Assembly (NCBI GenBank): GCA_017412645.1 | Contig: JAFPWX010000018.1 | Span: 1 to 64,000, forward strand | Length of the DNA: 64,000 nt | Direction: 5' to 3' | From: Bacteroidales bacterium | GTDB taxonomy: Bacteria > Bacteroidota > Bacteroidia > Bacteroidales > UBA932 | Part shown: in pieces, positions 1 to 64,000 of the stretch | Layout: every line of letters starts with the position of its first letter | Position numbering within the stretch: the stretch's first letter is position 1 | Notes under the pieces: model-generated | What the model saw: only the letters and a program-made list of their open reading frames with translations | What the model was told of the DNA's origin: nothing | Databases searched by the model: none | Translations under genes and position numbers: made by a program

Positions 1-2426
1 CCACCGAGGAAGACCTCGTGCAGCGCAAGCATCACTACGCAATCGTGGACGAAGTTGACTCCGTTCTTATCGACGACGCCCGTACCCCTCTCATCATCAG
101 CGGTCCCACCGCCAAAACGGAATCTGACGCCCAGTTCATGGAGTACAGGCCCTATGTGGAAAAGCTGTATCAGGCACAGAGAAGCCTTGTAAACCAGGTT
201 CTCAACGAGGCAAAGAAGAAGATTGCCGAGGGCGACGAAGCCGAGGGAGGAAGGCTGCTTCTGCGTGCTCACAAAGGTCTGCCCAAATATCAGCCGCTTA
301 TCAAGTTCCTGAGCGAACCGGGAATGAAGGTCATCCTTCAGAAAACCGAGAACTACTATATCCAGGACAACGAAAAGGAGATGCCGGTCATCACGGACCC
401 GCTCTATTTCGTTATCAACGAGCAGCTCAATTCGGTGGACATGACCGATAAGGGTCACGCTGTTCTGGCACAGAGCGTTGGCGACGACGACTTCTTCGTC
501 ATCCCGGACGTGGGCAGCCAGATAGCCAATATCGAACACAGCGAAATGTCCCTTGCCGAGCGTCAGCAGGCAAAGGATGCCCTCATGGAGGACTTCTCGC
601 TGAAGAGCGAACGTATCCACACGGTGAACCAGCTCCTCAAGGCCTACACCCAGTTCGAGAAGGATGTGGACTACATCATCGTGGAAGGCCAGATCAAGAT
701 CGTGGACGAGCAGACCGGCCGTGTTATGGAGGGTCGCCGTTGGAGCGATGGCCTTCATCAGGCAATCGAAGCCAAGGAGAACGTGAAGGTGGAAGCTGCC
801 ACGCAGACCTTCGCCACGATCACCCTTCAGAACTATTTCCGTATGTACCACAAGCTGTCCGGTATGACCGGTACGGCTGAAACTGAGGCGGGCGAGTTCT
901 GGAGCATCTACAAGCTCGACGTGATGGTCATCCCCACCAATCGTCCGGTAATCCGCGACGACCAGGACGACCTTATCTATAAGACGAAGAAGGCCAAATA
1001 TGCAGCCGTTATCGAAAGGATAGTGGAGTTGCGCGACGCCGGCCGTCCGGTTCTGGTGGGCACCACAGATGTGGAAACTTCCGAACTCCTGAGCCGTATG
1101 CTGCGTATGCGCGGCATCAAGCACAACGTGCTCAATGCAAAAGAGCACGCTCGCGAAGCAGAAATCGTGGGGCAGGCCGGCCAAAGCAGTACCGTTACCA
1201 TCGCCACCAATATGGCAGGCCGTGGTACCGATATCAAGCTGTCACCGGAGGTCAAGGCTGCAGGCGGTCTTGCCATTGTGGGTACAGAGCGTCATGACAG
1301 CCGTCGTGTGGACCGTCAGCTCCGAGGTCGTGCCGGACGTCAGGGTGACCCGGGGTCCAGCGTGTTCTTCATATCTCTGGAAGACAAACTTATGCGCCTC
1401 TTCGGAAGCGAACGCATCGCCTCCGTGGTGGACAGGCTCGGTATGGAAGAGAATGAGGTTCTGGAGAGCAAGATGCTCTCGCAGGCAATTGAGCGCGCGC
1501 AGAAGAAGGTGGAGGAGAACAACTTCGGCATACGTAAACGTCTTCTCGAATACGACGACGTGATGAACTATCAGCGTGAAGCTGTGTACTCCCGCAGGCG
1601 CAACGCCATCAGCGGCGACAAGATTGAGATCGACCTCCGTAACATGATGCTCGATTCTGTTTCGCTGCTGGTGGATCAGTGCGAAGGACTGGACTTCGAG
1701 GCCTTCCAGGAAACCCTCATGGCCAAACTTGCCATCGACTGCGGTTTCAACGAGGATTTCTACTCCCACGCCAAGCCGAACGAGCTGGTGAAGAGCCTGG
1801 TCGCCCACATGCAGGAGATTTACCAGAGGCGTATGGACCTCCTTGTGGAGAAGCTTTCTCCCATCATCAAGCAGGTATACGAGAAGCAGGGGAGTATGTA
1901 CAAGAACATAGCAATCCCGGTTTCCGACGGCCGCAAGACCATGACCCTCTCCGTAAATCTCGAAAAGGCTTACACTTCAGAAGGCCGTGAGGTCGGCAAG
2001 ACGCTCAGCCGCAACATCATTCTGTATCAGATAGACGAGCACTGGAAAGAGCATCTCCGCGAGATGGACGACCTCAAGCAGAGCGTCCAGAACGCTTCAT
2101 ATGAGCAGAAGGACCCGATTGTGGTGTACAAGCTCGAAAGCTATAACCTCTTCGCTGCCATGCTGGAGAGCCTCAATCAGGATGTGCTCACCTTCCTTCT
2201 GAGGGCCTTCGTGCCGCTGCGTGACGCATCCGAAGCTCAGGCTCCAAACCGCGCTCAGCGCCGTGCCGCCCCGGAACTCAATGCCCATCGCGACGACCTT
2301 GTAACGAATGGCGAGCAGAGGGTTAATTCTCCGATAAAGGCCGACAAGAAGATCGGCCGCAACGATCCATGCCCCTGCGGAAGTGGTAAGAAGTACAAGA
2401 ACTGCCACGGAAAAGGGCTTGTGTAA
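1..2426 (+). CDS. secA: SecA preprotein translocase ATPase (5'-truncated by window edge)
   Basis: SecA is the ATP-driven motor that pushes unfolded preproteins through SecYEG. The reading frame is open from base 3 and starts mid-gene, at the Walker-B region ([17 protein letters not shown]) of nucleotide-binding domain 1. The preprotein cross-linking domain, the second helicase domain (MAGRGTDI, then the [14 protein letters not shown] motif) and the helical wing and scaffold follow. The C-terminus carries the zinc/SecB-binding motif [13 protein letters not shown] at about 2367-2411. About 808 residues are visible, so several hundred N-terminal residues lie upstream. The bactofilin gene follows after 21 bp on the same strand, probably in the same transcript. 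Assignment is secure. Confidence 0.98.
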
Positions 2427-2447
2427 CGATAATCAAATCAACGAAAT

Positions 2448-2885
2448 ATGAACACAAACAACAAAGAAATGGAACCCATTGTGGACGTAAACGACGTTTC
2501 CCATATCAGTGCGGGAACGGTGGTCAAGGGCGAAGTATCGTCTCTTAATGACATCCGTATCGACGGAACCGTAGAAGGTAAAATCTATTCGAAGGGAAAG
2601 ATCGTGGTTGGCGAAAACTCGGTAGTTACCGGCTCCCTGCTCTGCACCAATGTGGATTTCTGGGGCAAGATGGAAGGCGATATCTACGTTAAGGACACTA
2701 TGACTCTCAAGGGAGCTGCGTCCGTGAACGGAAGCATCAATGTGCGCAAGTTCCAGGTGGAAATGGGTGCCCAGATTAACGGCACCTGCCACATGATCTC
2801 CGAGGCAGACTACGAAAAATTCGTCTCCGAGGTTGTGAAGACCCAGGTCCCCGGAGCCAAGGCTGCGAAGGCCGATAAGGACTAA
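2448..2885 (+). CDS. Bactofilin-family polymer-forming cytoskeletal protein
   Basis: A 145-residue protein with the bactofilin core: roughly residues 18-125 show the spaced hydrophobic/glycine pattern of a right-handed beta-helix (for example GTVVKGEVSSLNDIRIDG, then GSLLCTNVDFWGKMEGDIYV). Bactofilins self-assemble without nucleotide into filaments that organise wall enzymes or cell shape. No membrane segment is present, so it is probably cytosolic and membrane-associated. The charged Lys/Ala tail (KAAKADKD) is short. It lies 21 bp after secA. Its stop overlaps the stop of the opposing Zn-ribbon gene by 4 bp. The role in this organism is inferred from the family only. Confidence 0.9.
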   Translation: MNTNNKEMEPIVDVNDVSHISAGTVVKGEVSSLNDIRIDGTVEGKIYSKGKIVVGENSVVTGSLLCTNVDFWGKMEGDIYVKDTMTLKGAASVNGSINVRKFQVEMGAQINGTCHMISEADYEKFVSEVVKTQVPGAKAAKADKD

Positions 2886-3259
2886 TCCTCGTTTTCTTTT
2901 CGGATTCTGTACACACGTGACGAGCTTCGACAGTAACTGATGTCGAAGCATCGGTACGTGTCCGGACCATAGCGCACGGGATTGTATCCAGTCACGTAGC
3001 AGGGGCGGAAACCCCTGTCTTCCAGAGTCATAAGATCTATCGAGAGTTCTCCGCGTTCCATGCATCCGCGGAGAATTTCGTAATTGCGCCCGAGGGCTGT
3101 GATAATACGGCTCCTACATAGGCGGCTAGGCCTGGACTGGGTGTTGTGCCAGGCATTTTTACATTCTACACTGCAGAATTTCCGGTCGGCACGACCGAAG
3201 CCTTCCCGCCCGCAGTTGAGGCACTTATAAGGCTTCATTTCTTTCTTGTATTCACGCAT
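2882..3259 (-). CDS. Conserved Zn-ribbon protein of unknown function (DUF2116-like N-terminus)
   Basis: A 125-residue protein. The N-terminus holds a four-cysteine zinc ribbon (CLNC, then FCSVEC about 14 residues later) of the kind found in small DUF2116-like proteins, followed by KNAWHN. The rest (RNYEILRGC, GFRPCYVTGY, YRCFDISYC) resembles a conserved but uncharacterised Bacteroidota family that I know only from general pattern. The start at 3259 could instead be the internal ATG at 3238 (MKPYKCLNC), which puts the ribbon close to the N-terminus. No good -7 box lies upstream; instead a plus-strand terminator hairpin abuts the start codon. Function unknown; nucleic-acid binding is only a guess. 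Confidence 0.75.
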   Translation of the reverse strand: MREYKKEMKPYKCLNCGREGFGRADRKFCSVECKNAWHNTQSRPSRLCRSRIITALGRNYEILRGCMERGELSIDLMTLEDRGFRPCYVTGYNPVRYGPDTYRCFDISYCRSSSRVYRIRKENED

Positions 3260-3260
3260 A

Positions 3261-3286
3261 GCGCCCCAAGTTGGGACGCTTTTTTT
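3261..3286 (+). terminator. Intrinsic terminator reading on the plus strand
   Basis: GCGCCCCA-AGT-TGGGACGC forms an 8-position stem with one C-A mismatch, followed by seven T. It would terminate plus-strand transcription that runs past the bactofilin gene, which means the secA-bactofilin message would cover the whole Zn-ribbon gene in antisense. The hairpin also forms the last bases before the ATG of that minus-strand gene. Confidence 0.7.
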
Positions 3287-3500
3287 GCATTTGCAATGGA
3301 GTAAATCGATTATCGCAAAATTTTTCTGTTTTCGTATGTATTCATTTTATTTTAATATACCCGCAAAAACATAAAAATCAGCATTGATTTCGTCACAGGT
3401 GGTATTTTTTCTCAATTCTCATGCTTTCCTTTGCACCGTGAGCGGGGCAGGACCGCGCGGCCTGCACCCTCTCCGGAACTATTAAAAACATGTTAGAATT

Positions 3501-3851
3501 ATGGAACAGATCAACAGAGTGGAATTGGTGGGAATAGTGGGAAACTCAAGCACAAACATGGCCGGTGGCCGTAGGGTCACGCATTTTTCACTTGCGACCA
3601 ACAGAGCCTACAGAGATGCCATGGGAGAGCCCAAAATTGAGACCACCTGGCATAATGTGAGCGCGTGGGATGGAAAAGACATACCAGAGCCATCGCAGAT
3701 GCAGAAGGGTGCCAGACTTCGTGTAATCGGCCGCATCCGTAACACGAAAATCCAGAATGAGGGCCAGCCGGACCGTTATTATTCGGACATTCAAGCCATT
3801 GAAGTCCATCCGGTCAAACGTGATGAGCCACTTGTAGATGAGATGAACTAG
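3501..3851 (+). CDS. ssb: Single-stranded DNA-binding protein, short form
   Basis: A 116-residue OB-fold SSB: NRVELVGIVG at the start, HFSLATNRAY, then TTWHNVSAWDGK and GARLRVIGRIRNTKI follow the order of bacterial SSBs. It lacks the long Gly/Pro linker and the acidic DDDIPF-type tail that recruits partner proteins, ending instead in EPLVDEMN. It is therefore probably an accessory SSB and not the main replication protein. The upstream 240 bp is AT-rich; the best -7 match is TATTTTTT near 3403, one base off consensus. The next gene, an envelope lipoprotein, starts 2 bp after the stop, which implies co-transcription with unrelated-looking fimbria-type genes. Confidence 0.88.
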   Translation: MEQINRVELVGIVGNSSTNMAGGRRVTHFSLATNRAYRDAMGEPKIETTWHNVSAWDGKDIPEPSQMQKGARLRVIGRIRNTKIQNEGQPDRYYSDIQAIEVHPVKRDEPLVDEMN

Positions 3852-3853
3852 CT

Positions 3854-5716
3854 ATGCGCACTGCATTCCCTGCGATACTTCTGACTCTTTGTGCCTGTTC
3901 TGCCGCAACTAAGGTTGAAGCGGTGCGGGACGGTGTGCTTGCGCCAAGCCTCAGCGTGGCGGAAGATCTCCCCCCGGCCGACCTGCTTGCTACGGATCCC
4001 GTTTCCGATACCATTCAGGTGACGGATGCTCAGGGGAGAAGTATGCTGCTGATGAGAGCCGTACGAGACGAAAATGGGGAGATGGTGGCGAGCGATGTCA
4101 TATCTCCCGTGGTAGTCGCGGCACGTTTCCGCAACGTGGCGGAAAGACACGGAAGGGTAACCCTTCGCTTCGACGTAAGAGTACCCTCCGGAATGGTTGA
4201 AAGCGGTTGGCAACTTCGATTGTTTCCCATCCTTCGTGTAGGGGAGGAATCCTCGTCGTTGTCTCCCGTTTACATTACGGGTCAGAAGTACCGTAGGGCG
4301 CAGTTGAGAGGCTACGAACGATATGAGCGTTTCCTGGAGAGCATAGTGTCCGATAGCACCCTCTTTATTCGTACGGGACAGCTGGAAATCTTCCTTAGAC
4401 GCAATATGCCCGAACTCTGGGCCCTCAGAACCGACAGCAGTTACGTCTCGGACGAACGTTTTGCTTCCATCTACGGAGTTACCGAGCAGCAGGCTGTGCA
4501 GCACTATACCGATCATTTCCGCAAAAGTCTCAACAGGCGCAGGGAAGCCAGGCGTGAAAAGGTCTTTGCCAGATATGTAAAGGCTCCCATACCAGTTGGT
4601 TTGCAACTGGATACCGTGATTGCGGAAGCCTCAGGTGAAATGATCTACACCTATTCGCACGAGCTTCGTACAAAGCCAGGGCAGCGAAAGGCCGAGATCT
4701 TTCTGAAGGGAACCCTTCATGACGAGGATGGTGAGCTTTGCATCCTTCCGGGAGGAGAACCGCTGGTTTTCTACATCTCATCGTTGAACGGCTTGGTCGA
4801 AGAGCGTGAGAGGTACCTCCTTAAGATAACGTCGCGTCTGGTACGGGCAGATGGAGAATGCCGGTTGGAGTTTTCTGCTGGAAGTGCGTCTTTGGACACA
4901 TCCCTTGGGCGTAATTCCATGGAAATAAAGCGAATAACTGCAGCACTTGAAGAGTTGCTTGAGGATTCAGATTATGCCATGGATTCCATAGTCGTGGCAG
5001 CCACCTGTTCGCCTGAGGGGAGTTGGAGATTCAATTCCGCTCTGTCCCGAAGGCGCAGTCAGGCGGTATGCGACTGGTATTCGGGACTCAGGAATCGTGA
5101 CACCGTGTCGCTGGAATTCATCCCCCGGGCCGTTCCGGAAAACTGGGACGGCCTTTGGGCGGAGGTGACTGCGGATACACTCATACCGGAGCTCGAGAAG
5201 CAAAGGGTGGAGTCGCTCCGGGACGTGCGAGATCCCGACAGACGGGAACGTCTCCTGGCAGGCATGTCCTGCTACCGTTATGTCAGGGAATATCTTTATC
5301 CACATCTGAGAGTGGTGAACTTCCGTTTTTACAGACACCGCCGCGGAATGATACAGGATACGCTTGTAACCACCGTTCCTGATACCGTCTATGCGGCAGG
5401 TCTGCGTGCTCTGCGGGACTGTGACTATAAAAAGGCGGCGGCTTTGCTGGCTCAGTATTCGGACATCAACTCAGCGGTGGCTTTCTGCGCGGCGGACATG
5501 AATGCTTCGGCGATGCATGTACTGGATAATCTTCCAATCAGCGCCAGGGAGGAATACATTCGGGCACTGGTCCATGCTCGCAGAGGAGAGGAACGCAAAG
5601 CAGTTGAAGCATACTGCCGGGCATGTGAACTGGACCCGACTTATGTCCACAGGGGTAATCTCGATCCAGAGATTTCTGGATTGAAAAAGAAATATGAAAC
5701 AGTTGATATTCAATGA
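3854..5716 (+). CDS. OmpA-like outer-membrane lipoprotein, DUF3868/fimbrial-accessory type
   Basis: A 620-residue protein with a lipoprotein signal (lipobox LCAC, Cys15). Residues about 80-130 (VVVAARFRNVAE, SGWQLRLFPIL, YITGQKYRRAQLRGYE) resemble accessory proteins of Mfa/Fim-type fimbrial loci. Residues about 335-420 carry an OmpA-like module in which CSPEGSWRFNSALSRRRSQAV replaces the usual peptidoglycan-binding GHTD...N..LS..RA signature. The C-terminus is TPR-like (ALVHARRGEERKAVEAY). It probably sits in the outer membrane and contacts peptidoglycan. It follows ssb by 2 bp and overlaps the next gene by 4 bp. The family link to DUF3868 is from remembered pattern, not a search. Confidence 0.7.
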   Translation: MRTAFPAILLTLCACSAATKVEAVRDGVLAPSLSVAEDLPPADLLATDPVSDTIQVTDAQGRSMLLMRAVRDENGEMVASDVISPVVVAARFRNVAERHGRVTLRFDVRVPSGMVESGWQLRLFPILRVGEESSSLSPVYITGQKYRRAQLRGYERYERFLESIVSDSTLFIRTGQLEIFLRRNMPELWALRTDSSYVSDERFASIYGVTEQQAVQHYTDHFRKSLNRRREARREKVFARYVKAPIPVGLQLDTVIAEASGEMIYTYSHELRTKPGQRKAEIFLKGTLHDEDGELCILPGGEPLVFYISSLNGLVEERERYLLKITSRLVRADGECRLEFSAGSASLDTSLGRNSMEIKRITAALEELLEDSDYAMDSIVVAATCSPEGSWRFNSALSRRRSQAVCDWYSGLRNRDTVSLEFIPRAVPENWDGLWAEVTADTLIPELEKQRVESLRDVRDPDRRERLLAGMSCYRYVREYLYPHLRVVNFRFYRHRRGMIQDTLVTTVPDTVYAAGLRALRDCDYKKAAALLAQYSDINSAVAFCAADMNASAMHVLDNLPISAREEYIRALVHARRGEERKAVEAYCRACELDPTYVHRGNLDPEISGLKKKYETVDIQ

Positions 5717-6441
5717 GAAAGATATCGATACTCGCGCTTTCGCTTACAGTCCTATCCATGGTGGCTTGCAGTGTGAAGGAAGAACGCGGAGGCTGCCCGG
5801 GATGGTTGCATCTTGAACTGTCCCCACGAAGCGTAACGCTGGTTGAGGGACGGTCTGCAACAGTGAGCGTTTCGCACGAGGGAGGGAGTGACACGCTTTC
5901 GCTTTCTCGTGACTTGCCATCCATATGGATACCGGTAAACAGGGGAGTAGTGGAAGTGAAAGCAGTGTTGGATAACGGAGCCTCTGATCCTTCTGCATGG
6001 GGAATTGAGTGCGACAGCCTTTGGGCATTTTACACGAGATTATCCATGGAAATGGAGGAGACTTCGCTGGACGTAACTCTTCACAAGCGTTTCGCAACGG
6101 TATGGTTTAGTTTTGAGATGGCTCCGGATCCCGAAGAATCCTGCTTGCAGATACGTTCTGTGAGGGATTTCCGATGCCTCTTGTATGCCTCCGACGGAGA
6201 GGCGTCCGTACGCCTCCCGGCAAGTATTGGTGGTGCTTCCCTTGAACTATGCTGTCTGTCTTCCGACGGGAACAGTGTCCTCTGGGAATGGGATCTGGGG
6301 GCTGCGCTCCTGGAGGCCGGATACGATTGGGGCGCGGAGGACCTTTCAGACGCTCGCGTGCGTGTGTCCCTCGCGCCCCTGGAAGTCAGTGTGACTGTTG
6401 TTCCCTGGGAAGGGAACGGAGGCCTTATACTTGAAATCTAG
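5713..6441 (+). CDS. Mfa2/FimB-like fimbrial-anchor lipoprotein
   Basis: A 242-residue lipoprotein: lipobox MVAC with Cys19, then SVKEERGGCPGWLHLEL. The pattern 'Cys, charged KE-R, Cys-Pro, beta strand' directly after the lipidated Cys is typical of FimB/Mfa2 proteins, which anchor fimbriae and limit their length. The rest is beta-rich without a clear domain. It overlaps the OmpA-like gene by 4 bp (ATGA) and is the last gene of the set. No recognisable fimbrillin shaft subunit (Mfa1/FimA type) lies nearby. It ends 4 bp inside the convergent transporter gene. Confidence 0.65.
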   Translation: MRKISILALSLTVLSMVACSVKEERGGCPGWLHLELSPRSVTLVEGRSATVSVSHEGGSDTLSLSRDLPSIWIPVNRGVVEVKAVLDNGASDPSAWGIECDSLWAFYTRLSMEMEETSLDVTLHKRFATVWFSFEMAPDPEESCLQIRSVRDFRCLLYASDGEASVRLPASIGGASLELCCLSSDGNSVLWEWDLGAALLEAGYDWGAEDLSDARVRVSLAPLEVSVTVVPWEGNGGLILEI

Positions 6442-7715
6442 GCAGCCTTCCCTACCTTCTGTGGATCCTTGAACAGAATGGCGAAAAGAATACCCACAAC
6501 AAGGGCATAGGCGGCGAATACATACCAGGCGGTAGCCCACTTGGCAGGATACTCGAAGACGCCGATAACTTCCACAACCTTGCCTGCGGCGAGAGTGCCC
6601 ACGGTGGCCCCGAGTCCATTGGTCATGAGCATGAATACGCCCTGTGCGCTGGAGCGGATATCGGGGGTAGTGTTTTCGTTAACGTAGAGCGAACCGCTGA
6701 TGTTGAAGAAGTCGAAAGCGACACCGTATACTATGCAGCTGAGAACGAAGAGCAGAACGCCCGGCCATGCCGGATTGCCAAGGCCGAAGAAGCCGAAGCG
6801 GAATACCCAGGCAAACATGGCGAGCAGCATCACTTTCTTGATGCCAAGCTTCTTCATGCAGAAAGGAATGAGGAGTATGCACAGCGTTTCGGAAGCCTGG
6901 CTGATGGCGATGAGGGCGTTTGAATTCTTCACCGCGAAAGCGTCGGCAAAAGCCGGATTGGCTGCGAAGGAGCCGAGGAAGGTGTTGGCATAGCCGTTGG
7001 TGATCTGAAGAGAAGCGCCCAGAAGCATGGAGAAGATGAAGAACACCGCGAACTGGCCGTTCTTGAACAGACTGAAGGCCTTGAGACCGAAGGCCTCGGC
7101 AAGGCTCTTGGATTCTCCGCGGTTAACTTCGCAGGCCGGCATGGTGAGAGCGTAGGCGCAGAGGACCAGCGAAAGTATGCCGGAGGAGAACAACTGGGTG
7201 TAGTTGTCCTGCATGGCCACGCCGCCTATCTTGATAAAGTTGGTGGCCAGCATGCTGGCGATGAAGCCTACGGTGCCGAATACCCGAAGCGGCGGAAATT
7301 CCTTTACGGGATCCATTCCGTTCTTGCCCATGGCGTTGTATGCCACCGAATTGGAGATGGCGATGGTGGGCATGTAGAACGCGACACTAACGCTGTAGAG
7401 CGTGAAGAGCGGTGCGAACTGGACGCCCGTGCCGGCGCTGAGTCCATAGAGACCCGCTCCCAGCATGAACAGACCGGCAAGGCCGTGGCAGAGGGAGAGG
7501 GTTTTCTGGGCCGGGAGGAAACGGTCGGCCACGATGCCCATGAGCGTGGGCATGAATATTGACACTATGCCCTGCATGGCGAAGAACCACTTGATCTGGG
7601 GACCGAGACCGGCATTGCCCAGATAGCGGCCAAGCGATGTAAGATAGGCGCCCCAGGCGGCATACTGGAGTATGAGCATGAGGACGAGCCTGACTTTGAG
7701 TTGGGTGTTTTTCAT
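6438..7715 (-). CDS. Nucleoside:H+ symporter-type MFS transporter (NupG/XapB-like)
   Basis: A 425-residue integral membrane protein with about 12 hydrophobic segments. The N-terminus KVRLVLMLILQYAAWGAYLTSLGRYL and the GIVADRFL loop match the nucleoside:proton symporter branch of the major facilitator superfamily. The expected role is nucleoside uptake across the inner membrane, powered by protons. A consensus -7 box (TATTTTTG, minus strand 7752-7745) lies 29 nt before the ATG, and the intergenic region is shared with divergent tgt. Substrate specificity is inferred from the family. Confidence 0.85.
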   Translation of the reverse strand: MKNTQLKVRLVLMLILQYAAWGAYLTSLGRYLGNAGLGPQIKWFFAMQGIVSIFMPTLMGIVADRFLPAQKTLSLCHGLAGLFMLGAGLYGLSAGTGVQFAPLFTLYSVSVAFYMPTIAISNSVAYNAMGKNGMDPVKEFPPLRVFGTVGFIASMLATNFIKIGGVAMQDNYTQLFSSGILSLVLCAYALTMPACEVNRGESKSLAEAFGLKAFSLFKNGQFAVFFIFSMLLGASLQITNGYANTFLGSFAANPAFADAFAVKNSNALIAISQASETLCILLIPFCMKKLGIKKVMLLAMFAWVFRFGFFGLGNPAWPGVLLFVLSCIVYGVAFDFFNISGSLYVNENTTPDIRSSAQGVFMLMTNGLGATVGTLAAGKVVEVIGVFEYPAKWATAWYVFAAYALVVGILFAILFKDPQKVGKAA

Positions 7716-7744
7716 TATGTGTGAGTTTGATTTGTTCCAGCTAA

Positions 7745-7752
7745 CAAAAATA
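7745..7752 (-). promoter_or_regulatory. -7 box for the nucleoside transporter
   Basis: TATTTTTG on the minus strand is an exact match to the Bacteroidota sigma-factor consensus TAnnTTTG. It lies 29 nt upstream of the ATG at 7715. No clear TTTG -33 element is seen. Confidence 0.6.
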
Positions 7753-7774
7753 ACCTTTTTTCTTCTATTTTGAC

Positions 7775-7782
7775 TATATTTG
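7775..7782 (+). promoter_or_regulatory. -7 box abutting tgt (leaderless geometry)
   Basis: TATATTTG is an exact consensus match. Only 4 nt separate it from the GTG start at 7787, so transcription should begin at or next to the start codon. Confidence 0.6.
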
Positions 7783-7786
7783 TGAA

Positions 7787-8917
7787 GTGAAATTTACGGT
7801 AGAGGCTTCCGATTCCCGCAGTGCGGCGCGCTGCGGAGTCCTCCATACAGGTCACGGGGATATCCAAACCCCAATCTTCATGCCCGTCGGCACGGTGGGC
7901 AGCGTGAAGGGTGTCTATCACCGGGATCTCAAAGACGACATCGGAGCCCAGATCATCCTCGGAAACACCTATCACCTCTACCTTCGTCCGGGGCTGGATA
8001 TCCTCAGGGCTGCAGGAGGCCTTCACCGCTTCGAAAACTGGGACCGTCCCATCCTCACAGATAGCGGCGGCTTTCAGGTCTTCTCCCTTTCTCCCATCCG
8101 CAAACTCACTCCAGAAGGCTGCGAGTTCCGCAGTCATATCGACGGTTCGCGCCATATTTTTACTCCTGAGAACAACGTTGATACGCAGCGTGTGATAGGA
8201 GCCGACATCTGCATGGCACTCGATGAATGCTGCCCCGGCGATGCCACCCACGACTATGCAAAGAAGTCGTTGGACCTCACGAAGGGCTGGCTGGAGCGTT
8301 TTGCAAAGCGCTTCAGGCAAACCGAACCCCTCTACGGCTATGAACAGACCTTTTTCCCGATAGTCCAGGGTTGCGTCTATCCTGATCTCCGCAGGGAGGC
8401 TGCAGAGCACGCCCTTCAGTTCGATGCCGACGGCTATGCCATCGGAGGCCTGGCAGTAGGGGAGCCTACGGAAAAGATGTACGAGATGCTGGATTTCACC
8501 GTCCCCCTCCTTCCGAAAGACCGTCCCCGCTACCTCATGGGAGTAGGCACTCCGGCAAACATCCTCGAGGGAATAGCCCGCGGGGTGGACATGTTCGACT
8601 GCGTGATGCCAACCCGCAACGGCCGCAACGCCATGCTCTTTACCTGGAACGGTGTGATGAATCTCCGGAATGAAAAGTGGAAAGATGATTTCTCGGAACT
8701 CGACCCGGCAGGCGCCTCTTTCGTGGACCACATCTACAGCAAGGCGTATCTCAGGCATCTTTTCGCTGCCCAGGAAATGTTCGCCGCCATGCTTGCCAGC
8801 GAGCATAACCTGGCCTTCTACCTCGACCTCGTGCGCACTGCGCGGGCCCACATACAGGCTGGCGACTTCGCTTCCTGGAAAGATTCTGTAATCCCCGCAT
8901 TGAGCACCAGGCTGTGA
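7787..8917 (+). CDS. tgt: tRNA-guanine transglycosylase (queuine tRNA-ribosyltransferase)
   Basis: Tgt exchanges guanine-34 of GUN-anticodon tRNAs for the queuine precursor preQ1. The 376-residue protein has the (beta/alpha)8 signature motifs: TPIFMPVGT, LGNTYHLYLRPG, DSGGFQVFSL with the first Asp of the active site, and FDCVMPTRNGRN. The usual CxCxxC zinc site is absent: the stretch after LDP reads AGASFVDHIYS, though the later His (YLRHL) remains. From memory this is common in Bacteroidota Tgt. The start is the GTG at 7787, directly after the -7 box. The lptG-type gene overlaps its stop by 4 bp (GTGA), an operon order usual in this phylum. Confidence 0.95.
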   Translation: MKFTVEASDSRSAARCGVLHTGHGDIQTPIFMPVGTVGSVKGVYHRDLKDDIGAQIILGNTYHLYLRPGLDILRAAGGLHRFENWDRPILTDSGGFQVFSLSPIRKLTPEGCEFRSHIDGSRHIFTPENNVDTQRVIGADICMALDECCPGDATHDYAKKSLDLTKGWLERFAKRFRQTEPLYGYEQTFFPIVQGCVYPDLRREAAEHALQFDADGYAIGGLAVGEPTEKMYEMLDFTVPLLPKDRPRYLMGVGTPANILEGIARGVDMFDCVMPTRNGRNAMLFTWNGVMNLRNEKWKDDFSELDPAGASFVDHIYSKAYLRHLFAAQEMFAAMLASEHNLAFYLDLVRTARAHIQAGDFASWKDSVIPALSTRL

Positions 8918-9996
8918 AAAAGATAGACTTGTACATATCGAAGCGCTTCCTGGTCACTTTCTTCGTGGCCCTGCTGCTCATAATCGGAATAGTCATTATC
9001 TTCGACATTTCTGAAAAGATTGACGATTTCTCGGGCAAGCATGTGCCGCTGCAGGAAATCATCTTCGACTACTACATCAACTTCGTCCCGTATTTCATAA
9101 ACATGTTCAGCTCGCTGTTCGTGTTCATTACCGTGATATTCTTCACGTCCCGAATGGCCGCGAATTCCGAGATAATCGCCATCCTGTCCGGCGGTGTGAG
9201 CTATCACCGCATGATGGTCCCATATATAGCCACCTCGATTCTGATAGCATTGCTATCATTGGGTTTGAACCTGTATGTGATACCGCAGGCCAATGCAAAA
9301 CGAGTAGAATTCGAAGTCAAGTATATACGGCACAGCCACGTCAAGGACAAACGACGGGAAATCCACTACCAGATAGCCCCCGGGCAGTATGTGTACGTGG
9401 ATAACTTCAGCACCTGGAACAACACGGCCTACCGTTTCACCCTGGAAGACATCGACGGCGGTCGCCTCAAACGCAAGCTCACCGCCGATTCAGCCGTGTG
9501 GGACAGTACCTTCGGAGGCTGGCACCTGCGCAACTGGTTCATCCGCGAATACAGTGAAGGCCTGGAAGACCGGATCATTTCCGGAGAAAAGAAAGATACG
9601 GTCATAGCCCTTACGGTCACAGATTTCTACGAGAACAACCGTACCGTTGAAAAGCTTTCCGGACGACAGCTCAACCAGCTTATCGACAAGCAGAAGATGC
9701 GTGGGGACGCGAACGTGATGTACGCTGAAATCGAGAAGCATACCCGCACTTCCATGCCGTTCTCCTGCATCATCCTCACCATCATGGGAGTGTCGCTCTC
9801 TTCGCGCAAGCGGCGCGGCGGCACGGGCTGGAATCTGGCAATAGGCATAGGTCTCGCATTCTCGTACATCCTCTTCCAGAGATTCTCCCAGATGTTCGTT
9901 TTCACTGGTGCATTGCCTGCGTGGCTTGCGCTGTGGATACCCAATATGCTCTATACAATAATTGCTGCCGTGCTTTACGACAGGGCCAGACGATGA
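8914..9996 (+). CDS. LptF/LptG-family permease of LPS transport
   Basis: A 360-residue YjgP/YjgQ-family membrane protein. Three hydrophobic segments at the N-terminus (FLVTFFVALLLIIGIVIIF; residues about 45-80; about 95-125) and three after residue 280 flank a periplasmic beta-jellyroll region, the layout of LptF/LptG. These proteins form the inner-membrane ABC complex that extracts LPS and feeds the trans-envelope bridge. It starts with GTG overlapping the tgt stop and ends in an ATGA overlap with murF. Whether it plays the LptF or the LptG role cannot be decided here. Confidence 0.9.
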   Translation: MKKIDLYISKRFLVTFFVALLLIIGIVIIFDISEKIDDFSGKHVPLQEIIFDYYINFVPYFINMFSSLFVFITVIFFTSRMAANSEIIAILSGGVSYHRMMVPYIATSILIALLSLGLNLYVIPQANAKRVEFEVKYIRHSHVKDKRREIHYQIAPGQYVYVDNFSTWNNTAYRFTLEDIDGGRLKRKLTADSAVWDSTFGGWHLRNWFIREYSEGLEDRIISGEKKDTVIALTVTDFYENNRTVEKLSGRQLNQLIDKQKMRGDANVMYAEIEKHTRTSMPFSCIILTIMGVSLSSRKRRGGTGWNLAIGIGLAFSYILFQRFSQMFVFTGALPAWLALWIPNMLYTIIAAVLYDRARR

Positions 9997-11366
9997 TATC
10001 CATAAAAGATTTGTACTCCCTTTACGTGGACTGCTCATACAGGGTGTCTACGGATAGCCGCACCATCTCAGGTGGTGAGCTTTTCTTCGCCCTTCGCGGA
10101 GAGAATTTTGATGGTAACGCATATGCCACTCAGGCCATTTCCAAAGGGGCTGAATGGGCGGTGGTGAACTTCGACTGTCCCGGGGATAACAAACGTTTCA
10201 TAAGAGTGGACGACCCCTTCCGCTATCTTCAGGAGCTGGCGATTCTCCATCGAGAGACCCTCGGGATACCGGTAATCGGACTCACCGGAACCAATGGCAA
10301 AACCACGACCAAAGAACTTATTGCCGCGGTACTGGAAGCCCGTTTCGACGTCTGCGCCACCGAGGGAAATTTGAACAACGATATCGGAGTGCCCCTGAGT
10401 CTGCTGAAGATGAGACCCTGGACCAAAATCGCAGTTATCGAAATGGGAGCGTCGCATCCCGATGACATTGCGAAGCTGGTAAAGGTGAGCCAGCCCAACT
10501 ACGGACTTATTACGAACGTGGGAAAGGCCCATCTTCAGGGTTTTGGTTCTTATGAGGGGGTTAAGGCTGCCAAAGGAGAACTGTACCATTGGCTGGGCAG
10601 CCACGAGGGGAGCCTCATTTTCCTGAATCAGGACGATCCCGACCTTGTGGAGATGGCCCGTCCGGAGGCTTGCCATGTCTATGGTTACGGCCTCCATTAT
10701 CAGGGAGCGGAAATCATGCCGGCAACTCCTTCAGAACCTTTCTTGAGAATACGCCTTGCAGATGGTAAAATCGTGCACACCCGTCTGGTGGGCTCGTACA
10801 ATGCTCCCAATGTAATGGCTGCCCTGGCGATAGGGGAATACTTCGGTGTGTCACTGGCAAGCGCCGTGATAGCGGTGGAAGCTTACGAACCCTCCAACAG
10901 CCGTTCGCAGCTCAAACGCTCCGGCAGTAATACGCTTATAATCGACGCCTATAACGCAAATCCTTCTTCAATGAGGGTGGCTCTGGACAACCTTGATTCA
11001 ATGAAAGGAAAATCTAAACTGGCCCTTCTGGGAGATATGCGTGAACTGGGCGACGATTCGCTCGCAGAGCACATTGCCGTGGTAAAGCGATTGCTGGGTT
11101 CGGGAATAAAGTTTTACCTTGTTGGAGAGGAATTCCGGAAGGCATTGCTGGCCTGCGACGTTCCGGGAATGCAGCTTGCCTCTTCGGTCGACGGAGCCGT
11201 CGTCCCGCTTAACAGCGCCCTGCCGAAAAAGAGCGCTTTCCGTGGATGGTTTGCCACGTCCGGCTCCCTGGCGCTCGAACTTAGCGCCAGGCCGGTGGAT
11301 GACAGCATTGTGCTGGTCAAGGGTTCCCGCGGAACCAAAATGGAGAACGTGCTGACTGCCCTATAG
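9993..11366 (+). CDS. murF: UDP-MurNAc-tripeptide--D-Ala-D-Ala ligase
   Basis: MurF adds D-Ala-D-Ala to the UDP-MurNAc peptide, the last cytoplasmic step of the wall precursor. The protein (457 residues) shows the Mur-ligase order: N-terminal uridine-binding domain with STDSRTI, ATP-binding loop GLTGTNGKTTTKE, NNDIGVPLSLL, EMGASHPDDI, NVGKAHLQGFGS, then DAYNANPSSM and LLGDMRELG. The ATG at 9993 fits best because it overlaps the upstream stop and puts the first beta strand at the N-terminus. Longer open frame upstream is antisense-free coding sequence of the permease gene in another frame. It overlaps adk by 6 bp tail to tail. Confidence 0.96.
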   Translation: MISIKDLYSLYVDCSYRVSTDSRTISGGELFFALRGENFDGNAYATQAISKGAEWAVVNFDCPGDNKRFIRVDDPFRYLQELAILHRETLGIPVIGLTGTNGKTTTKELIAAVLEARFDVCATEGNLNNDIGVPLSLLKMRPWTKIAVIEMGASHPDDIAKLVKVSQPNYGLITNVGKAHLQGFGSYEGVKAAKGELYHWLGSHEGSLIFLNQDDPDLVEMARPEACHVYGYGLHYQGAEIMPATPSEPFLRIRLADGKIVHTRLVGSYNAPNVMAALAIGEYFGVSLASAVIAVEAYEPSNSRSQLKRSGSNTLIIDAYNANPSSMRVALDNLDSMKGKSKLALLGDMRELGDDSLAEHIAVVKRLLGSGIKFYLVGEEFRKALLACDVPGMQLASSVDGAVVPLNSALPKKSAFRGWFATSGSLALELSARPVDDSIVLVKGSRGTKMENVLTAL

Positions 11367-11933
11367 GCTATCGACCAGGGCACGGATCTTCGCTCCAACC
11401 TCTTCTATAGTGCCCAGCGATTCCACTTCGTGGTATTTGCCCTGCTGCTTGTAGAACTCTATGAGCGGTTCTGTCTGGCGGTGGTAAGTGTCGATTCGGT
11501 TCTGCACAACCTCCTCGCGGGCGTCGTCCTGACGGTTTTCAAGTATAGCCCTGTGGGCGATGCGCTGCTTCACCGTCTCATCCGGAATCATGAGCGAGAT
11601 AACTGCGGTTATCGCTTCGTCCCGGGCTTCCAGCATTTCGTCCAGATCGATAGCCTGGGTATATGTGCGGGGGAAGCCGTCCAGCAGGAAACCGTCCACA
11701 TCTCTGTATTTGCCGAACGCGCGGGCTATCATACCCTCTACTACTTCATCGGGCACGAGCTGACCGTTCTCGATAAGGGCTTTGGCCTGGAGTCCAAGGG
11801 GACTGCCTTCGGCGATTTCTGCGCGGAGAAGCTCTCCGGTGGAGATGTGCTTGAGATTGTAATGCTCCGCAAGAGGAGCGGCCTGGGTGCCCTTACCGGC
11901 ACCCGGAGGGCCGAAAATTATGTAGTATTTCAT
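11361..11933 (-). CDS. adk: Adenylate kinase
   Basis: Adk balances AMP + ATP with 2 ADP. The 190-residue protein carries the P-loop GPPGAGKGTQ, the AMP-binding region (STGELLR) and LLDGFPRTYTQA. The lid is the short form with no four-cysteine zinc site. It is translated in an operon after hpt, with which it shares a 4-bp overlap. Its 3' end overlaps murF by 6 bp. Confidence 0.97.
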   Translation of the reverse strand: MKYYIIFGPPGAGKGTQAAPLAEHYNLKHISTGELLRAEIAEGSPLGLQAKALIENGQLVPDEVVEGMIARAFGKYRDVDGFLLDGFPRTYTQAIDLDEMLEARDEAITAVISLMIPDETVKQRIAHRAILENRQDDAREEVVQNRIDTYHRQTEPLIEFYKQQGKYHEVESLGTIEEVGAKIRALVDSL

Positions 11934-12472
11934 TTGTCCAGCACGTAGATGTCGGGAAGATTGCGGCCGAGTTCATCGAAGTCAAGGCCATATCCCACTA
12001 TGAAATCGTTGGGAATTTCAATGCCTACATAGTCCAGATTGGTCCTGGACTTGAAGACATCGGGTTTAAGGAGCATCGTGCATATCTTGGCGCTTCTGGC
12101 ACCTTTGGCGATGAGCATCTCACGGAGGGCCATCACTGTGTTGCCGGTGTCGACTATATCCTCACAAACTATTACATCGCGGCCGGTGACGTCGCCGGTG
12201 AGGCCCATGACTTCCAGCACGTTGCCGGTAGACTGGGTACCCGTGTAAGAAGAGAGTTTCATTGAAACAACTTCAAGAGGGAAGTTCAACCTCTTGAGGA
12301 GGCCTGCGGTGAACATGATGGCTCCGTTGAGTACGCAAAGCAGCATAGGAGGCTGCTGCGCGTTTTTGTAGTCTTCGTTGAGGCGTGCGGCGACAGAGTC
12401 TATCACGCTCTCTATCTTGGCGTTGGGGATGAATGGTTTAAAACTTTTACCGTGCAGAATGACGTTGCTCAT
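11930..12472 (-). CDS. hpt: Hypoxanthine phosphoribosyltransferase
   Basis: Salvages hypoxanthine/guanine to IMP/GMP using PRPP. The 180-residue protein has the PRPP-binding loop VIVCEDIVDTGNT and the C-terminal DFIVGYGLDFDELGRNLPDIYVL, which contacts the purine. It is the first gene of hpt-adk. The 100 bp upstream has only imperfect -7 candidates (for example TAACTTTC on the minus strand near 12500), so the promoter is unresolved. Confidence 0.96.
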   Translation of the reverse strand: MSNVILHGKSFKPFIPNAKIESVIDSVAARLNEDYKNAQQPPMLLCVLNGAIMFTAGLLKRLNFPLEVVSMKLSSYTGTQSTGNVLEVMGLTGDVTGRDVIVCEDIVDTGNTVMALREMLIAKGARSAKICTMLLKPDVFKSRTNLDYVGIEIPNDFIVGYGLDFDELGRNLPDIYVLDK

Positions 12473-12580
12473 GGTTTGTTGAAATAATTCTTTCGAAAGT
12501 TAAGAAAAAATCGTATACGAAAACATAAAAATCTTTCTTTAGGTGTATAAATAGCATGTCTGCGGCCCTAATTTGTGCCC

Positions 12581-14305
12581 ATGAAAGGACTGTTAATCGA
12601 CCTGTTGGGAGCCATGCTGGCGCTTTCCGGAGCCGGCTCTCCGGAGGAACTCTCCGAGTATGAAGCAGAGCGTTTCGCCCGCTTTGCCGAGCATCCTCTG
12701 GAACTCAATCTGGCTTCCCGCTCAAGACTGCTTTCCAGCGGGCTCTTTTCGGCATATCAGGTGGCGGCTTTGGAGGAGTACCGACAGCGAAGCGGAGACA
12801 TTCTGAGCCTGACCGAACTGGCTCTGGTAGACGGGATAGGCCCATCCTTCGCGGAAGCCCTTGGTTTTTTCGTTTCGTTCGGAAGTTCGAAGCCGCCTGG
12901 GGCAAGGGAGCGAAGGAGGGTGCGACAGTCGCTGCTGCTGCGCGGGGCGGCCAGGTTCAGGGGGATCCCGGGGCACAACGGCTGGTCGGAGGGGGATACC
13001 GCATTCTCCGTAGGAGTGAAGTATCATCTGGAGTTGGGGGAAAGGGCGGAGTTCTTCTGGTCGTCCCGCACCACATATTCCTCTGCAGAACTGACTCCGG
13101 GGACCTTCAGCCTGGCTCTTTATTCCCGAAGGGGACCCCGGTTGATACTCGGAGATTACGCAGCCCGCTTCGGCCAGGGACTGGCCCTCTGGAGCAGTTT
13201 CTCGATGACCGGTTTCGGCAGCGTGGCGGCATTCCGCCGAAACGCCTCCGGCTTTGCGCCTACATCTTCGTTCAGCCCGGCTCTGAGGGGAGCTGCTTTC
13301 GATCTTCCGTTCGGGCGTTGGACGGCTGGTGGCGGCATTGCGTTGGACGGCGGTCCGAGTCCGATGGCTTCAGTAGTTCCGATAGCTTTCGCGAGCTATT
13401 TTGGCAGGCGTGGACAGTTAGGGGTTCAGGTGCTGCATAAAGACGGTACGGTCGTTTCGGTCGACGGAACGCTGGGACTGGGTCACTGGACGCTTTTCGG
13501 GGAAACCGCCCTGAGTTCGGTACTGACGAGTGAGGATGGCTTTCAGATTCGTAGTTCGAGGGTTGCAGCCGTTGGTGGAGCCTCGTGGGCACCGGTCTAC
13601 AGGGTGCGTTTTACGGCTCTCGCAAGGTATTATCCATCCGGATTTCATTCTCCGTATTCCGGGCCGGTCAGGAGCTCTTCAAAAGTATCCGACGAGACTG
13701 GGTTCGCGCTCGGCGCCCAGTGGCGCAAGGCGGAAATGACCTTCGACGCGGCCGTTCATCCCCAAAAGGCGACGGCGCAATACAAAGGCATTTTCTCGGT
13801 GGCGCCTGAATTCTCCTTTGGGGGAAGCGCTGTCACCACCTCGCTACGCTGCACAGAACGCTTTCGTCCGAAGGACAGGAACCCTTGGCGCCATGAAGCC
13901 AGACTCGATCTGAAGTTTGTCCGGGGCCCGTTTTCGGCTGCCTGCCGGGGAGATCTTGTACTTTGCAAAGTCTTTGGGGCTCTGGGATATGCCGAATTGG
14001 GGTACCAGCAGTCCCGGGTCCCTCCGTCTGCTTATTCCGGTACGGTGCTGGCGTTCTCTGCCTTTGTCAGGGCTTCAGTCTTTCGTGCCGACGCCTGGGA
14101 CGACCGAATATACTGTTACGAACGGGATCTTCCCGGCGCCTTCTCCGTTCCGGCCTATTACGGCCAGGGCTGGACACTGTCGGCTATGGCCAATTACAAA
14201 TATGGCAGGCATAAAATATCTCTCAAATCATCATTTCTGAGCCGAAACTACAAATCTGCTCAGGAAACCGTTGAAATCAAACTTCAATACCAGGTATTAC
14301 TTTGA
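12581..14305 (+). CDS. Helix-hairpin-helix protein with C-terminal beta-barrel-like region
   Basis: About 574 residues. Residues about 30-95 form a ComEA-like helix-hairpin-helix segment (LNLASRSRLLSSGLFSAYQVAALEEYR, then LTELALVDGIGPSFAEALG). The remainder alternates aromatic and polar residues and ends in an aromatic/hydrophobic strand (KLQYQVLL), as in outer-membrane barrels. This architecture is a conserved but uncharacterised Bacteroidota family. A hydrophobic N-terminus (LLIDLLGAMLALSGAGS) may be a signal peptide. The ATG at 12581 lies 5 nt after TAATTTG, one base short of a -7 box, so the mRNA may be leaderless. Function unknown; surface or DNA-uptake roles are guesses. Confidence 0.7.
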   Translation: MKGLLIDLLGAMLALSGAGSPEELSEYEAERFARFAEHPLELNLASRSRLLSSGLFSAYQVAALEEYRQRSGDILSLTELALVDGIGPSFAEALGFFVSFGSSKPPGARERRRVRQSLLLRGAARFRGIPGHNGWSEGDTAFSVGVKYHLELGERAEFFWSSRTTYSSAELTPGTFSLALYSRRGPRLILGDYAARFGQGLALWSSFSMTGFGSVAAFRRNASGFAPTSSFSPALRGAAFDLPFGRWTAGGGIALDGGPSPMASVVPIAFASYFGRRGQLGVQVLHKDGTVVSVDGTLGLGHWTLFGETALSSVLTSEDGFQIRSSRVAAVGGASWAPVYRVRFTALARYYPSGFHSPYSGPVRSSSKVSDETGFALGAQWRKAEMTFDAAVHPQKATAQYKGIFSVAPEFSFGGSAVTTSLRCTERFRPKDRNPWRHEARLDLKFVRGPFSAACRGDLVLCKVFGALGYAELGYQQSRVPPSAYSGTVLAFSAFVRASVFRADAWDDRIYCYERDLPGAFSVPAYYGQGWTLSAMANYKYGRHKISLKSSFLSRNYKSAQETVEIKLQYQVLL

Positions 14306-14333
14306 CACAAAGGCGAAAAAAATGTTATATTTG
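14301..14333 (+). promoter_or_regulatory. Promoter of glpABC
   Basis: This is a textbook Bacteroidota promoter: -33 TTTG at 14301-14304, a 21-bp spacer, and -7 TATATTTG at 14326-14333. The ATG of glpA is 35 nt further. The -33 element overlaps the stop codon of the upstream gene. Confidence 0.8.
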
Positions 14334-14368
14334 CATAAATCACATAAACTGGCTAAAACCAATTGAAG

Positions 14369-15955
14369 ATGGCTGGGGAGTCAAGCAAACCGACTAAGAA
14401 CAGAGAATACGACGTAATAATAGTGGGCGGCGGCATAACGGGAGCCTGTACGGCACGTGACTGTGCGCTTCGCGGACTCAGGACGCTGCTCATCGAAAGG
14501 GAAGACCTGTGCGACGGCGCTTCAGGGCGCAACCATGGTCTGCTTCACAGCGGCGCCCGTTATGCGGTGAGCGATCCCGAGGGCGCCCGCGAATGCATAA
14601 AGGAAAATCTCATCCTCAAAAAGATAGCATCCAATTGCGTGGAACGTACGGGAGGCCTGTTCATCAGTCTCCCCGAGGACGGTCTGGAGTGGCAGGCGAA
14701 CTTTGTGCAGAAATGTCACGAAGCCGGAATACCTGCAAAGATTCTGGATCCGGAAAAGGTGAAGCGCGAGATTCCCGTGGTGAACCAGGCTATAATAGGC
14801 GCCGTCAGTGTACCCGACGCCAGCGTTGATCCTTTCCGTCTCACTGATGCGAATGCGCTGGATGCGATTCGTCATGGAGCGGACGTGCTCAAGTTCGCAG
14901 AAGTGGAGGATTTCGTGAAAGACGGAGGCCGGGTTGTGGGCGTAAAAGTCAGAAGCAAAGACGGTCTGGCCGAATACCGCGGCAGCCAGACTGTGCTTTC
15001 CGCAGGTATTTGGGCTGCCGGACTGGCCGAGAAGGCCGGCGTGCATATCTCCATGCTTCCAAGTCGCGGAGCCCTTCTGGTTTTCGGACATCGCGTGGCC
15101 GATGTGGTGATAAACCGCTGCCGCAAGCCTGCCAACGCAGATATCATAGTGCCGGACGACGCCGTGAGCGTGCTTGGCACTACTTCCGACAAGGTTCCAT
15201 TCGATCAGTGCGACGACATGCGCGTCACTCCGGCCGAGGTGGAACTGCTTCTTAAGGAAGGGGTGCAGCTGGTGCCATGCCTGGCACAGACGCGTATACT
15301 CCGAGCCTATGCGGGAGTGCGGCCGCTCGTCTCCGAGGGCGGAGACGGCCGCAGCGTCAGCCGCGGCATCGTGCTGCTCGACCACGAGCAGCGCGACGGC
15401 GTGCCGGGCCTTATCACGATAACCGGCGGTAAACTCACCACGGCGCGCCTGATGGCGGAAATGACTACCGACCTGCTGTGCTCCAAACTCGGCATCAAAG
15501 CCCGCTGCCGTACGGCCGATGTTGCACTTCCCGGTTCGGAAAAACCTGTCCGGAAGGCGACCGGGGAGTATTATTCCCTGGCGGCCAAAGGCCGTCACGG
15601 CAGTGAAGGCCGCAAAATGGATTTCACCGGCACCGGAGCCGAGCTCGTATGCGAATGTGAGCAGGTTACGAGGGCCGAGATAGTATACTGCATAAAGGAA
15701 TTCGGAGTCCGCAACCTGCAGGACCTCAGGCGTCATTGCCGCATAGGAATGGGCACGTGCCAGGGGAATCATTGCGTGCGCAGGGCCGCGGAGATCCTTG
15801 CCGAGGAACTTGGCTGCCCTGAGTTGGCGCGGCAATTCGTCGATGATTACTTGCAGGAGCGCTGGAAGGGTATGACCCCGGTGCTCTGGGGCGACACTCT
15901 CCGCGAAGCCGAGTTCATGCGTAACCGTTACGGGAGGAAGGACTATGAGATATGA
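14369..15955 (+). CDS. glpA: Anaerobic glycerol-3-phosphate dehydrogenase subunit A
   Basis: GlpA is the catalytic FAD subunit oxidising glycerol-3-P to dihydroxyacetone-P. The 528-residue protein starts with the Rossmann motif DVIIVGGGITGACTARDCALRG and DGASGRNHGLLHSGARY. The DAO-fold body is followed by a BFD-like [2Fe-2S] domain with VCECEQVTRAEI and CRIGMGTCQGNHC. The ATG at 14369 is chosen over a TTG two codons upstream. It overlaps glpB by 11 bp. The glpA-glpB-glpC order equals the known anaerobic complex that passes electrons to menaquinone. Confidence 0.93.
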   Translation: MAGESSKPTKNREYDVIIVGGGITGACTARDCALRGLRTLLIEREDLCDGASGRNHGLLHSGARYAVSDPEGARECIKENLILKKIASNCVERTGGLFISLPEDGLEWQANFVQKCHEAGIPAKILDPEKVKREIPVVNQAIIGAVSVPDASVDPFRLTDANALDAIRHGADVLKFAEVEDFVKDGGRVVGVKVRSKDGLAEYRGSQTVLSAGIWAAGLAEKAGVHISMLPSRGALLVFGHRVADVVINRCRKPANADIIVPDDAVSVLGTTSDKVPFDQCDDMRVTPAEVELLLKEGVQLVPCLAQTRILRAYAGVRPLVSEGGDGRSVSRGIVLLDHEQRDGVPGLITITGGKLTTARLMAEMTTDLLCSKLGIKARCRTADVALPGSEKPVRKATGEYYSLAAKGRHGSEGRKMDFTGTGAELVCECEQVTRAEIVYCIKEFGVRNLQDLRRHCRIGMGTCQGNHCVRRAAEILAEELGCPELARQFVDDYLQERWKGMTPVLWGDTLREAEFMRNRYGRKDYEI

Positions 15956-16496
15956 TGCAGTAGTAATCGGCGGCGGGCGCAGTGGCTGCGCCGAGGCCCT
16001 TCGCAGGGCCTCCGACGGGCAGAAAGTCTGCCTCGTCGCCGCCGGCCTCACACTCCACAGCCTGGAGCCCGAACTTAAGGGGAAGCCGTATTCGGAGCTC
16101 CACAACCTGACTAAAGCCGGAATCGCGGTTCTTCGCGGTGATATCGTTGAAGAAGTCCTCTGGGGGGCCACTGCCTCCGATCCGGTTCGGGCTGTCAAAA
16201 CCGCCAACGGCATCACCCTCGAGGCGGCGGAATACGTACTCGCGACCGGACGCTTCTTTAGCCGCGGACTGGTGGCGGATATGGAAGGGGTGCGTGAACC
16301 TGTATTCGGTGCGGACGTGGATTTCCCGGAAGACCGTTCCAAATGGTTCGATCCGGATTTCTTCGCCCCGCAGCCGTTCGAAAGCTTCGGAGTAAAGACA
16401 GACAAAGCCGGCAGGATACTCAAGGGTGGCAAGCCCGTGGAGAACGTTTTTGCCGTGGGTAAAATACTTGGAGGAAAGCACGATGCAGGACGCTAA
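15945..16496 (+). CDS. glpB: Miniature GlpB-like flavoprotein subunit
   Basis: GlpB normally relays electrons from GlpA to GlpC. This protein has 183 residues against about 419 in E. coli. It keeps the N-terminal FAD motif (YDAVVIGGGRSGCAEALRRA) and the distal block YVLATGRFFSRGLVADMEGVRE, FFAPQPFESFGV and NVFAVGKILGG. The central 200 residues or so are missing. It also stops at GGKHDAGR, before the glycine-rich GCGGGV segment that ends the E. coli protein. The ORF is intact, overlaps glpA by 11 bp and glpC by 14 bp, and so looks like a streamlined functional gene. Confidence 0.8.
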   Translation: MRYDAVVIGGGRSGCAEALRRASDGQKVCLVAAGLTLHSLEPELKGKPYSELHNLTKAGIAVLRGDIVEEVLWGATASDPVRAVKTANGITLEAAEYVLATGRFFSRGLVADMEGVREPVFGADVDFPEDRSKWFDPDFFAPQPFESFGVKTDKAGRILKGGKPVENVFAVGKILGGKHDAGR

Positions 16497-17697
16497 TATT
16501 TCAAAACTGAATTTCGAGGCCTGCCAGAAGTGCTCGCTCTGCAATGAGGTCTGCCCTATGATGGCGGCCAATCCGCTCTATCCCGGTCCCAAAAAGGCCG
16601 GCCCGGACCAGGAACGCTATCGTCTGAAAGACCCCGAGTTCTACGACTACGCGCTCAAATACTGCCTCGGCTGCAAACGCTGCGAGGTGGCCTGCCCGTC
16701 AGGTGTGCAGGTGGCCGACCTCATACAGAAGGCCCGTCTGGAGTATGCTCCGGCGTCGAAACACCCTCTGCGCGACGCGATGCTGGCGAATACCGATTTC
16801 GTAGGCACCCTGGCGTCTCCCTTTGCTCCCATCGTGAACGAAGTGCTGCCGCTTAAGCCGGTCAAGGCGGTGCTGGACGGCGCCTTCGGCATCGACGCGC
16901 ACCGCACTTTCCCGAAATACAGCGCCGAAAAGTTCACCACCTGGTTTGCCAGGCACGCAAAGAAAGCCCAGGAAGGCTTCGACAGTCATGTCTCCTACTT
17001 CCACGGCTGCTATGCCAATTACAACTACCCCCAGCTAGCCAAGGATTTCGTGAAGGTGATGAACGCGGCCGGTTACGGCGTGCATCTGCTAGAAAAGGAG
17101 CGCTGCTGCGGAGTTGCCCTGGTGGCCAATGGTTTTGAGAAACAGGCCAGGCGGCAGGCTAAGGTGAACATCGCCTCCATGGGAAAAGCGGTCTCCAAAG
17201 GCGAACCCGTTCTCACCACGTCCAGCAGCTGTACTCTCATGATGGGCCGCGAATACGGTGAGGTTCTGGGTCTTCCTACCGAAGGTTATCGAGACAGCCT
17301 TTCGCTGGCCTGCAAATGGCTTTACGAAAAGATAGAGAGTGGGGAAGTGAAGCTGAAGTTCCGCAAGGACTTCCGCATGAAGCTCTCCTACCATACGGCC
17401 TGCCACATGCAGCGCCTCGGCTGGCAGAACTATACCATCGAACTGCTCCGCATGATTCCGGGAGTGCAGCTTACGGTGCTGGACCAGAACTGCTGCGGCA
17501 TTTCGGGAACCTTCGGCTTCAAGAAGGAATACTATCCCTATTCGCAGAAAGTGGGTTCGGTGCTTTTCGAGGATATCCGTACCTCCAATCCGCAGGCAGT
17601 GGTGACCGAATGCGAGACCTGCAAATGGCAAATAGAAATGAGCACCGGAATCCCGGTACTCAATCCCATAAGCGTTCTGGCCGCAGCCGTCGAATAA
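16483..17697 (+). CDS. glpC: Anaerobic glycerol-3-phosphate dehydrogenase iron-sulfur subunit C
   Basis: GlpC is the membrane-associated Fe-S subunit that reduces quinone. The 404-residue protein has two [4Fe-4S] motifs near the N-terminus (CQKCSLCNEVCPM and CLGCKRCEVACPSG) and two cysteine-rich CCG domains (FHGCYANY...ERCCGVAL; TACHMQ...NCCGISG). The ATG at 16483 is preceded by GAGGAAA, one of the few clear Shine-Dalgarno sequences in the window, and lies inside the end of glpB. It abuts the convergent thioesterase gene with no gap. Confidence 0.93.
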   Translation: MQDANISKLNFEACQKCSLCNEVCPMMAANPLYPGPKKAGPDQERYRLKDPEFYDYALKYCLGCKRCEVACPSGVQVADLIQKARLEYAPASKHPLRDAMLANTDFVGTLASPFAPIVNEVLPLKPVKAVLDGAFGIDAHRTFPKYSAEKFTTWFARHAKKAQEGFDSHVSYFHGCYANYNYPQLAKDFVKVMNAAGYGVHLLEKERCCGVALVANGFEKQARRQAKVNIASMGKAVSKGEPVLTTSSSCTLMMGREYGEVLGLPTEGYRDSLSLACKWLYEKIESGEVKLKFRKDFRMKLSYHTACHMQRLGWQNYTIELLRMIPGVQLTVLDQNCCGISGTFGFKKEYYPYSQKVGSVLFEDIRTSNPQAVVTECETCKWQIEMSTGIPVLNPISVLAAAVE

Positions 17698-18420
17698 TCA
17701 ACGGAATTCCAGCCTTACCACGAAGCAAGCCGTGCCCCCTGAAAGGCCGCGGAAATACCATACGTCCCCCTGCCGGCCCAGTTCGAAACTCACTTCCTGG
17801 CTCGGGTGCACTTCGCTCAGATAGTTGATTTCCAGGTCCTTGAGCTCATGTTCCCTCAGGTAATCGAAGGGGAGCGCGTCCATGGCCCACTCGGTGTAGT
17901 AGCAGTTATTCACATGCAGGTTGGTATCCACCTCGCTGAAGAGGGGAGTATGGCTGCCGACGGGCTGAAGTTCCAGATCGCGCGGCAGCAGAATCTTTGT
18001 GCAGAAGGGCAGGGTGTCTTCCGCCAGATGGGAGTCTTCCCTGAACGGAGTCTGACCGCTGAAGAGGCTCCGGCTTTCCAAATCCAGGACCGTCCAGGCA
18101 GAAGTGCCCAGCATAAGAAGCTCATCGCCCCGGAAAAGGCGGAAGTTACGGTGCCAGAGGGGCCCCGTCTGCCCGCGGGACCAGGTCTCCATGCGCACTT
18201 CGTCTCCCCACAGGGGCAAGGAGTTGAAGGACAGATGCATGCGGTTGAGCACCCAGGATATGTTCAATTTCCGGAGGGTGTCGTAGCCTGCGCCGCAGTA
18301 CTCCGAACCGGCATAACCGGCCTCCTGAACGTGATTCTGTATAAAAAATGGTTTGATTCGTTTTGCCAGGTCGACCTCGTAGCTCTGTACGGTGAAAGTC
18401 TGGCTTACCTTGTTTTCCAT
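17698..18420 (-). CDS. Acyl-ACP thioesterase (FatA/FatB family)
   Basis: A 240-residue double hot-dog protein hydrolysing acyl-ACP to free fatty acid. Typical motifs are seen: HVQEAGYAGSEYCGAGYDTLR, WVLNRMHLSF, and DTNLHVNNCYYTEWAMD with the Asn/His active-site residues in the second half. The start is the ATG at 18420; the longer frame runs back into the promoter. A -7 box lies only 4 nt upstream, so the mRNA is probably leaderless. It is divergent from nadE across an intergenic gap of about 28 bp. Confidence 0.88.
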   Translation of the reverse strand: MENKVSQTFTVQSYEVDLAKRIKPFFIQNHVQEAGYAGSEYCGAGYDTLRKLNISWVLNRMHLSFNSLPLWGDEVRMETWSRGQTGPLWHRNFRLFRGDELLMLGTSAWTVLDLESRSLFSGQTPFREDSHLAEDTLPFCTKILLPRDLELQPVGSHTPLFSEVDTNLHVNNCYYTEWAMDALPFDYLREHELKDLEINYLSEVHPSQEVSFELGRQGDVWYFRGLSGGTACFVVRLEFR

Positions 18421-18424
18421 AATG

Positions 18425-18432
18425 CAAAAATA
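18425..18432 (-). promoter_or_regulatory. -7 box for the acyl-ACP thioesterase gene
   Basis: TATTTTTG on the minus strand, 4 nt before the ATG at 18420. It lies back to back with the nadE box, with 2 nt between the two elements. Confidence 0.6.
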
Positions 18433-18434
18433 GT

Positions 18435-18442
18435 TATATTTG
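18435..18442 (+). promoter_or_regulatory. -7 box for nadE
   Basis: TATATTTG, 6 nt before the ATG at 18449. A TTG at 18410-18412, 22 bp upstream, may serve as the -33 element, which puts it inside the start region of the divergent gene. Confidence 0.65.
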
Positions 18443-18448
18443 CGTGAT

Positions 18449-20374
18449 ATGACAAGCAAAACCTACGGTTTCCTCAGGGTAGCGGCAGCCTCGCCAAGGG
18501 TGTGGCTGGCCAATCCCGTAAATAATGCGGAAGAAATCATACGCATGGCAGGAGATGCTGCCAATGACGGCACTTCGGTTCTGGTGTTTCCGGAACTTTG
18601 CGTTACCGGCTACAGCTGCGCCGACCTCTTCGCCCAGGAGAGGCTCCTTTCGGCCGCCGAGAACGCTGTGGCGGAGATACTCGACGCCACGAAAAAGCTC
18701 CCGACCATGCTGGCCATAGGCGCCCCGGTGCGCTTCGAAGGCAGGCTCTACAACTGCGCCCTGCTGCTCAAAGAAGGGAAACTGCTCGGAATTGTCCCCA
18801 AAACATATCTTCCCAACGCAGCTGAGTTCTACGAGATGCGCTGGTTCCAGAGCGGGGACAAGCTTGCCGAACCGGTGGCAGCCGGATTTGCTGGGCAGAA
18901 GGCCCTCATCGGCATCAGGCAGCTCTTCAAGCTCGGTCACGCAACCGTAGGAGTTGAGATCTGCCAGGACCTCTGGGTTCCACTGCCTCCCTGCACCTGG
19001 GCCGCCCTTGCCGGAGCGCAGGTCATCCTGAATCTCTCCGCATCCAACGAAGCCCTCTGCAAGCAGGACTACCGCAGCATGCTTGTCCGCAGCACCTCCG
19101 CAAGGCTCAACGCCGCATATGTCTACAGCAGTTGCGGCTACGGCGAAAGCACCCAGGACCTGGTGTGGGGTGGCTCTTCGCTCATCTGCGAAAACGGAGT
19201 GGTGCTCGCGGAGAACGAACGCTTCGGCCGCGAGTCTTCGGTGATTACGGCCGATGTGGACGTGGAGCGCCTGGAGAACGTCCGTGCGCGTAACGTGAAT
19301 TTCCGGGAGATTCTGGCCTCCGTGCCGACCTTCATGAAGATTCCGGCCGGCGATCCGGCTCCAACAGATTTCGAAAAGAAGCTGCTCAAGAGCATCGACC
19401 CGCATCCCTTCGTGCCATCTGGCGACGCTGAAGAGCTTTCGAAGCGTTGCCGTGAGATCCTTGATATTCAGACCCTTGGCCTCTGCACGAGGCTCGAGCA
19501 TATTGGCTGCCGCACTGCCGTCATCGGCATTTCCGGAGGCCTTGATTCCACCCTCGCCCTGCTGGTTACCGCGCGTGCGTTCGACCGTCTGGGCTGGGAG
19601 CGCAGCCGCATCATAGGTATCACCATGCCCGGCTTCGGCACCAGCGGCCGCACCAAGGGCAACGCCGACATCCTCATGGAAAAGCTCGGCATAACCCGCA
19701 GGGAAATCTCCATAGTGCCGGCCGCAACCCAGCATCTCAAGGACATAGACCATCCTCTGGACAAGACCGATACCACCTACGAAAACGCCCAGGCCCGCGA
19801 ACGCACCCAGATTCTGATGGATGTCGCAGGCCAGGAGGGCGGAATTGTGGTTGGCACGGGAGACCTGTCGGAACTGGCCCTCGGCTGGTGCACCTACAAC
19901 GGCGACCACATGAGCATGTACGGGGTGAACGCCTCGGTGCCCAAGACGCTGGTGCGCACCCTCGTGGCATGGGCAGCGAAGGAGCATTTCGCCGACGCGT
20001 CAGACGTTCTCAGTGACATCGTGGACACTCCCATCTCTCCGGAACTTCTGCCCACAGATGAAAAGGGCGCCATTGCACAGGTCACGGAAGATATCGTGGG
20101 GCCCTACGAGCTGCACGACTTCTTCCTCTATCAGGTGATGCGCTGGGGCTTCGACCCGGAAAAGGTGCTCTTCCTGGCAAAGAAGGCATTTGCAGGCACT
20201 TACAACGATGCTACGATAAAGAAGTGGCTGGATACCTTCTACCGTCGTTTCTTCAGCCAGCAGTTCAAGCGTTCCTGCATGCCCGACGGCCCCAAGGTGG
20301 GTAGCGTTTCTCTCTCGCCCCGCGGCGACTGGCGTATGCCAAGCGACGCCTCCTCGGAACTTTGGAGACAGTAG
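18449..20374 (+). CDS. nadE: Glutamine-dependent NAD+ synthetase
   Basis: Converts deamido-NAD to NAD with glutamine as nitrogen donor. The 641-residue protein is two-domain. The N-terminal nitrilase-type glutaminase carries the Glu (VFPELCVTGY, about residue 49), Lys (PKTYLPN) and Cys (VEICQDLW). The C-terminal synthetase carries the ATP loop GISGGLDSTLALL and the GTGDLSELALGWCTYNGDHMSMY segment. The ATG at 18449 is chosen because the longer frame begins inside the -7 box. Transcription should stop at the hairpin 11 bp downstream. Confidence 0.97.
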   Translation: MTSKTYGFLRVAAASPRVWLANPVNNAEEIIRMAGDAANDGTSVLVFPELCVTGYSCADLFAQERLLSAAENAVAEILDATKKLPTMLAIGAPVRFEGRLYNCALLLKEGKLLGIVPKTYLPNAAEFYEMRWFQSGDKLAEPVAAGFAGQKALIGIRQLFKLGHATVGVEICQDLWVPLPPCTWAALAGAQVILNLSASNEALCKQDYRSMLVRSTSARLNAAYVYSSCGYGESTQDLVWGGSSLICENGVVLAENERFGRESSVITADVDVERLENVRARNVNFREILASVPTFMKIPAGDPAPTDFEKKLLKSIDPHPFVPSGDAEELSKRCREILDIQTLGLCTRLEHIGCRTAVIGISGGLDSTLALLVTARAFDRLGWERSRIIGITMPGFGTSGRTKGNADILMEKLGITRREISIVPAATQHLKDIDHPLDKTDTTYENAQARERTQILMDVAGQEGGIVVGTGDLSELALGWCTYNGDHMSMYGVNASVPKTLVRTLVAWAAKEHFADASDVLSDIVDTPISPELLPTDEKGAIAQVTEDIVGPYELHDFFLYQVMRWGFDPEKVLFLAKKAFAGTYNDATIKKWLDTFYRRFFSQQFKRSCMPDGPKVGSVSLSPRGDWRMPSDASSELWRQ

Positions 20375-20384
20375 AAAAACAAAA

Positions 20385-20414
20385 AAGGCCGGATAACTTG
20401 CGTTACCCGGCCTT
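20385..20414. terminator. Bidirectional terminator between nadE and the tRNA-Lys pair
   Basis: A 13-bp stem (AAGGCCGG.TAAC pattern, one G-T pair) closes a 4-nt loop that reads GCAA, a GNRA tetraloop, on the minus strand. A-runs and T-runs flank both sides, so it can terminate nadE (plus) and the tRNA transcript (minus). Confidence 0.85.
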
Positions 20415-20418
20415 TTGG

Positions 20419-20491
<73 letters not shown>

Positions 20492-20519
20492 GGTATGTCA
20501 ATTCCACAAAAATTCACTG

Positions 20520-20592
20520 TGACCCGTTCGGGGCTCGAACCCGAGACCCCATCCTTAAAAGGGATGTGCTCTACCTACTGAGCTAACGGGTC
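20520..20592 (-). tRNA. tRNA-Lys (anticodon TTT)
   Basis: Minus-strand cloverleaf of 73 nt: acceptor GACCCGT/ACGGGTC, D-arm AGCTCAGTAGGTAGAGC, anticodon stem CATCC with loop CTTTTAA (anticodon TTT), T-arm GGTTCGAGCCC. CCA is not encoded. It precedes tRNA-Lys(CTT) by 28 bp in the same transcript; together they cover both lysine codons. Confidence 0.95.
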
Positions 20593-20697
20593 CCCGAATT
20601 GGGACTGCAAAGGTATCCCATTTGCATCAATTATCCAAATTTTTTTTGATTTTTTTTGAAAAAACTCAGGGGCGACCCAAATCCCGCTGGAATTGCG

Positions 20698-20705
20698 TAT
20701 ATTAG
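20698..20705 (+). promoter_or_regulatory. Near-consensus -7 box for mannose-1-P guanylyltransferase
   Basis: TATATTAG differs from TAnnTTTG at one position and lies 8 nt before the ATG at 20714, again suggesting a leaderless or nearly leaderless mRNA. Confidence 0.45.
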
Positions 20706-20713
20706 CGCTTGCA

Positions 20714-21628
20714 ATGACTACACATATAGTAATTATGGCGGGCGGACAGGGCACGCGCCTTTTCCCGCTCAGCACAGCAGAAAAACCTAAACAGTTCCTC
20801 GATCTGGCAGACTGCGGACGCACCCTGATTCAGCTCACCTGCGATCGTTTCCGGGCAGTTGATTCCGCTGCCCGTTTCTGGGTGGTTACGGCAGCCTCGT
20901 ACGTGCCTCTTGTGCGCGAGCAGCTTCCCGAAATCCCTGAGGAGCAGATTCTTGCAGAGCCTGAGCCGCGCAATACCGCCCCCTGCATCGCCCTGGCTTG
21001 CTGGAAGATACGTGCCCGGTATCCGGATGCGAATATTGTAGTCACACCCTCCGACGCCTATGTGCCGGACCATAAGGCTTTCGCAGCTACAATAGCCGAA
21101 GCCATGGCGTTCACCGAAGGGCGCAGGGCTATCGTTACTGTGGGCATTAAACCCACAGAACCAAATGTCGGCTACGGATATATCCAGGAAGGCCCGGTGG
21201 CTGAAGGAAACATCCATAAAGTGCAGGCATTCAAGGAAAAGCCGTCGCTCGAAGTGGCACAACGCTATCTGGCCGAAGGCTGGTATCTCTGGAACGCCGG
21301 AATCTTCGTATGGAATGTAGAAACCATAGAGGCAGAACTCCGCGCCCATGCTCCGCAGATAGCCGGCATAATGGATTCCATCGCCCCGGACTTCTACACC
21401 AAAGCCGAAGAGGGGAGTCTCGCCAGACTCTTCCCGACCTGCGAAAAGATCAGCATCGACTATGCGGTAATGGAAAAGTCGGCGGACGTCTATACCATTG
21501 GAGCCACCTGGGCCTGGAGCGATCTTGGCAGCTTCGCCGCGATAGAGGCCATTACAGGAAAAACTATCCCGCAGGAGATTAAAGACGCGCAGGACGCCTA
21601 TCAGGCCGCCAAGAAGGCCGCAAAATAG
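20714..21628 (+). CDS. manC: Mannose-1-phosphate guanylyltransferase (short form)
   Basis: Makes GDP-mannose from mannose-1-P and GTP for glycan synthesis. Motifs of the ManC nucleotidyltransferase domain are complete: IVIMAGGQGTRLFPLS, KPKQFLDL, EPEPRNTAPCIALA, TPSDAYV, FKEKPSLEVAQRYL, WNAGIFVW and SIDYAVMEKS. At 304 residues it is about 50-60 shorter than typical phylum members: after WSDLGSF it ends within 35 residues in a Lys/Ala-rich tail, so the C-terminal beta-helix cap appears missing. The start at 20714 is used in place of the upstream ATG at 20693, because the -7 box lies between them. Single gene, convergent with the amidase gene. Confidence 0.88.
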   Translation: MTTHIVIMAGGQGTRLFPLSTAEKPKQFLDLADCGRTLIQLTCDRFRAVDSAARFWVVTAASYVPLVREQLPEIPEEQILAEPEPRNTAPCIALACWKIRARYPDANIVVTPSDAYVPDHKAFAATIAEAMAFTEGRRAIVTVGIKPTEPNVGYGYIQEGPVAEGNIHKVQAFKEKPSLEVAQRYLAEGWYLWNAGIFVWNVETIEAELRAHAPQIAGIMDSIAPDFYTKAEEGSLARLFPTCEKISIDYAVMEKSADVYTIGATWAWSDLGSFAAIEAITGKTIPQEIKDAQDAYQAAKKAAK

Positions 21629-21630
21629 CT

Positions 21631-24624
21631 TTATTTGCCGGAAATGAACCCGAGGACGCCATCCAGTACGGAGCGGAGGTCTTCGGGTTTTTTGATTGTC
21701 TCCAGCGGGAAGCCGAAGGTGACGGCGCGATAACCCGAACCCTGATACTGAACAGCCGCACCCACATTGCTGCTGCGGTACTTGTAAATCAGCTTTCCGT
21801 GATTGTCGCAGGGACGTATTCCGTCGGGATTCTCAACGAAATAACTCTGAGTGTTGCGCTCGTTCCAGAACTCCAGTTGGGCGCCGGAAGGTATGGACAG
21901 GACCACTCCGTCGCGGCTGGCCCTGCTGCTGATCCATTTGATTCCCAGTACTTCGCGGTCGAAATCGCGCACGCTGCGGCGATAATCCGTGTAAAGGCTG
22001 TCGGGGAGGGAATACACGCTGTCCCAACCTTCTGTGGCGATGTTAGCTCCGGAAACAATCAGCGAAAGTCCGCTCCGGGCGGCCTCGCGGACGGCCTTCT
22101 GCAGTTCTTCCGGGAATACGGGAAAGCGCGCTCCATGTTCGCCTGTGCCGGTAAGGGTAGATACCTGCTTGCCGCAGATAAGGTCCACCACGGCAGCGTC
22201 GGTATATGGATTTGCGGCGAACGCTTCGGCACTGCAGGATTCAAAGCTCCAGCCGAGGTCCAGGAGGGCGCGGCCGTGAAGGGCCGGGTAATCGAAGGAA
22301 TTACCCTCGAACGTGCGGCCGGCGAACCAGTAATCCGAGCCTCCGAAGCCGGGAGCGTTGTTGCCGGAATAGGCCACGTCGCGGCGGTGCTCGTAATCGT
22401 CGCCGATGAAGTTGACTTCAGTTCCCCATGGAACTCCGGAATCCAGGTTTCCATCAAATCCGGCGTAGCTCGGAGTGTCGAAGAAGGCGGGGCCGCTTAC
22501 ACGGGAGAAATTATTGACAATCATCACTTTGCCTCCATCTGCCTTGCCGACTGCCAGCACTTCTGAGGGGAAGGAGATGCCGCCGTCGTTGCAGGCGACC
22601 ACCTTGAAGGAAACCACCTCGCCGGCGGGGATGGAAGTGGTGGTGACCGTATCGCGTATCGCCCGTCCGTCATCCCAGCCGCCGTCTCCAATGCGGGTGT
22701 AAACGATGTACGAATTCGGAACTGCAGTGGGTTCAAGCGGATCGGCGACAGGGCTCCAGGAAAGATTCACTGAGGTATCTTCCAGAAGCCGCGCGCGGAA
22801 GTTCTTCACCGGCAGGGGCTGAACCACGTAGGGGCTGCCGTAATAGGAGCTGAGGAACTTGAGCATGCCCTTGTACACGCTACGGCTCACGTCGAAACGG
22901 AACTGCGGGTCGAGCCCGTATTTCATATCCGCGAAATTCTGATGGCTCAGCACCTCGAGGATTATGCCTGGCACGTCGGTGGTGCGGCATTCCGAATAGG
23001 AACGGTCCCAGAGCTGCCGGCGCCGCCATGTGGAATCCCAGCCTGCGCGTATCATATCCGTGACCTCGGTCTGGATGCAGTCGCCAAGGAACCTCGAGGC
23101 CATACGGTCCTGGCCATTGGCGAACTTGCGGGAGTTCTTTTCCTGAAGGGTGTAGATGGCAAGCGTGCCAACGGTGCTGTCGTTGGGCGTGAGACCTGCG
23201 TCGCTGTGAAGGGCGAGCGAGAGGTCCACCGCAATACCCAGCGTGTCCTTCATCCATTTCACCCAGGCGCCCCGACCTGCGTAGTCTCGGGTATAGTCGC
23301 CGTCCCACTTGGTCCAGAGTTCCTGAGGAGCTCCCGCCCATTGCATCCAGTACAGGGCTCCTTCGGAGTAGGAGGGCATTCCGGAAACTGTCCAGGTGGA
23401 ATCCGGCTGCTCGCCGGCCCCGCGCTGCACCTTGCCTATTCCGCCGCCGAAACGCACTGCGTCCGCCGTAACAATCTTTCCGCCCTCATGCCCTTTGGGA
23501 ATGGCATTGTCCAGGATCACACAGCCTTCGGTTCCGGCTGCGAATTCAAAAGTTCCCAGATAGATCCATGTTCCGCCGCCGCAACTCTGGTTCACGGCGA
23601 ATTCGGAGGTACCTCCGAGGTGCTTCACGCTGTAATGGGCGGCCTTGGTGCTGCCTTCGACGGTCTTGTAGGAGACGTACACGGCGTAGCGGCCGCGCTG
23701 CGGAATGTCGGGTGTCCAGACTGCCTCCGCACTGGCTTTTCCTCTGGTGCAGGCGGTCTGCCTGGCGGAGCCGGCGGAGAAGGGGTTGTCGTCGCCCGAA
23801 AGGATGTGCTTGAAATCGGCAAATCCGCCCTCAAGGGAGCTCCAGCTGCCTTTTTCCTTATAGCTGCCGTGATTGCGGGAGGGAAGCGGCTCGTCGAATA
23901 CTGCTGCCCAGTCACATACCGGAACAACGCATTCTTCAGAATAAAACGGGTCGTTGTCGCAGATGACTTCCCGCGGCTGGATATCCCGTTCGCGAGGAGT
24001 GATCACGTATGCTCCGGCATTCTCCAGCATGGGGATGAGGAAGGGCAGTACGTAGCTCTGGGTATAGAGGTCTTCCACGGTGCGGAAAAGGGGAGTGCGC
24101 TGCCAGCTCCAGAAGCTGCCGTCAAAGTACAATCCGTGGCTTTGCCAAAGGGCTATATTCCTGCGGTAGAGACCTTTGCGTGGATGGGGCAGATTCAGGT
24201 CCTCCACAAATGCGTTTCCCGTGCGATGGTCGCGGTACGCGAACTGATAATCCTGGGCCTTGCCGTTCCCGTTGCCGGGCCCGGGGGTGATGAGATCGTC
24301 GAACTTAAGGTTTCTGCAGAAAATCCTTCCAAGATGGTAGGCCTTCAGATTATCGGGCCAGAACTCCCGGATGCGCTGCCGGAACCATATATCGTCGCCA
24401 GGCCTCCAGGGATAATCGGAAAGTTCCCGCTGGAAATAGAGATCCAGCTCGGTTCCGCGCTTCATCACTCTCCATACGCTAAGCGTGGACTTTACCCCGA
24501 AATAATCGCTCGTGATGGAGGTCAGGGTGTCGCAGGCTTCAGAAAAATCCTTCGCTGCGGGGCTTTGGGCTCCGAGCTGGAGGGACAGCATGAAACTGAA
24601 GAGAAGGAGAAGGCAGCGCCGCAT
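21631..24624 (-). CDS. Secreted amidase-like protein with golvesin and Fn3 domains
   Basis: A 997-residue protein with a signal peptide (residues 1-19, LQLGAQ). Residues about 150-260 (RNIALWQSHGLYFDG, TQSYVLPFLIPMLENAGAYVITPRERD) and about 450-615 (LSLALHSDAG, PGIILEVLSHQNFADMKYG) look like the split halves of an Amidase_3-type N-acetylmuramoyl-L-alanine amidase. A golvesin-type beta domain is inserted at about 300-395 (YAVYVSYKT, FAVNQSCGGGTWIYLGTF). An Fn3-like domain (about 625-715) and a C-terminal region of unknown fold follow. Such proteins are often auto-labelled 'xanthan lyase'. A role in the periplasm or cell surface, probably wall remodelling, is inferred. It starts 3 bp after vanZ. 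Confidence 0.75.
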   Translation of the reverse strand: MRRCLLLLFSFMLSLQLGAQSPAAKDFSEACDTLTSITSDYFGVKSTLSVWRVMKRGTELDLYFQRELSDYPWRPGDDIWFRQRIREFWPDNLKAYHLGRIFCRNLKFDDLITPGPGNGNGKAQDYQFAYRDHRTGNAFVEDLNLPHPRKGLYRRNIALWQSHGLYFDGSFWSWQRTPLFRTVEDLYTQSYVLPFLIPMLENAGAYVITPRERDIQPREVICDNDPFYSEECVVPVCDWAAVFDEPLPSRNHGSYKEKGSWSSLEGGFADFKHILSGDDNPFSAGSARQTACTRGKASAEAVWTPDIPQRGRYAVYVSYKTVEGSTKAAHYSVKHLGGTSEFAVNQSCGGGTWIYLGTFEFAAGTEGCVILDNAIPKGHEGGKIVTADAVRFGGGIGKVQRGAGEQPDSTWTVSGMPSYSEGALYWMQWAGAPQELWTKWDGDYTRDYAGRGAWVKWMKDTLGIAVDLSLALHSDAGLTPNDSTVGTLAIYTLQEKNSRKFANGQDRMASRFLGDCIQTEVTDMIRAGWDSTWRRRQLWDRSYSECRTTDVPGIILEVLSHQNFADMKYGLDPQFRFDVSRSVYKGMLKFLSSYYGSPYVVQPLPVKNFRARLLEDTSVNLSWSPVADPLEPTAVPNSYIVYTRIGDGGWDDGRAIRDTVTTTSIPAGEVVSFKVVACNDGGISFPSEVLAVGKADGGKVMIVNNFSRVSGPAFFDTPSYAGFDGNLDSGVPWGTEVNFIGDDYEHRRDVAYSGNNAPGFGGSDYWFAGRTFEGNSFDYPALHGRALLDLGWSFESCSAEAFAANPYTDAAVVDLICGKQVSTLTGTGEHGARFPVFPEELQKAVREAARSGLSLIVSGANIATEGWDSVYSLPDSLYTDYRRSVRDFDREVLGIKWISSRASRDGVVLSIPSGAQLEFWNERNTQSYFVENPDGIRPCDNHGKLIYKYRSSNVGAAVQYQGSGYRAVTFGFPLETIKKPEDLRSVLDGVLGFISGK

Positions 24625-24627
24625 CGC

Positions 24628-25029
24628 TTAATTCCTTTTTGGCAGGTTGACCACGTCGGTGATGAACACTCCGAGAGTGCTTATGCCCAGTGCCAGCAGG
24701 TCGGCGCGAAGGTCGGCCATATCGCGGCTGCGGTAGGGCAGCATACCCTGGATGTATTCGGTGCCCCAGGCTATCGCGGCGCCTACGGCGAAGGTGAGAA
24801 CTGAGAACAGCAGGGCGCTCCAGAACTTGTTCGTCACATGGTCGTAGGCCAGGAAGGCCAGGATGGGGAAGGGCAGGAACATGAGGAAATGGGCCACCTT
24901 GTCCGTGGGGATACCCAGAAGGGTCTTCTGCATGTCGGGCAGCTTGTCGGCGTGCATGAAGCACAGGAAAGCCAGGGCTGCCAGATAGACGATGAAAAGT
25001 ATTCGGGCAAGAATGGTCTTGGTGCTCAT
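24628..25029 (-). CDS. VanZ-family membrane protein
   Basis: A 133-residue protein with about four membrane segments (ILFIVYLAALAFLCFM; HFLMFLPFPILAFLAY; ALLFSVLTFAVGAAIAWG; LLALGISTLGVFI). The pattern DKVAHFLMF...EYIQGMLPYRSRDMADLRAD is the VanZ signature (DK-H, then E-Q...R-D-D). VanZ homologues influence glycopeptide tolerance or envelope properties by an unclear mechanism. Its ATG shares one base with the ABC exporter stop (TAATG), and the amidase gene follows by 3 bp. Confidence 0.85.
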   Translation of the reverse strand: MSTKTILARILFIVYLAALAFLCFMHADKLPDMQKTLLGIPTDKVAHFLMFLPFPILAFLAYDHVTNKFWSALLFSVLTFAVGAAIAWGTEYIQGMLPYRSRDMADLRADLLALGISTLGVFITDVVNLPKRN

Positions 25030-26861
25030 TACAGGGCCTGCATATCGTTCAGTTTCTTGTAGTAGCCGTCCTTTGCGATGAGGGAGTCGTGAGTTCCGCG
25101 TTCCACTATCCGTCCGCCGTCGATTACAATGATTTCATCGGCGTCTTTAACGGTGCTGAGACGGTGGGCGATGGCTATGGTGGTGCGATTGCTCATAACC
25201 CTTTCCAGAGCCTCCTGAACCACTTTTTCGCTATGGGTGTCGAGCGCTGCGGTGGCTTCGTCGAGGATGAGGATGGGGGGATTGCGGAGCACGGCGCGGG
25301 CGATGCTGAGCCTCTGGCGCTGCCCGCCGGAGAGTTTGACTCCGCGGTCGCCGATATTGGTCTGGTAGCCCTCTTCCTTCTCCATGATGAACTCGTGGGC
25401 GTTGGCTATCTTGGCCGCCTCTATTACCTGCTCCATGGTGGCGCCCTCAACTCCGAAGGCGATATTGTTGAAGATGGTGTCGTTGAAGAGGATGGGGTCC
25501 TGGTTCACATTACCCATGAGCTGCCTCAAAGAACTGATCTTGAGATTGCGTATGTCCTGGCCGTCAATAGTGATGGCGCCTTCGCAAACATCGTAGAAGC
25601 GGGGGAGAAGGTCCACCATGGTGGTCTTGCCGCCTCCGGAAGCTCCGACCAGAGCTATCTTCTGTCCCTTCTTTATGGAGAGATTGATGTCCTTCAGAAT
25701 GGGCCGGCCGTCTTCGTAGCTGAAGCCTACATTCCTGTATTCTATGCTGCCTTCGAATGAATCGACACTCTTTGCGTCCGGAGCCTCGGTGATGGTGCTG
25801 GGGGCGCCGAGGATACGGTCGATGCGCTCCATGCTTGCCAGACCCTTGGGAATGTTGTAGGTGGCTTTGGCAAAGTCCTTTACAGGATTGATGACGCTGT
25901 AGAGGATAATCATGTAAAAGATGAAGGTGGGCGCGTCGATAAAACTGTGGTCCAGGATGATCAGCGTACCGCCGAAGACCAGCACCACGCATATGAGCAC
26001 GGTGCCCAGAAACTCGCTCACGGGGTGGGCAAGGGCCTGGCGGGTGTTCACGCGGGACGCCTTCTTGCGCATTGCGCCGGTGACGTTTGCAAAACGCTCG
26101 CTCATCTTCTTCTCCGCGGTGAAGGCCTTAACTACGCGCAGTCCGCCCAGGGTTTCCTCCACCTGGCTCATGGTGTCGCTCCAGAGGGCCTGAACCTGAG
26201 TGGAGCGCTTCTTGAGGTTTCGTCCTATGACGCCCATCAGCCATATCATCAACGGGGCGAAAGCCAGCACGAAGAGCGTGAGCTTCCATGAGATGAACAC
26301 CATGGTACTCAAGTAGAAGATGATGAGGATGGGGTTTTTGATGAGCATGTCTATGCTTCCGGAAATGGAGTTCTCCACTTCGGAAACGTCGCCGCTCATG
26401 CGGGCGATGATATCTCCCTTGCGTTCCTGGCTGAAGAATCCCAGGGGAAGGCAGAGTATCTTGTCGTAGATCTGGCGGCGCAGATCCCTCACCAGACCGG
26501 TACGCAGGGGCACCATCACTGCACTGGAACCGAAGTAGCAGCCTGTCTTGAGCAGGGTCATGACTATCATGAAGCCCGCCAGGATCAGAAGGGTTGTGAC
26601 AGCCCCGTGGTTTTCCATGTACTGTCCCACGAACCAGTAGGCGTTGTTGATTGCCTTTTCCTTGAAGCCCAGGTCGGCGTCCCAGGGAATGAAGGTATAC
26701 ACCTTTTCATCGAGTCTGAAGAGAATATTCAGAATAGGGATTACCAGGGTGAAGGAGAATATGTTGAACAGGGCGGACAGCACGTTCATGAGTACCGAGC
26801 CGACCACGTATTTTCTGTAGGGAGGAAGATACCTCCGTATCATGTTGAAGAAAGCCTTCAT
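25029..26861 (-). CDS. MsbA-like ABC exporter (fused permease-ATPase)
   Basis: A 610-residue half-transporter. The N-terminal 330 residues hold six membrane helices of the type-I exporter fold. The ATPase half shows Walker A GASGGGKTTM, Q-loop NVNQDPILFND, signature LSGGQRQRLSIARA, Walker B ILILDEATAALD and the H-loop AHRLST. It functions as a homodimer flipping lipid-linked or hydrophobic substrates; lipid A-core export is the likeliest role given its similarity to MsbA, but substrate is not shown by sequence. A -7 box 6 nt upstream of the ATG gives it its own probable leaderless promoter inside the end of the MBL gene region. Confidence 0.9.
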   Translation of the reverse strand: MKAFFNMIRRYLPPYRKYVVGSVLMNVLSALFNIFSFTLVIPILNILFRLDEKVYTFIPWDADLGFKEKAINNAYWFVGQYMENHGAVTTLLILAGFMIVMTLLKTGCYFGSSAVMVPLRTGLVRDLRRQIYDKILCLPLGFFSQERKGDIIARMSGDVSEVENSISGSIDMLIKNPILIIFYLSTMVFISWKLTLFVLAFAPLMIWLMGVIGRNLKKRSTQVQALWSDTMSQVEETLGGLRVVKAFTAEKKMSERFANVTGAMRKKASRVNTRQALAHPVSEFLGTVLICVVLVFGGTLIILDHSFIDAPTFIFYMIILYSVINPVKDFAKATYNIPKGLASMERIDRILGAPSTITEAPDAKSVDSFEGSIEYRNVGFSYEDGRPILKDINLSIKKGQKIALVGASGGGKTTMVDLLPRFYDVCEGAITIDGQDIRNLKISSLRQLMGNVNQDPILFNDTIFNNIAFGVEGATMEQVIEAAKIANAHEFIMEKEEGYQTNIGDRGVKLSGGQRQRLSIARAVLRNPPILILDEATAALDTHSEKVVQEALERVMSNRTTIAIAHRLSTVKDADEIIVIDGGRIVERGTHDSLIAKDGYYKKLNDMQAL

Positions 26862-26867
26862 ATTCTA

Positions 26868-26875
26868 CAAAGATA
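26868..26875 (-). promoter_or_regulatory. -7 box for the ABC exporter gene
   Basis: TATCTTTG on the minus strand, 6 nt before the ATG at 26861 and 4 nt after the stop of the upstream hydrolase gene. It implies an internal promoter for ABC-vanZ-amidase. Confidence 0.55.
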
Positions 26876-26879
26876 CGAA

Positions 26880-27674
26880 TTATAATTCAAACATAGCCGA
26901 AGGCTCCGTGCGCGGGAGCGCGATGAGCCTGACATCCGATTCTCCGAGGGCCTCGCTCACGGCTTCCAGAGCCTTCTCCGGAGTGTTGTTATGGGCGCTC
27001 AGATGGCAGAGGAAGAGGTTCCTGAGACCCTCGTGGGCAAATTCCTTCACGGCCGCTGCACACTCATTGTTGGACAGGTGCCCGTGGCCGCCGCGGATGC
27101 GCGCCTGAAGTTCAGGAGGATAGGGACCGGAAGCCAGCATGGCCACATCGTAATTGGCTTCCACTATTACCGTAGATGCTTCTTTCGCATATGCCAGAGC
27201 CTCCTGGGTCATCGCTCCTACATCGGTCATTATTACAATTTTACTATCATCGATCTCCAATGCATAACCCACAGTATGAGTGGCGTCATGAGGGACGTCG
27301 AAGGGGCGGGCGCTGATTCCAGGAAGAATGTCCGCAGCACCGTTTTCAGGAAGCAGTCTGGCTACCGGGTCCAGCCACTGGCCAGTCATCCAGCCCATGG
27401 GTGTGGAGTGGCGGATACGGGGGTGTACCCACACCGGGATACGGAGTTTCTTGCAGAAGGAACCGAGGTTGCGTATGTGGTCGGAGTGGTCGTGGGTTAC
27501 AAGTACGGCGCCGATACGTTCGAGCGGGATGCCGTAAGTCTGGAGAGCAGCCTTGAGGGCGCGGAGGCTCACTCCGGCGTCGACCAGAAAAGCCCCGCCA
27601 CTTCCTTCGAAATAATAACAGTTTCCGTTGCTGCCGCTCGAAAGGCTCAGCATCCTCACTCCTTTATCTTGCAT
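26880..27674 (-). CDS. MBL-fold metallo-hydrolase, WalJ/YycJ-like
   Basis: About 264 residues of metallo-beta-lactamase fold. The motif THDHSDHI (HxHxDH) supplies metal ligands; SLSSGSNGNCYYF at the N-terminus and IVIMTDVGAMTQEAL, VEANYD and HGHLSNNECA are typical of YycJ/WalJ phosphodiesterase-type nucleases. A role in DNA repair or replication coordination is known for Bacillus WalJ; here it is inferred. I favour the ATG at 27674; a GTG at 27683 and an ATG at 27653 are also possible. The start overlaps the end of the TPR gene, indicating translational coupling. Confidence 0.85.
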   Translation of the reverse strand: MQDKGVRMLSLSSGSNGNCYYFEGSGGAFLVDAGVSLRALKAALQTYGIPLERIGAVLVTHDHSDHIRNLGSFCKKLRIPVWVHPRIRHSTPMGWMTGQWLDPVARLLPENGAADILPGISARPFDVPHDATHTVGYALEIDDSKIVIMTDVGAMTQEALAYAKEASTVIVEANYDVAMLASGPYPPELQARIRGGHGHLSNNECAAAVKEFAHEGLRNLFLCHLSAHNNTPEKALEAVSEALGESDVRLIALPRTEPSAMFEL

Positions 27675-29700
27675 CGCTTTCACAGTATTTCTTGATCACC
27701 CCGTATGCGTCAGCAACGCCCAGTTCGCCGGCGCGTGACAGGTCTATGCAGCCTTTCTCCCTGTCTTTCAGATAGATAAGCACGAGCCCTCGGTTGTAGT
27801 ATGCATCGCCCATGTACGGGTAGAGCCTTATTGCCTGATCGTAACTCTCGATGGCCTCAACCATGGAACTGCTCAGGCAGCGCAGGTTTCCGAGATTGAA
27901 CCAAATATAAGGAATGTCAGGTAGTATCTCGGCGGCTGCCTGCATGTCGGAGATGGCTTCGGAATAGTCATAACGGCGGTCTACCCTGTCGGAAAGACGG
28001 GCGCGGGTAGTGCCCTGGTCATCCATGGTGAGCGTCTGAACATTACTCTCCATGCTGGCGATGAAATCTATCATCTCTGCACGGAGCACGCCCCTGTTCA
28101 TGAGGTAGAAGGCCTTGTAGAAACGGGCATAGCGGTCGGATCCCGGTGAGCTTTCGGACAAGCTTACAGCCGCGTCGAAATGCTGAAGGGCGCTGCTGTA
28201 CTGCTTGTTCTGAACGTCGTAGATGCCTTTGATGAAAGCGGTTTCGGAAGGTCCTAGCCCTGTTTTTCCTGCGCCGGCGGCACTGTCTCCGGCGAGTATG
28301 CTTGTGAGACTGCGTGCCAGTTTCAAATTCTTCAGGGTGTCGGAGTTGGAAACCACGACGCTCACGGGCACGCTGTTTTCGAAATGCTCAATCAACGGAT
28401 TGTCGTAGCGACGGCTCAGGGCCATGTTGGACTGCTCTTCCTTTCCTGCCATACGGAACTTGTAGAGGGGCTTCAGGCGTATATCCACATCGCGGTGCTG
28501 AAGCAGTTCGTCGTCGAAGTCTTTTTTTGCGAAATCGGCATCAAGGGCTAGCAGAGAGCTGTATTTACGAGTGGTATCGGCGAATGACGCCTCACCGGAA
28601 GCGTTCTTTTCACGGTACTCGGCGACCTTACGCTGAGCCGTCTGATAGTCGGCCTTGGAAGCGCGGGTGAGACCGAGCATATTCTCCACATAGGCCCTGT
28701 TCATGTAGGCCTTGGCGAAGTCGGGATATAGCTCGATGGCCTTGTTGTAATCGGCAAGAGCGTCCTGCCAACGGCCCATTTCGATGAAGTACGAGGCGCG
28801 ATTGAAGTAGGCCAACACGTTACCGGGATTGATATTGATTACGCGGTCCATGTCGTCAAGGGCCTGCTCGAAATTGCCAAGTTGGGCGCTGATGAGGCTG
28901 CGGTTATAAAGGGTAAGGGCATTGCCGGGCTCGCTCCTGAGCACGCGGTTCAGATCCGACATGGCAGCGTTGTAATCCTTGGTCTCGTAAAGAAGAAGGG
29001 CGCGGTTGAAGTAGGCGAGAGTGTTGGTGGAATCTATGGCGATAGCCCTGTTCATATCGGCCAATGCGCCTTCGTAGTTGCCTTTGGCTGAGTGAAGATG
29101 ACCGCGACGGATGTAGCTTTCCGGCTCGAAACGGTCGAGTTCTATGGCCTTGTCGTAATCTGAGAAAGCCTTGAGCGTGTCGCCGAGGAAGAGCCAGGAG
29201 GCGCCTCTGTTGAGGTAGGCTCCCGGGTCGCCCGGTTCCTTGCGGATATAGCGGTCGAAGTCTGCAACAGCACCCTCGAAACGCCTGGCAAGAAAGTTCG
29301 TGACCCCGCGGCTGTAATAAAGACCGATGAAGCCTGGACGCAGCTCAATAGCTTTTTCCAGATCTGAAAGAGCGGCGTCGTAGTCGCCCTGACGGCTTTC
29401 CGTTATGCCGCGGTAGTGGTATCCGTTGGTGAAGACTGGGTTGATGCGCACGGATCGGTCGAAATCGGCGCGGGCACCTCGTATGTCCCCTAGATTATAC
29501 TTGGCTATGCCGCGGAAGAAGAAGTTCCAGTAATCGGTGGTGTCCAGCCTGGCGAGAATGTTGAAATTCTCGATGGCCAGTGCGTATTTGCCGTCCTGCA
29601 GGGCGGTGCGTCCGCGCAGGAAGAAAACATCGCGGTCGTACTGGGCGGATGCCGTGAGGCCCGTCAGGAAAAGAAGTATTGCCGCGAGTATTTTTTTCAT
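27664..29700 (-). CDS. Secreted tetratricopeptide-repeat protein
   Basis: A 678-residue protein with a signal peptide ending near TASAQ (residue 19). At least ten TPR units follow between about residues 20 and 370 (for example ALAIENFNILARLD, ALSDLEKAIELRPGF, AFSDYDKAIELD), then a less regular middle and more TPRs at the C-terminus (AIESYDQAIRLYPYMGDAYYNRG). It is probably a periplasmic scaffold for protein contacts; no catalytic domain is visible. It heads the likely TPR-MBL-ABC-vanZ-amidase operon. A consensus -7 box lies 18 nt upstream. Confidence 0.9.
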   Translation of the reverse strand: MKKILAAILLFLTGLTASAQYDRDVFFLRGRTALQDGKYALAIENFNILARLDTTDYWNFFFRGIAKYNLGDIRGARADFDRSVRINPVFTNGYHYRGITESRQGDYDAALSDLEKAIELRPGFIGLYYSRGVTNFLARRFEGAVADFDRYIRKEPGDPGAYLNRGASWLFLGDTLKAFSDYDKAIELDRFEPESYIRRGHLHSAKGNYEGALADMNRAIAIDSTNTLAYFNRALLLYETKDYNAAMSDLNRVLRSEPGNALTLYNRSLISAQLGNFEQALDDMDRVININPGNVLAYFNRASYFIEMGRWQDALADYNKAIELYPDFAKAYMNRAYVENMLGLTRASKADYQTAQRKVAEYREKNASGEASFADTTRKYSSLLALDADFAKKDFDDELLQHRDVDIRLKPLYKFRMAGKEEQSNMALSRRYDNPLIEHFENSVPVSVVVSNSDTLKNLKLARSLTSILAGDSAAGAGKTGLGPSETAFIKGIYDVQNKQYSSALQHFDAAVSLSESSPGSDRYARFYKAFYLMNRGVLRAEMIDFIASMESNVQTLTMDDQGTTRARLSDRVDRRYDYSEAISDMQAAAEILPDIPYIWFNLGNLRCLSSSMVEAIESYDQAIRLYPYMGDAYYNRGLVLIYLKDREKGCIDLSRAGELGVADAYGVIKKYCESDAR

Positions 29701-29718
29701 TAATTTTGTGTGCAGTTA

Positions 29719-29726
29719 CAAATATA
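29719..29726 (-). promoter_or_regulatory. -7 box for the TPR gene operon
   Basis: TATATTTG on the minus strand, 18 nt before the ATG at 29700. On the plus strand an imperfect TAATTGTG (29731-29738) sits 5 nt before the M28-like start. Confidence 0.6.
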
Positions 29727-29743
29727 GCATTAATTGTGCCCGG

Positions 29744-30712
29744 ATGAGGCCGTTCGCGAAAATATTTTTGGCTTTCCTTTTCCTGCTTCAGCCTTTGGCT
29801 GCCATGGCGCAGGCTTCCCTTGAAGACGCGCTCCGCGCCGACGTGGAGTTCCTCTGCTCGCCGCTCTGCGAAGGGCGTGCGGCGGGGAGCCGCGGGGGAG
29901 TGGAGGCTGCGGCCTACATCGCCCGCCGCCTGCGCGCCATGGGGTATGAGGTGGCGGTGCAGGGTTTCGCCATCGACAGCACCCGTGTCGGACACAATAT
30001 TATAGCTGGTGAAGCGGATGGATGGGTCCCCCCTGAGAGACGTAACACCCGCGGTTCGATAGCGGGGGGACCGTCCCGAAGGGATGGTGGGGTGAGCCCG
30101 AAGGGCGAACTCCCGAAGGGGGGAGCCCATCCTCCGCTGACGGTCGTTGTAGCCGCGTACGACGGCATCGGCCTGCATGACGGGCAGTTATACCAGGGTG
30201 CCGACAGCAACGCTTCAGGCGTGGCGGCGCTGCTATCGCTGGCGGAAAGGCTGAAAGGCAAGGCTAACATCGTCTTCGTCTTCACCGACGCCCGCAACGT
30301 CGGCAGCCGCGGAGCCGAGGCCCTTCGCAACTCGCTGAAGGGCAGGCGCATCTCGCTTCTGGTGAATCTCGACATCGTGGGTTCCTCGCTAGCTCCGGTG
30401 GACGAATACTGGCCCGACTTTCTCATCGCCCTCGGGGCGGAACGCTGGAAGCAGAGTTTCGAACGCTGCAACGCCGGCATCGGCCTTCATCTCTATTACG
30501 ATTACTATCGCAGCCGGAACTTCACCAGCCTGTTCTACCGAAAAATGGGGGATCAGGCAGCATTTGTGGCGGACGGCGTACCGGCAATACTCTTCACTTC
30601 CGGCATCACTCCGAATACCAACAAGGCGTCCGATACGCCGGAAACGCTCGACTATGGCATCCTTGCCCGCCGGGTGGAATTCATTTCAAGATTTCTGAAT
30701 GGAAGAAAATAA
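29744..30712 (+). CDS. M28-peptidase-like exported protein, probable pseudo-enzyme, with in-frame inserted element
   Basis: About 322 residues with a signal peptide (FLFLLQPLAAMAQ). The fold order is that of M28 aminopeptidases (LCEGRAAGSRG, YIARRLRAMGYEV, GADSNASGVAALLSLAE, LLVNLDIVGS, FTSGITPNTNKASDTPETLDY). The metal ligands look lost: the His-x-Asp motif reads AYD, the bridging Asp of GADDNASG is Ser, the Glu-Glu pair is DARN, and the final His before TNKASDT is Asn. Residues about 91-131 are a low-complexity PPERR/GGPSRRDGG stretch encoded by a palindromic element. The long upstream frame is noncoding; the ATG at 29744 begins the signal peptide. umuD overlaps its end by 14 bp. Confidence 0.75.
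   Translation: MRPFAKIFLAFLFLLQPLAAMAQASLEDALRADVEFLCSPLCEGRAAGSRGGVEAAAYIARRLRAMGYEVAVQGFAIDSTRVGHNIIAGEADGWVPPERRNTRGSIAGGPSRRDGGVSPKGELPKGGAHPPLTVVVAAYDGIGLHDGQLYQGADSNASGVAALLSLAERLKGKANIVFVFTDARNVGSRGAEALRNSLKGRRISLLVNLDIVGSSLAPVDEYWPDFLIALGAERWKQSFERCNAGIGLHLYYDYYRSRNFTSLFYRKMGDQAAFVADGVPAILFTSGITPNTNKASDTPETLDYGILARRVEFISRFLNGRK
30013..30138 (+). repeat. In-frame palindromic (REP/MITE-like) element
   Basis: A 126-bp GC-rich block bounded by imperfect inverted ends: AGCGGAtGGATGGGtCCCCCC on the left pairs with GGGGGGaGCCCATCC TCCGCT on the right. Inside lie three copies of CCCGAAGGG (in contexts TCCCGAAGGGA, GCCCGAAGGGC and TCCCGAAGGGG), each able to form a small hairpin, and CCCGC/GCGGG arms. 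Its length is a multiple of three and it has no stop. Removing it joins NIIAGE to LTVVVAAYDG, where M28-family alignments have no insertion. Confidence 0.65.
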
Positions 30713-31118
30713 GCTCCCGCAGATGGCCGAGGCCACCGTGCATGCCGGTTTTCCCAGTCCGGCTCAGGATTACATGTCAGGCGGAATAGACCTGAACCGC
30801 CAGTTGGTGCGCCATCCGGAGGCGACGTTCTACGTGAGGGTCTCCGGCGATTCCATGACAGGCGCCGGCATATCCGATGGAGACACGCTCGTGGTGGACC
30901 GCTCGCTTGAGCCTTACGACGGGGCCACCGCGGTATGCTGTCTGGAGAATGAGTTTCTGGTGCGGCACCTGCGTTTTGGGAAAGCGGGCCCCGGAGGCAA
31001 GCCTTCGGGAATCACGCTCGAAGCCGCCAATCCAGCCTACAAGCCCATCAAAACCGGGCCGGGCAGCGATTTTTCCGTATGGGGGATCGTCACCTGGATT
31101 ATCAAGAAGGTGGAATAG
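30699..31118 (+). CDS. umuD: UmuD-like S24 peptidase with altered catalytic lysine
   Basis: A 139-residue homologue of UmuD, the regulatory subunit of the SOS polymerase Pol V. The cleavage region HAGFPSPAQDY is clear, with Ala-Gly at the scissile bond in place of the Cys-Gly of E. coli. The Ser of the Ser-Lys dyad is present (VSGDSMTGAGI, Ser52). The residue aligned to catalytic Lys97 of E. coli UmuD (EFTVKKL) is Arg89 here (EFLVRHL), so self-cleavage may be impaired. It overlaps the M28-like gene by 14 bp; a second ATG at 30723 is possible. umuC lies tail to tail 3 bp downstream instead of in the same operon. Confidence 0.88.
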   Translation: MEENKLPQMAEATVHAGFPSPAQDYMSGGIDLNRQLVRHPEATFYVRVSGDSMTGAGISDGDTLVVDRSLEPYDGATAVCCLENEFLVRHLRFGKAGPGGKPSGITLEAANPAYKPIKTGPGSDFSVWGIVTWIIKKVE

Positions 31119-31121
31119 GGG

Positions 31122-32387
31122 CTACTTTACCACCAGCAGCTGCGACCAGTCGGTCGAATACAGGGGCGAACAATGCTCGCGTCGTATGCCGTCGGCGTAG
31201 TGCCCAGGCCGCTGAGTAGCCACTCGCAGAAGAGTGCGCCCGTTGCTGTTCACCTTGTCCATTATTGCTGATATGCGGTTCTCGCGGTCGCGCTCTTCCT
31301 GTGAAACACTGTCGAAAAGCGATCCCTGCACCTCGTCGGCCGGAACCGTTTCAGCTACTATGACGCCTGCCCGCTTGTAGCCGTAGCCGTCTTTCCAGGC
31401 CGTGTCCAGAAGGGCCAGCGCCGCTCCCACAATCTCGGTGGTGTTGTTTACTGCCGTTTCCAGACGCATTCGCAGGAAGGGGTAATACTGTGGCAGGTCG
31501 CTCCGGAAACGGTTGGTCTGCAGGAAGATGGCGACTTCGCCCGCGGCTGAACCGTCTTTGCGGAGCTTGGCGGCGCACATTCCGGCGAAATCTGAAATGC
31601 GCAGGGCGAGTTCGTCCTTGTCTGTGATGAGATCCGCGAAGGAACGCGACGTGCAGATGGTCTGGCGGCGTTCTTCGTCGTTTTCTTCAATGCACGATAT
31701 GCCCTGAAGTTCCTTCCAGGTGCGAACCCCGGTGATGCTCATGTGTTTCAGCACCCAGTTTTCCGGCTTGCATACCAGGTCCCAGGCCGTGTGGACTCCG
31801 AGGGCTTCCAGTTTCGGAGCGCCCCGCCATCCAACTCCCCAGACATCGTCTATCGGGGTGAGTTTCAGAGCTTTGTCCCTCTTCTCAGGAGTATCTACGG
31901 CGCACACGCCACGGTATCCGCCATAGTGCTTTGCAAAATGGTTCGCCACCTTGCCGAGAGTCTTGCTGGGAGCAATCCCTATGCTGATGGGAAGTCCAAC
32001 CCATTGCTTCACCTGCTTCACGAGGCCACGGCAGAGGGGCATCCACTGGTCTTCCGGATAGCCGTCCAGATTCAGGAAGGCTTCGTCTATCGAATAGACT
32101 TCCATGTCGGGGACGGCTTCGCGCAGGATGTTCATCACGCGGTGGGAGAGGTCTCCGTAAAGGGTGTAGTTTGAGGAACGCACCTCCAGACGTCCGGCGT
32201 CCACCAGATTCTTCAGCTTGAAGAAGGGAGTGCCCATGGCTATGTCGATGGCCTTGGCCTCGTTGCTGCGCGCCACGACGCAACCGTCGTTATTGCTCAG
32301 GACCACCACCGGCCTGCCCTCCAGCTGCGGCTGGAAGGCCCTTTCGCAGGACACGAAGAAATTATTGCAGTCGGCGAGGGCGTACAT
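31122..32387 (-). CDS. umuC: Y-family DNA polymerase, UmuC subunit of Pol V
   Basis: About 421 residues. The palm domain starts at once (YALADCNNFFVSCERAFQP) and carries the catalytic acidic pair in YSIDEAFLNLDG. The HhH motif (DVWGVGWRGAPKLEALG), the little-finger domain and the UmuC-type C-terminal region follow. It performs error-prone lesion bypass. The ATG at 32387 is chosen over the GTG at 32393, because that GTG overlaps the -7 box. It converges with umuD, so the two Pol V subunits are under separate promoters. Confidence 0.95.
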   Translation of the reverse strand: MYALADCNNFFVSCERAFQPQLEGRPVVVLSNNDGCVVARSNEAKAIDIAMGTPFFKLKNLVDAGRLEVRSSNYTLYGDLSHRVMNILREAVPDMEVYSIDEAFLNLDGYPEDQWMPLCRGLVKQVKQWVGLPISIGIAPSKTLGKVANHFAKHYGGYRGVCAVDTPEKRDKALKLTPIDDVWGVGWRGAPKLEALGVHTAWDLVCKPENWVLKHMSITGVRTWKELQGISCIEENDEERRQTICTSRSFADLITDKDELALRISDFAGMCAAKLRKDGSAAGEVAIFLQTNRFRSDLPQYYPFLRMRLETAVNNTTEIVGAALALLDTAWKDGYGYKRAGVIVAETVPADEVQGSLFDSVSQEERDRENRISAIMDKVNSNGRTLLRVATQRPGHYADGIRREHCSPLYSTDWSQLLVVK

Positions 32388-32392
32388 CAGCA

Positions 32393-32400
32393 CAAATATA
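32393..32400 (-). promoter_or_regulatory. -7 box for umuC
   Basis: TATATTTG on the minus strand, 5 nt before the ATG at 32387 (leaderless geometry). No obvious LexA-type palindrome is seen in the short region shared with pgi. Confidence 0.6.
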
Positions 32401-32412
32401 GGCGAAAAATGT

Positions 32413-32420
32413 TAAATTTG
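32413..32420 (+). promoter_or_regulatory. -7 box for pgi
   Basis: TAAATTTG, 23 nt before the ATG at 32444; divergent from the umuC box, 12 bp apart. Confidence 0.6.
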
Positions 32421-32443
32421 CGGATGTCTAAAGCTTCAACAAT

Positions 32444-33766
32444 ATGGTAAAGATTTCTCTCGGGGGATGCAACCCCTTCGTTAAAAAGGAAGAATACAAC
32501 GCATACGTGCAGAAGGCTTTCGCCGCCTTCGATGAACTTCAGGGTGAAAAGGGCGCCGGCAACGATTTCCTGGGCTGGAAAACCCTTCCGGTAGACATTC
32601 CGGAAAGCCTCGTGAAAGACTGTGAGGCAATCCGTGACGACTGGGCGGCCCGCGGAGTGAACCTTGTGGTCGTAATCGGAATAGGCGGCTCCTATCTCGG
32701 AGCGCGCTGCGCCATCGAGGCCCTCTCGCACCAGTTCCTTCCCCAGAAGGGCGCACCCAGGGTGGTATTTGCCGGCAATAATCTCAGCGAAGACTATCTT
32801 GCCGAGCTCATGGACCTCGTTGAGCAGAGCAACGCCGCCTGCGTGGTAATCAGCAAGAGCGGCACCACCACCGAACCGGCAGTCGCCTTCCGCATCGTCA
32901 AGGAATACCTCGAGAAAAAGTATAAAGACGCTTCGGAACGCATTGTCGCCATAACCGACGCCAAAAAGGGCGCGCTCAAAACCCTTGCCACCCAGGAAGG
33001 CTACCGCACTTTCGTGGTTCCCGACAATGTGGGCGGCCGTTTCAGCGTGCTCACTCCGGTAGGCCTTCTGCCCATAGTGCTGGCCGGCTTCGACATCCGC
33101 GCCATGCTCAAGGGTGCGGCCGACGAACGTGAGGCCCTGCTGGCTAAAACAGAAGACAACGCGGCCATCCAGTATGCCGCAATCCGTAACCTCCTTTATT
33201 CCGAGAAGGGCAAGAAGGTGGAAATTCTGGTGAGTTTTGAACCCCGTCTGCAGTACCTTGGAGAGTGGTGGAAGCAGCTCTACGGCGAATCCGAGGGCAA
33301 GGAAGGCTGCGGCATCTACCCGGCCAGCGTCATCTTCACCACAGACCTTCACTCCATGGGACAGTTCATCCAGGAAGGGGAGCGTGTGCTGTTCGAAACC
33401 ACCGTCAAGGTGGAGAATGCCAAGCGCAGCGTGGTGATAGGCTCCGACGCCCAGAATCTGGACCAGTTGAACTACCTTGCCGGGGAGCATGTCGAGCACT
33501 GCAACCGCATGGCCCAGCTCGGCACCAAGCTCGCCCACATTGATGGTGGAGTGCCTCAGATCGAGATTTCCATCGATCGCGTGGACGAATACAATCTCGG
33601 CGCCATATTCTACTTCTTCGAATTCGCCTGCGGCGTGTCGGCCTATCTGCTGGGTATCAATCCCTTCAACCAGCCCGGCGTGGAGGCCTACAAGAAGAAT
33701 ATGTTCGCCCTCCTGCGCAAACCCGGTTACGAGGCGCAGACAGAAGAAATCCTGAAGAGGATATAA
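32444..33766 (+). CDS. pgi: Glucose-6-phosphate isomerase
   Basis: Interconverts glucose-6-P and fructose-6-P. The 440-residue protein is of the shorter bacterial type. Signature segments are present: VVVIGIGGSYLGARCAIEAL, VISKSGTTTEPAVAFRI, GGRFSVLTPVGLLPI and DLHSMGQFIQEGERVLFET. The C-terminal INPFNQPGVEAYKKNMF is the second PGI signature with the active-site Lys. Single gene, tail to tail with the decarboxylase operon. Confidence 0.97.
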   Translation: MVKISLGGCNPFVKKEEYNAYVQKAFAAFDELQGEKGAGNDFLGWKTLPVDIPESLVKDCEAIRDDWAARGVNLVVVIGIGGSYLGARCAIEALSHQFLPQKGAPRVVFAGNNLSEDYLAELMDLVEQSNAACVVISKSGTTTEPAVAFRIVKEYLEKKYKDASERIVAITDAKKGALKTLATQEGYRTFVVPDNVGGRFSVLTPVGLLPIVLAGFDIRAMLKGAADEREALLAKTEDNAAIQYAAIRNLLYSEKGKKVEILVSFEPRLQYLGEWWKQLYGESEGKEGCGIYPASVIFTTDLHSMGQFIQEGERVLFETTVKVENAKRSVVIGSDAQNLDQLNYLAGEHVEHCNRMAQLGTKLAHIDGGVPQIEISIDRVDEYNLGAIFYFFEFACGVSAYLLGINPFNQPGVEAYKKNMFALLRKPGYEAQTEEILKRI

Positions 33767-33767
33767 G

Positions 33768-34910
33768 CTATCCCAGGAATCCGAGCAGGATACCCGCCGC
33801 TACGGCGCTGCCTATGACTCCCGCGACATTGGGGGCCATGGCGTGCATGAGCAGGTGGTTGCCGGGATCGGCTTCGAGACCCACGGTTTCGGAGACGCGT
33901 GCGCTGTCCGGCACTGCGGATACGCCTGCGTTGCCGATGAGCGGGTTGATCTTATGGCCTTCCCTGCAGAAGAGGTTCATGAACTTCACGAAGAGCACTC
34001 CGCAGGTGGTGGCAATCACGAAGGAAATCAGACCCAGCAGGAAGATCTTGATGGACCTTGCATTCAGGAACACGTCCGCCTGGGTGGAGGCACCCACGGT
34101 GAGGCCGATAAGAGTGGTGGCTATGTCGATGATGGGCCCGCGGGCGTTCTCGGCGAGACGCCTGGTGACCATGCTTTCCTTAAGCAGGTTGCCGAAGAAG
34201 AGCATGCCCAGGAGCGGCAGGCCCGAAGGCACTATGAACGCCGTGCAGAGGAAACCGACAATGGGGAATATGATCTTTTCGCGCTGGGATACCTTGCGGG
34301 GCGGAGCCATGCGGATAATACGCTCTTTCTTGGTGGTGAGCAACAGCATTATCGGCTTTTGGATAACAGGCACCAGGGCCATGTAGGAGTATGCCGAGAC
34401 TGCAATCGCTCCCATGAGTTCAGGGGCCAGCTTACCGCTGAGGAAGATGGCGGTGGGGCCGTCAGCTCCGCCGATAATGCCGATTGCACCGGCTTCGTTG
34501 GGCGTGAAGCCTAGGGTAAGCGCCAGCAGGTATGCACCGAAAATACCCATCTGCGCCGCGGCTCCGATGAGGATTAGCCGTGGCTGGGAGATGAGGGCGC
34601 TGAAGTCTGTCATGGCGCCTATTCCCAGGAAAATCAGCGGGGGATACCAGCCGTTGCGCACGCCGTGATAGAGGATGTTCAGCACCGAACCCTCTTCGTA
34701 GATACTCACTTTGAGCCCCATAAGCACGGGAATGTTGCCTATGATCATTCCGAAGCCTATGGGAACGAGCAGCAGGGGCTCCCAATGCTTCACGATGCCC
34801 AGGGTGATAAAGATCAACCCTATGACAATCATGATGATATGTCCCCAGGTGGCGTTCGCGAAACCCGTGAACGACCAGAACTGCTGAAGGCTCTCTAAAA
34901 TGCTGTCCAT
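33768..34910 (-). CDS. mmdB: Na+-translocating methylmalonyl-CoA decarboxylase, beta subunit
   Basis: A 380-residue OadB/MmdB-family membrane protein with about nine hydrophobic segments. The family hallmark GGADGPTAIFLSGKLAPELMGAIAVSAYSYMAL, with the conserved Asp of the Na+ channel, is intact, as are GNLLKESMV and SVGAST-like GLTVGASTQADVFL. It exports sodium ions coupled to decarboxylation of the carboxybiotin carrier. Last gene of mmdA-oadG-mmdC-mmdB, starting with no gap after mmdC. Confidence 0.93.
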   Translation of the reverse strand: MDSILESLQQFWSFTGFANATWGHIIMIVIGLIFITLGIVKHWEPLLLVPIGFGMIIGNIPVLMGLKVSIYEEGSVLNILYHGVRNGWYPPLIFLGIGAMTDFSALISQPRLILIGAAAQMGIFGAYLLALTLGFTPNEAGAIGIIGGADGPTAIFLSGKLAPELMGAIAVSAYSYMALVPVIQKPIMLLLTTKKERIIRMAPPRKVSQREKIIFPIVGFLCTAFIVPSGLPLLGMLFFGNLLKESMVTRRLAENARGPIIDIATTLIGLTVGASTQADVFLNARSIKIFLLGLISFVIATTCGVLFVKFMNLFCREGHKINPLIGNAGVSAVPDSARVSETVGLEADPGNHLLMHAMAPNVAGVIGSAVAAGILLGFLG

Positions 34911-35342
34911 TTATGCTATGATGGCGATGTCGGCGCCTTCGAGAATGGAGTCGCCCTTTTTGACGAAGATTTTGCTGACGGTGCCGTCGGCCTCGGAGAG
35001 GATTTCGTTCTCCATTTTCATTGCTTCCAGCACAGCCACCTTCTGGCCGCGCTTCACGGGAGCGCCTTCTGCAACGCAGACGTCTATCACCACTCCGGGG
35101 AGAGGGGAGACAATCTTTTTGCCGCCAGCGGGGGCAGCAGCGGGTGCGCTTGTGGGAGCGGCAGCCGGTGCCGGGTTTGCGGCCTGCGCGACCGGGGCTG
35201 TGGCGGGGGCCGATGCCGGAGCGTTTTCAATCTCTACGCTGTAGGATGCGCCGTTCACGGTTACGTCGGCAACACCAGCGTTAATGCCATTTACGGAAAC
35301 CTCATAGGGCTTGCCGTTGATTTTGAATTTATAACTTGTCAT
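34911..35342 (-). CDS. mmdC: Biotin carboxyl-carrier subunit of the decarboxylase
   Basis: A 143-residue carrier: an N-terminal beta-rich region, an Ala/Pro linker (about residues 42-75), and a biotinyl domain with VLEAMKMENEI, whose central Lys is biotinylated. It shuttles the CO2 unit from MmdA to the membrane subunit MmdB. Overlaps the gamma-like subunit by 4 bp. Confidence 0.95.
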   Translation of the reverse strand: MTSYKFKINGKPYEVSVNGINAGVADVTVNGASYSVEIENAPASAPATAPVAQAANPAPAAAPTSAPAAAPAGGKKIVSPLPGVVIDVCVAEGAPVKRGQKVAVLEAMKMENEILSEADGTVSKIFVKKGDSILEGADIAIIA

Positions 35343-35779
35343 TTGAGCGGATTGTTGCGGAATCTGAGTGCGGGGGAGTCCCAGGCAGAGGGAGCCCTGC
35401 GAATGGTTATGGTATAGGGTTCGGAGTCGTGTACGCCACCTCCGAGGTACATTGCAAGCGCGGTTGCTATGGCTACCGGAACTTCTTCTCCGGCTTCTGC
35501 TTCAAGAGCCAGGGCGATGGCAGCTGCAATCTCGCCTTCGGGCTCCTTGCCTGCCTTGCGGCGGGGCTTGCGGGGCGCTTTTGGAGCAGCTTTCCTGGCT
35601 TCCGCAGACATGGAGATTCGGCCCACGAGGGAGAATGCGGCGTACAGGATTACCAGAGCCGAGAATACCACGGTGACAGCGATGAGAGCGAGCGTCCAAC
35701 CGTGAGGGTCGGTTTCCTGCATGCGCTTTGCGCCCTCGGTGAGGGTGGAAGTCTGCAACAGTATGAAGAGCGGATTCAT
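35339..35779 (-). CDS. OadG-like gamma/delta subunit of the decarboxylase
   Basis: A 146-residue protein with one membrane helix (about residues 28-50, LALIAVTVVFSALVILYAAFSLVG), then a Lys/Pro/Ala-rich linker and an Ala-rich segment. OadG-type subunits bridge the membrane and cytosolic parts. Its ATG overlaps the mmdA stop (TGATG), as expected in this operon. Divergent C-terminal sequence is normal for the family. Confidence 0.85.
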   Translation of the reverse strand: MNPLFILLQTSTLTEGAKRMQETDPHGWTLALIAVTVVFSALVILYAAFSLVGRISMSAEARKAAPKAPRKPRRKAGKEPEGEIAAAIALALEAEAGEEVPVAIATALAMYLGGGVHDSEPYTITIRRAPSAWDSPALRFRNNPLK

Positions 35780-37335
35780 CAGAGCGGCAGGTTGTCGTGT
35801 TTTTTGGCCGGGATTGTCTGCTTCTTGCCTTCGAGGGCGCAGAGGGCGCGGATGACACGGAAGCGGGTATTGCGGGGCTCGATCACATCTTCGATGTAGC
35901 CCTTCTGAGCGGCCTGATACGGATTATTGAAGAGCTCTTCGTATTCGGCCTTCTTTTCTGCACGGATTTCGGAAGCATGGGCAGGGTCGGCTTTGATATC
36001 CTTGGCATAGAGCACATCCACCGCGCCGTCGGCTCCCATGACAGCAATCTGGGCCGTGGGCCAGGCGTAGTTGATGTCGCCTCGCAGCTGCTTGCAGCTC
36101 ATGACGATATGCGCTCCGCCGTAGGCTTTACGAAGGGTGACCGTGACCTTGGGAACCGTGGCTTCGCCGTATGCGTAGAGGAGCTTGGCGCCATTCTGGA
36201 TGACTGCGCCGTATTCCTGCTGGGTGCCGGGAAGGAAGCCCGGAACGTCCACGAGGGTGACAAGCGGAATGTTGAAGGCGTCGCAGAAGCGTACGAATCT
36301 GGCGGCCTTGCGTGAGGCATTGATATCCAGCACACCGGCCAGCATCTGCGGCTGGTTGGCCACTATGCCCACGCTGCGGCCACCCATGTGTGCGAAGCCA
36401 ACTATGATGTTGCGGGCGAATTCGCGGTGAACCTCAAAGAAGTCTCCGTCGTCCACGATCTCACGTATGACTCCGTACATGTCGTATGCCTTGTTGGGAT
36501 TGTCGGGTATTATGGAGTTGAGGCTGTCGGATACTCTGCCAACGGGATCGGCCGTTTCCCTTACCGGGGACAGCTCCATGTTATTCTGGGGCAGATAGCT
36601 GAGAAGCTTCTTGATAGTCTCAATTCCTTCCTGCTCGTTCTCTGCCGCAAAGTCAGCCACGCCGCTCTTGCTGGCATGCACGGACGCTCCGCCCAACTCC
36701 TCCGGGGTGACCTCTTCTCCTGTGACGCTCTTCACTACGGCAGGTCCGGTGAGGAACATGTAGGAAGTGTTCTTTACCATGAGGGTGAAGTCCGTGAGGG
36801 CGGGGGAATAAACGGCTCCGCCGGCGCAAGGGCCGAAAATGCCCGATATCTGGGGAACTACGCCGCTGGCAAGGATATTATGCTCGAAAATGTCGCCATA
36901 GCCTGCAAGAGCGTCGATGCCTTCCTGGATACGGGCGCCACCGCTGTCGTTGAGTCCAATAACGGGGGCTCCGGCGGCAATGGCCATATCCATTACCTTG
37001 CATATCTTTTCCGACATGGTTTTGCTGAGTGAACCTCCGCTTACTGTGAAGTCCTGGGCGTAGACGAAGACGGTGCGGCCGCCGATGGTGCCGCGGCCGG
37101 TTACCACTCCGTCGCCATAAGGATGGCTCTTGTCCATGCCGAAGTTGGTGCAGCGATGGGTTACGAACATGTCGAACTCCTCGAAGGAACCTTCGTCCAG
37201 CAGGAGGGCCAGCCTCTCACGTGCCGTGAGTTTGCCCTTCTCGTGCTGAGCGTCGATTCGCGCCTGGCCTCCGGCCACCTTTGCGGCAGCCCTGCGTTCG
37301 ACCAATTTTGCAATCTGTTCTTCCTGAATGCTCAT
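35779..37335 (-). CDS. mmdA: Methylmalonyl-CoA decarboxylase alpha subunit (carboxyltransferase)
   Basis: A 518-residue acyl-CoA carboxyltransferase. Two crotonase-like halves are seen: [46 protein letters not shown] and [17 protein letters not shown] in the first; [49 protein letters not shown] in the second. It moves the carboxyl of methylmalonyl-CoA to biotin, releasing propionyl-CoA. The propionyl-CoA carboxylase beta chain is very similar, but the oadG-mmdC-mmdB neighbours settle the role. The start is the ATG at 37335 ([11 protein letters not shown]); the longer frame runs into recF. No epimerase gene (mce) precedes it. Confidence 0.94.
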
Positions 37336-37355
37336 ACGCGTTTGATAATTGGCTA

Positions 37356-37363
37356 CAAATTTA
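37356..37363 (-). promoter_or_regulatory. -7 box for the mmdA operon
   Basis: TAAATTTG on the minus strand, 20 nt before the ATG at 37335; back to back with the recF box (12 bp apart). Confidence 0.6.
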
Positions 37364-37375
37364 GTAAAAAATTCA

Positions 37376-37383
37376 TATATTTG
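37376..37383 (+). promoter_or_regulatory. -7 box for recF-dciA-pdxB
   Basis: TATATTTG, 16 nt before the ATG at 37400. A TTG at 37349-37351 is a possible but distant -33 element. Confidence 0.6.
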
Positions 37384-37399
37384 TAAGACGTTAAAACCT

Positions 37400-38488
37400 A
37401 TGCCTGTACTCCGAAAAATAGTGGTCCAGAATTTCCGCAACATAGAACTGCAGGAACTGGACTTTTCCGCTAAACTCAACTGCATTACAGGCGGTAACGG
37501 AGAAGGCAAGACAAACCTGCTGGACGCAATCTGGTACCTCTCCATGACCAAGAGCGCCTTCACGCCAGATCGTTTGAACATTCGTTACGGAGCCCCTTCG
37601 TTCGCCATATCCGGTACCTATGATCTCTCGTCCGGACTCAGTACCCGCATCGCCATTCAGATGGATGCAGAAAAGAAGATTCGCCGCGACGACAAACCAT
37701 ATGCCCGGCGTTCCGAGCATATCGGGCTGCTGCCTGTGGTAATGGTCTCACCGTCGGATGTTACGATGGTAAGTGAATCGGGAGACGAACGCCGCCGTTT
37801 TGCCAATTCCGTCATTTCTCAGATGGACAGGGAGTATCTCGATGCCGTTCAACAGTACAACCGTTTGCTGTCACAGCGTAACAGTCTGCTCCGCAGTGGT
37901 TCTCCAGACGAGGGGCTCCTGGACGTTATGGACGAAAAACTTTCGCCTCTTGCAGAGCGTATAAGTGCGGGGAGAGAAGCTTTCGCCAAAGGAATTGCCC
38001 CTCTGGTAAAAGACTTCTACGAGCGAATCTCCGGCGGAAGGGAAACCGTGTCCGTGCGTTACCGTACTCAGCTTGAGAAAGCCTCCTTCAAAGATCTGAT
38101 GGCGGAAAACCGGCAGCGTGACCTCGCTCTTGGATTCACCTTCGCCGGTGTTCAGAGAGATGATTTCGCCTTCGAGATGAACGGCCATGCCATTCGCAAC
38201 TGCGGCAGCCAGGGACAGCAGAAGAGTTTCCTCGTGGCGCTCAAGTTCGCGCAGTATGGCATTATGAAGGAACGCTCCGGGGTGGCCCCGATTCTCCTTC
38301 TGGACGACCTGTTTGACAAATTGGACATGGGACGCGTTCAGAACCTGCTCCAGACGGTGGCAGGCGAGGACTTCGGCCAGATTTTCCTGTCGGATAGCAA
38401 TAAGCTCAGAGTCAACAGCATAGTGGATTCCATCACGGAAGACCGCAGTTATTTTGAGGCTGCAGGAGGGGTCTTTACACGACTGTGA
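37400..38488 (+). CDS. recF: DNA replication/repair protein RecF
   Basis: RecF loads RecA at single-strand gaps. The 362-residue SMC-like ATPase has Walker [16 protein letters not shown], the [14 protein letters not shown] signature and Walker [13 protein letters not shown]. The start is the ATG at 37400 ([16 protein letters not shown]), which matches the family N-terminus. The next gene overlaps by 4 bp (GTGA); recF-dciA adjacency is widespread in bacteria. Confidence 0.96.
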
Positions 38489-38811
38489 GCCGTCTTTCTC
38501 CCAAAAATGCCCTTCCCATATCGGAAGTGCTCCGCGAGATGTTTCGCAGCTCCGGGGCGGCCGCCACGCATAATGGCCGCCGCATTTTCGCAGCCTGGGA
38601 CGAGGCTTCGGGTGCGGGGGCGTATACCATACGCCGTTTTTTCCGCGATGGAGTGCTGTACATAACCATGAAGTCGTCGGTGTTGGCCACTCAGCTTTCC
38701 ATGCAGAGAGACGCCCTCACCGAAAAGATAAACGCCATTCTGTCGGACGACCCCCTGTTCATCAGGGAAGACTCCCACACCGGATTCGTAAAAGAACTCA
38801 GAATAAAATGA
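38485..38811 (+). CDS. DciA/DUF721-family protein
   Basis: A 108-residue DUF721 protein. LFREMF-type start (ISEVLREMFRSSG), central AAWDEASG.GAYTIRRFFRDGVLYITMKSSVLATQLSMQRDALTEKIN and EDSHTGFVKELRIK are recognisable. DciA proteins assist loading of the replicative helicase in bacteria lacking DnaC. It starts with GTG inside the recF end and overlaps pdxB by 4 bp. Confidence 0.85.
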   Translation: MSRLSPKNALPISEVLREMFRSSGAAATHNGRRIFAAWDEASGAGAYTIRRFFRDGVLYITMKSSVLATQLSMQRDALTEKINAILSDDPLFIREDSHTGFVKELRIK

Positions 38812-39842
38812 AGATAGTAGCGGATGCCACCATACCCTTTCTGAAGGGAGTCTTCGAACCATACGGCGAAGTGGTTTACATGCAGGGGACCGAGATGCGG
38901 CGGGAGCATTTAATGGACGCCGACGCGCTCATAGTCCGTAGCCGCACGCGTTGCACTCCGCATCTGCTGGAAGGTACACAGGTGAAGATTATCGCTTCCG
39001 CAACCATCGGCACAGACCATATAGATATGCCCTGGTGCCGGGAGAATGGAATCTATGTTCAGAATGCGCCCGGCTGTAAATCAGGAGGAGTTCTTAACTA
39101 TTTCTTTTCTGCCCTCTATGGAGCTGCGGCTCGCAAAAGCATACCTCTTGCCGGAGCAACTCTCGGCATCATCGGAGTGGGGCATGTAGGCTCCAGAATC
39201 GAGTTGGTAGCTCGAACCCTGGGATTCCATGTGCTTATGTACGATCCTCCGAGGGCGGAGACGGAGGGCCCGCAGCAGTTCTGTGCCCTTGACTACCTTC
39301 TGGAGAATTCCGATGTAGTAACCCTTCATGCTCCGCTTACCGAGGAAACAAGGTATATGGCGAACGCTGAGTTTTTCGCCAAAATGAAAATGGGAGCGTT
39401 TTTCGTGAACACCGCGCGCGGCGAAATGGTGGTGGAAGACGCCCTCATGGAGGCCATCCCGCGTCTTGGGCCTGTCATCATCGACACCTGGAACCATGAA
39501 CCGAATATCAACCAGACGCTTATGAGCATGGTGGATATAGCCACCCCTCATATCGCCGGTTATTCCTATCAGGGAAAACAGCAGGGTACGGCGGCGGTGG
39601 TAAGGGCCGTGGCCCGTTTCTTCGGGATTCCTGAACTCTACGACTTCTTCCCGGTCACCGATGTGGCTGAACTGGAGGCTGTGCACCTCGACGTGGCCGA
39701 CCTCAGTCAGGGACAGATAGCTTCGCTTTTCCAGTACAATTACCCTATCTTTACGGACGATTTCCTCTTCCGCACGAATCCCGACGGATTCGAACAACTG
39801 CGGAGGGACTATCGCTATCGCAGGGAGTTCTACATAGACTAA
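38808..39842 (+). CDS. pdxB: 4-phosphoerythronate dehydrogenase
   Basis: Second step of DXP-independent pyridoxal-5'-phosphate synthesis. The 344-residue D-2-hydroxyacid dehydrogenase has the PdxB-type N-terminus MKIVADATIPFLKGVF, RSRTRC and the NAD loop LGIIGVGHVGSRI. Catalytic residues lie in NTARGEMV (Arg), WNHEPNI (Glu) and ATPHIAGYSYQGK (His). The C-terminal PdxB dimerisation domain is partly visible. Overlaps dciA by 4 bp; the DUF4301 gene follows after 13 bp. Confidence 0.93.
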   Translation: MKIVADATIPFLKGVFEPYGEVVYMQGTEMRREHLMDADALIVRSRTRCTPHLLEGTQVKIIASATIGTDHIDMPWCRENGIYVQNAPGCKSGGVLNYFFSALYGAAARKSIPLAGATLGIIGVGHVGSRIELVARTLGFHVLMYDPPRAETEGPQQFCALDYLLENSDVVTLHAPLTEETRYMANAEFFAKMKMGAFFVNTARGEMVVEDALMEAIPRLGPVIIDTWNHEPNINQTLMSMVDIATPHIAGYSYQGKQQGTAAVVRAVARFFGIPELYDFFPVTDVAELEAVHLDVADLSQGQIASLFQYNYPIFTDDFLFRTNPDGFEQLRRDYRYRREFYID

Positions 39843-39855
39843 AACTTTGATAACC

Positions 39856-41277
39856 ATGACAATAGAAGAACAAATCGAATGCTTTAAAAGGGGTTTCCCC
39901 TGGCTCGAAATCGTCGCGCCCGCAACTCCGGCGAGAGGTATTGAAGTTACAACGGAAGAAAGCCGAAACGAGTGTGTGGACTATGCTTCCAAGGCAAAGG
40001 TAGCCGGCAAGGTGAAGTTCGTCCCGGCATCCGGTGCCGCTTCCCGCATGTTCAAGGATATCTTCGCGGGAATGGAGAAGCCCAACGACAGTGTCCGGCG
40101 TCTCACTGCTGAGATATCCCATTTCGCGTTCGGGGATCCCGCCATCTTCGGCTCTCCCGCCGCAGGGGACGATGCCGACTGCACTCGCACGGCTCGTCTG
40201 CTTCTCACCGACGAGGGCCTGGGCTACGGTAGCAAGCCCAAGGGCGTGCTCCTCTTCCATCGTTACGAAAACGAATGCCGCACCGCTTTCGCGGAGCATC
40301 TTGTGGAAGGACAGGAGTATATGCGGAACGCCGATGGAAGTGTGAATCTGGTGTTCACCATCTCCCCGGAACACAAGGCCCTCTTCGAAGCGGCTCTGGA
40401 GGCGGTCAAGAATGAATATGAAAAGCGCTATGGAGTGCGCTACAAGATAGATTTCACCTATCAGGATCCGGAAACCAACACCATCGCTGTGGATATGGAC
40501 AACGAACCTTTCCGTTGCGAAGACGGTACGGTTCTCCGCCGCCCAGCCGGTCACGGAGCCCTCATCTACAACCTGAATGCACTTGAGCAGGAACTTGTAA
40601 GCATCAAGAATATCGACAACGTGGCTGTGGAAAGGCTGCTCCCCGTTACTTCCCTGTACAAGCAGGTGCTGATGGGCCGTGCCCTAGAGTTGCGCGATGC
40701 CATCTTCGCTTTCCTTCGCCGTATGGACGAAGGGGTTTCGAAGGAACTGCTGGACGAAATCGAGCGTTGGCTTGATGAAACCCTCTGCATCCGTTTCGAC
40801 GCCCTTCCCGAGTCTCTGGAAGAGAGGGCCGCAGTGCTCCGCTCCAAGCTCGACAGGCCCATCCGCGTCTGCGGAATGGTGCGTAACCTGGGTGAGCCGG
40901 GTGGCGGTCCTTTCATTGTAAAGGGCCCCGACGGCAGCACTTCACTGCAGATTCTCGAGAGCGTCCAGATCAATATGGACGATCCTCATGCCGCTGGAGC
41001 GCTTGCCGGCGCTACCCACTTCAACCCGGTGGATCTGGTATGCTGCCTGCGCAACTATCGCGGCGAGAAATTCGACCTGCTGAGTCATGTGGACAGCAAC
41101 GCCGGTTTCATCTCCTTCAAGAGTTATCAGGGCCGCGAGCTCAAGGCCCTCGAACTCCCCGGCCTGTGGAACGGTGCCATGAGCGACTGGAACACCCTCT
41201 TTGTGGAAGTGCCCGTGGAAACATTTAACCCGGTGAAGGTGGTGCTCGACCTGCTCCGCGAAGCGCATCAAAATTAG
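39856..41277 (+). CDS. DUF4301 protein of unknown function
   Basis: A 473-residue cytosolic protein of the DUF4301 family, found mostly in Bacteroidota. The family-like glycine/serine motif KFVPASGAASRMFKD near residue 60 recalls nucleotide-sugar pyrophosphorylase loops. GYGSKPKGVLLFHRY and RRPAGHGALIYNLN further suggest a nucleotidyltransferase-like fold. This is inference; no activity is known to me. The ATG at 39856 is preferred over 39847. Probably the last gene of the recF operon. Confidence 0.8.
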   Translation: MTIEEQIECFKRGFPWLEIVAPATPARGIEVTTEESRNECVDYASKAKVAGKVKFVPASGAASRMFKDIFAGMEKPNDSVRRLTAEISHFAFGDPAIFGSPAAGDDADCTRTARLLLTDEGLGYGSKPKGVLLFHRYENECRTAFAEHLVEGQEYMRNADGSVNLVFTISPEHKALFEAALEAVKNEYEKRYGVRYKIDFTYQDPETNTIAVDMDNEPFRCEDGTVLRRPAGHGALIYNLNALEQELVSIKNIDNVAVERLLPVTSLYKQVLMGRALELRDAIFAFLRRMDEGVSKELLDEIERWLDETLCIRFDALPESLEERAAVLRSKLDRPIRVCGMVRNLGEPGGGPFIVKGPDGSTSLQILESVQINMDDPHAAGALAGATHFNPVDLVCCLRNYRGEKFDLLSHVDSNAGFISFKSYQGRELKALELPGLWNGAMSDWNTLFVEVPVETFNPVKVVLDLLREAHQN

Positions 41278-41302
41278 AATTGCATATTTGCTCGAAATTG
41301 CC

Positions 41303-41310
41303 TATTTTTG
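41303..41310 (+). promoter_or_regulatory. -7 box for the TPR membrane-protein gene
   Basis: TATTTTTG, 31 nt before the ATG at 41342. It separates this gene and yebC from the upstream operon. Confidence 0.55.
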
Positions 41311-41341
41311 CGGGCTTTTCAGAACAAACAAAGAAATCAAT

Positions 41342-42019
41342 ATGGCAACCAAAGAAAAGACCAAGATCGAAGAACGTCAGGAGAACACCGTAGAGCAGCT
41401 CTCCCGTATCGAACAGTTCTACGAAGAGAACAAAAAGTGGGTTTGGGGAGTAGTTATCGGCATCCTCGTGATATGGCTCGCAACCCTCGCTTATAACCGT
41501 TATGTCTATCAGCCCAAGTGCGCGGAAGCTCAGGAGCAGGCCTTCCCGGCCGAAGCCAGTTTCGCGGAAGGGGAGTACGAGCTTGCGCTTAACGGCGACG
41601 GCAACGTGCTCGGCTTCGCCCAGATTATCGACGATTACGGTACTAAGGCCGGCAAGGCCATGTACCTCTACGCCGGTATCTGCGAACTCCAGCTCGGCAA
41701 CAACGAGGAAGCGATCAAGTATCTCGCAAAGTACAACGGCAAGGAGCCCATCCTCAAGGCCCGTGCCCTTTCCTGCCAGGCAGACGCCTATGTCGGCCTC
41801 GAGGAATACGGAAAGGCCGTTTCCCTCTACAAGAAGGCTCTGGCTGTGAACGAGAAGAACGACTTCAACTCCACCATCCTCTTCAAGGAAGGCCTGGCCC
41901 TCAAGGCCCTCGGCAAGAAGGCCGAAGCCCTCGCATGCTACAAGGCCATCATGGACAAGTATCCTCAGAGCATCGAGGCCTACGACATCGACCGTTACAT
42001 TGCAGAAGTAAGCGAATAA
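41342..42019 (+). CDS. Membrane-anchored TPR protein
   Basis: A 225-residue protein with a charged N-terminus, one membrane helix (about residues 34-54, WGVVIGILVIWLATLAY) and TPR-like repeats outside (AMYLYAGICELQLGNNEEAIKYLAKY, GLALKALGKKAEALACYKAIMDKYP). The layout matches YfgM-like periplasmic chaperone helpers, but that equivalence is tentative. The start at 41342 leaves a normal leader after the -7 box. yebC follows by 1 bp. Confidence 0.85.
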   Translation: MATKEKTKIEERQENTVEQLSRIEQFYEENKKWVWGVVIGILVIWLATLAYNRYVYQPKCAEAQEQAFPAEASFAEGEYELALNGDGNVLGFAQIIDDYGTKAGKAMYLYAGICELQLGNNEEAIKYLAKYNGKEPILKARALSCQADAYVGLEEYGKAVSLYKKALAVNEKNDFNSTILFKEGLALKALGKKAEALACYKAIMDKYPQSIEAYDIDRYIAEVSE

Positions 42020-42020
42020 T

Positions 42021-42776
42021 ATGGGACGCGCATTCGAGTTCCGCAAGGAACGCAAAATGAAAAGGTGGGGTCACATGGCCCGTACCTTTACCAAACTCGG
42101 TAAGGAAATCACTATCGCCGTTAAGCAGGGTGGCCCCGACGTCACCGGCAACCCGCGCCTCCGCGCCCTCATGGCTGAGGCCCGCAGCGAGCAGATGCCC
42201 AAGGAAAACATCGAGCGTGCCATCAAGAAGGCCACCGAGAGCAAGCAGGGCGACTTCAAGGAGGTTATTTACGAAGGCTACGGCCCGTTCGGAATAGCCA
42301 TCCTGGTGGAAACCGCAACCGACAACACCACCCGCACCGTCGCCAACGTCCGCAGCTATTTCAACAAGTGCGGCGGCACCCTCGGCACCAGCGGCAGCGT
42401 GTCCTTCATGTTCGACCACAAGTGCGTGTTCCGCATCAAGGAGACCGAAGGCATGGATCTCGAAGAACTCGAGCTTGAGCTCATCGACTACGGTGCTGAA
42501 GAGGTTTTCGACGAGGTCGTGGAAGACAAGGACGGCAACGAAAGCAAGGAAGTGGTCATCTATGGTGACTATCCTTCCTACGGAGCCATCCAGAAGTTCA
42601 TCGAGGACAAGGGCTACGAACTCGTTTCCGGCGGCTTCGAGCGTATTCCCACGACTGAACTCAAGGAGGTCACTGCGGAGCAGCGCTCCACGATTGACAA
42701 GCTCGTGGGCCTTCTGGAGGACGACGAGGACGTTACCAACGTTTACACGACGATGAAGCCGGGCGAGGAAGAGTAA
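42021..42776 (+). CDS. YebC/PmpR-family protein
   Basis: A 251-residue TACO1/YebC-type protein. The N-terminus MGRAFEFRKERKMKRWGHMARTFTKLGKEITIAVKQGGPD and the GTSGSVSFMFDHKCVF and TTELKEV segments are family hallmarks. Members act as transcriptional regulators or ease ribosome stalling at proline stretches. Co-transcribed with the TPR membrane protein. The mtnN gene ends 1 bp after it on the other strand. Confidence 0.92.
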   Translation: MGRAFEFRKERKMKRWGHMARTFTKLGKEITIAVKQGGPDVTGNPRLRALMAEARSEQMPKENIERAIKKATESKQGDFKEVIYEGYGPFGIAILVETATDNTTRTVANVRSYFNKCGGTLGTSGSVSFMFDHKCVFRIKETEGMDLEELELELIDYGAEEVFDEVVEDKDGNESKEVVIYGDYPSYGAIQKFIEDKGYELVSGGFERIPTTELKEVTAEQRSTIDKLVGLLEDDEDVTNVYTTMKPGEEE

Positions 42777-43427
42777 TCAGATCTTCTCCGGCAGACTTTC
42801 CAGGAATCGGCGGACGGCTTCGAAAGAGTCGTCCGCTACTGTTTTCCAGAAGTCGTCGTACTCGGCCTGATGATTCTCACCGGCACGGTCGGAAATGATG
42901 CGGAGGCTCATGAACGGCACTCCGTGTATATGGCAGGTCTGTGCGAGGGCTCCCGACTCCATATCCACCGCAGCGGCTTCCGGGAAGTGGGAGAGTATGG
43001 CATTGGCTTCGGCTACATTTGAGATGAAAAAGTCGCCGCTGGCCATAAGACCGCCTGTAGCGCCGGCTTCGAGGGCTTTGGCGTAGAGCGTAGGATTGCA
43101 GGTGAAGCGCTCGGGAAGGCCCTGAATCTGGCCGTAGGCGTTGCCTTCGCCGCACCAGACGTCGTGATATACTACTTCCTTTGCGGCAAATAGGTCCAGC
43201 GTGCCGAGATCCCTGCTGAGCCCGCCGGCGACACCGCTGCTCACGAGGCAGTCGAGAGGATATTCGTTGATGAAAGCCTGAGCGCCAAGGGCGGCATTTA
43301 CCTTGCCCATTCCGCTGTGGCGAACTATCACTTCGTTGACACCGATACGGCCTTCGCTGCGGCCGCCAAGAAGGTTCTTAATCTGCTGATACTCGCCATC
43401 GAGGGCGACGATTATACCTATTCTCAT
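42777..43427 (-). CDS. mtnN: 5'-methylthioadenosine/S-adenosylhomocysteine nucleosidase
   Basis: Cleaves MTA/SAH, clearing methyl-transfer by-products. The 216-residue PNP-fold protein shows the start MRIGIIVALDGEYQQI, SGVAGGLS, ASGDFFIS and AVDMESGALAQTC with the purine-binding Met-Glu pair, then LRIISDRAG with the catalytic Asp. A consensus -7 box lies 7 nt upstream, giving leaderless geometry. Divergent from ettA. Confidence 0.93.
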   Translation of the reverse strand: MRIGIIVALDGEYQQIKNLLGGRSEGRIGVNEVIVRHSGMGKVNAALGAQAFINEYPLDCLVSSGVAGGLSRDLGTLDLFAAKEVVYHDVWCGEGNAYGQIQGLPERFTCNPTLYAKALEAGATGGLMASGDFFISNVAEANAILSHFPEAAAVDMESGALAQTCHIHGVPFMSLRIISDRAGENHQAEYDDFWKTVADDSFEAVRRFLESLPEKI

Positions 43428-43434
43428 AACTTTG

Positions 43435-43442
43435 CAAAGATA
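43435..43442 (-). promoter_or_regulatory. -7 box for mtnN
   Basis: TATCTTTG on the minus strand, 7 nt before the ATG at 43427. Confidence 0.6.
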
Positions 43443-43453
43443 CTAATAATTCG

Positions 43454-43461
43454 TATCTTTA
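43454..43461 (+). promoter_or_regulatory. Near-consensus -7 box for ettA
   Basis: TATCTTTA (one mismatch), 7 nt before the ATG at 43469. It mirrors the mtnN box 11 bp away. Confidence 0.45.
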
Positions 43462-43468
43462 CCGTGTT

Positions 43469-45154
43469 ATGGAAAAAGACGACAAGAAGATTATATTCTC
43501 GATGGTGGGGGTGAGCAAAATCCTCCCCAATAACAACAAGACTCTTCTAAAAGACATTTATCTTTCATTTTTCTACGGTGCGAAAATCGGCATCATAGGC
43601 CTTAACGGCGCCGGCAAATCCACGCTCATGAAGATAATAGCCGGCATCGACAAACCCACCCGCGGCGAGGTGGTGTTCTCACCTGGCTACTCCGTGGGCT
43701 ATTTGGAGCAGGATCCCCAGATGGATCCGGACAAGACGGTCCTGGAGGTCGTGGAAGAGGGCGTGGCCGATGTGATGAACCTGCTTACCCGCTATAACGA
43801 AGTATGTCGGCATCTTGGAGACATGATAGACGACACGGTTATGTACGCTCTCTTCGAGCAACAGGCCGAATTGACAGAGAAGATAGAGGCTGTAAACGGC
43901 TGGGAAATCGAGTCGAAGCTCAAAAGGGCCATGGACGCCCTGCGCTGCCCGCAGTCGGACGAATTGGTGAAGAACCTCTCCGGGGGCGAACGTCGCCGTG
44001 TGGCCCTCTGCCGTCTGCTTCTCCAGGAACCCGACGTGCTTCTCCTGGACGAGCCCACCAATCATCTCGACGCCGAGAGCATAGACTGGCTGGAGCAGCA
44101 CCTGCAACAGTACAAGGGCACGGTCATCGCCGTTACCCACGATCGTTATTTCCTCGACCATGTGGCCGGTTGGATACTGGAGCTGGACCGCGGCGAAGGC
44201 ATCCCATGGCAGGGCAACTACTCCGGCTGGCTGGAGCAGAAGACTCAGCGTCTGGCTATGGAAGAGAAGACTGCGAGCAAGCGCCGCAAAACCCTCGAGC
44301 GCGAACTCGACTGGATACATATGGCCCCCAAGGCCCGTCAGGCCAAAGGTAAGGCACGTCTGAACAGTTATAACCGCCTGTTGGAAGAGGACGTGAAAGA
44401 GAAGGAAGAGAAACTCGAGATATTCATCCCCAACGGCCCACGTCTGGGCAACAAGGTCATCGAGGCCAAACACGTCCGCAAGGCATATGGCGACAAACTC
44501 CTCTACGAGGATCTGAACTTCGTGCTGCCGCCGAACGGCATTGTGGGTGTCATCGGTCCCAACGGCGCCGGTAAAACCACGCTGTTCCGTCTTATCATGG
44601 GGCTTGATAAGCCCGATTCCGGCAGCTTCGAGGTAGGCGATACGGTAAAGCTTGCCTATGTGGACCAGCAGCACACCAGCATAGACCCGGAAAAGAGCAT
44701 CTACGAAGTGATTTCCGGGGGCAACGAGTTCATTCGCATGGGAGGCCGCGACATCAACGCCCGCGCCTACCTCGCCCGCTTCAATTTCTCCGGAGCCGAC
44801 CAGCAGAAGCTCTGCTCGGCCCTTTCCGGAGGCGAACGCAATCGTCTGCAGCTGGCCCTGGCCCTGAAGGAAGAGGGCAACGTGCTGCTGCTTGACGAAC
44901 CCACCAACGACATCGACGTGAACACCCTGCGCGCCCTGGAAGAGGCTCTGGACGATTTCGCCGGCTGCGCCGTGGTAATCAGCCACGACCGCTGGTTCCT
45001 GGACCGCATCTGTACCCATATCCTCGCTTTCGAAGGGGATTCTCAGGTATACTTCTTCGAGGGCTCTTATTCCGAATACGAGGAAAACAAGATCCAGAGG
45101 CTGGGCTACGAAGAGCCTAAGCGTATCAAATATCGTAAACTCATGGAGGACTAG
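43469..45154 (+). CDS. ettA: ABC-F ATPase, EttA type
   Basis: EttA gates the first steps of translation elongation according to ATP level by binding the ribosomal E site. The 561-residue soluble protein has two ABC cassettes: GLNGAGKSTLM/LSGGERRRVALCRLL/LLLDEPTNHLD, then GPNGAGKTTLF/LSGGERNRLQLALAL/LLLDEPTNDID. An arm and linker rich in Lys/Glu (about residues 270-320) lie between. Length and the SKILPNNNKTLLKDI start fit EttA rather than Uup or antibiotic-resistance ABC-F. The nitroreductase gene follows by 2 bp. Confidence 0.93.
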   Translation: MEKDDKKIIFSMVGVSKILPNNNKTLLKDIYLSFFYGAKIGIIGLNGAGKSTLMKIIAGIDKPTRGEVVFSPGYSVGYLEQDPQMDPDKTVLEVVEEGVADVMNLLTRYNEVCRHLGDMIDDTVMYALFEQQAELTEKIEAVNGWEIESKLKRAMDALRCPQSDELVKNLSGGERRRVALCRLLLQEPDVLLLDEPTNHLDAESIDWLEQHLQQYKGTVIAVTHDRYFLDHVAGWILELDRGEGIPWQGNYSGWLEQKTQRLAMEEKTASKRRKTLERELDWIHMAPKARQAKGKARLNSYNRLLEEDVKEKEEKLEIFIPNGPRLGNKVIEAKHVRKAYGDKLLYEDLNFVLPPNGIVGVIGPNGAGKTTLFRLIMGLDKPDSGSFEVGDTVKLAYVDQQHTSIDPEKSIYEVISGGNEFIRMGGRDINARAYLARFNFSGADQQKLCSALSGGERNRLQLALALKEEGNVLLLDEPTNDIDVNTLRALEEALDDFAGCAVVISHDRWFLDRICTHILAFEGDSQVYFFEGSYSEYEENKIQRLGYEEPKRIKYRKLMED

Positions 45155-45156
45155 TA

Positions 45157-45702
45157 ATGGACAATGCAGTTTTAAAAGCTTTGCGCAGCCGGCGCAGCAT
45201 ACGCCGCTTCAAGCCCGGGCAGATCAGTGATGCCGAACTTCAAGCTGTTCTGGAGGCCGGCACCTGGGCTCCGACCGCCCATGGCCTTCAGGATCCCTGG
45301 ATTGTCGCCGTGCAAAAGCCGGAACTGAAGGAACGCATTTCGAAACTGAATGCCAGCGTTTGGGGCAGGGAAGATTTCGACCCATTCTATGGCGCACCTA
45401 CCTATGTCCTGGTCTTCGCTTCCCGGCCGGAGAAAACGCTTAATGGCGTACCAGACGGCTCCCTGGTGCTTGGAAACATGATGCTTGCCGCGCATTCCAT
45501 AGGTCTGGGCTCGTGCTGGATAAACCGTGAACGCGAGATGTTCGAGACCCCTGATGGAAAGGCGCTTATGGCTGAGCTCGGCTTGCCGGAAGAGCTGCAA
45601 TCCGGGCTGATGGGCGTCGGAGCCCTGGCCCTCGGCTATCCCGCCCATGAGGCTCCGGCTCCCAAACCCCGCAAAGAAGCTTACTGGAGAGTGATCAAAT
45701 AG
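45157..45702 (+). CDS. Nitroreductase-family flavoprotein
   Basis: A 181-residue FMN-dependent NAD(P)H oxidoreductase. The N-terminal RSRRSIRRFKPGQIS is the FMN phosphate-binding signature; APTAHGLQDPW and GLGSCWINRE are typical later blocks, and ALGYPA lies near the end. Substrate unknown; quinones or nitro compounds are usual. It lies 2 bp behind ettA and ends at a strong hairpin terminator. Confidence 0.88.
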   Translation: MDNAVLKALRSRRSIRRFKPGQISDAELQAVLEAGTWAPTAHGLQDPWIVAVQKPELKERISKLNASVWGREDFDPFYGAPTYVLVFASRPEKTLNGVPDGSLVLGNMMLAAHSIGLGSCWINREREMFETPDGKALMAELGLPEELQSGLMGVGALALGYPAHEAPAPKPRKEAYWRVIK

Positions 45703-45704
45703 AA

Positions 45705-45735
45705 AAAAGCCCTGGTCGTTTTGGCCAGGGCTTTT
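45705..45735. terminator. Bidirectional terminator after the nitroreductase gene
   Basis: AAAAGCCCTGG and CCAGGGCTTTT form an 11-bp stem, with a possible extension through a G-T pair around a short T-rich loop. It can serve both the nitroreductase (plus) and the barrel protein (minus). Confidence 0.85.
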
Positions 45736-45752
45736 CAGTATTGAATGCCGGT

Positions 45753-47159
45753 TTAGAACTGGTAGTTGATACCGATTCCAATCCAGAGGCCTGCGTCCAT
45801 GCCTTCGGTGAAGCACTTTGCAAAGTCGGCTGAAACGATGAAGTTCTGGTTCATTGCAATCTTGAGACCTGCGCCGCCGCTGTACACAAGGTAGTTGACC
45901 TTGGAGGCGTCGTAGATAGGATCAGGTGTGCCGGAAAGGGCATTGAATTCCGGGTCGTAGACTTTACCGTCGGTAGATCCGTCAAGAGCGTCAAGCTTGG
46001 CGAGAGCGTCGGCCTTGTAGGGCTTGGTGATGATACCTGCATCGAAGAACGGGTTCACTGCCACATAGAAGTACTGATTGGCAAGAGTGAATTTCACGAG
46101 CTTGATGCGGATTTCGGTATTTGCCCAGGCCATACCTTCAGCAAGGATACGGTTCTCGCGCAGACCGCGGATGGTGTTGCTGGAACCGAAGCCTTCGGAA
46201 ATCATGTTGCGCTGGACAAGCAGGGGATTGTTCTGAATCATGTACAGCGGAGTTTCGCCGGCAATGGTGTGCTGCCAAGCGAGACGGTATGCGAAGACGG
46301 GATTGCCTGCGGGGATGGGGATGGGAATGCTGATATACTGACGGAAATAAGCACAGGCCTTCAGATAGCCATTCTTGAGCACGTTGCCGTTGAGGTAGGC
46401 CTCTGCCCAGATACCCCTGTTGGGGGCAGCCTCGATATCGCGGGTGTCGTACACGAGACCTGCGTTGAGTTCGAGAGCAAGACCGCCGTTCTTTTCCGCG
46501 TCGGTGAGAACACCGGAATTGGAGAGGAAATTGTAGAGGGTGGCGTTGGTGTTGTAATAACGGGTTTCGTCATCTACCTTCACGCCGTTGTCGTGCATAT
46601 TCCCGAGTTTCCAGTTCCAGAAGTTCATTCCGGCCGCCCAGTTGAGATTTTCGGTGATGCGGCCCTGGAAATTGGCGAGGATGCGGAGCATGTTGCGGCT
46701 CATGCCGTAGTAGTTCACATTGGTTTTCGTGGGATCGGTGAGAGAGGCGGGAATGGTCATGTCCCTGTTGCCCCAAACGTCGTAGTTCTGCGTTGCAGCG
46801 GCACCGTTGAAGCCCCAGATGCTGTAGAGTGGGTCTGTCATGTAAGTGACGGACGCGTTCACGCGCATATTGGGAATGAGGTACTTGGAGTCGTATGCCA
46901 AATAGAGGCGCATACGGTGGCTGTGGGTGAAGTACGAGCCTTCCCAGCTGATTTTGTGGAGGGGATCCGGATAGGTGTTGCCGTCGCCGTAATAGTAAAC
47001 GTCGCCGAAGGCACCGGCCTGGAAGCCGTTGTCAACCGAATAGGTAGCAGTGGGGAGAACGCCGAAGGACCAACCGGTCTTCATCTCTTTTTCTTCCTGT
47101 GCGGAGAGACCTGCTGCGAATACGAGACCCGCAACAAGGATGGTGAAAAGTTTTTTCAT
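45753..47159 (-). CDS. BamA/TamA-type 16-strand-like outer-membrane barrel protein without POTRA domains
   Basis: A 468-residue protein with a signal peptide ending at LSAQ (residue 20). The sequence alternates aromatic and polar strands. The segment GFGSSNTIRGLRENRILAEGMAWANTEIRIKL is the Omp85 signature of loop 6 (RG-aromatic motif, here RGL) and the following strand with NTEIR. The C-terminus ends in Phe (GIGINYQF), as for Bam substrates. No POTRA repeats precede the barrel, so it is a surface-antigen-type member and not BamA. Function unknown. No close -7 box is visible; the best is TAAATTAG near 47215-47208. Confidence 0.8.
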   Translation of the reverse strand: MKKLFTILVAGLVFAAGLSAQEEKEMKTGWSFGVLPTATYSVDNGFQAGAFGDVYYYGDGNTYPDPLHKISWEGSYFTHSHRMRLYLAYDSKYLIPNMRVNASVTYMTDPLYSIWGFNGAAATQNYDVWGNRDMTIPASLTDPTKTNVNYYGMSRNMLRILANFQGRITENLNWAAGMNFWNWKLGNMHDNGVKVDDETRYYNTNATLYNFLSNSGVLTDAEKNGGLALELNAGLVYDTRDIEAAPNRGIWAEAYLNGNVLKNGYLKACAYFRQYISIPIPIPAGNPVFAYRLAWQHTIAGETPLYMIQNNPLLVQRNMISEGFGSSNTIRGLRENRILAEGMAWANTEIRIKLVKFTLANQYFYVAVNPFFDAGIITKPYKADALAKLDALDGSTDGKVYDPEFNALSGTPDPIYDASKVNYLVYSGGAGLKIAMNQNFIVSADFAKCFTEGMDAGLWIGIGINYQF

Positions 47160-47225
47160 ATTTTGGATAATAAGTAAAAAGATTCTCGGTTACTAGTTTC
47201 AGTCCGCTAATTTACGAATTTTATG

Positions 47226-47233
47226 TAAATTTG
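47226..47233 (+). promoter_or_regulatory. -7 box for the KefB-like antiporter operon
   Basis: TAAATTTG, 21 nt before the ATG at 47255. Confidence 0.55.
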
Positions 47234-47254
47234 AGGGCTTTTACTTGCGATTTT

Positions 47255-49225
47255 ATGGCAGAAGAGGTTAATTTCGTTCGAGATCTTGCGGTTATTCTCA
47301 TTTCCGCGGGCATAATAACCATCATCTGCCGTGCCCTCAAACAGCCCACCATCCTCGGTTACATCATAGCCGGCTTCATTATCGGCCCCCAAATGGGAGT
47401 GTTCGGTATCAGCAGCATGGATACCGTGGAGCTCTGGAGCGAAATCGGTATCATCTTCCTCATGTTCGGCCTTGGTCTGGAGTTCAGTTTCAAAAAGCTC
47501 CTGGGGGCCGGGACATCGGCCCTGGTAACGGCCGGAAGCAAGTTCCTGGGCGTGTTCGTGATAGGTTTCATTCTGGGGCAGGCCATGGGCTGGAGCCCCA
47601 TGGAAAGCATTTTCCTGGCAGGCCTTCTGAGTATGTCCAGTACCATGGTGGTGGTCAAGAGTTTCTCGGAAATGGGCCTGTCCAAAAAGCCCTTCGCAGC
47701 CGGAGTGTTCGGTACTCTGGTGGTGGAAGACCTCATCGCCATACTACTCATGGTGTTGCTCTCCACCCTGGCGGTGGCCGGCAAATTCAGTGGCGGTCAG
47801 CTCTTCCTCGAACTTGGCAAGCTCACCTTCTTCCTGGTTCTTTGGTTCGTCGTGGGCATCTACCTGCTTCCCACAATAATCAAGCGCACAGGAAAGTATC
47901 TCAACGAGGAGGTGCTTCTTATCATCTCCCTCGGACTTTGCTTCGGAATGGTGACTCTGGCTACCGGAAGCGGTTTTTCGAGCGCCCTCGGAGCCTTCAT
48001 GATGGGCAGCATCCTTGCGGAGACGGTGGAGAGCGAACGTATCGACTCGCTCATCGTTCCCATTAAAGACCTTTTCGGGGCCATCTTCTTCGTGTCTGTG
48101 GGTATGATGCTTGCCCCGAAGGCCATCTTCGAGTACTGGTGGATAATACTCATATTGGCCGTAGTAGTGATAATAACCCACATCCTCTTCGCAGGAATGG
48201 GTATCATCCTCACAGGAGGCGGACTCAAGGATGCGGTGAACACCGGTTTTAGCCTGGCGCAGCTCGGCGAATTCGGCTTCATCATAGCCGGCGTTGGCGT
48301 GAGTCTCGGAGTGATGAGGGATTTCATCTACCCCGTTATCATAGCGGTGTCGGTAATCACCATCTTCACCACTCCGTTCATCATTAAACTGGCAGACCCG
48401 TTCTACGAATGGCTGCGCAATACTCTTCCGCTTGGCGTCCTGGAAAAAATCGACCATCCGGCATCCAAGACGGGCAGCTCCACGAAGGCCGAAAGGAGCG
48501 AATGGCATTCCCTGCTCAAATCGTACTTCCTGCGTGTGGGTATCTACGGCGTAGTGCTGATAGCCATTCTGATGGTGAGCGTCCGCTGGCTGGCCCCGCT
48601 GGCGGTCAAGCTGCTGCCCGGCGTGGCGGAAACCTGGCGCAACGTCATCCTAATGGCGCTGACACTTCTGCTGATGTCTCCCTTCATCTACGGCCTTGCT
48701 GTGAACTCCGGATCCATCAACGTACATGCGCATAGGCTACTGAGCGTAAAAAAGACAAATGTCTGGCCCATATTCGGTCTCACTCTTGCCCGCATTTTCA
48801 TCGCCCTCGGCTTCATCTTGGCGGCAATCAGCCAGTTCATAGTCCTGAAGGGCTGGGTAGTGGTGGCAATACTCATTGCGGGCGTGATACTGTTCCTTGT
48901 CGCACGGTATTCCCTGCGACACAGCGACCTCTTCGAAAAGAGGTTCCTGAGCAATCTGGCGGACGAAGAGAAGCGTCCCGCGAAAGGCAGTTCAACCCCC
49001 CTTCCAGATCCGGATCTCAAGCTGCATTCCTATACCCTTAAAGCGGACAGCCCGATACTGGGTAAGGTGCTTAAAGAAAGTGGATTGCGTGATCATGGCC
49101 TGATACTTATAAGCGTCCGCAGGGGAGACAGTTACATTTCAAATCCCAGTCCCGATTACGTTTTCGAGGAGGGCGATACAATATGGGTTACCGGTAGTTC
49201 GGAAGCCCTTGAATGGATAAGTTGA
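47255..49225 (+). CDS. CPA2-type cation:proton antiporter (KefB-like) with TrkA-C domain
   Basis: A 656-residue inner-membrane protein. About 12 helices of the CPA2 family come first, including GYIIAGFIIGPQMGVFG, FLMFGLGLEFSFKKL, SMSSTMVVVKSF and the ion-binding VVEDLIAILLMVLLS. More helices lie at 430-560, followed by a C-terminal RCK/TrkA-C regulatory domain (LHSYTLKADSPILGKVLKESGLRDHGLILISVRRGD). It probably exchanges K+ or Na+ for H+. The ATG at 47255 is used because the TTG further upstream lies in the -7 box. The glycosyltransferase gene follows by 4 bp. Confidence 0.9.
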   Translation: MAEEVNFVRDLAVILISAGIITIICRALKQPTILGYIIAGFIIGPQMGVFGISSMDTVELWSEIGIIFLMFGLGLEFSFKKLLGAGTSALVTAGSKFLGVFVIGFILGQAMGWSPMESIFLAGLLSMSSTMVVVKSFSEMGLSKKPFAAGVFGTLVVEDLIAILLMVLLSTLAVAGKFSGGQLFLELGKLTFFLVLWFVVGIYLLPTIIKRTGKYLNEEVLLIISLGLCFGMVTLATGSGFSSALGAFMMGSILAETVESERIDSLIVPIKDLFGAIFFVSVGMMLAPKAIFEYWWIILILAVVVIITHILFAGMGIILTGGGLKDAVNTGFSLAQLGEFGFIIAGVGVSLGVMRDFIYPVIIAVSVITIFTTPFIIKLADPFYEWLRNTLPLGVLEKIDHPASKTGSSTKAERSEWHSLLKSYFLRVGIYGVVLIAILMVSVRWLAPLAVKLLPGVAETWRNVILMALTLLLMSPFIYGLAVNSGSINVHAHRLLSVKKTNVWPIFGLTLARIFIALGFILAAISQFIVLKGWVVVAILIAGVILFLVARYSLRHSDLFEKRFLSNLADEEKRPAKGSSTPLPDPDLKLHSYTLKADSPILGKVLKESGLRDHGLILISVRRGDSYISNPSPDYVFEEGDTIWVTGSSEALEWIS

Positions 49226-49229
49226 CGGC

Positions 49230-50387
49230 ATGAAAGTAGGTCTTTTCATCGACACCTGGTATCCTATGGTGGACGGGGTCATCAAAGTGGTGGACAACTA
49301 TGCCCGCCGCCTGGTGAACTATTGCGACGTGGTGGTATTCTGCCCGGAAGCAAGGGGAACGGACTACAAGGATGATTCCAGCCTGCCATATAAGGTGGTG
49401 CGCTGTTCGTCCCTCCCGATGATAAGATACGATTACAACATACCCACCCCTGCGCTCGATCCCGTGTTCGAGGCCAAACTCATCACCAGTGGGATCGACA
49501 TGGTGCACATACATTCGCCATTCACAGTCGGCTTGGCGGGGCTGCTTTTCGCCAAGATTCACCGCATCCCGGTGGTTGCCACGCTGCATTCCCAGTACAG
49601 GCAGGACTTTGAGGGTGCGCTCCATTTCAAACCGGCGCTTGACACCGTGATGGCTTCCATCATGGGAGTGTTCAACTCCTGCGACGAGTGCTGGGCGGTA
49701 AACGGTGGTATCAAAGACCTTTATGTGAATGAATACGGGCTCACCGCCCCCTGCAAGGTACGGCTCAATGCCACCGACCACAAGCCTGTTTTAGACCCGG
49801 CAGAAGCCGCTGCAGTCGTGAACAGGACCTATGGCGTGCCGGAAGATGCCACGGTATTCCTCTTCGTTGGCAGAATCAATTTCCTGAAGAACATCGACTT
49901 CACCGTCCGTGCCCTGGCGAAGGCTAAGGCCAGGGGCTTGAAGAACTTCCGTATGCTCTTTGTGGGAAGGGGCCAGGACGAGGAGAAACTGGCGGAAGTG
50001 GTACGTAAGGAGGGCCTGAACGATGAAGTGGTGATGTGCGGCCTGGTATCGGAAAGGGAGATGCTCCAGAATCTCTATTCCCGTGCCAAGCTTTTCCTCT
50101 TCCCGTCGCTCTACGATGCCAACTCCCTGGTGCAGATAGAGGCGGCCTGCCAGGGAACTCCCACGGTCTTTATAGAGGGCGCCCGCACTGCCGCCACGGT
50201 TAAAAGCGGGGTTAACGGCTACGTCTCCCCGGCCGACGAGGAGAGTTACGCCCGCATCATCATGGACATTATGGCCGATCCCGAAGGTTATTCCAAAGTA
50301 TCGGAGGCAGCCAGAAGGGACCTTTACCTCAGCTGGGACGATGTCGTCCGCGAAGTTTATGAAGATTACAAGAGTTTTATGAAATGA
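49230..50387 (+). CDS. Glycosyltransferase family 4 protein
   Basis: A 385-residue GT-B glycosyltransferase. The N-terminal domain (MKVGLFIDTWYPMVDGVIKVVDNYARRL, HIHSPFTVGLAGL) binds the acceptor. The C-terminal half (FLFVGRINFLKNIDFTVRALAKAK, FVGRGQDEEKL, FLFPSLYDANSLVQIEAACQGTP) carries the GT4 sugar-nucleotide site with a conserved Glu. The sequence resembles diacylglycerol glucosyl- or mannosyltransferases, so a glycolipid product is possible. It overlaps the CobW gene by 4 bp. Confidence 0.88.
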   Translation: MKVGLFIDTWYPMVDGVIKVVDNYARRLVNYCDVVVFCPEARGTDYKDDSSLPYKVVRCSSLPMIRYDYNIPTPALDPVFEAKLITSGIDMVHIHSPFTVGLAGLLFAKIHRIPVVATLHSQYRQDFEGALHFKPALDTVMASIMGVFNSCDECWAVNGGIKDLYVNEYGLTAPCKVRLNATDHKPVLDPAEAAAVVNRTYGVPEDATVFLFVGRINFLKNIDFTVRALAKAKARGLKNFRMLFVGRGQDEEKLAEVVRKEGLNDEVVMCGLVSEREMLQNLYSRAKLFLFPSLYDANSLVQIEAACQGTPTVFIEGARTAATVKSGVNGYVSPADEESYARIIMDIMADPEGYSKVSEAARRDLYLSWDDVVREVYEDYKSFMK

Positions 50388-51532
50388 TGAACGAAACGAA
50401 ATATACCCCCGTGCTGCTGCTGACGGGATATCTCGGCAGCGGAAAGACAACCCTTCTGAACCGCATCCTGGCCAATCAGAAAGGTATCAAGTTCGCCGTT
50501 ATCGTGAACGATCTCGGCACAGTGAACATCGACGCTTCCCTCATTGAGAAGGGGGGTATAGTCGGTAAGAAAGACGAATCCCTGGTGGCCCTCCAGAACG
50601 GCTGCATCTGCTGTACCCTCAAGATGGACCTGGTGGAGCAGCTGAACGACATCACGCGTCAGAACCGCTTCGACTACATCGTAATCGAGGCCAGCGGCAT
50701 CTGCGAACCGGCTCCCATCGCCCAGACTATCAGCACCATACCCCAGCTGGGCCCGCAGTACGCAAACGGCAACAATTACGCGAAGCTCGACTGTATAGCC
50801 ACCGTGGTGGACGCCCTGCGAATGCAGAGCGAATTCAGCTGCGGCGACACCTTGCCTCTCCGTAATTATGACGAAGAAGACCTGGAAAGCCTTGTGGTAC
50901 AGCAGATTGAATTCTGCAACCTGGTGCTCCTGAACAAGGCTTCGATGGTGAAGCCCGAGGAACTGGCCCGCGTGCATTCGGTGATAAAGAACCTGAACCC
51001 GGGTGCTGAAATTATAGAATGTGATTTTTGCGACGTTCCTCTGGAAAAGATCATCAATACCGGCCTGTTCAATTTCGACAAAGTAGCCACTTCCGCTGCA
51101 TGGATTGCAGCGATTGAAGGGGAGGATGAAGAGCTTCACAATGAAGAGGAAGGCGAGGCCGACGAATACGGCGTGGGCACTTTCGTGTGGTACCGCCGCG
51201 AGCCCATGGACATGAACAAGTTCGACTGGTGGGTGGCGAAGTGCTGGCCACGCAGCGTCATCCGTTCCAAGGGCCTGTGCTATTTCTCAAACCAGACCGA
51301 TAACTGCTACCTATTCGAACAGTCGGGAGTGCAGAAGAGCCTCAAGGACGCTGGCCTGTGGTTCGCAACCATGCCCAAGGACCAGCTGGCAGAAATGATG
51401 CTTCACGACCGTGCGCTTCAGCGCGACTGGGATCCGACCTGGGGCGACCGCATGCAGAAGATAGTCTTCATCGGTCAGAATATGGACCGTGAAGAAATAG
51501 AGGCCGGACTGGACAGCTGTCTGGTCAGATAA
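50384..51532 (+). CDS. CobW/COG0523-family GTPase (putative metallochaperone)
   Basis: A 382-residue G3E GTPase. The P-loop is GYLGSGKTTLLN, the metal-binding motif GCICCTL is intact, and EASGICEP and NKASMV supply the remaining GTPase motifs. A Glu-rich stretch (about residues 245-265) precedes the C-terminal CobW domain (FVWYRREPMDMNKFDWWV). Such proteins hand Zn2+ or another metal to client enzymes. It shares an operon with a K+/H+ antiporter and glycosyltransferase. No Zur-like operator is visible. It overlaps the opposing arginase-fold gene by 8 bp. Confidence 0.9.
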   Translation: MMNETKYTPVLLLTGYLGSGKTTLLNRILANQKGIKFAVIVNDLGTVNIDASLIEKGGIVGKKDESLVALQNGCICCTLKMDLVEQLNDITRQNRFDYIVIEASGICEPAPIAQTISTIPQLGPQYANGNNYAKLDCIATVVDALRMQSEFSCGDTLPLRNYDEEDLESLVVQQIEFCNLVLLNKASMVKPEELARVHSVIKNLNPGAEIIECDFCDVPLEKIINTGLFNFDKVATSAAWIAAIEGEDEELHNEEEGEADEYGVGTFVWYRREPMDMNKFDWWVAKCWPRSVIRSKGLCYFSNQTDNCYLFEQSGVQKSLKDAGLWFATMPKDQLAEMMLHDRALQRDWDPTWGDRMQKIVFIGQNMDREEIEAGLDSCLVR

Positions 51533-52181
51533 GACGGCCCTTTAGTGCTTCCACGATAAAGGAATCGGTACGGCGGTTGACGGCAGCGTCTTCCGCCGTT
51601 CCTCCTTCTTCAGGGGGCAGGCTGCCGCAGATGTCGAGCCCGAGGATGCGCCTTCCTGCGGTAAACGCTTCCAGCAGACGGCCGAAGAGAGGCAGGTCGA
51701 GCGAGCCCTGATCCCAGTTGGTGCGGGCGGCGCAGGTGCAGAATACGTCTTTGTCGACAGAAACATAAAGGGGAAGATCCGACGGAGCAGGGGGCGGAAC
51801 CGTCGCTCCTTCCGGGAAGACACTGACGCGATCCTGGAAGCCTTCCGTCTCGCACAGCAGCTCCGGCGATATCCCGATTATCGTCACGTGGCGAAGCAGG
51901 GGACAGCCCTCCAGCAGGTCCCGGACCCATCCGCCGCAGCTGATTACGCCCTCGAAAGCCGGTGCCTGCATGTCGGGATGATGGTCGAAAAGCAGCAGGT
52001 CGAAAGGTTCCGGAACGTTCTCGCAGAAGAAACGGGAAAGATAATGGTAGTCCCCGCTGCCAAGATGATGCACGCCCCGGCAGCGGCCGCCTATGATCTC
52101 CCTCAGGCGCTTTTCGGCTTCAGGGGAGCAGTAGCGGCGGCTGCCTTCGACGGCGCTGCAGTCTATGGCGAATTCTTCCAT
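51525..52181 (-). CDS. Short arginase-superfamily protein
   Basis: A 218-residue member of the ureohydrolase/deacetylase superfamily. Metal-ligand motifs in order: GSGDYHYL (variant of GGDHS), LLLFDHHPDM (DAHxD type with Asp, His and Asp) and YVSVDKDVF (SxDxD). It is about 80 residues shorter than true arginases and the substrate loops differ, so arginine hydrolysis is unproven; amidinohydrolase or deacetylase activity is possible. It lies 1 bp after the acyltransferase gene on the same strand, close to rocD and pruA. Confidence 0.75.
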   Translation of the reverse strand: MEEFAIDCSAVEGSRRYCSPEAEKRLREIIGGRCRGVHHLGSGDYHYLSRFFCENVPEPFDLLLFDHHPDMQAPAFEGVISCGGWVRDLLEGCPLLRHVTIIGISPELLCETEGFQDRVSVFPEGATVPPPAPSDLPLYVSVDKDVFCTCAARTNWDQGSLDLPLFGRLLEAFTAGRRILGLDICGSLPPEEGGTAEDAAVNRRTDSFIVEALKGRLI

Positions 52182-52182
52182 T

Positions 52183-53457
52183 TTACGCGAGCTTGACCTC
52201 GGACACTTCGCAGGGGATGCTCAGTTCCCGGAGAAGATGGACGACGCGCTGTTCCAAAACGTCGCTGCGTATCTTCCGGGAAAGGTTGAGGAATACCTTG
52301 TCGCCGCAGGCGGCGCAGGTGGCGGCTCCGCTCGTGCCTCTCTGGCGGCCGAGCCAGCAGTCCATCTCGGCGATGTGCTCCGCCATGCCGGCGGGGAACT
52401 TCATTGCACCTATGTTCGAAAGGGTGTAGGTGACGAACTTGTCGCCGTGGTTGCGGCATATGATGTCGATGGCTATCCTCTTGATGAACAGGGGAATGGC
52501 GCGGACGAAGAGGTTCTCTTCCAGCTCCACGTTGGCGGCAATCTTTTCTTCCATATTCTCCTTGATGAGCCCCTGCGCCTTCTGCTTTTCCACCTCCTTG
52601 ATGAGACCCTCGAGTGAGTACTGCTTGTTCTGCAGGTCCACTCCCAAATTGATGTAGGAAGAGAAGTTGCGGAGGGTGCGCACCTTGTAGAAGGAACGGA
52701 GGTCGATGGGGACGGAGATCTTGATTACGTTCTTCTTGCGGCGGTTGCGGTCGTTGGCGTGAACATACTGGAGACTGTGAAGGAGAGCGGCTGTGAGGAA
52801 CTCCGTGACAGTGCTGTCGTAGCTCTTCGCCACTTCGCGCAGACGCTTCGAGTCGATGACGATGTGCGTGCCCACGAGGCCGTCCCAGCCCACGTCGGCG
52901 CCCTCGATGTGATAGGCGATGTCGTTCTTTTCCAGCTTGCCGTGACGCCCGCCGAACACGGTTTTGAAACCGTCTTCCAGCTCTTCTTTTCGAGGGGCGT
53001 CGCGGGGGTCGAGGATGAAGCCTTCGTACGGCACCTCGCTACCGTATTTGAGACGGCAGTATTCGGCTGCCATGGTGAGGAAGAAGGTGAGGCCGCCGCC
53101 ACCGTCGGTGAGGGCGTGGAAGACGTCCATGTAAAGGCCTTTTCCGTCGACCATTACCTTATACAGCAGGCCTCCGTATTTGATGAAATCGAAGACTTTG
53201 AGGCCGGAGAGCTTATGTACTTTGGGAACGAAGTCGACGGGCTTCAGATACCACCAGAAAGCACCGGCCTTGAGGCGGCAGCGGAAGGTGGGAATACGCC
53301 ACGAGACGTTCTCCAGGGCGTGGTTCATGATCTCGACGTCGATATCTTCGACAAAGACCATATGCAGCCTGAAGAGGGACGCATAGTGCTTGGTAAGGGA
53401 AGCGGGGTATATATTGGCGGCATTATCCAGCCGCAACTCTGCTTTGGGAGTTTTCAT
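52183..53457 (-). CDS. Condensation-fold (HxxxD) acyltransferase
   Basis: A 424-residue protein of the CoA-dependent/condensation acyltransferase superfamily, near alcohol acetyltransferases and PapA-like enzymes. The catalytic motif HALTDGGGG (HxxxDG) is at about residue 115. The second half carries VPIDLRSFYKVRTLRNFSSYINLG, a channel-region block. No carrier-protein domain is attached. It should acylate a hydroxyl or amine of a small molecule or lipid. A consensus -7 box 35 nt upstream drives it and the arginase-fold gene, divergently from rocD. Confidence 0.75.
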   Translation of the reverse strand: MKTPKAELRLDNAANIYPASLTKHYASLFRLHMVFVEDIDVEIMNHALENVSWRIPTFRCRLKAGAFWWYLKPVDFVPKVHKLSGLKVFDFIKYGGLLYKVMVDGKGLYMDVFHALTDGGGGLTFFLTMAAEYCRLKYGSEVPYEGFILDPRDAPRKEELEDGFKTVFGGRHGKLEKNDIAYHIEGADVGWDGLVGTHIVIDSKRLREVAKSYDSTVTEFLTAALLHSLQYVHANDRNRRKKNVIKISVPIDLRSFYKVRTLRNFSSYINLGVDLQNKQYSLEGLIKEVEKQKAQGLIKENMEEKIAANVELEENLFVRAIPLFIKRIAIDIICRNHGDKFVTYTLSNIGAMKFPAGMAEHIAEMDCWLGRQRGTSGAATCAACGDKVFLNLSRKIRSDVLEQRVVHLLRELSIPCEVSEVKLA

Positions 53458-53492
53458 GCTGAAGATAAGTTTAAGTTCAAGTTTAAGTCACA

Positions 53493-53500
53493 CAAAGATA
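53493..53500 (-). promoter_or_regulatory. -7 box for the acyltransferase gene
   Basis: TATCTTTG on the minus strand, 35 nt before the ATG at 53457. The leader contains the near-repeat GTTTAAGT/GTTCAAGTTTAAGT. Confidence 0.55.
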
Positions 53501-53507
53501 TTAAAAT

Positions 53508-53538
53508 TTTGTTGATTGCGTTTTTATTGTTAAATTTG
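53508..53538 (+). promoter_or_regulatory. Promoter of rocD-pruA
   Basis: -33 TTTG at 53508-53511, a 19-bp spacer, then -7 TAAATTTG at 53531-53538; the ATG is 29 nt further. Both elements match the Bacteroidota consensus. Confidence 0.8.
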
Positions 53539-53567
53539 ATAACCAATTAACCACATAACCTAAAACA

Positions 53568-54797
53568 ATGCTAAATAAACTCTCTTCCGCCGACTACATA
53601 GCGCTAGAAGAACGCTACGGAGCTCATAACTATCATCCACTTCCCGTCGTCCTGGAACGCGGGGAAGGAGTGTTCGTCTGGGATGTAGAAGGCAAACGCT
53701 ATTTCGATTTCCTTTCCGCCTATTCGGCCGTGAACCAGGGTCACTGCCATCCCAAAATTGTAAAGGCCCTTACCGACCAGGCGCAGAAACTGTGCCTTAC
53801 CTCCCGCGCATTCTACAACGACTGCCTTGGCCCTTACGAGAAGTTCGCCACCGAGTTCTTCGGCTACGACAAGCTCCTGCCCATGAATTCCGGCGCGGAG
53901 GCGGTGGAAACCGCCCTCAAGCTGGCCCGCCGCTGGGGCTACAAGGTGAAGGGCATTCCTGAAAACGAGGCACTCATAGTCGTGTGCAACGGCAACTTCC
54001 ATGGCCGTACCATCACCATCGTCACAATGAGTTCGGACCCGGACAGCTATTCGCAGTACGGCCCCTTCACGCCCGGCTTCATCCAGATCCCCTACGACGA
54101 CACCGACGCCCTTGCGAAGGTGCTGGACGAAAAGGGAGATAAGGTATGCGCCATGCTGGTGGAGCCCATTCAGGGCGAAGCCGGCGTATATGTGCCGCAC
54201 GACGGTTACATCAAGAAATGCTACGAGCTCTGCCACGCCCACAACGTGCTTTTCGTGGCAGACGAGGTGCAGACCGGCATAGGCCGTACCGGCCGCATGT
54301 TCGCATGCGATCACGAAGGCGTGCGTCCCGACATGATCACCATAGGCAAGGCCCTCTCCGGAGGCACCCTTCCCGTGTCGGCAGTGCTGGCGGACGACGA
54401 AATCATGCTCACCATCCTTCCCGGCGAGCACGGCTCCACCTTCGGCGGCTTCCCGCTGGCGGCAAAGGTGGCGGTTGCGGCGCTTGAGGTCGTCCGCGAC
54501 GAGCATCTCACCGAGAACGCAGCCCGCCTTGGAGTCATCTTCCGTGAAGAGATAGCCAAAATCAAGAGTCCGTTCTTCAAATCCGTGCGCGGTAAGGGCC
54601 TGCTCAATGCAGTTATTACCGAACCGCAGAACGGCCTCGAAGCCTGGGACATCTGCCTCCGTCTGGCCGAAAAAGGCCTTCTGGCAAAGCCCACGCACAG
54701 GCACATCATACGTTTCGCACCGCCTCTGGTCATCACCGAAGCCCAGCTGCGCGAGGCGATAGGCATCATAAAAGAAGTATTCGAAGAATTAGCATAA
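53568..54797 (+). CDS. rocD: Ornithine--oxo-acid transaminase
   Basis: Converts ornithine plus 2-oxoglutarate to glutamate-5-semialdehyde and glutamate. The 409-residue class-III PLP enzyme shows the family N-terminus ([43 protein letters not shown]), [33 protein letters not shown] and the PLP Lys in [10 protein letters not shown]. pruA follows by 3 bp and uses the product, so the pair runs ornithine to glutamate. Confidence 0.95.
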
Positions 54798-54800
54798 CAA

Positions 54801-56426
54801 ATGAACAACGCTGTCATTCAATTTCCCCTTCCGCAGAATGAGCCGGTTAAGGCCTATCTGAAAGGTTCCCCCGAACGCGTGGCCCTGGAGGCCGAGCTCG
54901 AGCGTCAGTACAATACCGTTCTGGACATCCCCCTCATTATAGGAGGCAAGGAAATCCGTGCCGGCAACACCGGAAAGGTGGTTTGCCCGCACGAACACGG
55001 TCACGTGCTCGCCACCTTCCACAAGGCGGGTGAAAAAGAAGTGAAAATGGCCATCGACGCGGCCATGAAGGCTCGTGAAGAGTGGAGCAGGACTCCCTGG
55101 ACTACCCGTGCCGCCATAGTGCTCAAATGCGCTGAACTCCTGGCTACCAAGTACCGCCCCATCATGAATGCAGCCTGCATGCTGGGCCAGTCGAAAAATT
55201 TCTATCAGGCAGAAATCGACTCCGCCTGCGAAACCATCGATTTCTTCCGCTACAACGTGCATTATGCATCCAAGATTTATTCGATGCAGCCCAAGAACGG
55301 AGCCACATTCCTGGATCAGACGGAATACCGTCCTCTCGAAGGCTTCATCCTGGCCGTGACTCCCTTCAACTTCACCTCCATCGCGTCCAACCTGTGCATG
55401 ACGCCCGTTCTGATGGGTAATGTCGCCCTCTGGAAGCCCTCCACCACGGCAACCCTCTCCAACTACTATCTCATGCAGCTTTACAAGGAAGCAGGCTTGC
55501 CCGACGGAGTCATCAACTTCCTTCCCGGAAGCGGCGCCCTCATCGGAGAGGTTGCCACGTCGTCAAAGTGGTTCTCCGGCATCCATTTCACCGGTTCCAC
55601 GGCCACCTTCAAGACTCTCTGGAAGCAGGCCTGCGCCAATCTGGACGCGTACGTGAGCTATCCGCGCCTGGTCGGCGAAACCGGCGGCAAGGACTTCATC
55701 TTCGTGCATCCTTCGGCGGACGTGCAGGCGGTGGCCACCGCGGCCTTCTGCGGAGCGTTCGAGTTCCAGGGACAGAAGTGTTCCGCTGCCTCGCGCATGT
55801 ACATCCCCAAGAGCCTCTGGCCGGCAGTGCTGAAGCAGATGAAGCAGTTTGCATCCGAAGTGAAGATGGGAACCGTGATGGATCCCGGCAACTTCATCAA
55901 CGCAGTCATCGACGAGAAGTCCTGGGATAACATCGACGGCTATCTGCGCTATGCGGAACAGTCCAAGGACGCGAAGATAGTGCTGGGCGGCGGCCGCGAC
56001 AAGAGCGTAGGCTACTTTGTTGAACCCACGGTGATCGAAACCACGGACCCGCATTTCAAGAGCATGGAAGAGGAGATCTTCGGCCCGGTACTCACCGTTT
56101 ACCCTTACGACGACGACAAGGTCTGGGAAGCCGTTAAGCTCTGCGACACCACTTCGCCCTACGGCCTCACAGGCTCAGTATTCGGCCTCGACCGCCTTGA
56201 AGTGGAAAAGATTTCGGAGGCTCTCAGCTATGCCGCGGGTAACTTCTACATCAACGACAAGCCCACGGGCGCCGTTGTGGGAATGCAGCCTTTCGGCGGA
56301 GCCAGGGCCAGCGGAACCAACGACAAGGCCGGCGGCTAGTTCAACCTCATCCGCTGGGTCATACCGCGCGTAATCAAGGAGACGCTGGTGTCTCCCACGG
56401 ATTACCGTTATACTTACATGAAGTAA
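54801..56426 (+). CDS. pruA: 1-pyrroline-5-carboxylate dehydrogenase interrupted by an in-frame TAG
   Basis: PruA oxidises glutamate-5-semialdehyde/P5C to glutamate with NAD+. Catalytic motifs are intact: ETGGKDFIFVHPSADVQAV (Glu base) and GQKCSAASRMYIPKS (Cys nucleophile). The frame reaches a TAG at 56337-56339 after the universally placed GGARASGTNDKAGG. The same frame then continues FNLIRWVIPRVIKETLVS PTDYRYTYMK to TAA at 56424-56426, which matches the normal PruA C-terminus. Full length would be about 541 residues, the family norm; termination at TAG gives 512. It could be a recent nonsense mutation, readthrough or a sequencing error. The 3' end overlaps the opposing aldolase gene by 13 bp. 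Confidence 0.9.
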
Positions 56427-57442
56427 GACTCCAGAGTCTTGATATTCTCCGGCAGCGTTGCCCAGCTTGTAGCAAAGCGGGTGACGCTGCTGCCGTCTTC
56501 CAGAGGCTGCCAGATTTCAAAGCGCACGCCTCCTTCGAGACGCTTCATCTGCTCCTTCGTGAGTATGGGGAACTGCTGGTTGGTAGGGGAGTCGATATGG
56601 AGGGGAATACCCTTTTCGATGAACATGCGCTTCAGTTCCATGGCCAGGTCGATGGCATGGCGGCTGATTTTCTGGTACAGGCCGTCGGTGAAGAGAGTGT
56701 CGAACTGAATGCCCAGAAGGCGTCCCTTGGCCATGAGCGCACCATGCTGCTTCACTATGGTGAAAAAGTTCTTCGGAGCGTTGCCGCGGGGGAATACCAC
56801 AGCCTCGCCGCAGAGGGCTCCGACCTTGGTTCCGCCTATATAGAAGACATCGCAAAGACCGGCCAGGGCGGGGAGGTCTACATCGGCGGCCGGACTTGCA
56901 AGGCCGTATCCGAGACGGGCTCCATCTATGAATAGAGGCATGTCGTATTTCCTGCATATGGCATGGATGCCCTGGAGTTCCTTTTTGGAATAGATGGTGC
57001 CGTATTCCGAGGGAAACGACAGATATACCATCCCTGGCTGAGCCATGTGCGGCCAGGTGGGATCCGCGTAGAAAGCCTCCAGATAATCCTGGAGATCCTT
57101 TTCCCTAATCTTTCCTTCCAGTGCGGGGAGGGTGATGACCTTGTGCCCCGAGTGCTCTATGGCCCCCGATTCATGAACGGCGATATGCCCGGTCTGAGCT
57201 GCGATCACGGCTCCGTAATGGGGGAGCATCGCGTCGATCACCGTGGCATTGGTCTGGGTGCCGCCCACCAGCAGAAATACGTCGGCCTTTGGAGCGCCGG
57301 CCGCTTTGCGTATCTTTTCTATAGCAGCTCTGGTGAAGCTGTCTTCGCCGTATCCGGGTTCCTGAACCAGGTTTGTTTCCGCCAGGCGGCGGAGTATTTC
57401 GGGGTGGGCCCCCTCGATGTAATCACAGGTGAAAGAAATCAT
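56414..57442 (-). CDS. ltaE: Low-specificity L-threonine aldolase (beta-eliminating lyase family)
   Basis: Splits threonine to glycine and acetaldehyde. The 342-residue fold-type I PLP protein has YGEDSFT near the N-terminus, FLLVGGTQTNATVIDAML, GHIAVHESGAIEHSGHKV, LFIDGARLGYGLA and the PLP Lys in YIGGTKVGALCGE. The start is the ATG at 57442 (MISFTCDYIEGAHPEIL), because the upstream part of the frame lies in the 5'-nucleotidase gene. It follows that gene by 14 bp on the same strand. Confidence 0.88.
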   Translation of the reverse strand: MISFTCDYIEGAHPEILRRLAETNLVQEPGYGEDSFTRAAIEKIRKAAGAPKADVFLLVGGTQTNATVIDAMLPHYGAVIAAQTGHIAVHESGAIEHSGHKVITLPALEGKIREKDLQDYLEAFYADPTWPHMAQPGMVYLSFPSEYGTIYSKKELQGIHAICRKYDMPLFIDGARLGYGLASPAADVDLPALAGLCDVFYIGGTKVGALCGEAVVFPRGNAPKNFFTIVKQHGALMAKGRLLGIQFDTLFTDGLYQKISRHAIDLAMELKRMFIEKGIPLHIDSPTNQQFPILTKEQMKRLEGGVRFEIWQPLEDGSSVTRFATSWATLPENIKTLESYFM

Positions 57443-57456
57443 ATTACCTAGCGTTG

Positions 57457-59283
57457 TTACCAAACTATGAAGTGCGGGGTCGTGTCTATTTGCAAGAGGC
57501 CTCCGGAGACGGCAGCTTCGTCGCGCAGTACCCGGACAGCGTTCTCGTTGTCTATCAGGTCATTGCTGAGCAGGCGGGAAGTGCTGTTCCACTCGATAAG
57601 GGGATTGGGGAGACCTGTGGAATAGTCCGTGCGCTCAGACGTGGCCACAAAGGAACTCACTGAAAGAGTGACTTTGCGCGATGCCCAGTCTCCGTTCCAG
57701 GAGCCGTTGGAATAGATTGTAACTCCGTCTTTTACGAGTTTCATTACGGTGCGTGAACTGTAATAGCAGTCGATTCCGCTTACTCTGGAGAAGAGTGAGT
57801 TGCCGCCGGCAGTGAGTGAATACTCGAACACGCGAAGGAGTTCCGAATAAGTGATGTCGTAGACGTAGATCTCGTTGTTGAAGGGGAACATCTCAAAGAT
57901 GTTGGCTACGGTGATGTTGCGGGTACTCTGGCCTTGGAGCGGGAATGAAGTGCGTATTCCTCCGCTGTTCACGAAAGCTACGTCGGCATTGCCTATGCGG
58001 CGGATGATGTCGCACATCCAGTTGGAAATGATGGCTGCGCGCTCTCCGCTGCCGTCAAGGTAGTAAGTGGTCGCGCCCACGTTGATGTAGCCGATTACGT
58101 CGTTCATCTGGGCTGCAGTCGCTTGAAGCGCAGCGTCCGATACCTCCAGAATATCTTCGGACAATTCGCTCGCGTTCTGGCCCTCATAAGCGTGGAGATC
58201 CCTGTTCGAATCCACGGTAACAGTGAACTTGTTGCTGACACGGCTGAATGAGAAAGAGCCATCCTCGTCCACCGTAAACCACAGGTCCGCGCGGGCAAAT
58301 CGCTCGCAGTAACGGCCTCCCTGAAGAAATGCGAGCCCCCAGCCGGAGTCGCCGGAAAGCGTGCTGTGGGAATGGCCTCCAAGCACCAGGTCTATTCTGG
58401 ATCCGGATCCGAGCGCGTCCGCTGCGTTTTGGGCCTGGCAGTGGGTGAGAAGGATAGTGGCGTCGCACTCCTGCGAGTTTTCCAGCTGCTCGGCAATCCT
58501 GTTGGCAATGGAATAATCTTCATCGATGGAAAAGCCCCGGCCTATGAATCGGGAGTTCATGATGCTGGAGGCATAGTCGTCTGCGAAGCCTATGATGCCT
58601 ATCTTCACCGAAATCGTGAATCCGTCTGCGTCGACGGCGTTCTTTTCCACTATGACGTAGTCTTTCGTGAAGGGGACCCGGCTGCCGTTTTGATAAAGGT
58701 TGGCGCAGAGAACTGGCACTTTGTTCTCATGCCGCTCTCCCTGCCATTCGTAGTCCGGCACGGTGGCGTCGGCATCGACCGTATTCTCTATGCTCCAGTC
58801 GAATTCGTGATTGCCCAGGGCCACTGCGTCGTAACCCATGTGGTCGACGGCAACGAAGAGAGGCCAGCCGGACAGAAGATTGGACACGCTGCCTCCCTGA
58901 TAGATGTCGCCTCCGTCCAGTAGCAGGAGGCGGTCTTTCTTGAAGTCCTGGCCGTGCCCGCGTATATCGTCGGCTTTGTCGGCTATGTAGGCTAGTCTGT
59001 AATGCACCGTGCCGTCGCTATCGGTTTCAATCATGTGACCGTGCATATCGGTGGTTTCGATGACCGTGAGGCGATAATCTCCCGGCTTCGGTGATTCCGG
59101 CTGGGTTCCCGGGTCTGTGCCGGGATCTGTGCCGGGATCTGTGCCGGGATCTGTGCCCGGATCTGTCCCGGGGTCTGTTTCAATGGGCGCAACCGCTTCC
59201 TGAGGTTGCTCCGGTTTGTGACAGGAAAACACCAGGAATGACAGTGTCGCAAGTATCAGTAATGAAACAGAGTGCCTTTTCAT
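57457..59283 (-). CDS. 5'-nucleotidase-family metallophosphatase lipoprotein
   Basis: A 608-residue lipoprotein (lipobox VFSC, followed by HKPE). A linker of six DPGT units comes next. The metallophosphatase domain has DMHGHM, DGGDIYQGG, GNHEFDWS, THCQ and GGHSH, the full set of dimetal ligands. The 5'-nucleotidase C-terminal domain shows AFVNSGGIRTSF and ITVANIFEMFPFNNEI with substrate-stacking aromatic residues. Expected role: hydrolysing nucleotides or 2',3'-cyclic nucleotides in the periplasm or at the surface, for purine scavenging. The start is the ATG at 59283; a -7 box 6 nt upstream makes it a leaderless candidate. Confidence 0.92.
   Translation of the reverse strand: MKRHSVSLLILATLSFLVFSCHKPEQPQEAVAPIETDPGTDPGTDPGTDPGTDPGTDPGTQPESPKPGDYRLTVIETTDMHGHMIETDSDGTVHYRLAYIADKADDIRGHGQDFKKDRLLLLDGGDIYQGGSVSNLLSGWPLFVAVDHMGYDAVALGNHEFDWSIENTVDADATVPDYEWQGERHENKVPVLCANLYQNGSRVPFTKDYVIVEKNAVDADGFTISVKIGIIGFADDYASSIMNSRFIGRGFSIDEDYSIANRIAEQLENSQECDATILLTHCQAQNAADALGSGSRIDLVLGGHSHSTLSGDSGWGLAFLQGGRYCERFARADLWFTVDEDGSFSFSRVSNKFTVTVDSNRDLHAYEGQNASELSEDILEVSDAALQATAAQMNDVIGYINVGATTYYLDGSGERAAIISNWMCDIIRRIGNADVAFVNSGGIRTSFPLQGQSTRNITVANIFEMFPFNNEIYVYDITYSELLRVFEYSLTAGGNSLFSRVSGIDCYYSSRTVMKLVKDGVTIYSNGSWNGDWASRKVTLSVSSFVATSERTDYSTGLPNPLIEWNSTSRLLSNDLIDNENAVRVLRDEAAVSGGLLQIDTTPHFIVW
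59105..59176 (-). repeat. 12-bp tandem repeat encoding the DPGT linker
   Basis: Six units of 12 bp; three central copies read GTGCCGGGATCT (plus strand) exactly, and the others differ by 1-4 bases. They encode (DPGT)n between the lipid anchor and the enzyme domain. Identical neighbouring copies make it prone to slippage that keeps the frame if units of 12 bp are gained or lost. Confidence 0.9.
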
Positions 59284-59289
59284 AACTGA

Positions 59290-59297
59290 CAAATATA
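59290..59297 (-). promoter_or_regulatory. -7 box for the 5'-nucleotidase gene
   Basis: TATATTTG on the minus strand, 6 nt before the ATG at 59283. Confidence 0.6.
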
Positions 59298-59324
59298 CGT
59301 TTTTCTTCCGGAAAACAGCGTATA

Positions 59325-60773
59325 TCAGTTACTTCTGATGGAGCGGAAGAGGTAGAGGATAGGGAATATCTCCAGACGGCCTATCAGCATTTCTATCATC
59401 CCTGTCGCTTTGAGGACAGAGGGGAATGACGAGTAGTTGGACATGGAGCCGACGTCACCGAATCCGGGACCCACATTGCCTATGCATGCGACCGAAGCGG
59501 TAACACCGGTGGTGAAGTCGAGCCCGTAGGCAATGTTTATCGCAGCGAATACAACTACGATGAACAGGTAGCAGAAGATATAACCATAGGCATCGCTTAC
59601 CTGCTCTTCCGTCCGCGCCCTGCCATCCACCCGGACCAGATAGACGGCGTTGGGCTGCACTGTAAGTTTGACTTTGCGGTGTATGCCTTTGGCGGCCAGA
59701 ATGGCGCGGTCGATCTTGATGCCGCCGGATGTGGAACCCGAACAGCCGCAGATTAAAGAGCAGATGACGAGCACCGCCATGCTCAGCGGCGGCCACAGGG
59801 TGGTATCCTGCGTGGCGAAGCCGGTCGTTGTAGAAATGGAAGCTACCTGGAAAGAAGCATCCCTGAGTGCCGTGGCGAAAGAGGTGTAGTTGCCGTGCGC
59901 CATCAAATCGATGGTAACGATGACTATTGCGAGAGCAACCAGGGAGAGAAAGACCTTGACGACCTCTGATTTCCAGAAAGACCGGGGTTTGCCACCGAGA
60001 AATGCCAGGAACAGTATGCCGAAGTGGATGCCGGCAGCCAGCATCGCCACAGTGAGGACCACCTCGGCTGCCGGATTCGCATAGAAGGCGATGCTGGTGT
60101 TCTTTGTGCAGAAGCCGCAGGTACTGCATGCGGACATGGCATTGGTGGCGGCATCGAACCAGTCCAGTCCAGTGAGTTTCAGGGAGAAGAACGTGACCAG
60201 CGTAAGCGCCAGATATGTAAGGAGCATACGGTTGGCAAAACTGCTCCTCTTCTCTTCCGCCACGGATTCCCGGGCGACATTGGAGATTTCCGCTCCGGAC
60301 AGAGTGGTTTTATCTGTTCCGCCGATGAGCATGGAAAAGAGCGTGACGATACCGACTCCGCCCACCCAGGCGGTGGATATACGCCAGAACTGAAGCCCGC
60401 AGGGAAGCGCTTCGATGTTGTCCAGAATGGACGCACCGGTAGTCGTGAAACCGGAGATACTCTCAAATATGGCGTTGATGGGCGAGAATTCATGGCCGTA
60501 GAAAAGGAAGGGAAGCATCCCGAAAAGACAGGCCAGCACCCATGCTCCGACAACGATGCTGTTGCCTTCCCGGAAAGTCAACCTGTGGTTGCCTTTATCC
60601 ACGAAGATAAAGGGAAAGAATCCTGTGATGCCTGTAAGAAAAGCGGAGAGCAGCAGCGGAATCCGGCTTTCATCCCCGGGAGTCACCAGGGCGATGATAG
60701 CGGAGACAGTCATCAAGGCCGCCACGAACAACAGTGAAACACCGATAAACCAGGTGATCGTCTTCCAATTCAT
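59325..60773 (-). CDS. trkH: TrkH-family potassium uptake channel subunit
   Basis: A 482-residue inner-membrane protein with four M1-P-M2 repeats. The selectivity-loop signatures are seen: ESISGFTTTGASIL, SACSTCGFCTKN, SISTTTGFATQDTTLW and ASVACIGNVGPGFGDVGS. It imports K+ when paired with the cytosolic TrkA, whose gene is not in the window. The ATG at 60773 (MNWKTITWFIG) is chosen because the longer frame spans the promoter. A -7 box lies 19 nt upstream. Confidence 0.93.
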   Translation of the reverse strand: MNWKTITWFIGVSLLFVAALMTVSAIIALVTPGDESRIPLLLSAFLTGITGFFPFIFVDKGNHRLTFREGNSIVVGAWVLACLFGMLPFLFYGHEFSPINAIFESISGFTTTGASILDNIEALPCGLQFWRISTAWVGGVGIVTLFSMLIGGTDKTTLSGAEISNVARESVAEEKRSSFANRMLLTYLALTLVTFFSLKLTGLDWFDAATNAMSACSTCGFCTKNTSIAFYANPAAEVVLTVAMLAAGIHFGILFLAFLGGKPRSFWKSEVVKVFLSLVALAIVIVTIDLMAHGNYTSFATALRDASFQVASISTTTGFATQDTTLWPPLSMAVLVICSLICGCSGSTSGGIKIDRAILAAKGIHRKVKLTVQPNAVYLVRVDGRARTEEQVSDAYGYIFCYLFIVVVFAAINIAYGLDFTTGVTASVACIGNVGPGFGDVGSMSNYSSFPSVLKATGMIEMLIGRLEIFPILYLFRSIRSN

Positions 60774-60792
60774 AACTCTCAGTTTGGCGGTG

Positions 60793-60800
60793 CAAAGATA
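60793..60800 (-). promoter_or_regulatory. -7 box for trkH
   Basis: TATCTTTG on the minus strand, 19 nt before the ATG at 60773. Confidence 0.55.
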
Positions 60801-60835
60801 TTTCGCCATTGGTCATTTATCAATACAATTTTTTT

Positions 60836-60843
60836 TATCTTTG
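60836..60843 (+). promoter_or_regulatory. -7 box for the OxyR-like regulator gene
   Basis: TATCTTTG, 29 nt before the ATG at 60873. The leader holds a Shine-Dalgarno-like AGAGGAGA 7-8 nt before the ATG. Confidence 0.6.
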
Positions 60844-60844
60844 C

Positions 60845-60859
60845 ATTGATATTATCAAT
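60845..60859 (+). promoter_or_regulatory. Palindrome at the expected transcription start of the LysR gene
   Basis: ATTGAT-ATT-ATCAAT, a perfect 6-bp inverted repeat just downstream of the -7 box. A half-site-like TATCAATA lies about 27 bp upstream (60818-60825). It could be an autoregulatory operator for the LysR protein. Confidence 0.45.
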
Positions 60860-60872
60860 CAGAGGAGAGCTT

Positions 60873-61796
60873 ATGACACTTCAACAACTGCGTTATATAG
60901 TTTCCATCGACAAGTATCGCCACTTCGGAAAGGCTGCCGAAGCGTGCGGGCTCACACAGTCCACCTTAAGTTTGATGGTCAAGAAGATAGAAGATGAACT
61001 GGATGTTCGCCTGTTCGACAGGGATGCCCATCCGGTGGCTCCTACGGAAATAGGAAGGAAAGTGATTGACCAGGCAAAAGTGGTGCTTTACAATACGGAG
61101 CAGATTGTGGAAATCACGCGCTCGGAAAAGGAGAATCTTTCAGGGCCCCTGAGTCTGGCCCTGATATCTACTATCGCGCCCGTGCTGGTGCCCGGTCTTT
61201 ACAAGCATATAGGAGAGCGCTATCCGGCCATCTCTCTGCGGACGGAGGAAATGCTCACCGAAACCATAAAGGATAAATTACGGAAAGCGGAAATAGACAT
61301 GGGCCTGCTGGCAGGGCCCGTGAACGAGCCGGACCTGCTGGAAATCCCTCTTTACCATGAGAGATTCCTGGCCTATGTCTCCCCGAAAAACCCGGCATAT
61401 GCACAGGACAGTATCAGGACAGAGACGCTGCTGCGTCAGCCTATATGGATAATCCGGGACGGCCTCAGGCAACTGGACCCCTCAGACATGAAGGAAGGAC
61501 GTTTTACTTTTGAAAGATTCTTCGAAGGCGGCCGCGTTGGCATCCTTATACAGGTGGTCAACAACAATGGCGGCATAACCATCGTTCCGGAAACCCACTC
61601 CAACTTCATCCTTTACAGCCAGCAGGGCTGTCTGCGTCCTATCGTGGATCCTGTACCCGAAAGAACCATCTCCCTCGTAATCCGTGCGGATTACATCCAC
61701 GAGGCAAAACTGAACGCAGTAGTGGACGCAGTCCGGAATATCATCCCGGGCGCCATGCTGGACGGAGTTATAAAAAAGGGAAAACTCTCGTTATAA
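60873..61796 (+). CDS. LysR-family regulator, OxyR-like but without the redox cysteines
   Basis: A 307-residue LTTR. The N-terminal winged helix is the OxyR-like type (MTLQQLRYIVSIDKYRHFGKAAEACGLTQSTLSLMVKKIEDEL). The effector domain follows (GPLSLALISTIAPVLVPGLY, NNGGITIVPE). In OxyR the peroxide-sensing Cys lies in the DGHCLRD region; here the corresponding stretch is IRDGLRQLDP and has no Cys. Only Cys near residue 24 and in QQGCLRP remain. It is therefore an OxyR relative probably sensing something other than peroxide directly. Tail to tail with ohrR with no gap. Confidence 0.82.
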   Translation: MTLQQLRYIVSIDKYRHFGKAAEACGLTQSTLSLMVKKIEDELDVRLFDRDAHPVAPTEIGRKVIDQAKVVLYNTEQIVEITRSEKENLSGPLSLALISTIAPVLVPGLYKHIGERYPAISLRTEEMLTETIKDKLRKAEIDMGLLAGPVNEPDLLEIPLYHERFLAYVSPKNPAYAQDSIRTETLLRQPIWIIRDGLRQLDPSDMKEGRFTFERFFEGGRVGILIQVVNNNGGITIVPETHSNFILYSQQGCLRPIVDPVPERTISLVIRADYIHEAKLNAVVDAVRNIIPGAMLDGVIKKGKLSL

Positions 61797-62240
61797 CTAA
61801 GCCTGACTTAGTTTTTCTATGATGGCATCGAGCATCCGGTACAGTTCCGGAGTGTTTTCGGGAGTGAGGGTCCGACATGCGACCGCTCCGGCTACGGCAA
61901 AGGGAACACCTGCCAGTTCCGTCTGCAGTCCGCGGCCCTTTCCGGTAAGGGATACTATCATCTGACGGGCGTCTTTCTTGCCTTTGGTCCTCACGATTAT
62001 GCCCTCCTTCTCCATGCGCTGGAGAAGGGGAGTCACAGTATTGGTTTCCAGACGCAGCCTCTTTGCGATGTCGTTTACCGGCTGGGCGTCCTTCTCCCAC
62101 AGGACCAGCAGTACGAGGTACTGAGGGTAGGTGAGTCCGTGCCCCGAGAGCAGCGGATGATATGCCTGTGTGAGAAGGCGCGAAGCGGTGTAGAGACGGA
62201 AGCAGAGCTGGTTGTCCAGCTTTAAAGCCTCTTCTATCAT
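61797..62240 (-). CDS. ohrR: OhrR-type MarR-family organic-peroxide sensor
   Basis: A 147-residue MarR protein. LKLDNQLCFRLYTASRLLTQAYHPLL is the OhrR signature with the reactive Cys (Cys13, equivalent to Cys15 of Bacillus OhrR) and a nearby Tyr. The winged helix contains LTYPQYLVLLVLWEKD and TNTVTPLLQRMEKEGIIVR. OhrR represses until its Cys is oxidised by organic hydroperoxide. The start overlaps the gpx stop by 4 bp (ATGA), so it is co-transcribed with the enzyme it probably controls. The classical partner ohr is not present here. Confidence 0.88.
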   Translation of the reverse strand: MIEEALKLDNQLCFRLYTASRLLTQAYHPLLSGHGLTYPQYLVLLVLWEKDAQPVNDIAKRLRLETNTVTPLLQRMEKEGIIVRTKGKKDARQMIVSLTGKGRGLQTELAGVPFAVAGAVACRTLTPENTPELYRMLDAIIEKLSQA

Positions 62241-62860
62241 AACATCTTCCTGATGTCCTTCTCAATATCTTCGGGTTCGGTGACGGGAGCGTAGCGGAGA
62301 ACCTTGGAGCCGTCGCGGCTTACGAGGAATTTGGTGAAATTCCAGAGGATGTCGCTGTCTTTCTCGACGCTCTTGCTGATGCCTTTGAGCATGGTGCGGG
62401 TCGCCTTGGCCTTGATGCCCTTGTATTCTTCCGTGGGCGCCTGAGCCTTCAGATACTCAAAAATGGGTTCTGCGTTTGCGCCGTTAACGTCGACCTTGGC
62501 CATGAGGGGGAAGGTGACACCGTGGTTGAGCCTGCAGAATTCGGCAATCTCCTCGTTGCTGCCGGGTTCCTGGTGGGCGAACTGGTCGCAGGGGAAGCCG
62601 ATGATGACGAGCCCCTGGTCCTTATATTTCTGATAGAGGGCTTCCAGACCGTCGTACTGAGGGGTGAAACCGCACTTGGAGGCGGTGTTGACTATCATGA
62701 GAATTTTTCCTTCGTACTGTGCGAAGTCAACTTCCTTGCCCTTGTTGCTGAGGGCTTTGAAATCGTAAATCTTTTCCATATCGCTGGTTGTTTGGGCGCA
62801 GGCTGGCATTGTGAAAATGGCTGCCAGCGCTAGTAAATGGGTTATTATTGTTTTATTCAT
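62237..62860 (-). CDS. Exported glutathione-peroxidase-family thiol peroxidase
   Basis: A 207-residue GPx-fold protein. The catalytic set is intact: Cys in NTASKCGFTPQYDGLE, Gln in GFPCDQFAHQEPGSNEE, and Trp/Asn in DILWNFTKFLV. An N-terminal hydrophobic stretch (ITHLLALAAIFTMPAC) forms a signal peptide, possibly a lipoprotein signal ending at Cys. Relatives begin near IYDFKALSNKGKEV, so this is an exported version. It reduces hydroperoxides, usually with thioredoxin in bacteria. The ATG at 62860 follows the -7 box by 13 nt. Confidence 0.9.
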   Translation of the reverse strand: MNKTIITHLLALAAIFTMPACAQTTSDMEKIYDFKALSNKGKEVDFAQYEGKILMIVNTASKCGFTPQYDGLEALYQKYKDQGLVIIGFPCDQFAHQEPGSNEEIAEFCRLNHGVTFPLMAKVDVNGANAEPIFEYLKAQAPTEEYKGIKAKATRTMLKGISKSVEKDSDILWNFTKFLVSRDGSKVLRYAPVTEPEDIEKDIRKML

Positions 62861-62872
62861 ATCGTTCACGAT
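62861..62872. promoter_or_regulatory. Short palindrome at the gpx start
   Basis: ATCGT-TC-ACGAT lies directly upstream of the gpx ATG, between it and the -7 box. It is a second candidate regulatory site or a leader hairpin. Confidence 0.35.
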
Positions 62873-62873
62873 G

Positions 62874-62881
62874 CAAATATA
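62874..62881 (-). promoter_or_regulatory. -7 box for gpx-ohrR
   Basis: TATATTTG on the minus strand, 13 nt before the ATG at 62860. Confidence 0.6.
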
Positions 62882-62894
62882 ATACAATTATTTT

Positions 62895-62910
62895 ATATCG
62901 CAAGCGATAT
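62895..62910. promoter_or_regulatory. Candidate OhrR operator
   Basis: ATATCGC-AA-GCGATAT is a perfect 7-bp palindrome. It falls where the -33 element of the gpx-ohrR promoter should be, and lies 23 bp upstream of the divergent exporter -7 box. Size and symmetry suit a MarR dimer. Confidence 0.6.
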
Positions 62911-62933
62911 TTTACAAAAACATGCAAAATGTC

Positions 62934-62941
62934 TATATTTG
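62934..62941 (+). promoter_or_regulatory. -7 box for the cation exporter
   Basis: TATATTTG, 5 nt before the ATG at 62947 (leaderless geometry). Confidence 0.6.
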
Positions 62942-62946
62942 CACAT

Positions 62947-64000
62947 ATGAAAGAGTCCCGTCATTCACAGATCATACGCACCAGTCTGGTGGGCGTAGTT
63001 ACAAACGTGCTCCTTGCCGGTTTCAAGGCTGCAGTAGGCTTCCTGGCGAACAGTATCGCCATAATCATGGACGCCGTGAACAACCTGAGCGACGCGCTTT
63101 CCAGCGTGATAACCATAATCGGTACCGTGCTCTCCAGGCGTCCGGCCGACCGCAAGCATCCTTACGGTCACGGCAGGGTGGAGTATTTCAGCGCCATCAT
63201 AATTTCAGTCATAGTCATAATTGCCGGTGTAACTTCCCTCATCGAATCGGTAAAGAAAATAATCCATCCTGCGGAACCCTCATATACCACTGTCACGCTC
63301 ATCGTCATTATCGTTGCCATCGTGGTGAAGCTCCTGCTGGGCTGGTATGTTCGCAAAAGGGGAGAGAAGCTTAAGAGCGACGCCCTCATCGCTTCCGGCT
63401 CCGATGCGCTGTTCGATGCCGTAATCACCCTTGCAACCCTTATCTCGGCCGGTATTATGCTCATTTGGGGCATTTCTCTGGACGGTATCCTGGGTACCAT
63501 AATATCGATAGTTATCATCAAGGCCGGTATCGAAATGCTTTCTTCCCCGGTAGGAGAACTGCTTGGTGCCAGGGTCTCCGCGGAACTGGTTGCGGAAATC
63601 AAGCAGGAAGTGATGGCTTTCAAGGAAGTGCACGGAGTGTACGATATTATCCTGCACAACTACGGCCCCGAGGTCATGATTGGCTCGCTTCATGTGAGCG
63701 TGGACGATACTCTAACGGCCCAGGATATCCATGGCCTTTCCCGCCGCATATCAACTGTCATGTTCGAAAAGCATGGAATAGTCATGACGGTGGGAGTATA
63801 TGCGGTGGCAACCGGAAACAATCAGAGGAGGGAACTGCAGTCGCTGGTCATGGGTACGCTGGCAAAGCACGGCGAACTGGTTCAGATCCACGGATTCTAT
63901 TATTCCGAAAAGGAGAACCTGGTTACAGTGGACGTGGTGCCGGACGACAGCATAAAGGACGATTCCGCGCTCTGCGCGTCACTGACGCAGGAACTCGCCT
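62947..64000 (+). CDS. Cation diffusion facilitator exporter (3'-truncated by window edge), Mn2+ type predicted
   Basis: Open frame of at least 351 codons from the ATG at 62947 to the window end. The CDF fold is clear: membrane segments at about residues 10-32, 37-58, 82-102, 116-133 and 155-180, and a cytosolic domain after 200. Metal-site motifs are N45-x3-D49 in helix 2 (VNNLSDA) and D153-x3-D157 in helix 5 (SDALFDA), where E. coli YiiP has D45/D49 and H153/D157. N/D plus D/D sites are associated with manganese exporters, so Mn2+ efflux is predicted. A RKHPYGHGRVEYF loop follows helix 2. Divergent from gpx-ohrR. Confidence 0.88.
   Translation, partial: MKESRHSQIIRTSLVGVVTNVLLAGFKAAVGFLANSIAIIMDAVNNLSDALSSVITIIGTVLSRRPADRKHPYGHGRVEYFSAIIISVIVIIAGVTSLIESVKKIIHPAEPSYTTVTLIVIIVAIVVKLLLGWYVRKRGEKLKSDALIASGSDALFDAVITLATLISAGIMLIWGISLDGILGTIISIVIIKAGIEMLSSPVGELLGARVSAELVAEIKQEVMAFKEVHGVYDIILHNYGPEVMIGSLHVSVDDTLTAQDIHGLSRRISTVMFEKHGIVMTVGVYAVATGNNQRRELQSLVMGTLAKHGELVQIHGFYYSEKENLVTVDVVPDDSIKDDSALCASLTQELA

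Follow-up and report, generated by a model that had tools for sequence, protein, structure and literature searches.

In-frame stop codons are widespread in bacterial genes and mostly last like population polymorphisms, according to the survey by Belinky et al. 2021, which adds that such stops may be read through and that many artefacts are to be expected among single cases (PMC7918605). The amber codon described here, in the pruA gene of a gut-type Bacteroidales bacterium, resembles the stops of that survey: the gene is under purifying selection, one codon has become nonsense, and the surrounding sequence has not decayed. It differs from the survey's main set as described there, which took stops common to at least two species in order to avoid artefacts, in that the pruA stop was seen in one genome only (PMC7918605). 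Short-lived in-frame stops are already known in bacteria from this source, and the pruA case fits the short-lived kind (PMC7918605). A TAG within an otherwise open frame is also the outward sign of amber reassignment or suppression, as with pyrrolysine and in crAss-like phages. Whereas crAss-like phages have suppressor tRNAs for amber, this genome has no CUA anticodon among its 44 tRNA genes, a PylS match that stays under the cut-off, and TAG in ordinary use. The protein itself is akin to the ALDH4-type PruA of TIGR01236, with a score over the cut-off and Cys327 and Glu293 in place, but by the standard code this copy is 29 residues shorter.

Within the window, by which we mean the whole 64,000-nucleotide stretch of DNA analysed, pruA (54801–56339, forward strand; TIGR01236, PF00171) encodes L-glutamate gamma-semialdehyde dehydrogenase. 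The frame opens at 54801, runs for 512 codons to ...ASGTNDKAGG and meets TAG at 56337–56339 as codon 513. The same frame continues as FNLIRWVIPRVIKETLVSPTDYRYTYMK, 28 sense codons at 56340–56423 corresponding to the normal PruA C-terminus, and closes with TAA at 56424–56426, the usual pruA end, as read in the sequence. Reading 54801–56426 bore out the first-pass annotation, which had described an in-frame TAG with 28 sense codons and a TAA after it. TIGR01236 scores 741.6 bits when the tail is included and 706.7 bits when it is left off, against a cut-off of 613.6, and the match starts at residue 12 in either case; among solved structures the closest matches are mitochondrial P5C dehydrogenases, for example 4oe5 and 3v9g, with alignments that extend to residue 540 of 541. 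The usual end residue is shared by 22 of the 25 pruA loci examined among L158–L185, with L164, L180 and L185 being 1 to 3 codons longer. Three bases upstream lies rocD, for ornithine aminotransferase (53568–54797, forward strand), which is intact, with 670.1 bits to TIGR01885 against a cut-off of 378.4 and zero stops inside.

Judged by conservation, the 28 codons after the TAG are the true PruA C-terminus. In a comparison with the nearest relative found (L158, from genome G299; 80.6% identical in DNA), 28 of 28 residues are the same, and the codons show 13 synonymous differences and 0 nonsynonymous ones. Residues N515, R518, W519, K526, E527 and Y537 are invariant in a 38-sequence alignment, in agreement with the earlier claim that the codons after the stop match the conserved family C-terminus. 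Scored by codon usage, the tail ranks second of the 90 tails that are largely clear of other ORFs and first of the 27 such tails that follow TAG. On this comparison the evidence that counts is conservation and not open length. A long open tail was rejected as evidence by itself: in a 464-kb sample (26% of the genome, made up of the window and 400 kb more), at least 28 open in-frame codons follow the stop in 134 of 305 mechanically called ORFs, pruA included, and length alone carries little weight because so many tails match or exceed it, many of them via the next gene there. At L208:18921–19877, an ORF is followed by TGA and a 168-codon in-frame stretch, whose coding score is the highest among all 90 free tails and which is possibly the shadow of an opposite-strand gene.

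In this genus pruA is an accessory gene, present at E 1e-60 in 42 of 400 genomes drawn from it, this genome included, and in 18 of 150 genus genomes with at least 90% completeness and at most 5% contamination. The site is spanned in 38 genus genomes, again with this one included, and by the count from the search table the stop stands there in this genome alone; four pruA-bearing genomes (G093, G125, G330 and G378) have no match reaching the site. The first-pass annotation had proposed comparing pruA in sister genomes, and that comparison finds Glu at the position of codon 513 in all 30 readable genus loci, as GAG in 27 and GAA in 3, from 31 loci extracted (L184, from G093, stops short of the site); for the seven further spanning genomes the absence of a stop is taken from the search table. 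TAG is therefore a single base change from the GAG of 27 of the 30 relatives read. A sense codon also occupies the site in each of the 14 loci belonging to the same order, and in all of the best 80 of 588 confirmed named loci, among which the residue is highly varied outside the close group; the order, genus and named counts are not independent because the sets overlap (L032 and L173, for example, look alike). The species itself is represented in this comparison by one genome, and records of its own or very near genomes were possibly left out of the comparison. A ruminant is named in the titles of 6 of the 9 closest named records among the matches listed (L032–L040).

Confinement of the stop to one lineage with intact relatives is a feature of a recent nonsense allele. 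A stop common to at least two species with constraint after it was not found among the 38 spanning genus genomes, and a stop shared with other species was rejected for the genomes examined in the genus, the order and the best 80 of 588 named loci. A second apparently broken pruA in the genus, with one TGA, was also rejected; in that genome (G241, contig C25, L186:1691–1735) the gene is interrupted by a run of 45 N, an assembly gap with a shifted frame. A distant aldehyde dehydrogenase match in another genome (G059:C3:129674–131080) has one TAG inside the aligned stretch, possibly where the alignment has run past the natural end.

The substitution pattern sets a limit on the age of the stop. 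Compared with L158, the body of pruA has dN of about 0.08 and dS of about 1.24; at the body's rate about 5 nonsynonymous differences would be expected in the tail, and 0 are observed. Of the 269 sites at which 33 relatives do not vary, two differ in this copy, the stop and T54A. Neutral drift of the tail along the whole of its own branch would give 31–40 amino-acid-changing substitutions, and because none is seen relative to L158 any drifting period is limited to about the last 8–10% of that branch, a rough estimate, given that dS approaches saturation and that the branch length was set at half the pairwise distance. That no decay has yet set in after the stop (0 nonsynonymous and 13 synonymous differences) is a further feature of a recent nonsense allele, and an intact tail fits a base error equally as well as a very young mutation. 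When 369 ORFs (484 kb of relatives) were matched to the 464-kb sample, 22 good matches fell in 17 distinct places, of which four contained internal stops. Three of these stem from starts that were extended too far or from an alignment that continues beyond the natural stop, and pruA is the one case that is not an alignment artefact, in a sample that is small, partly drawn from around pruA, and not a measure of the whole-genome pseudogene rate.

Reassignment of TAG throughout the genome is excluded, as the first-pass annotation had argued, with TAG terminating 84 of the 311 ORFs of at least 150 aa in the 464-kb sample. Three of the genes it had named as ordinary users of TAG do end so, namely ssb (3501–3851), the Mur ligase gene murF (9921–11366) and the ABC ATPase gene that it called ettA (43469–45154); for the fourth, an ORF at 5713–6441, the TAG end holds, but the description as Mfa2-like is met by zero Pfam family matches at E 0.001. 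The suppressor tRNA that it suggested looking for did not appear: from 76 first-look candidates, 44 tRNA genes passed the cut-off in this 96.41% complete genome, and the anticodon given by ARAGORN at each of the 44 is other than CUA. RF1 is present (472.9 bits versus a cut-off of 423.25). The PylS model reaches only 20.4 bits against a cut-off of 178.15, and 13 of 14 control genomes match it too, one over the cut-off. For this assembly a change of genetic code or a suppressor tRNA is rejected on the 44 non-CUA tRNAs, RF1, the use of TAG and the weak PylS match.

Both Cys327 and Glu293, which we take to be the catalytic residues of PruA, precede the stop and are invariant in the 38 sequences. 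By the standard code 29 residues are lost (position 513 and the following 28), six of them invariant, and the cut falls inside the aldehyde-dehydrogenase core because the PF00171 match of the truncated protein ends at profile position 448 of 461. The lost segment is presumably the counterpart of the ALDH2 region holding Glu487, and P5CDH oligomerisation has reportedly been studied by Luo et al. 2013. In human ALDH2, the E487K dimer is described as destabilised and its NAD site as disordered (PMC8160307), and ALDH4A1 of human and mouse are given as dimers (PMC4659792). In a Thermus ALDH two truncations of the C-terminal arm kept activity, even at a slightly higher level, and the arm is there said to begin past the oligomerisation domain (PMC6127216). 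By analogy, it is plausible that the residues lost here help form the oligomer interface. Dimer stability and activity would probably be reduced or abolished in the 512-residue PruA because the last stretch of the core and the C-terminal extension of the group are both missing.

The metabolic setting bears on how such a loss would be felt. PruA is here most likely the last step of an arginine/ornithine route to glutamate. Family searches of the genome returned no match for proline dehydrogenase (8 of 14 control genomes match), none for proC by two models (14/14 and 12/14 controls) and none for proA (14/14 controls). Since no proline dehydrogenase was found, the expected source of substrate is ornithine via the adjoining rocD, and the earlier suggestion that truncation could weaken proline and ornithine use keeps its ornithine part and loses its proline part. 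With proA and proC likewise not found, PruA looks like the sole recognised outlet for the RocD product, and the organism may depend on external proline. Across the genus, rocD is present at E 1e-100 in 34 of 400 genomes, 32 of which also have pruA, treating the two draws of 400 as one set on the strength of agreeing genome handles. In the nearest relative (G299, L187:225–3083) the rocD–pruA pair adjoins genes for ornithine carbamoyltransferase and an amino-acid kinase and an arginine-deiminase-like gene on the other strand. In the window, an ORF at 51525–52181 contains a DHHPDM stretch, which we take to resemble that of arginases, and has no Pfam match.

We consider a very recent nonsense mutation, with a real base and an impaired product, the probable explanation. 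One recent base substitution would have turned the genus-conserved Glu codon of pruA into TAG, and the ribosome would terminate there through RF1 to yield a 512-residue PruA. That product would keep the presumed catalytic residues Cys327 and Glu293 and lack the last stretch of the ALDH core together with the C-terminal extension. The allele would then be a young nonsense form of an accessory arginine/ornithine pathway gene with no decoding system attached. The stop, its absence from the relatives read, the intact tail and the lack of a CUA anticodon among the tRNAs found are what we observe; from them we infer a real base, efficient termination and an impaired product. A dead PruA beside an intact rocD should lead to a pile-up of glutamate semialdehyde and therefore be selected against, and this expectation makes three other readings somewhat more credible: an error in the base, a stop that leaks, and a short enzyme that works. 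The foremost of these, though still rather unlikely, is that the consensus base in the draft assembly is wrong, or is that of a minor strain, and that the pruA of the organism is intact. In a draft genome such as this one (96.41% complete, 26 contigs), a single wrong base would look identical. The stop lies one base from the codon of 27 of the 30 relatives read, the remainder of the gene looks functional with its tail undecayed and rocD intact, no other outlet for the RocD product was found, and artefacts do occur in this genome set, as the 45 N gap in the pruA of G241 illustrates. Yet a base error has no positive sign in its favour: the adjoining rocD is free of internal stops, and at the 17 matched places every internal stop but that of pruA is an alignment artefact, in a sample that is small and partly drawn from around pruA.

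That the 512-residue enzyme still works, its new C-terminus being harmless, we regard as very unlikely. Both presumed catalytic residues lie before the stop and do not vary in 38 sequences, the TIGR01236 cut-off is still passed without the tail, and the shortened Thermus arms kept their activity (PMC6127216). However, the Thermus tail lies past the oligomerisation domain, whereas the cut here is inside the Pfam core (448/461) and removes six invariant residues. The E487K change of human ALDH2 makes the dimer less stable (PMC8160307), and its position presumably matches the segment lost here. It is at least as improbable that near-cognate tRNAs decode the TAG at a useful level, so that small amounts of full-length PruA accompany the truncated protein. 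Constraint on the tail is no weaker than on the body (0 nonsynonymous differences versus about 5 expected), the RocD product seemingly has no outlet other than PruA, and the survey finds many bacterial in-frame stops in genes whose dN/dS is below 1 and suggests that readthrough is frequent (PMC7918605). But RF1 is present, no suppressor tRNA was found and TAG is an ordinary stop; the stop occurs in no other genome examined, which gives no support for a conserved function; and a conserved tail would follow just as well from a very young mutation or from an error. We give scant credence to the related idea that a lineage with no other recognised glutamate semialdehyde outlet tolerates, or uses, a leaky pruA amber as a control of dose through near-cognate readthrough. 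The first-pass annotation had offered a very recent change, a base error or readthrough; the first two stand, and readthrough is left without positive support by the tRNA census, the presence of RF1 and the restriction to a single genome.

The pruA stop was observed correctly and is something ordinary, one nonsense change seen in one genome, and it means little beyond careful annotation. It does show how to classify a lone in-frame stop met in a draft assembly, with relatives supplying the expected codon, the synonymous and nonsynonymous counts a limit on age, and the tRNA census an argument against suppression. If the stop is real, an accessory gene of ornithine catabolism would be at the first step of its loss, in a genome where the intermediate has no second recognised outlet. 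At the far end of the locus, a convergent beta-eliminating-lyase-like gene (56414–57463, reverse strand; PF01212, 79.6 bits) ends inside the normal pruA frame, so that the 3′ ends overlap by 13 bases at 56414–56426, where both stop codons can be read.
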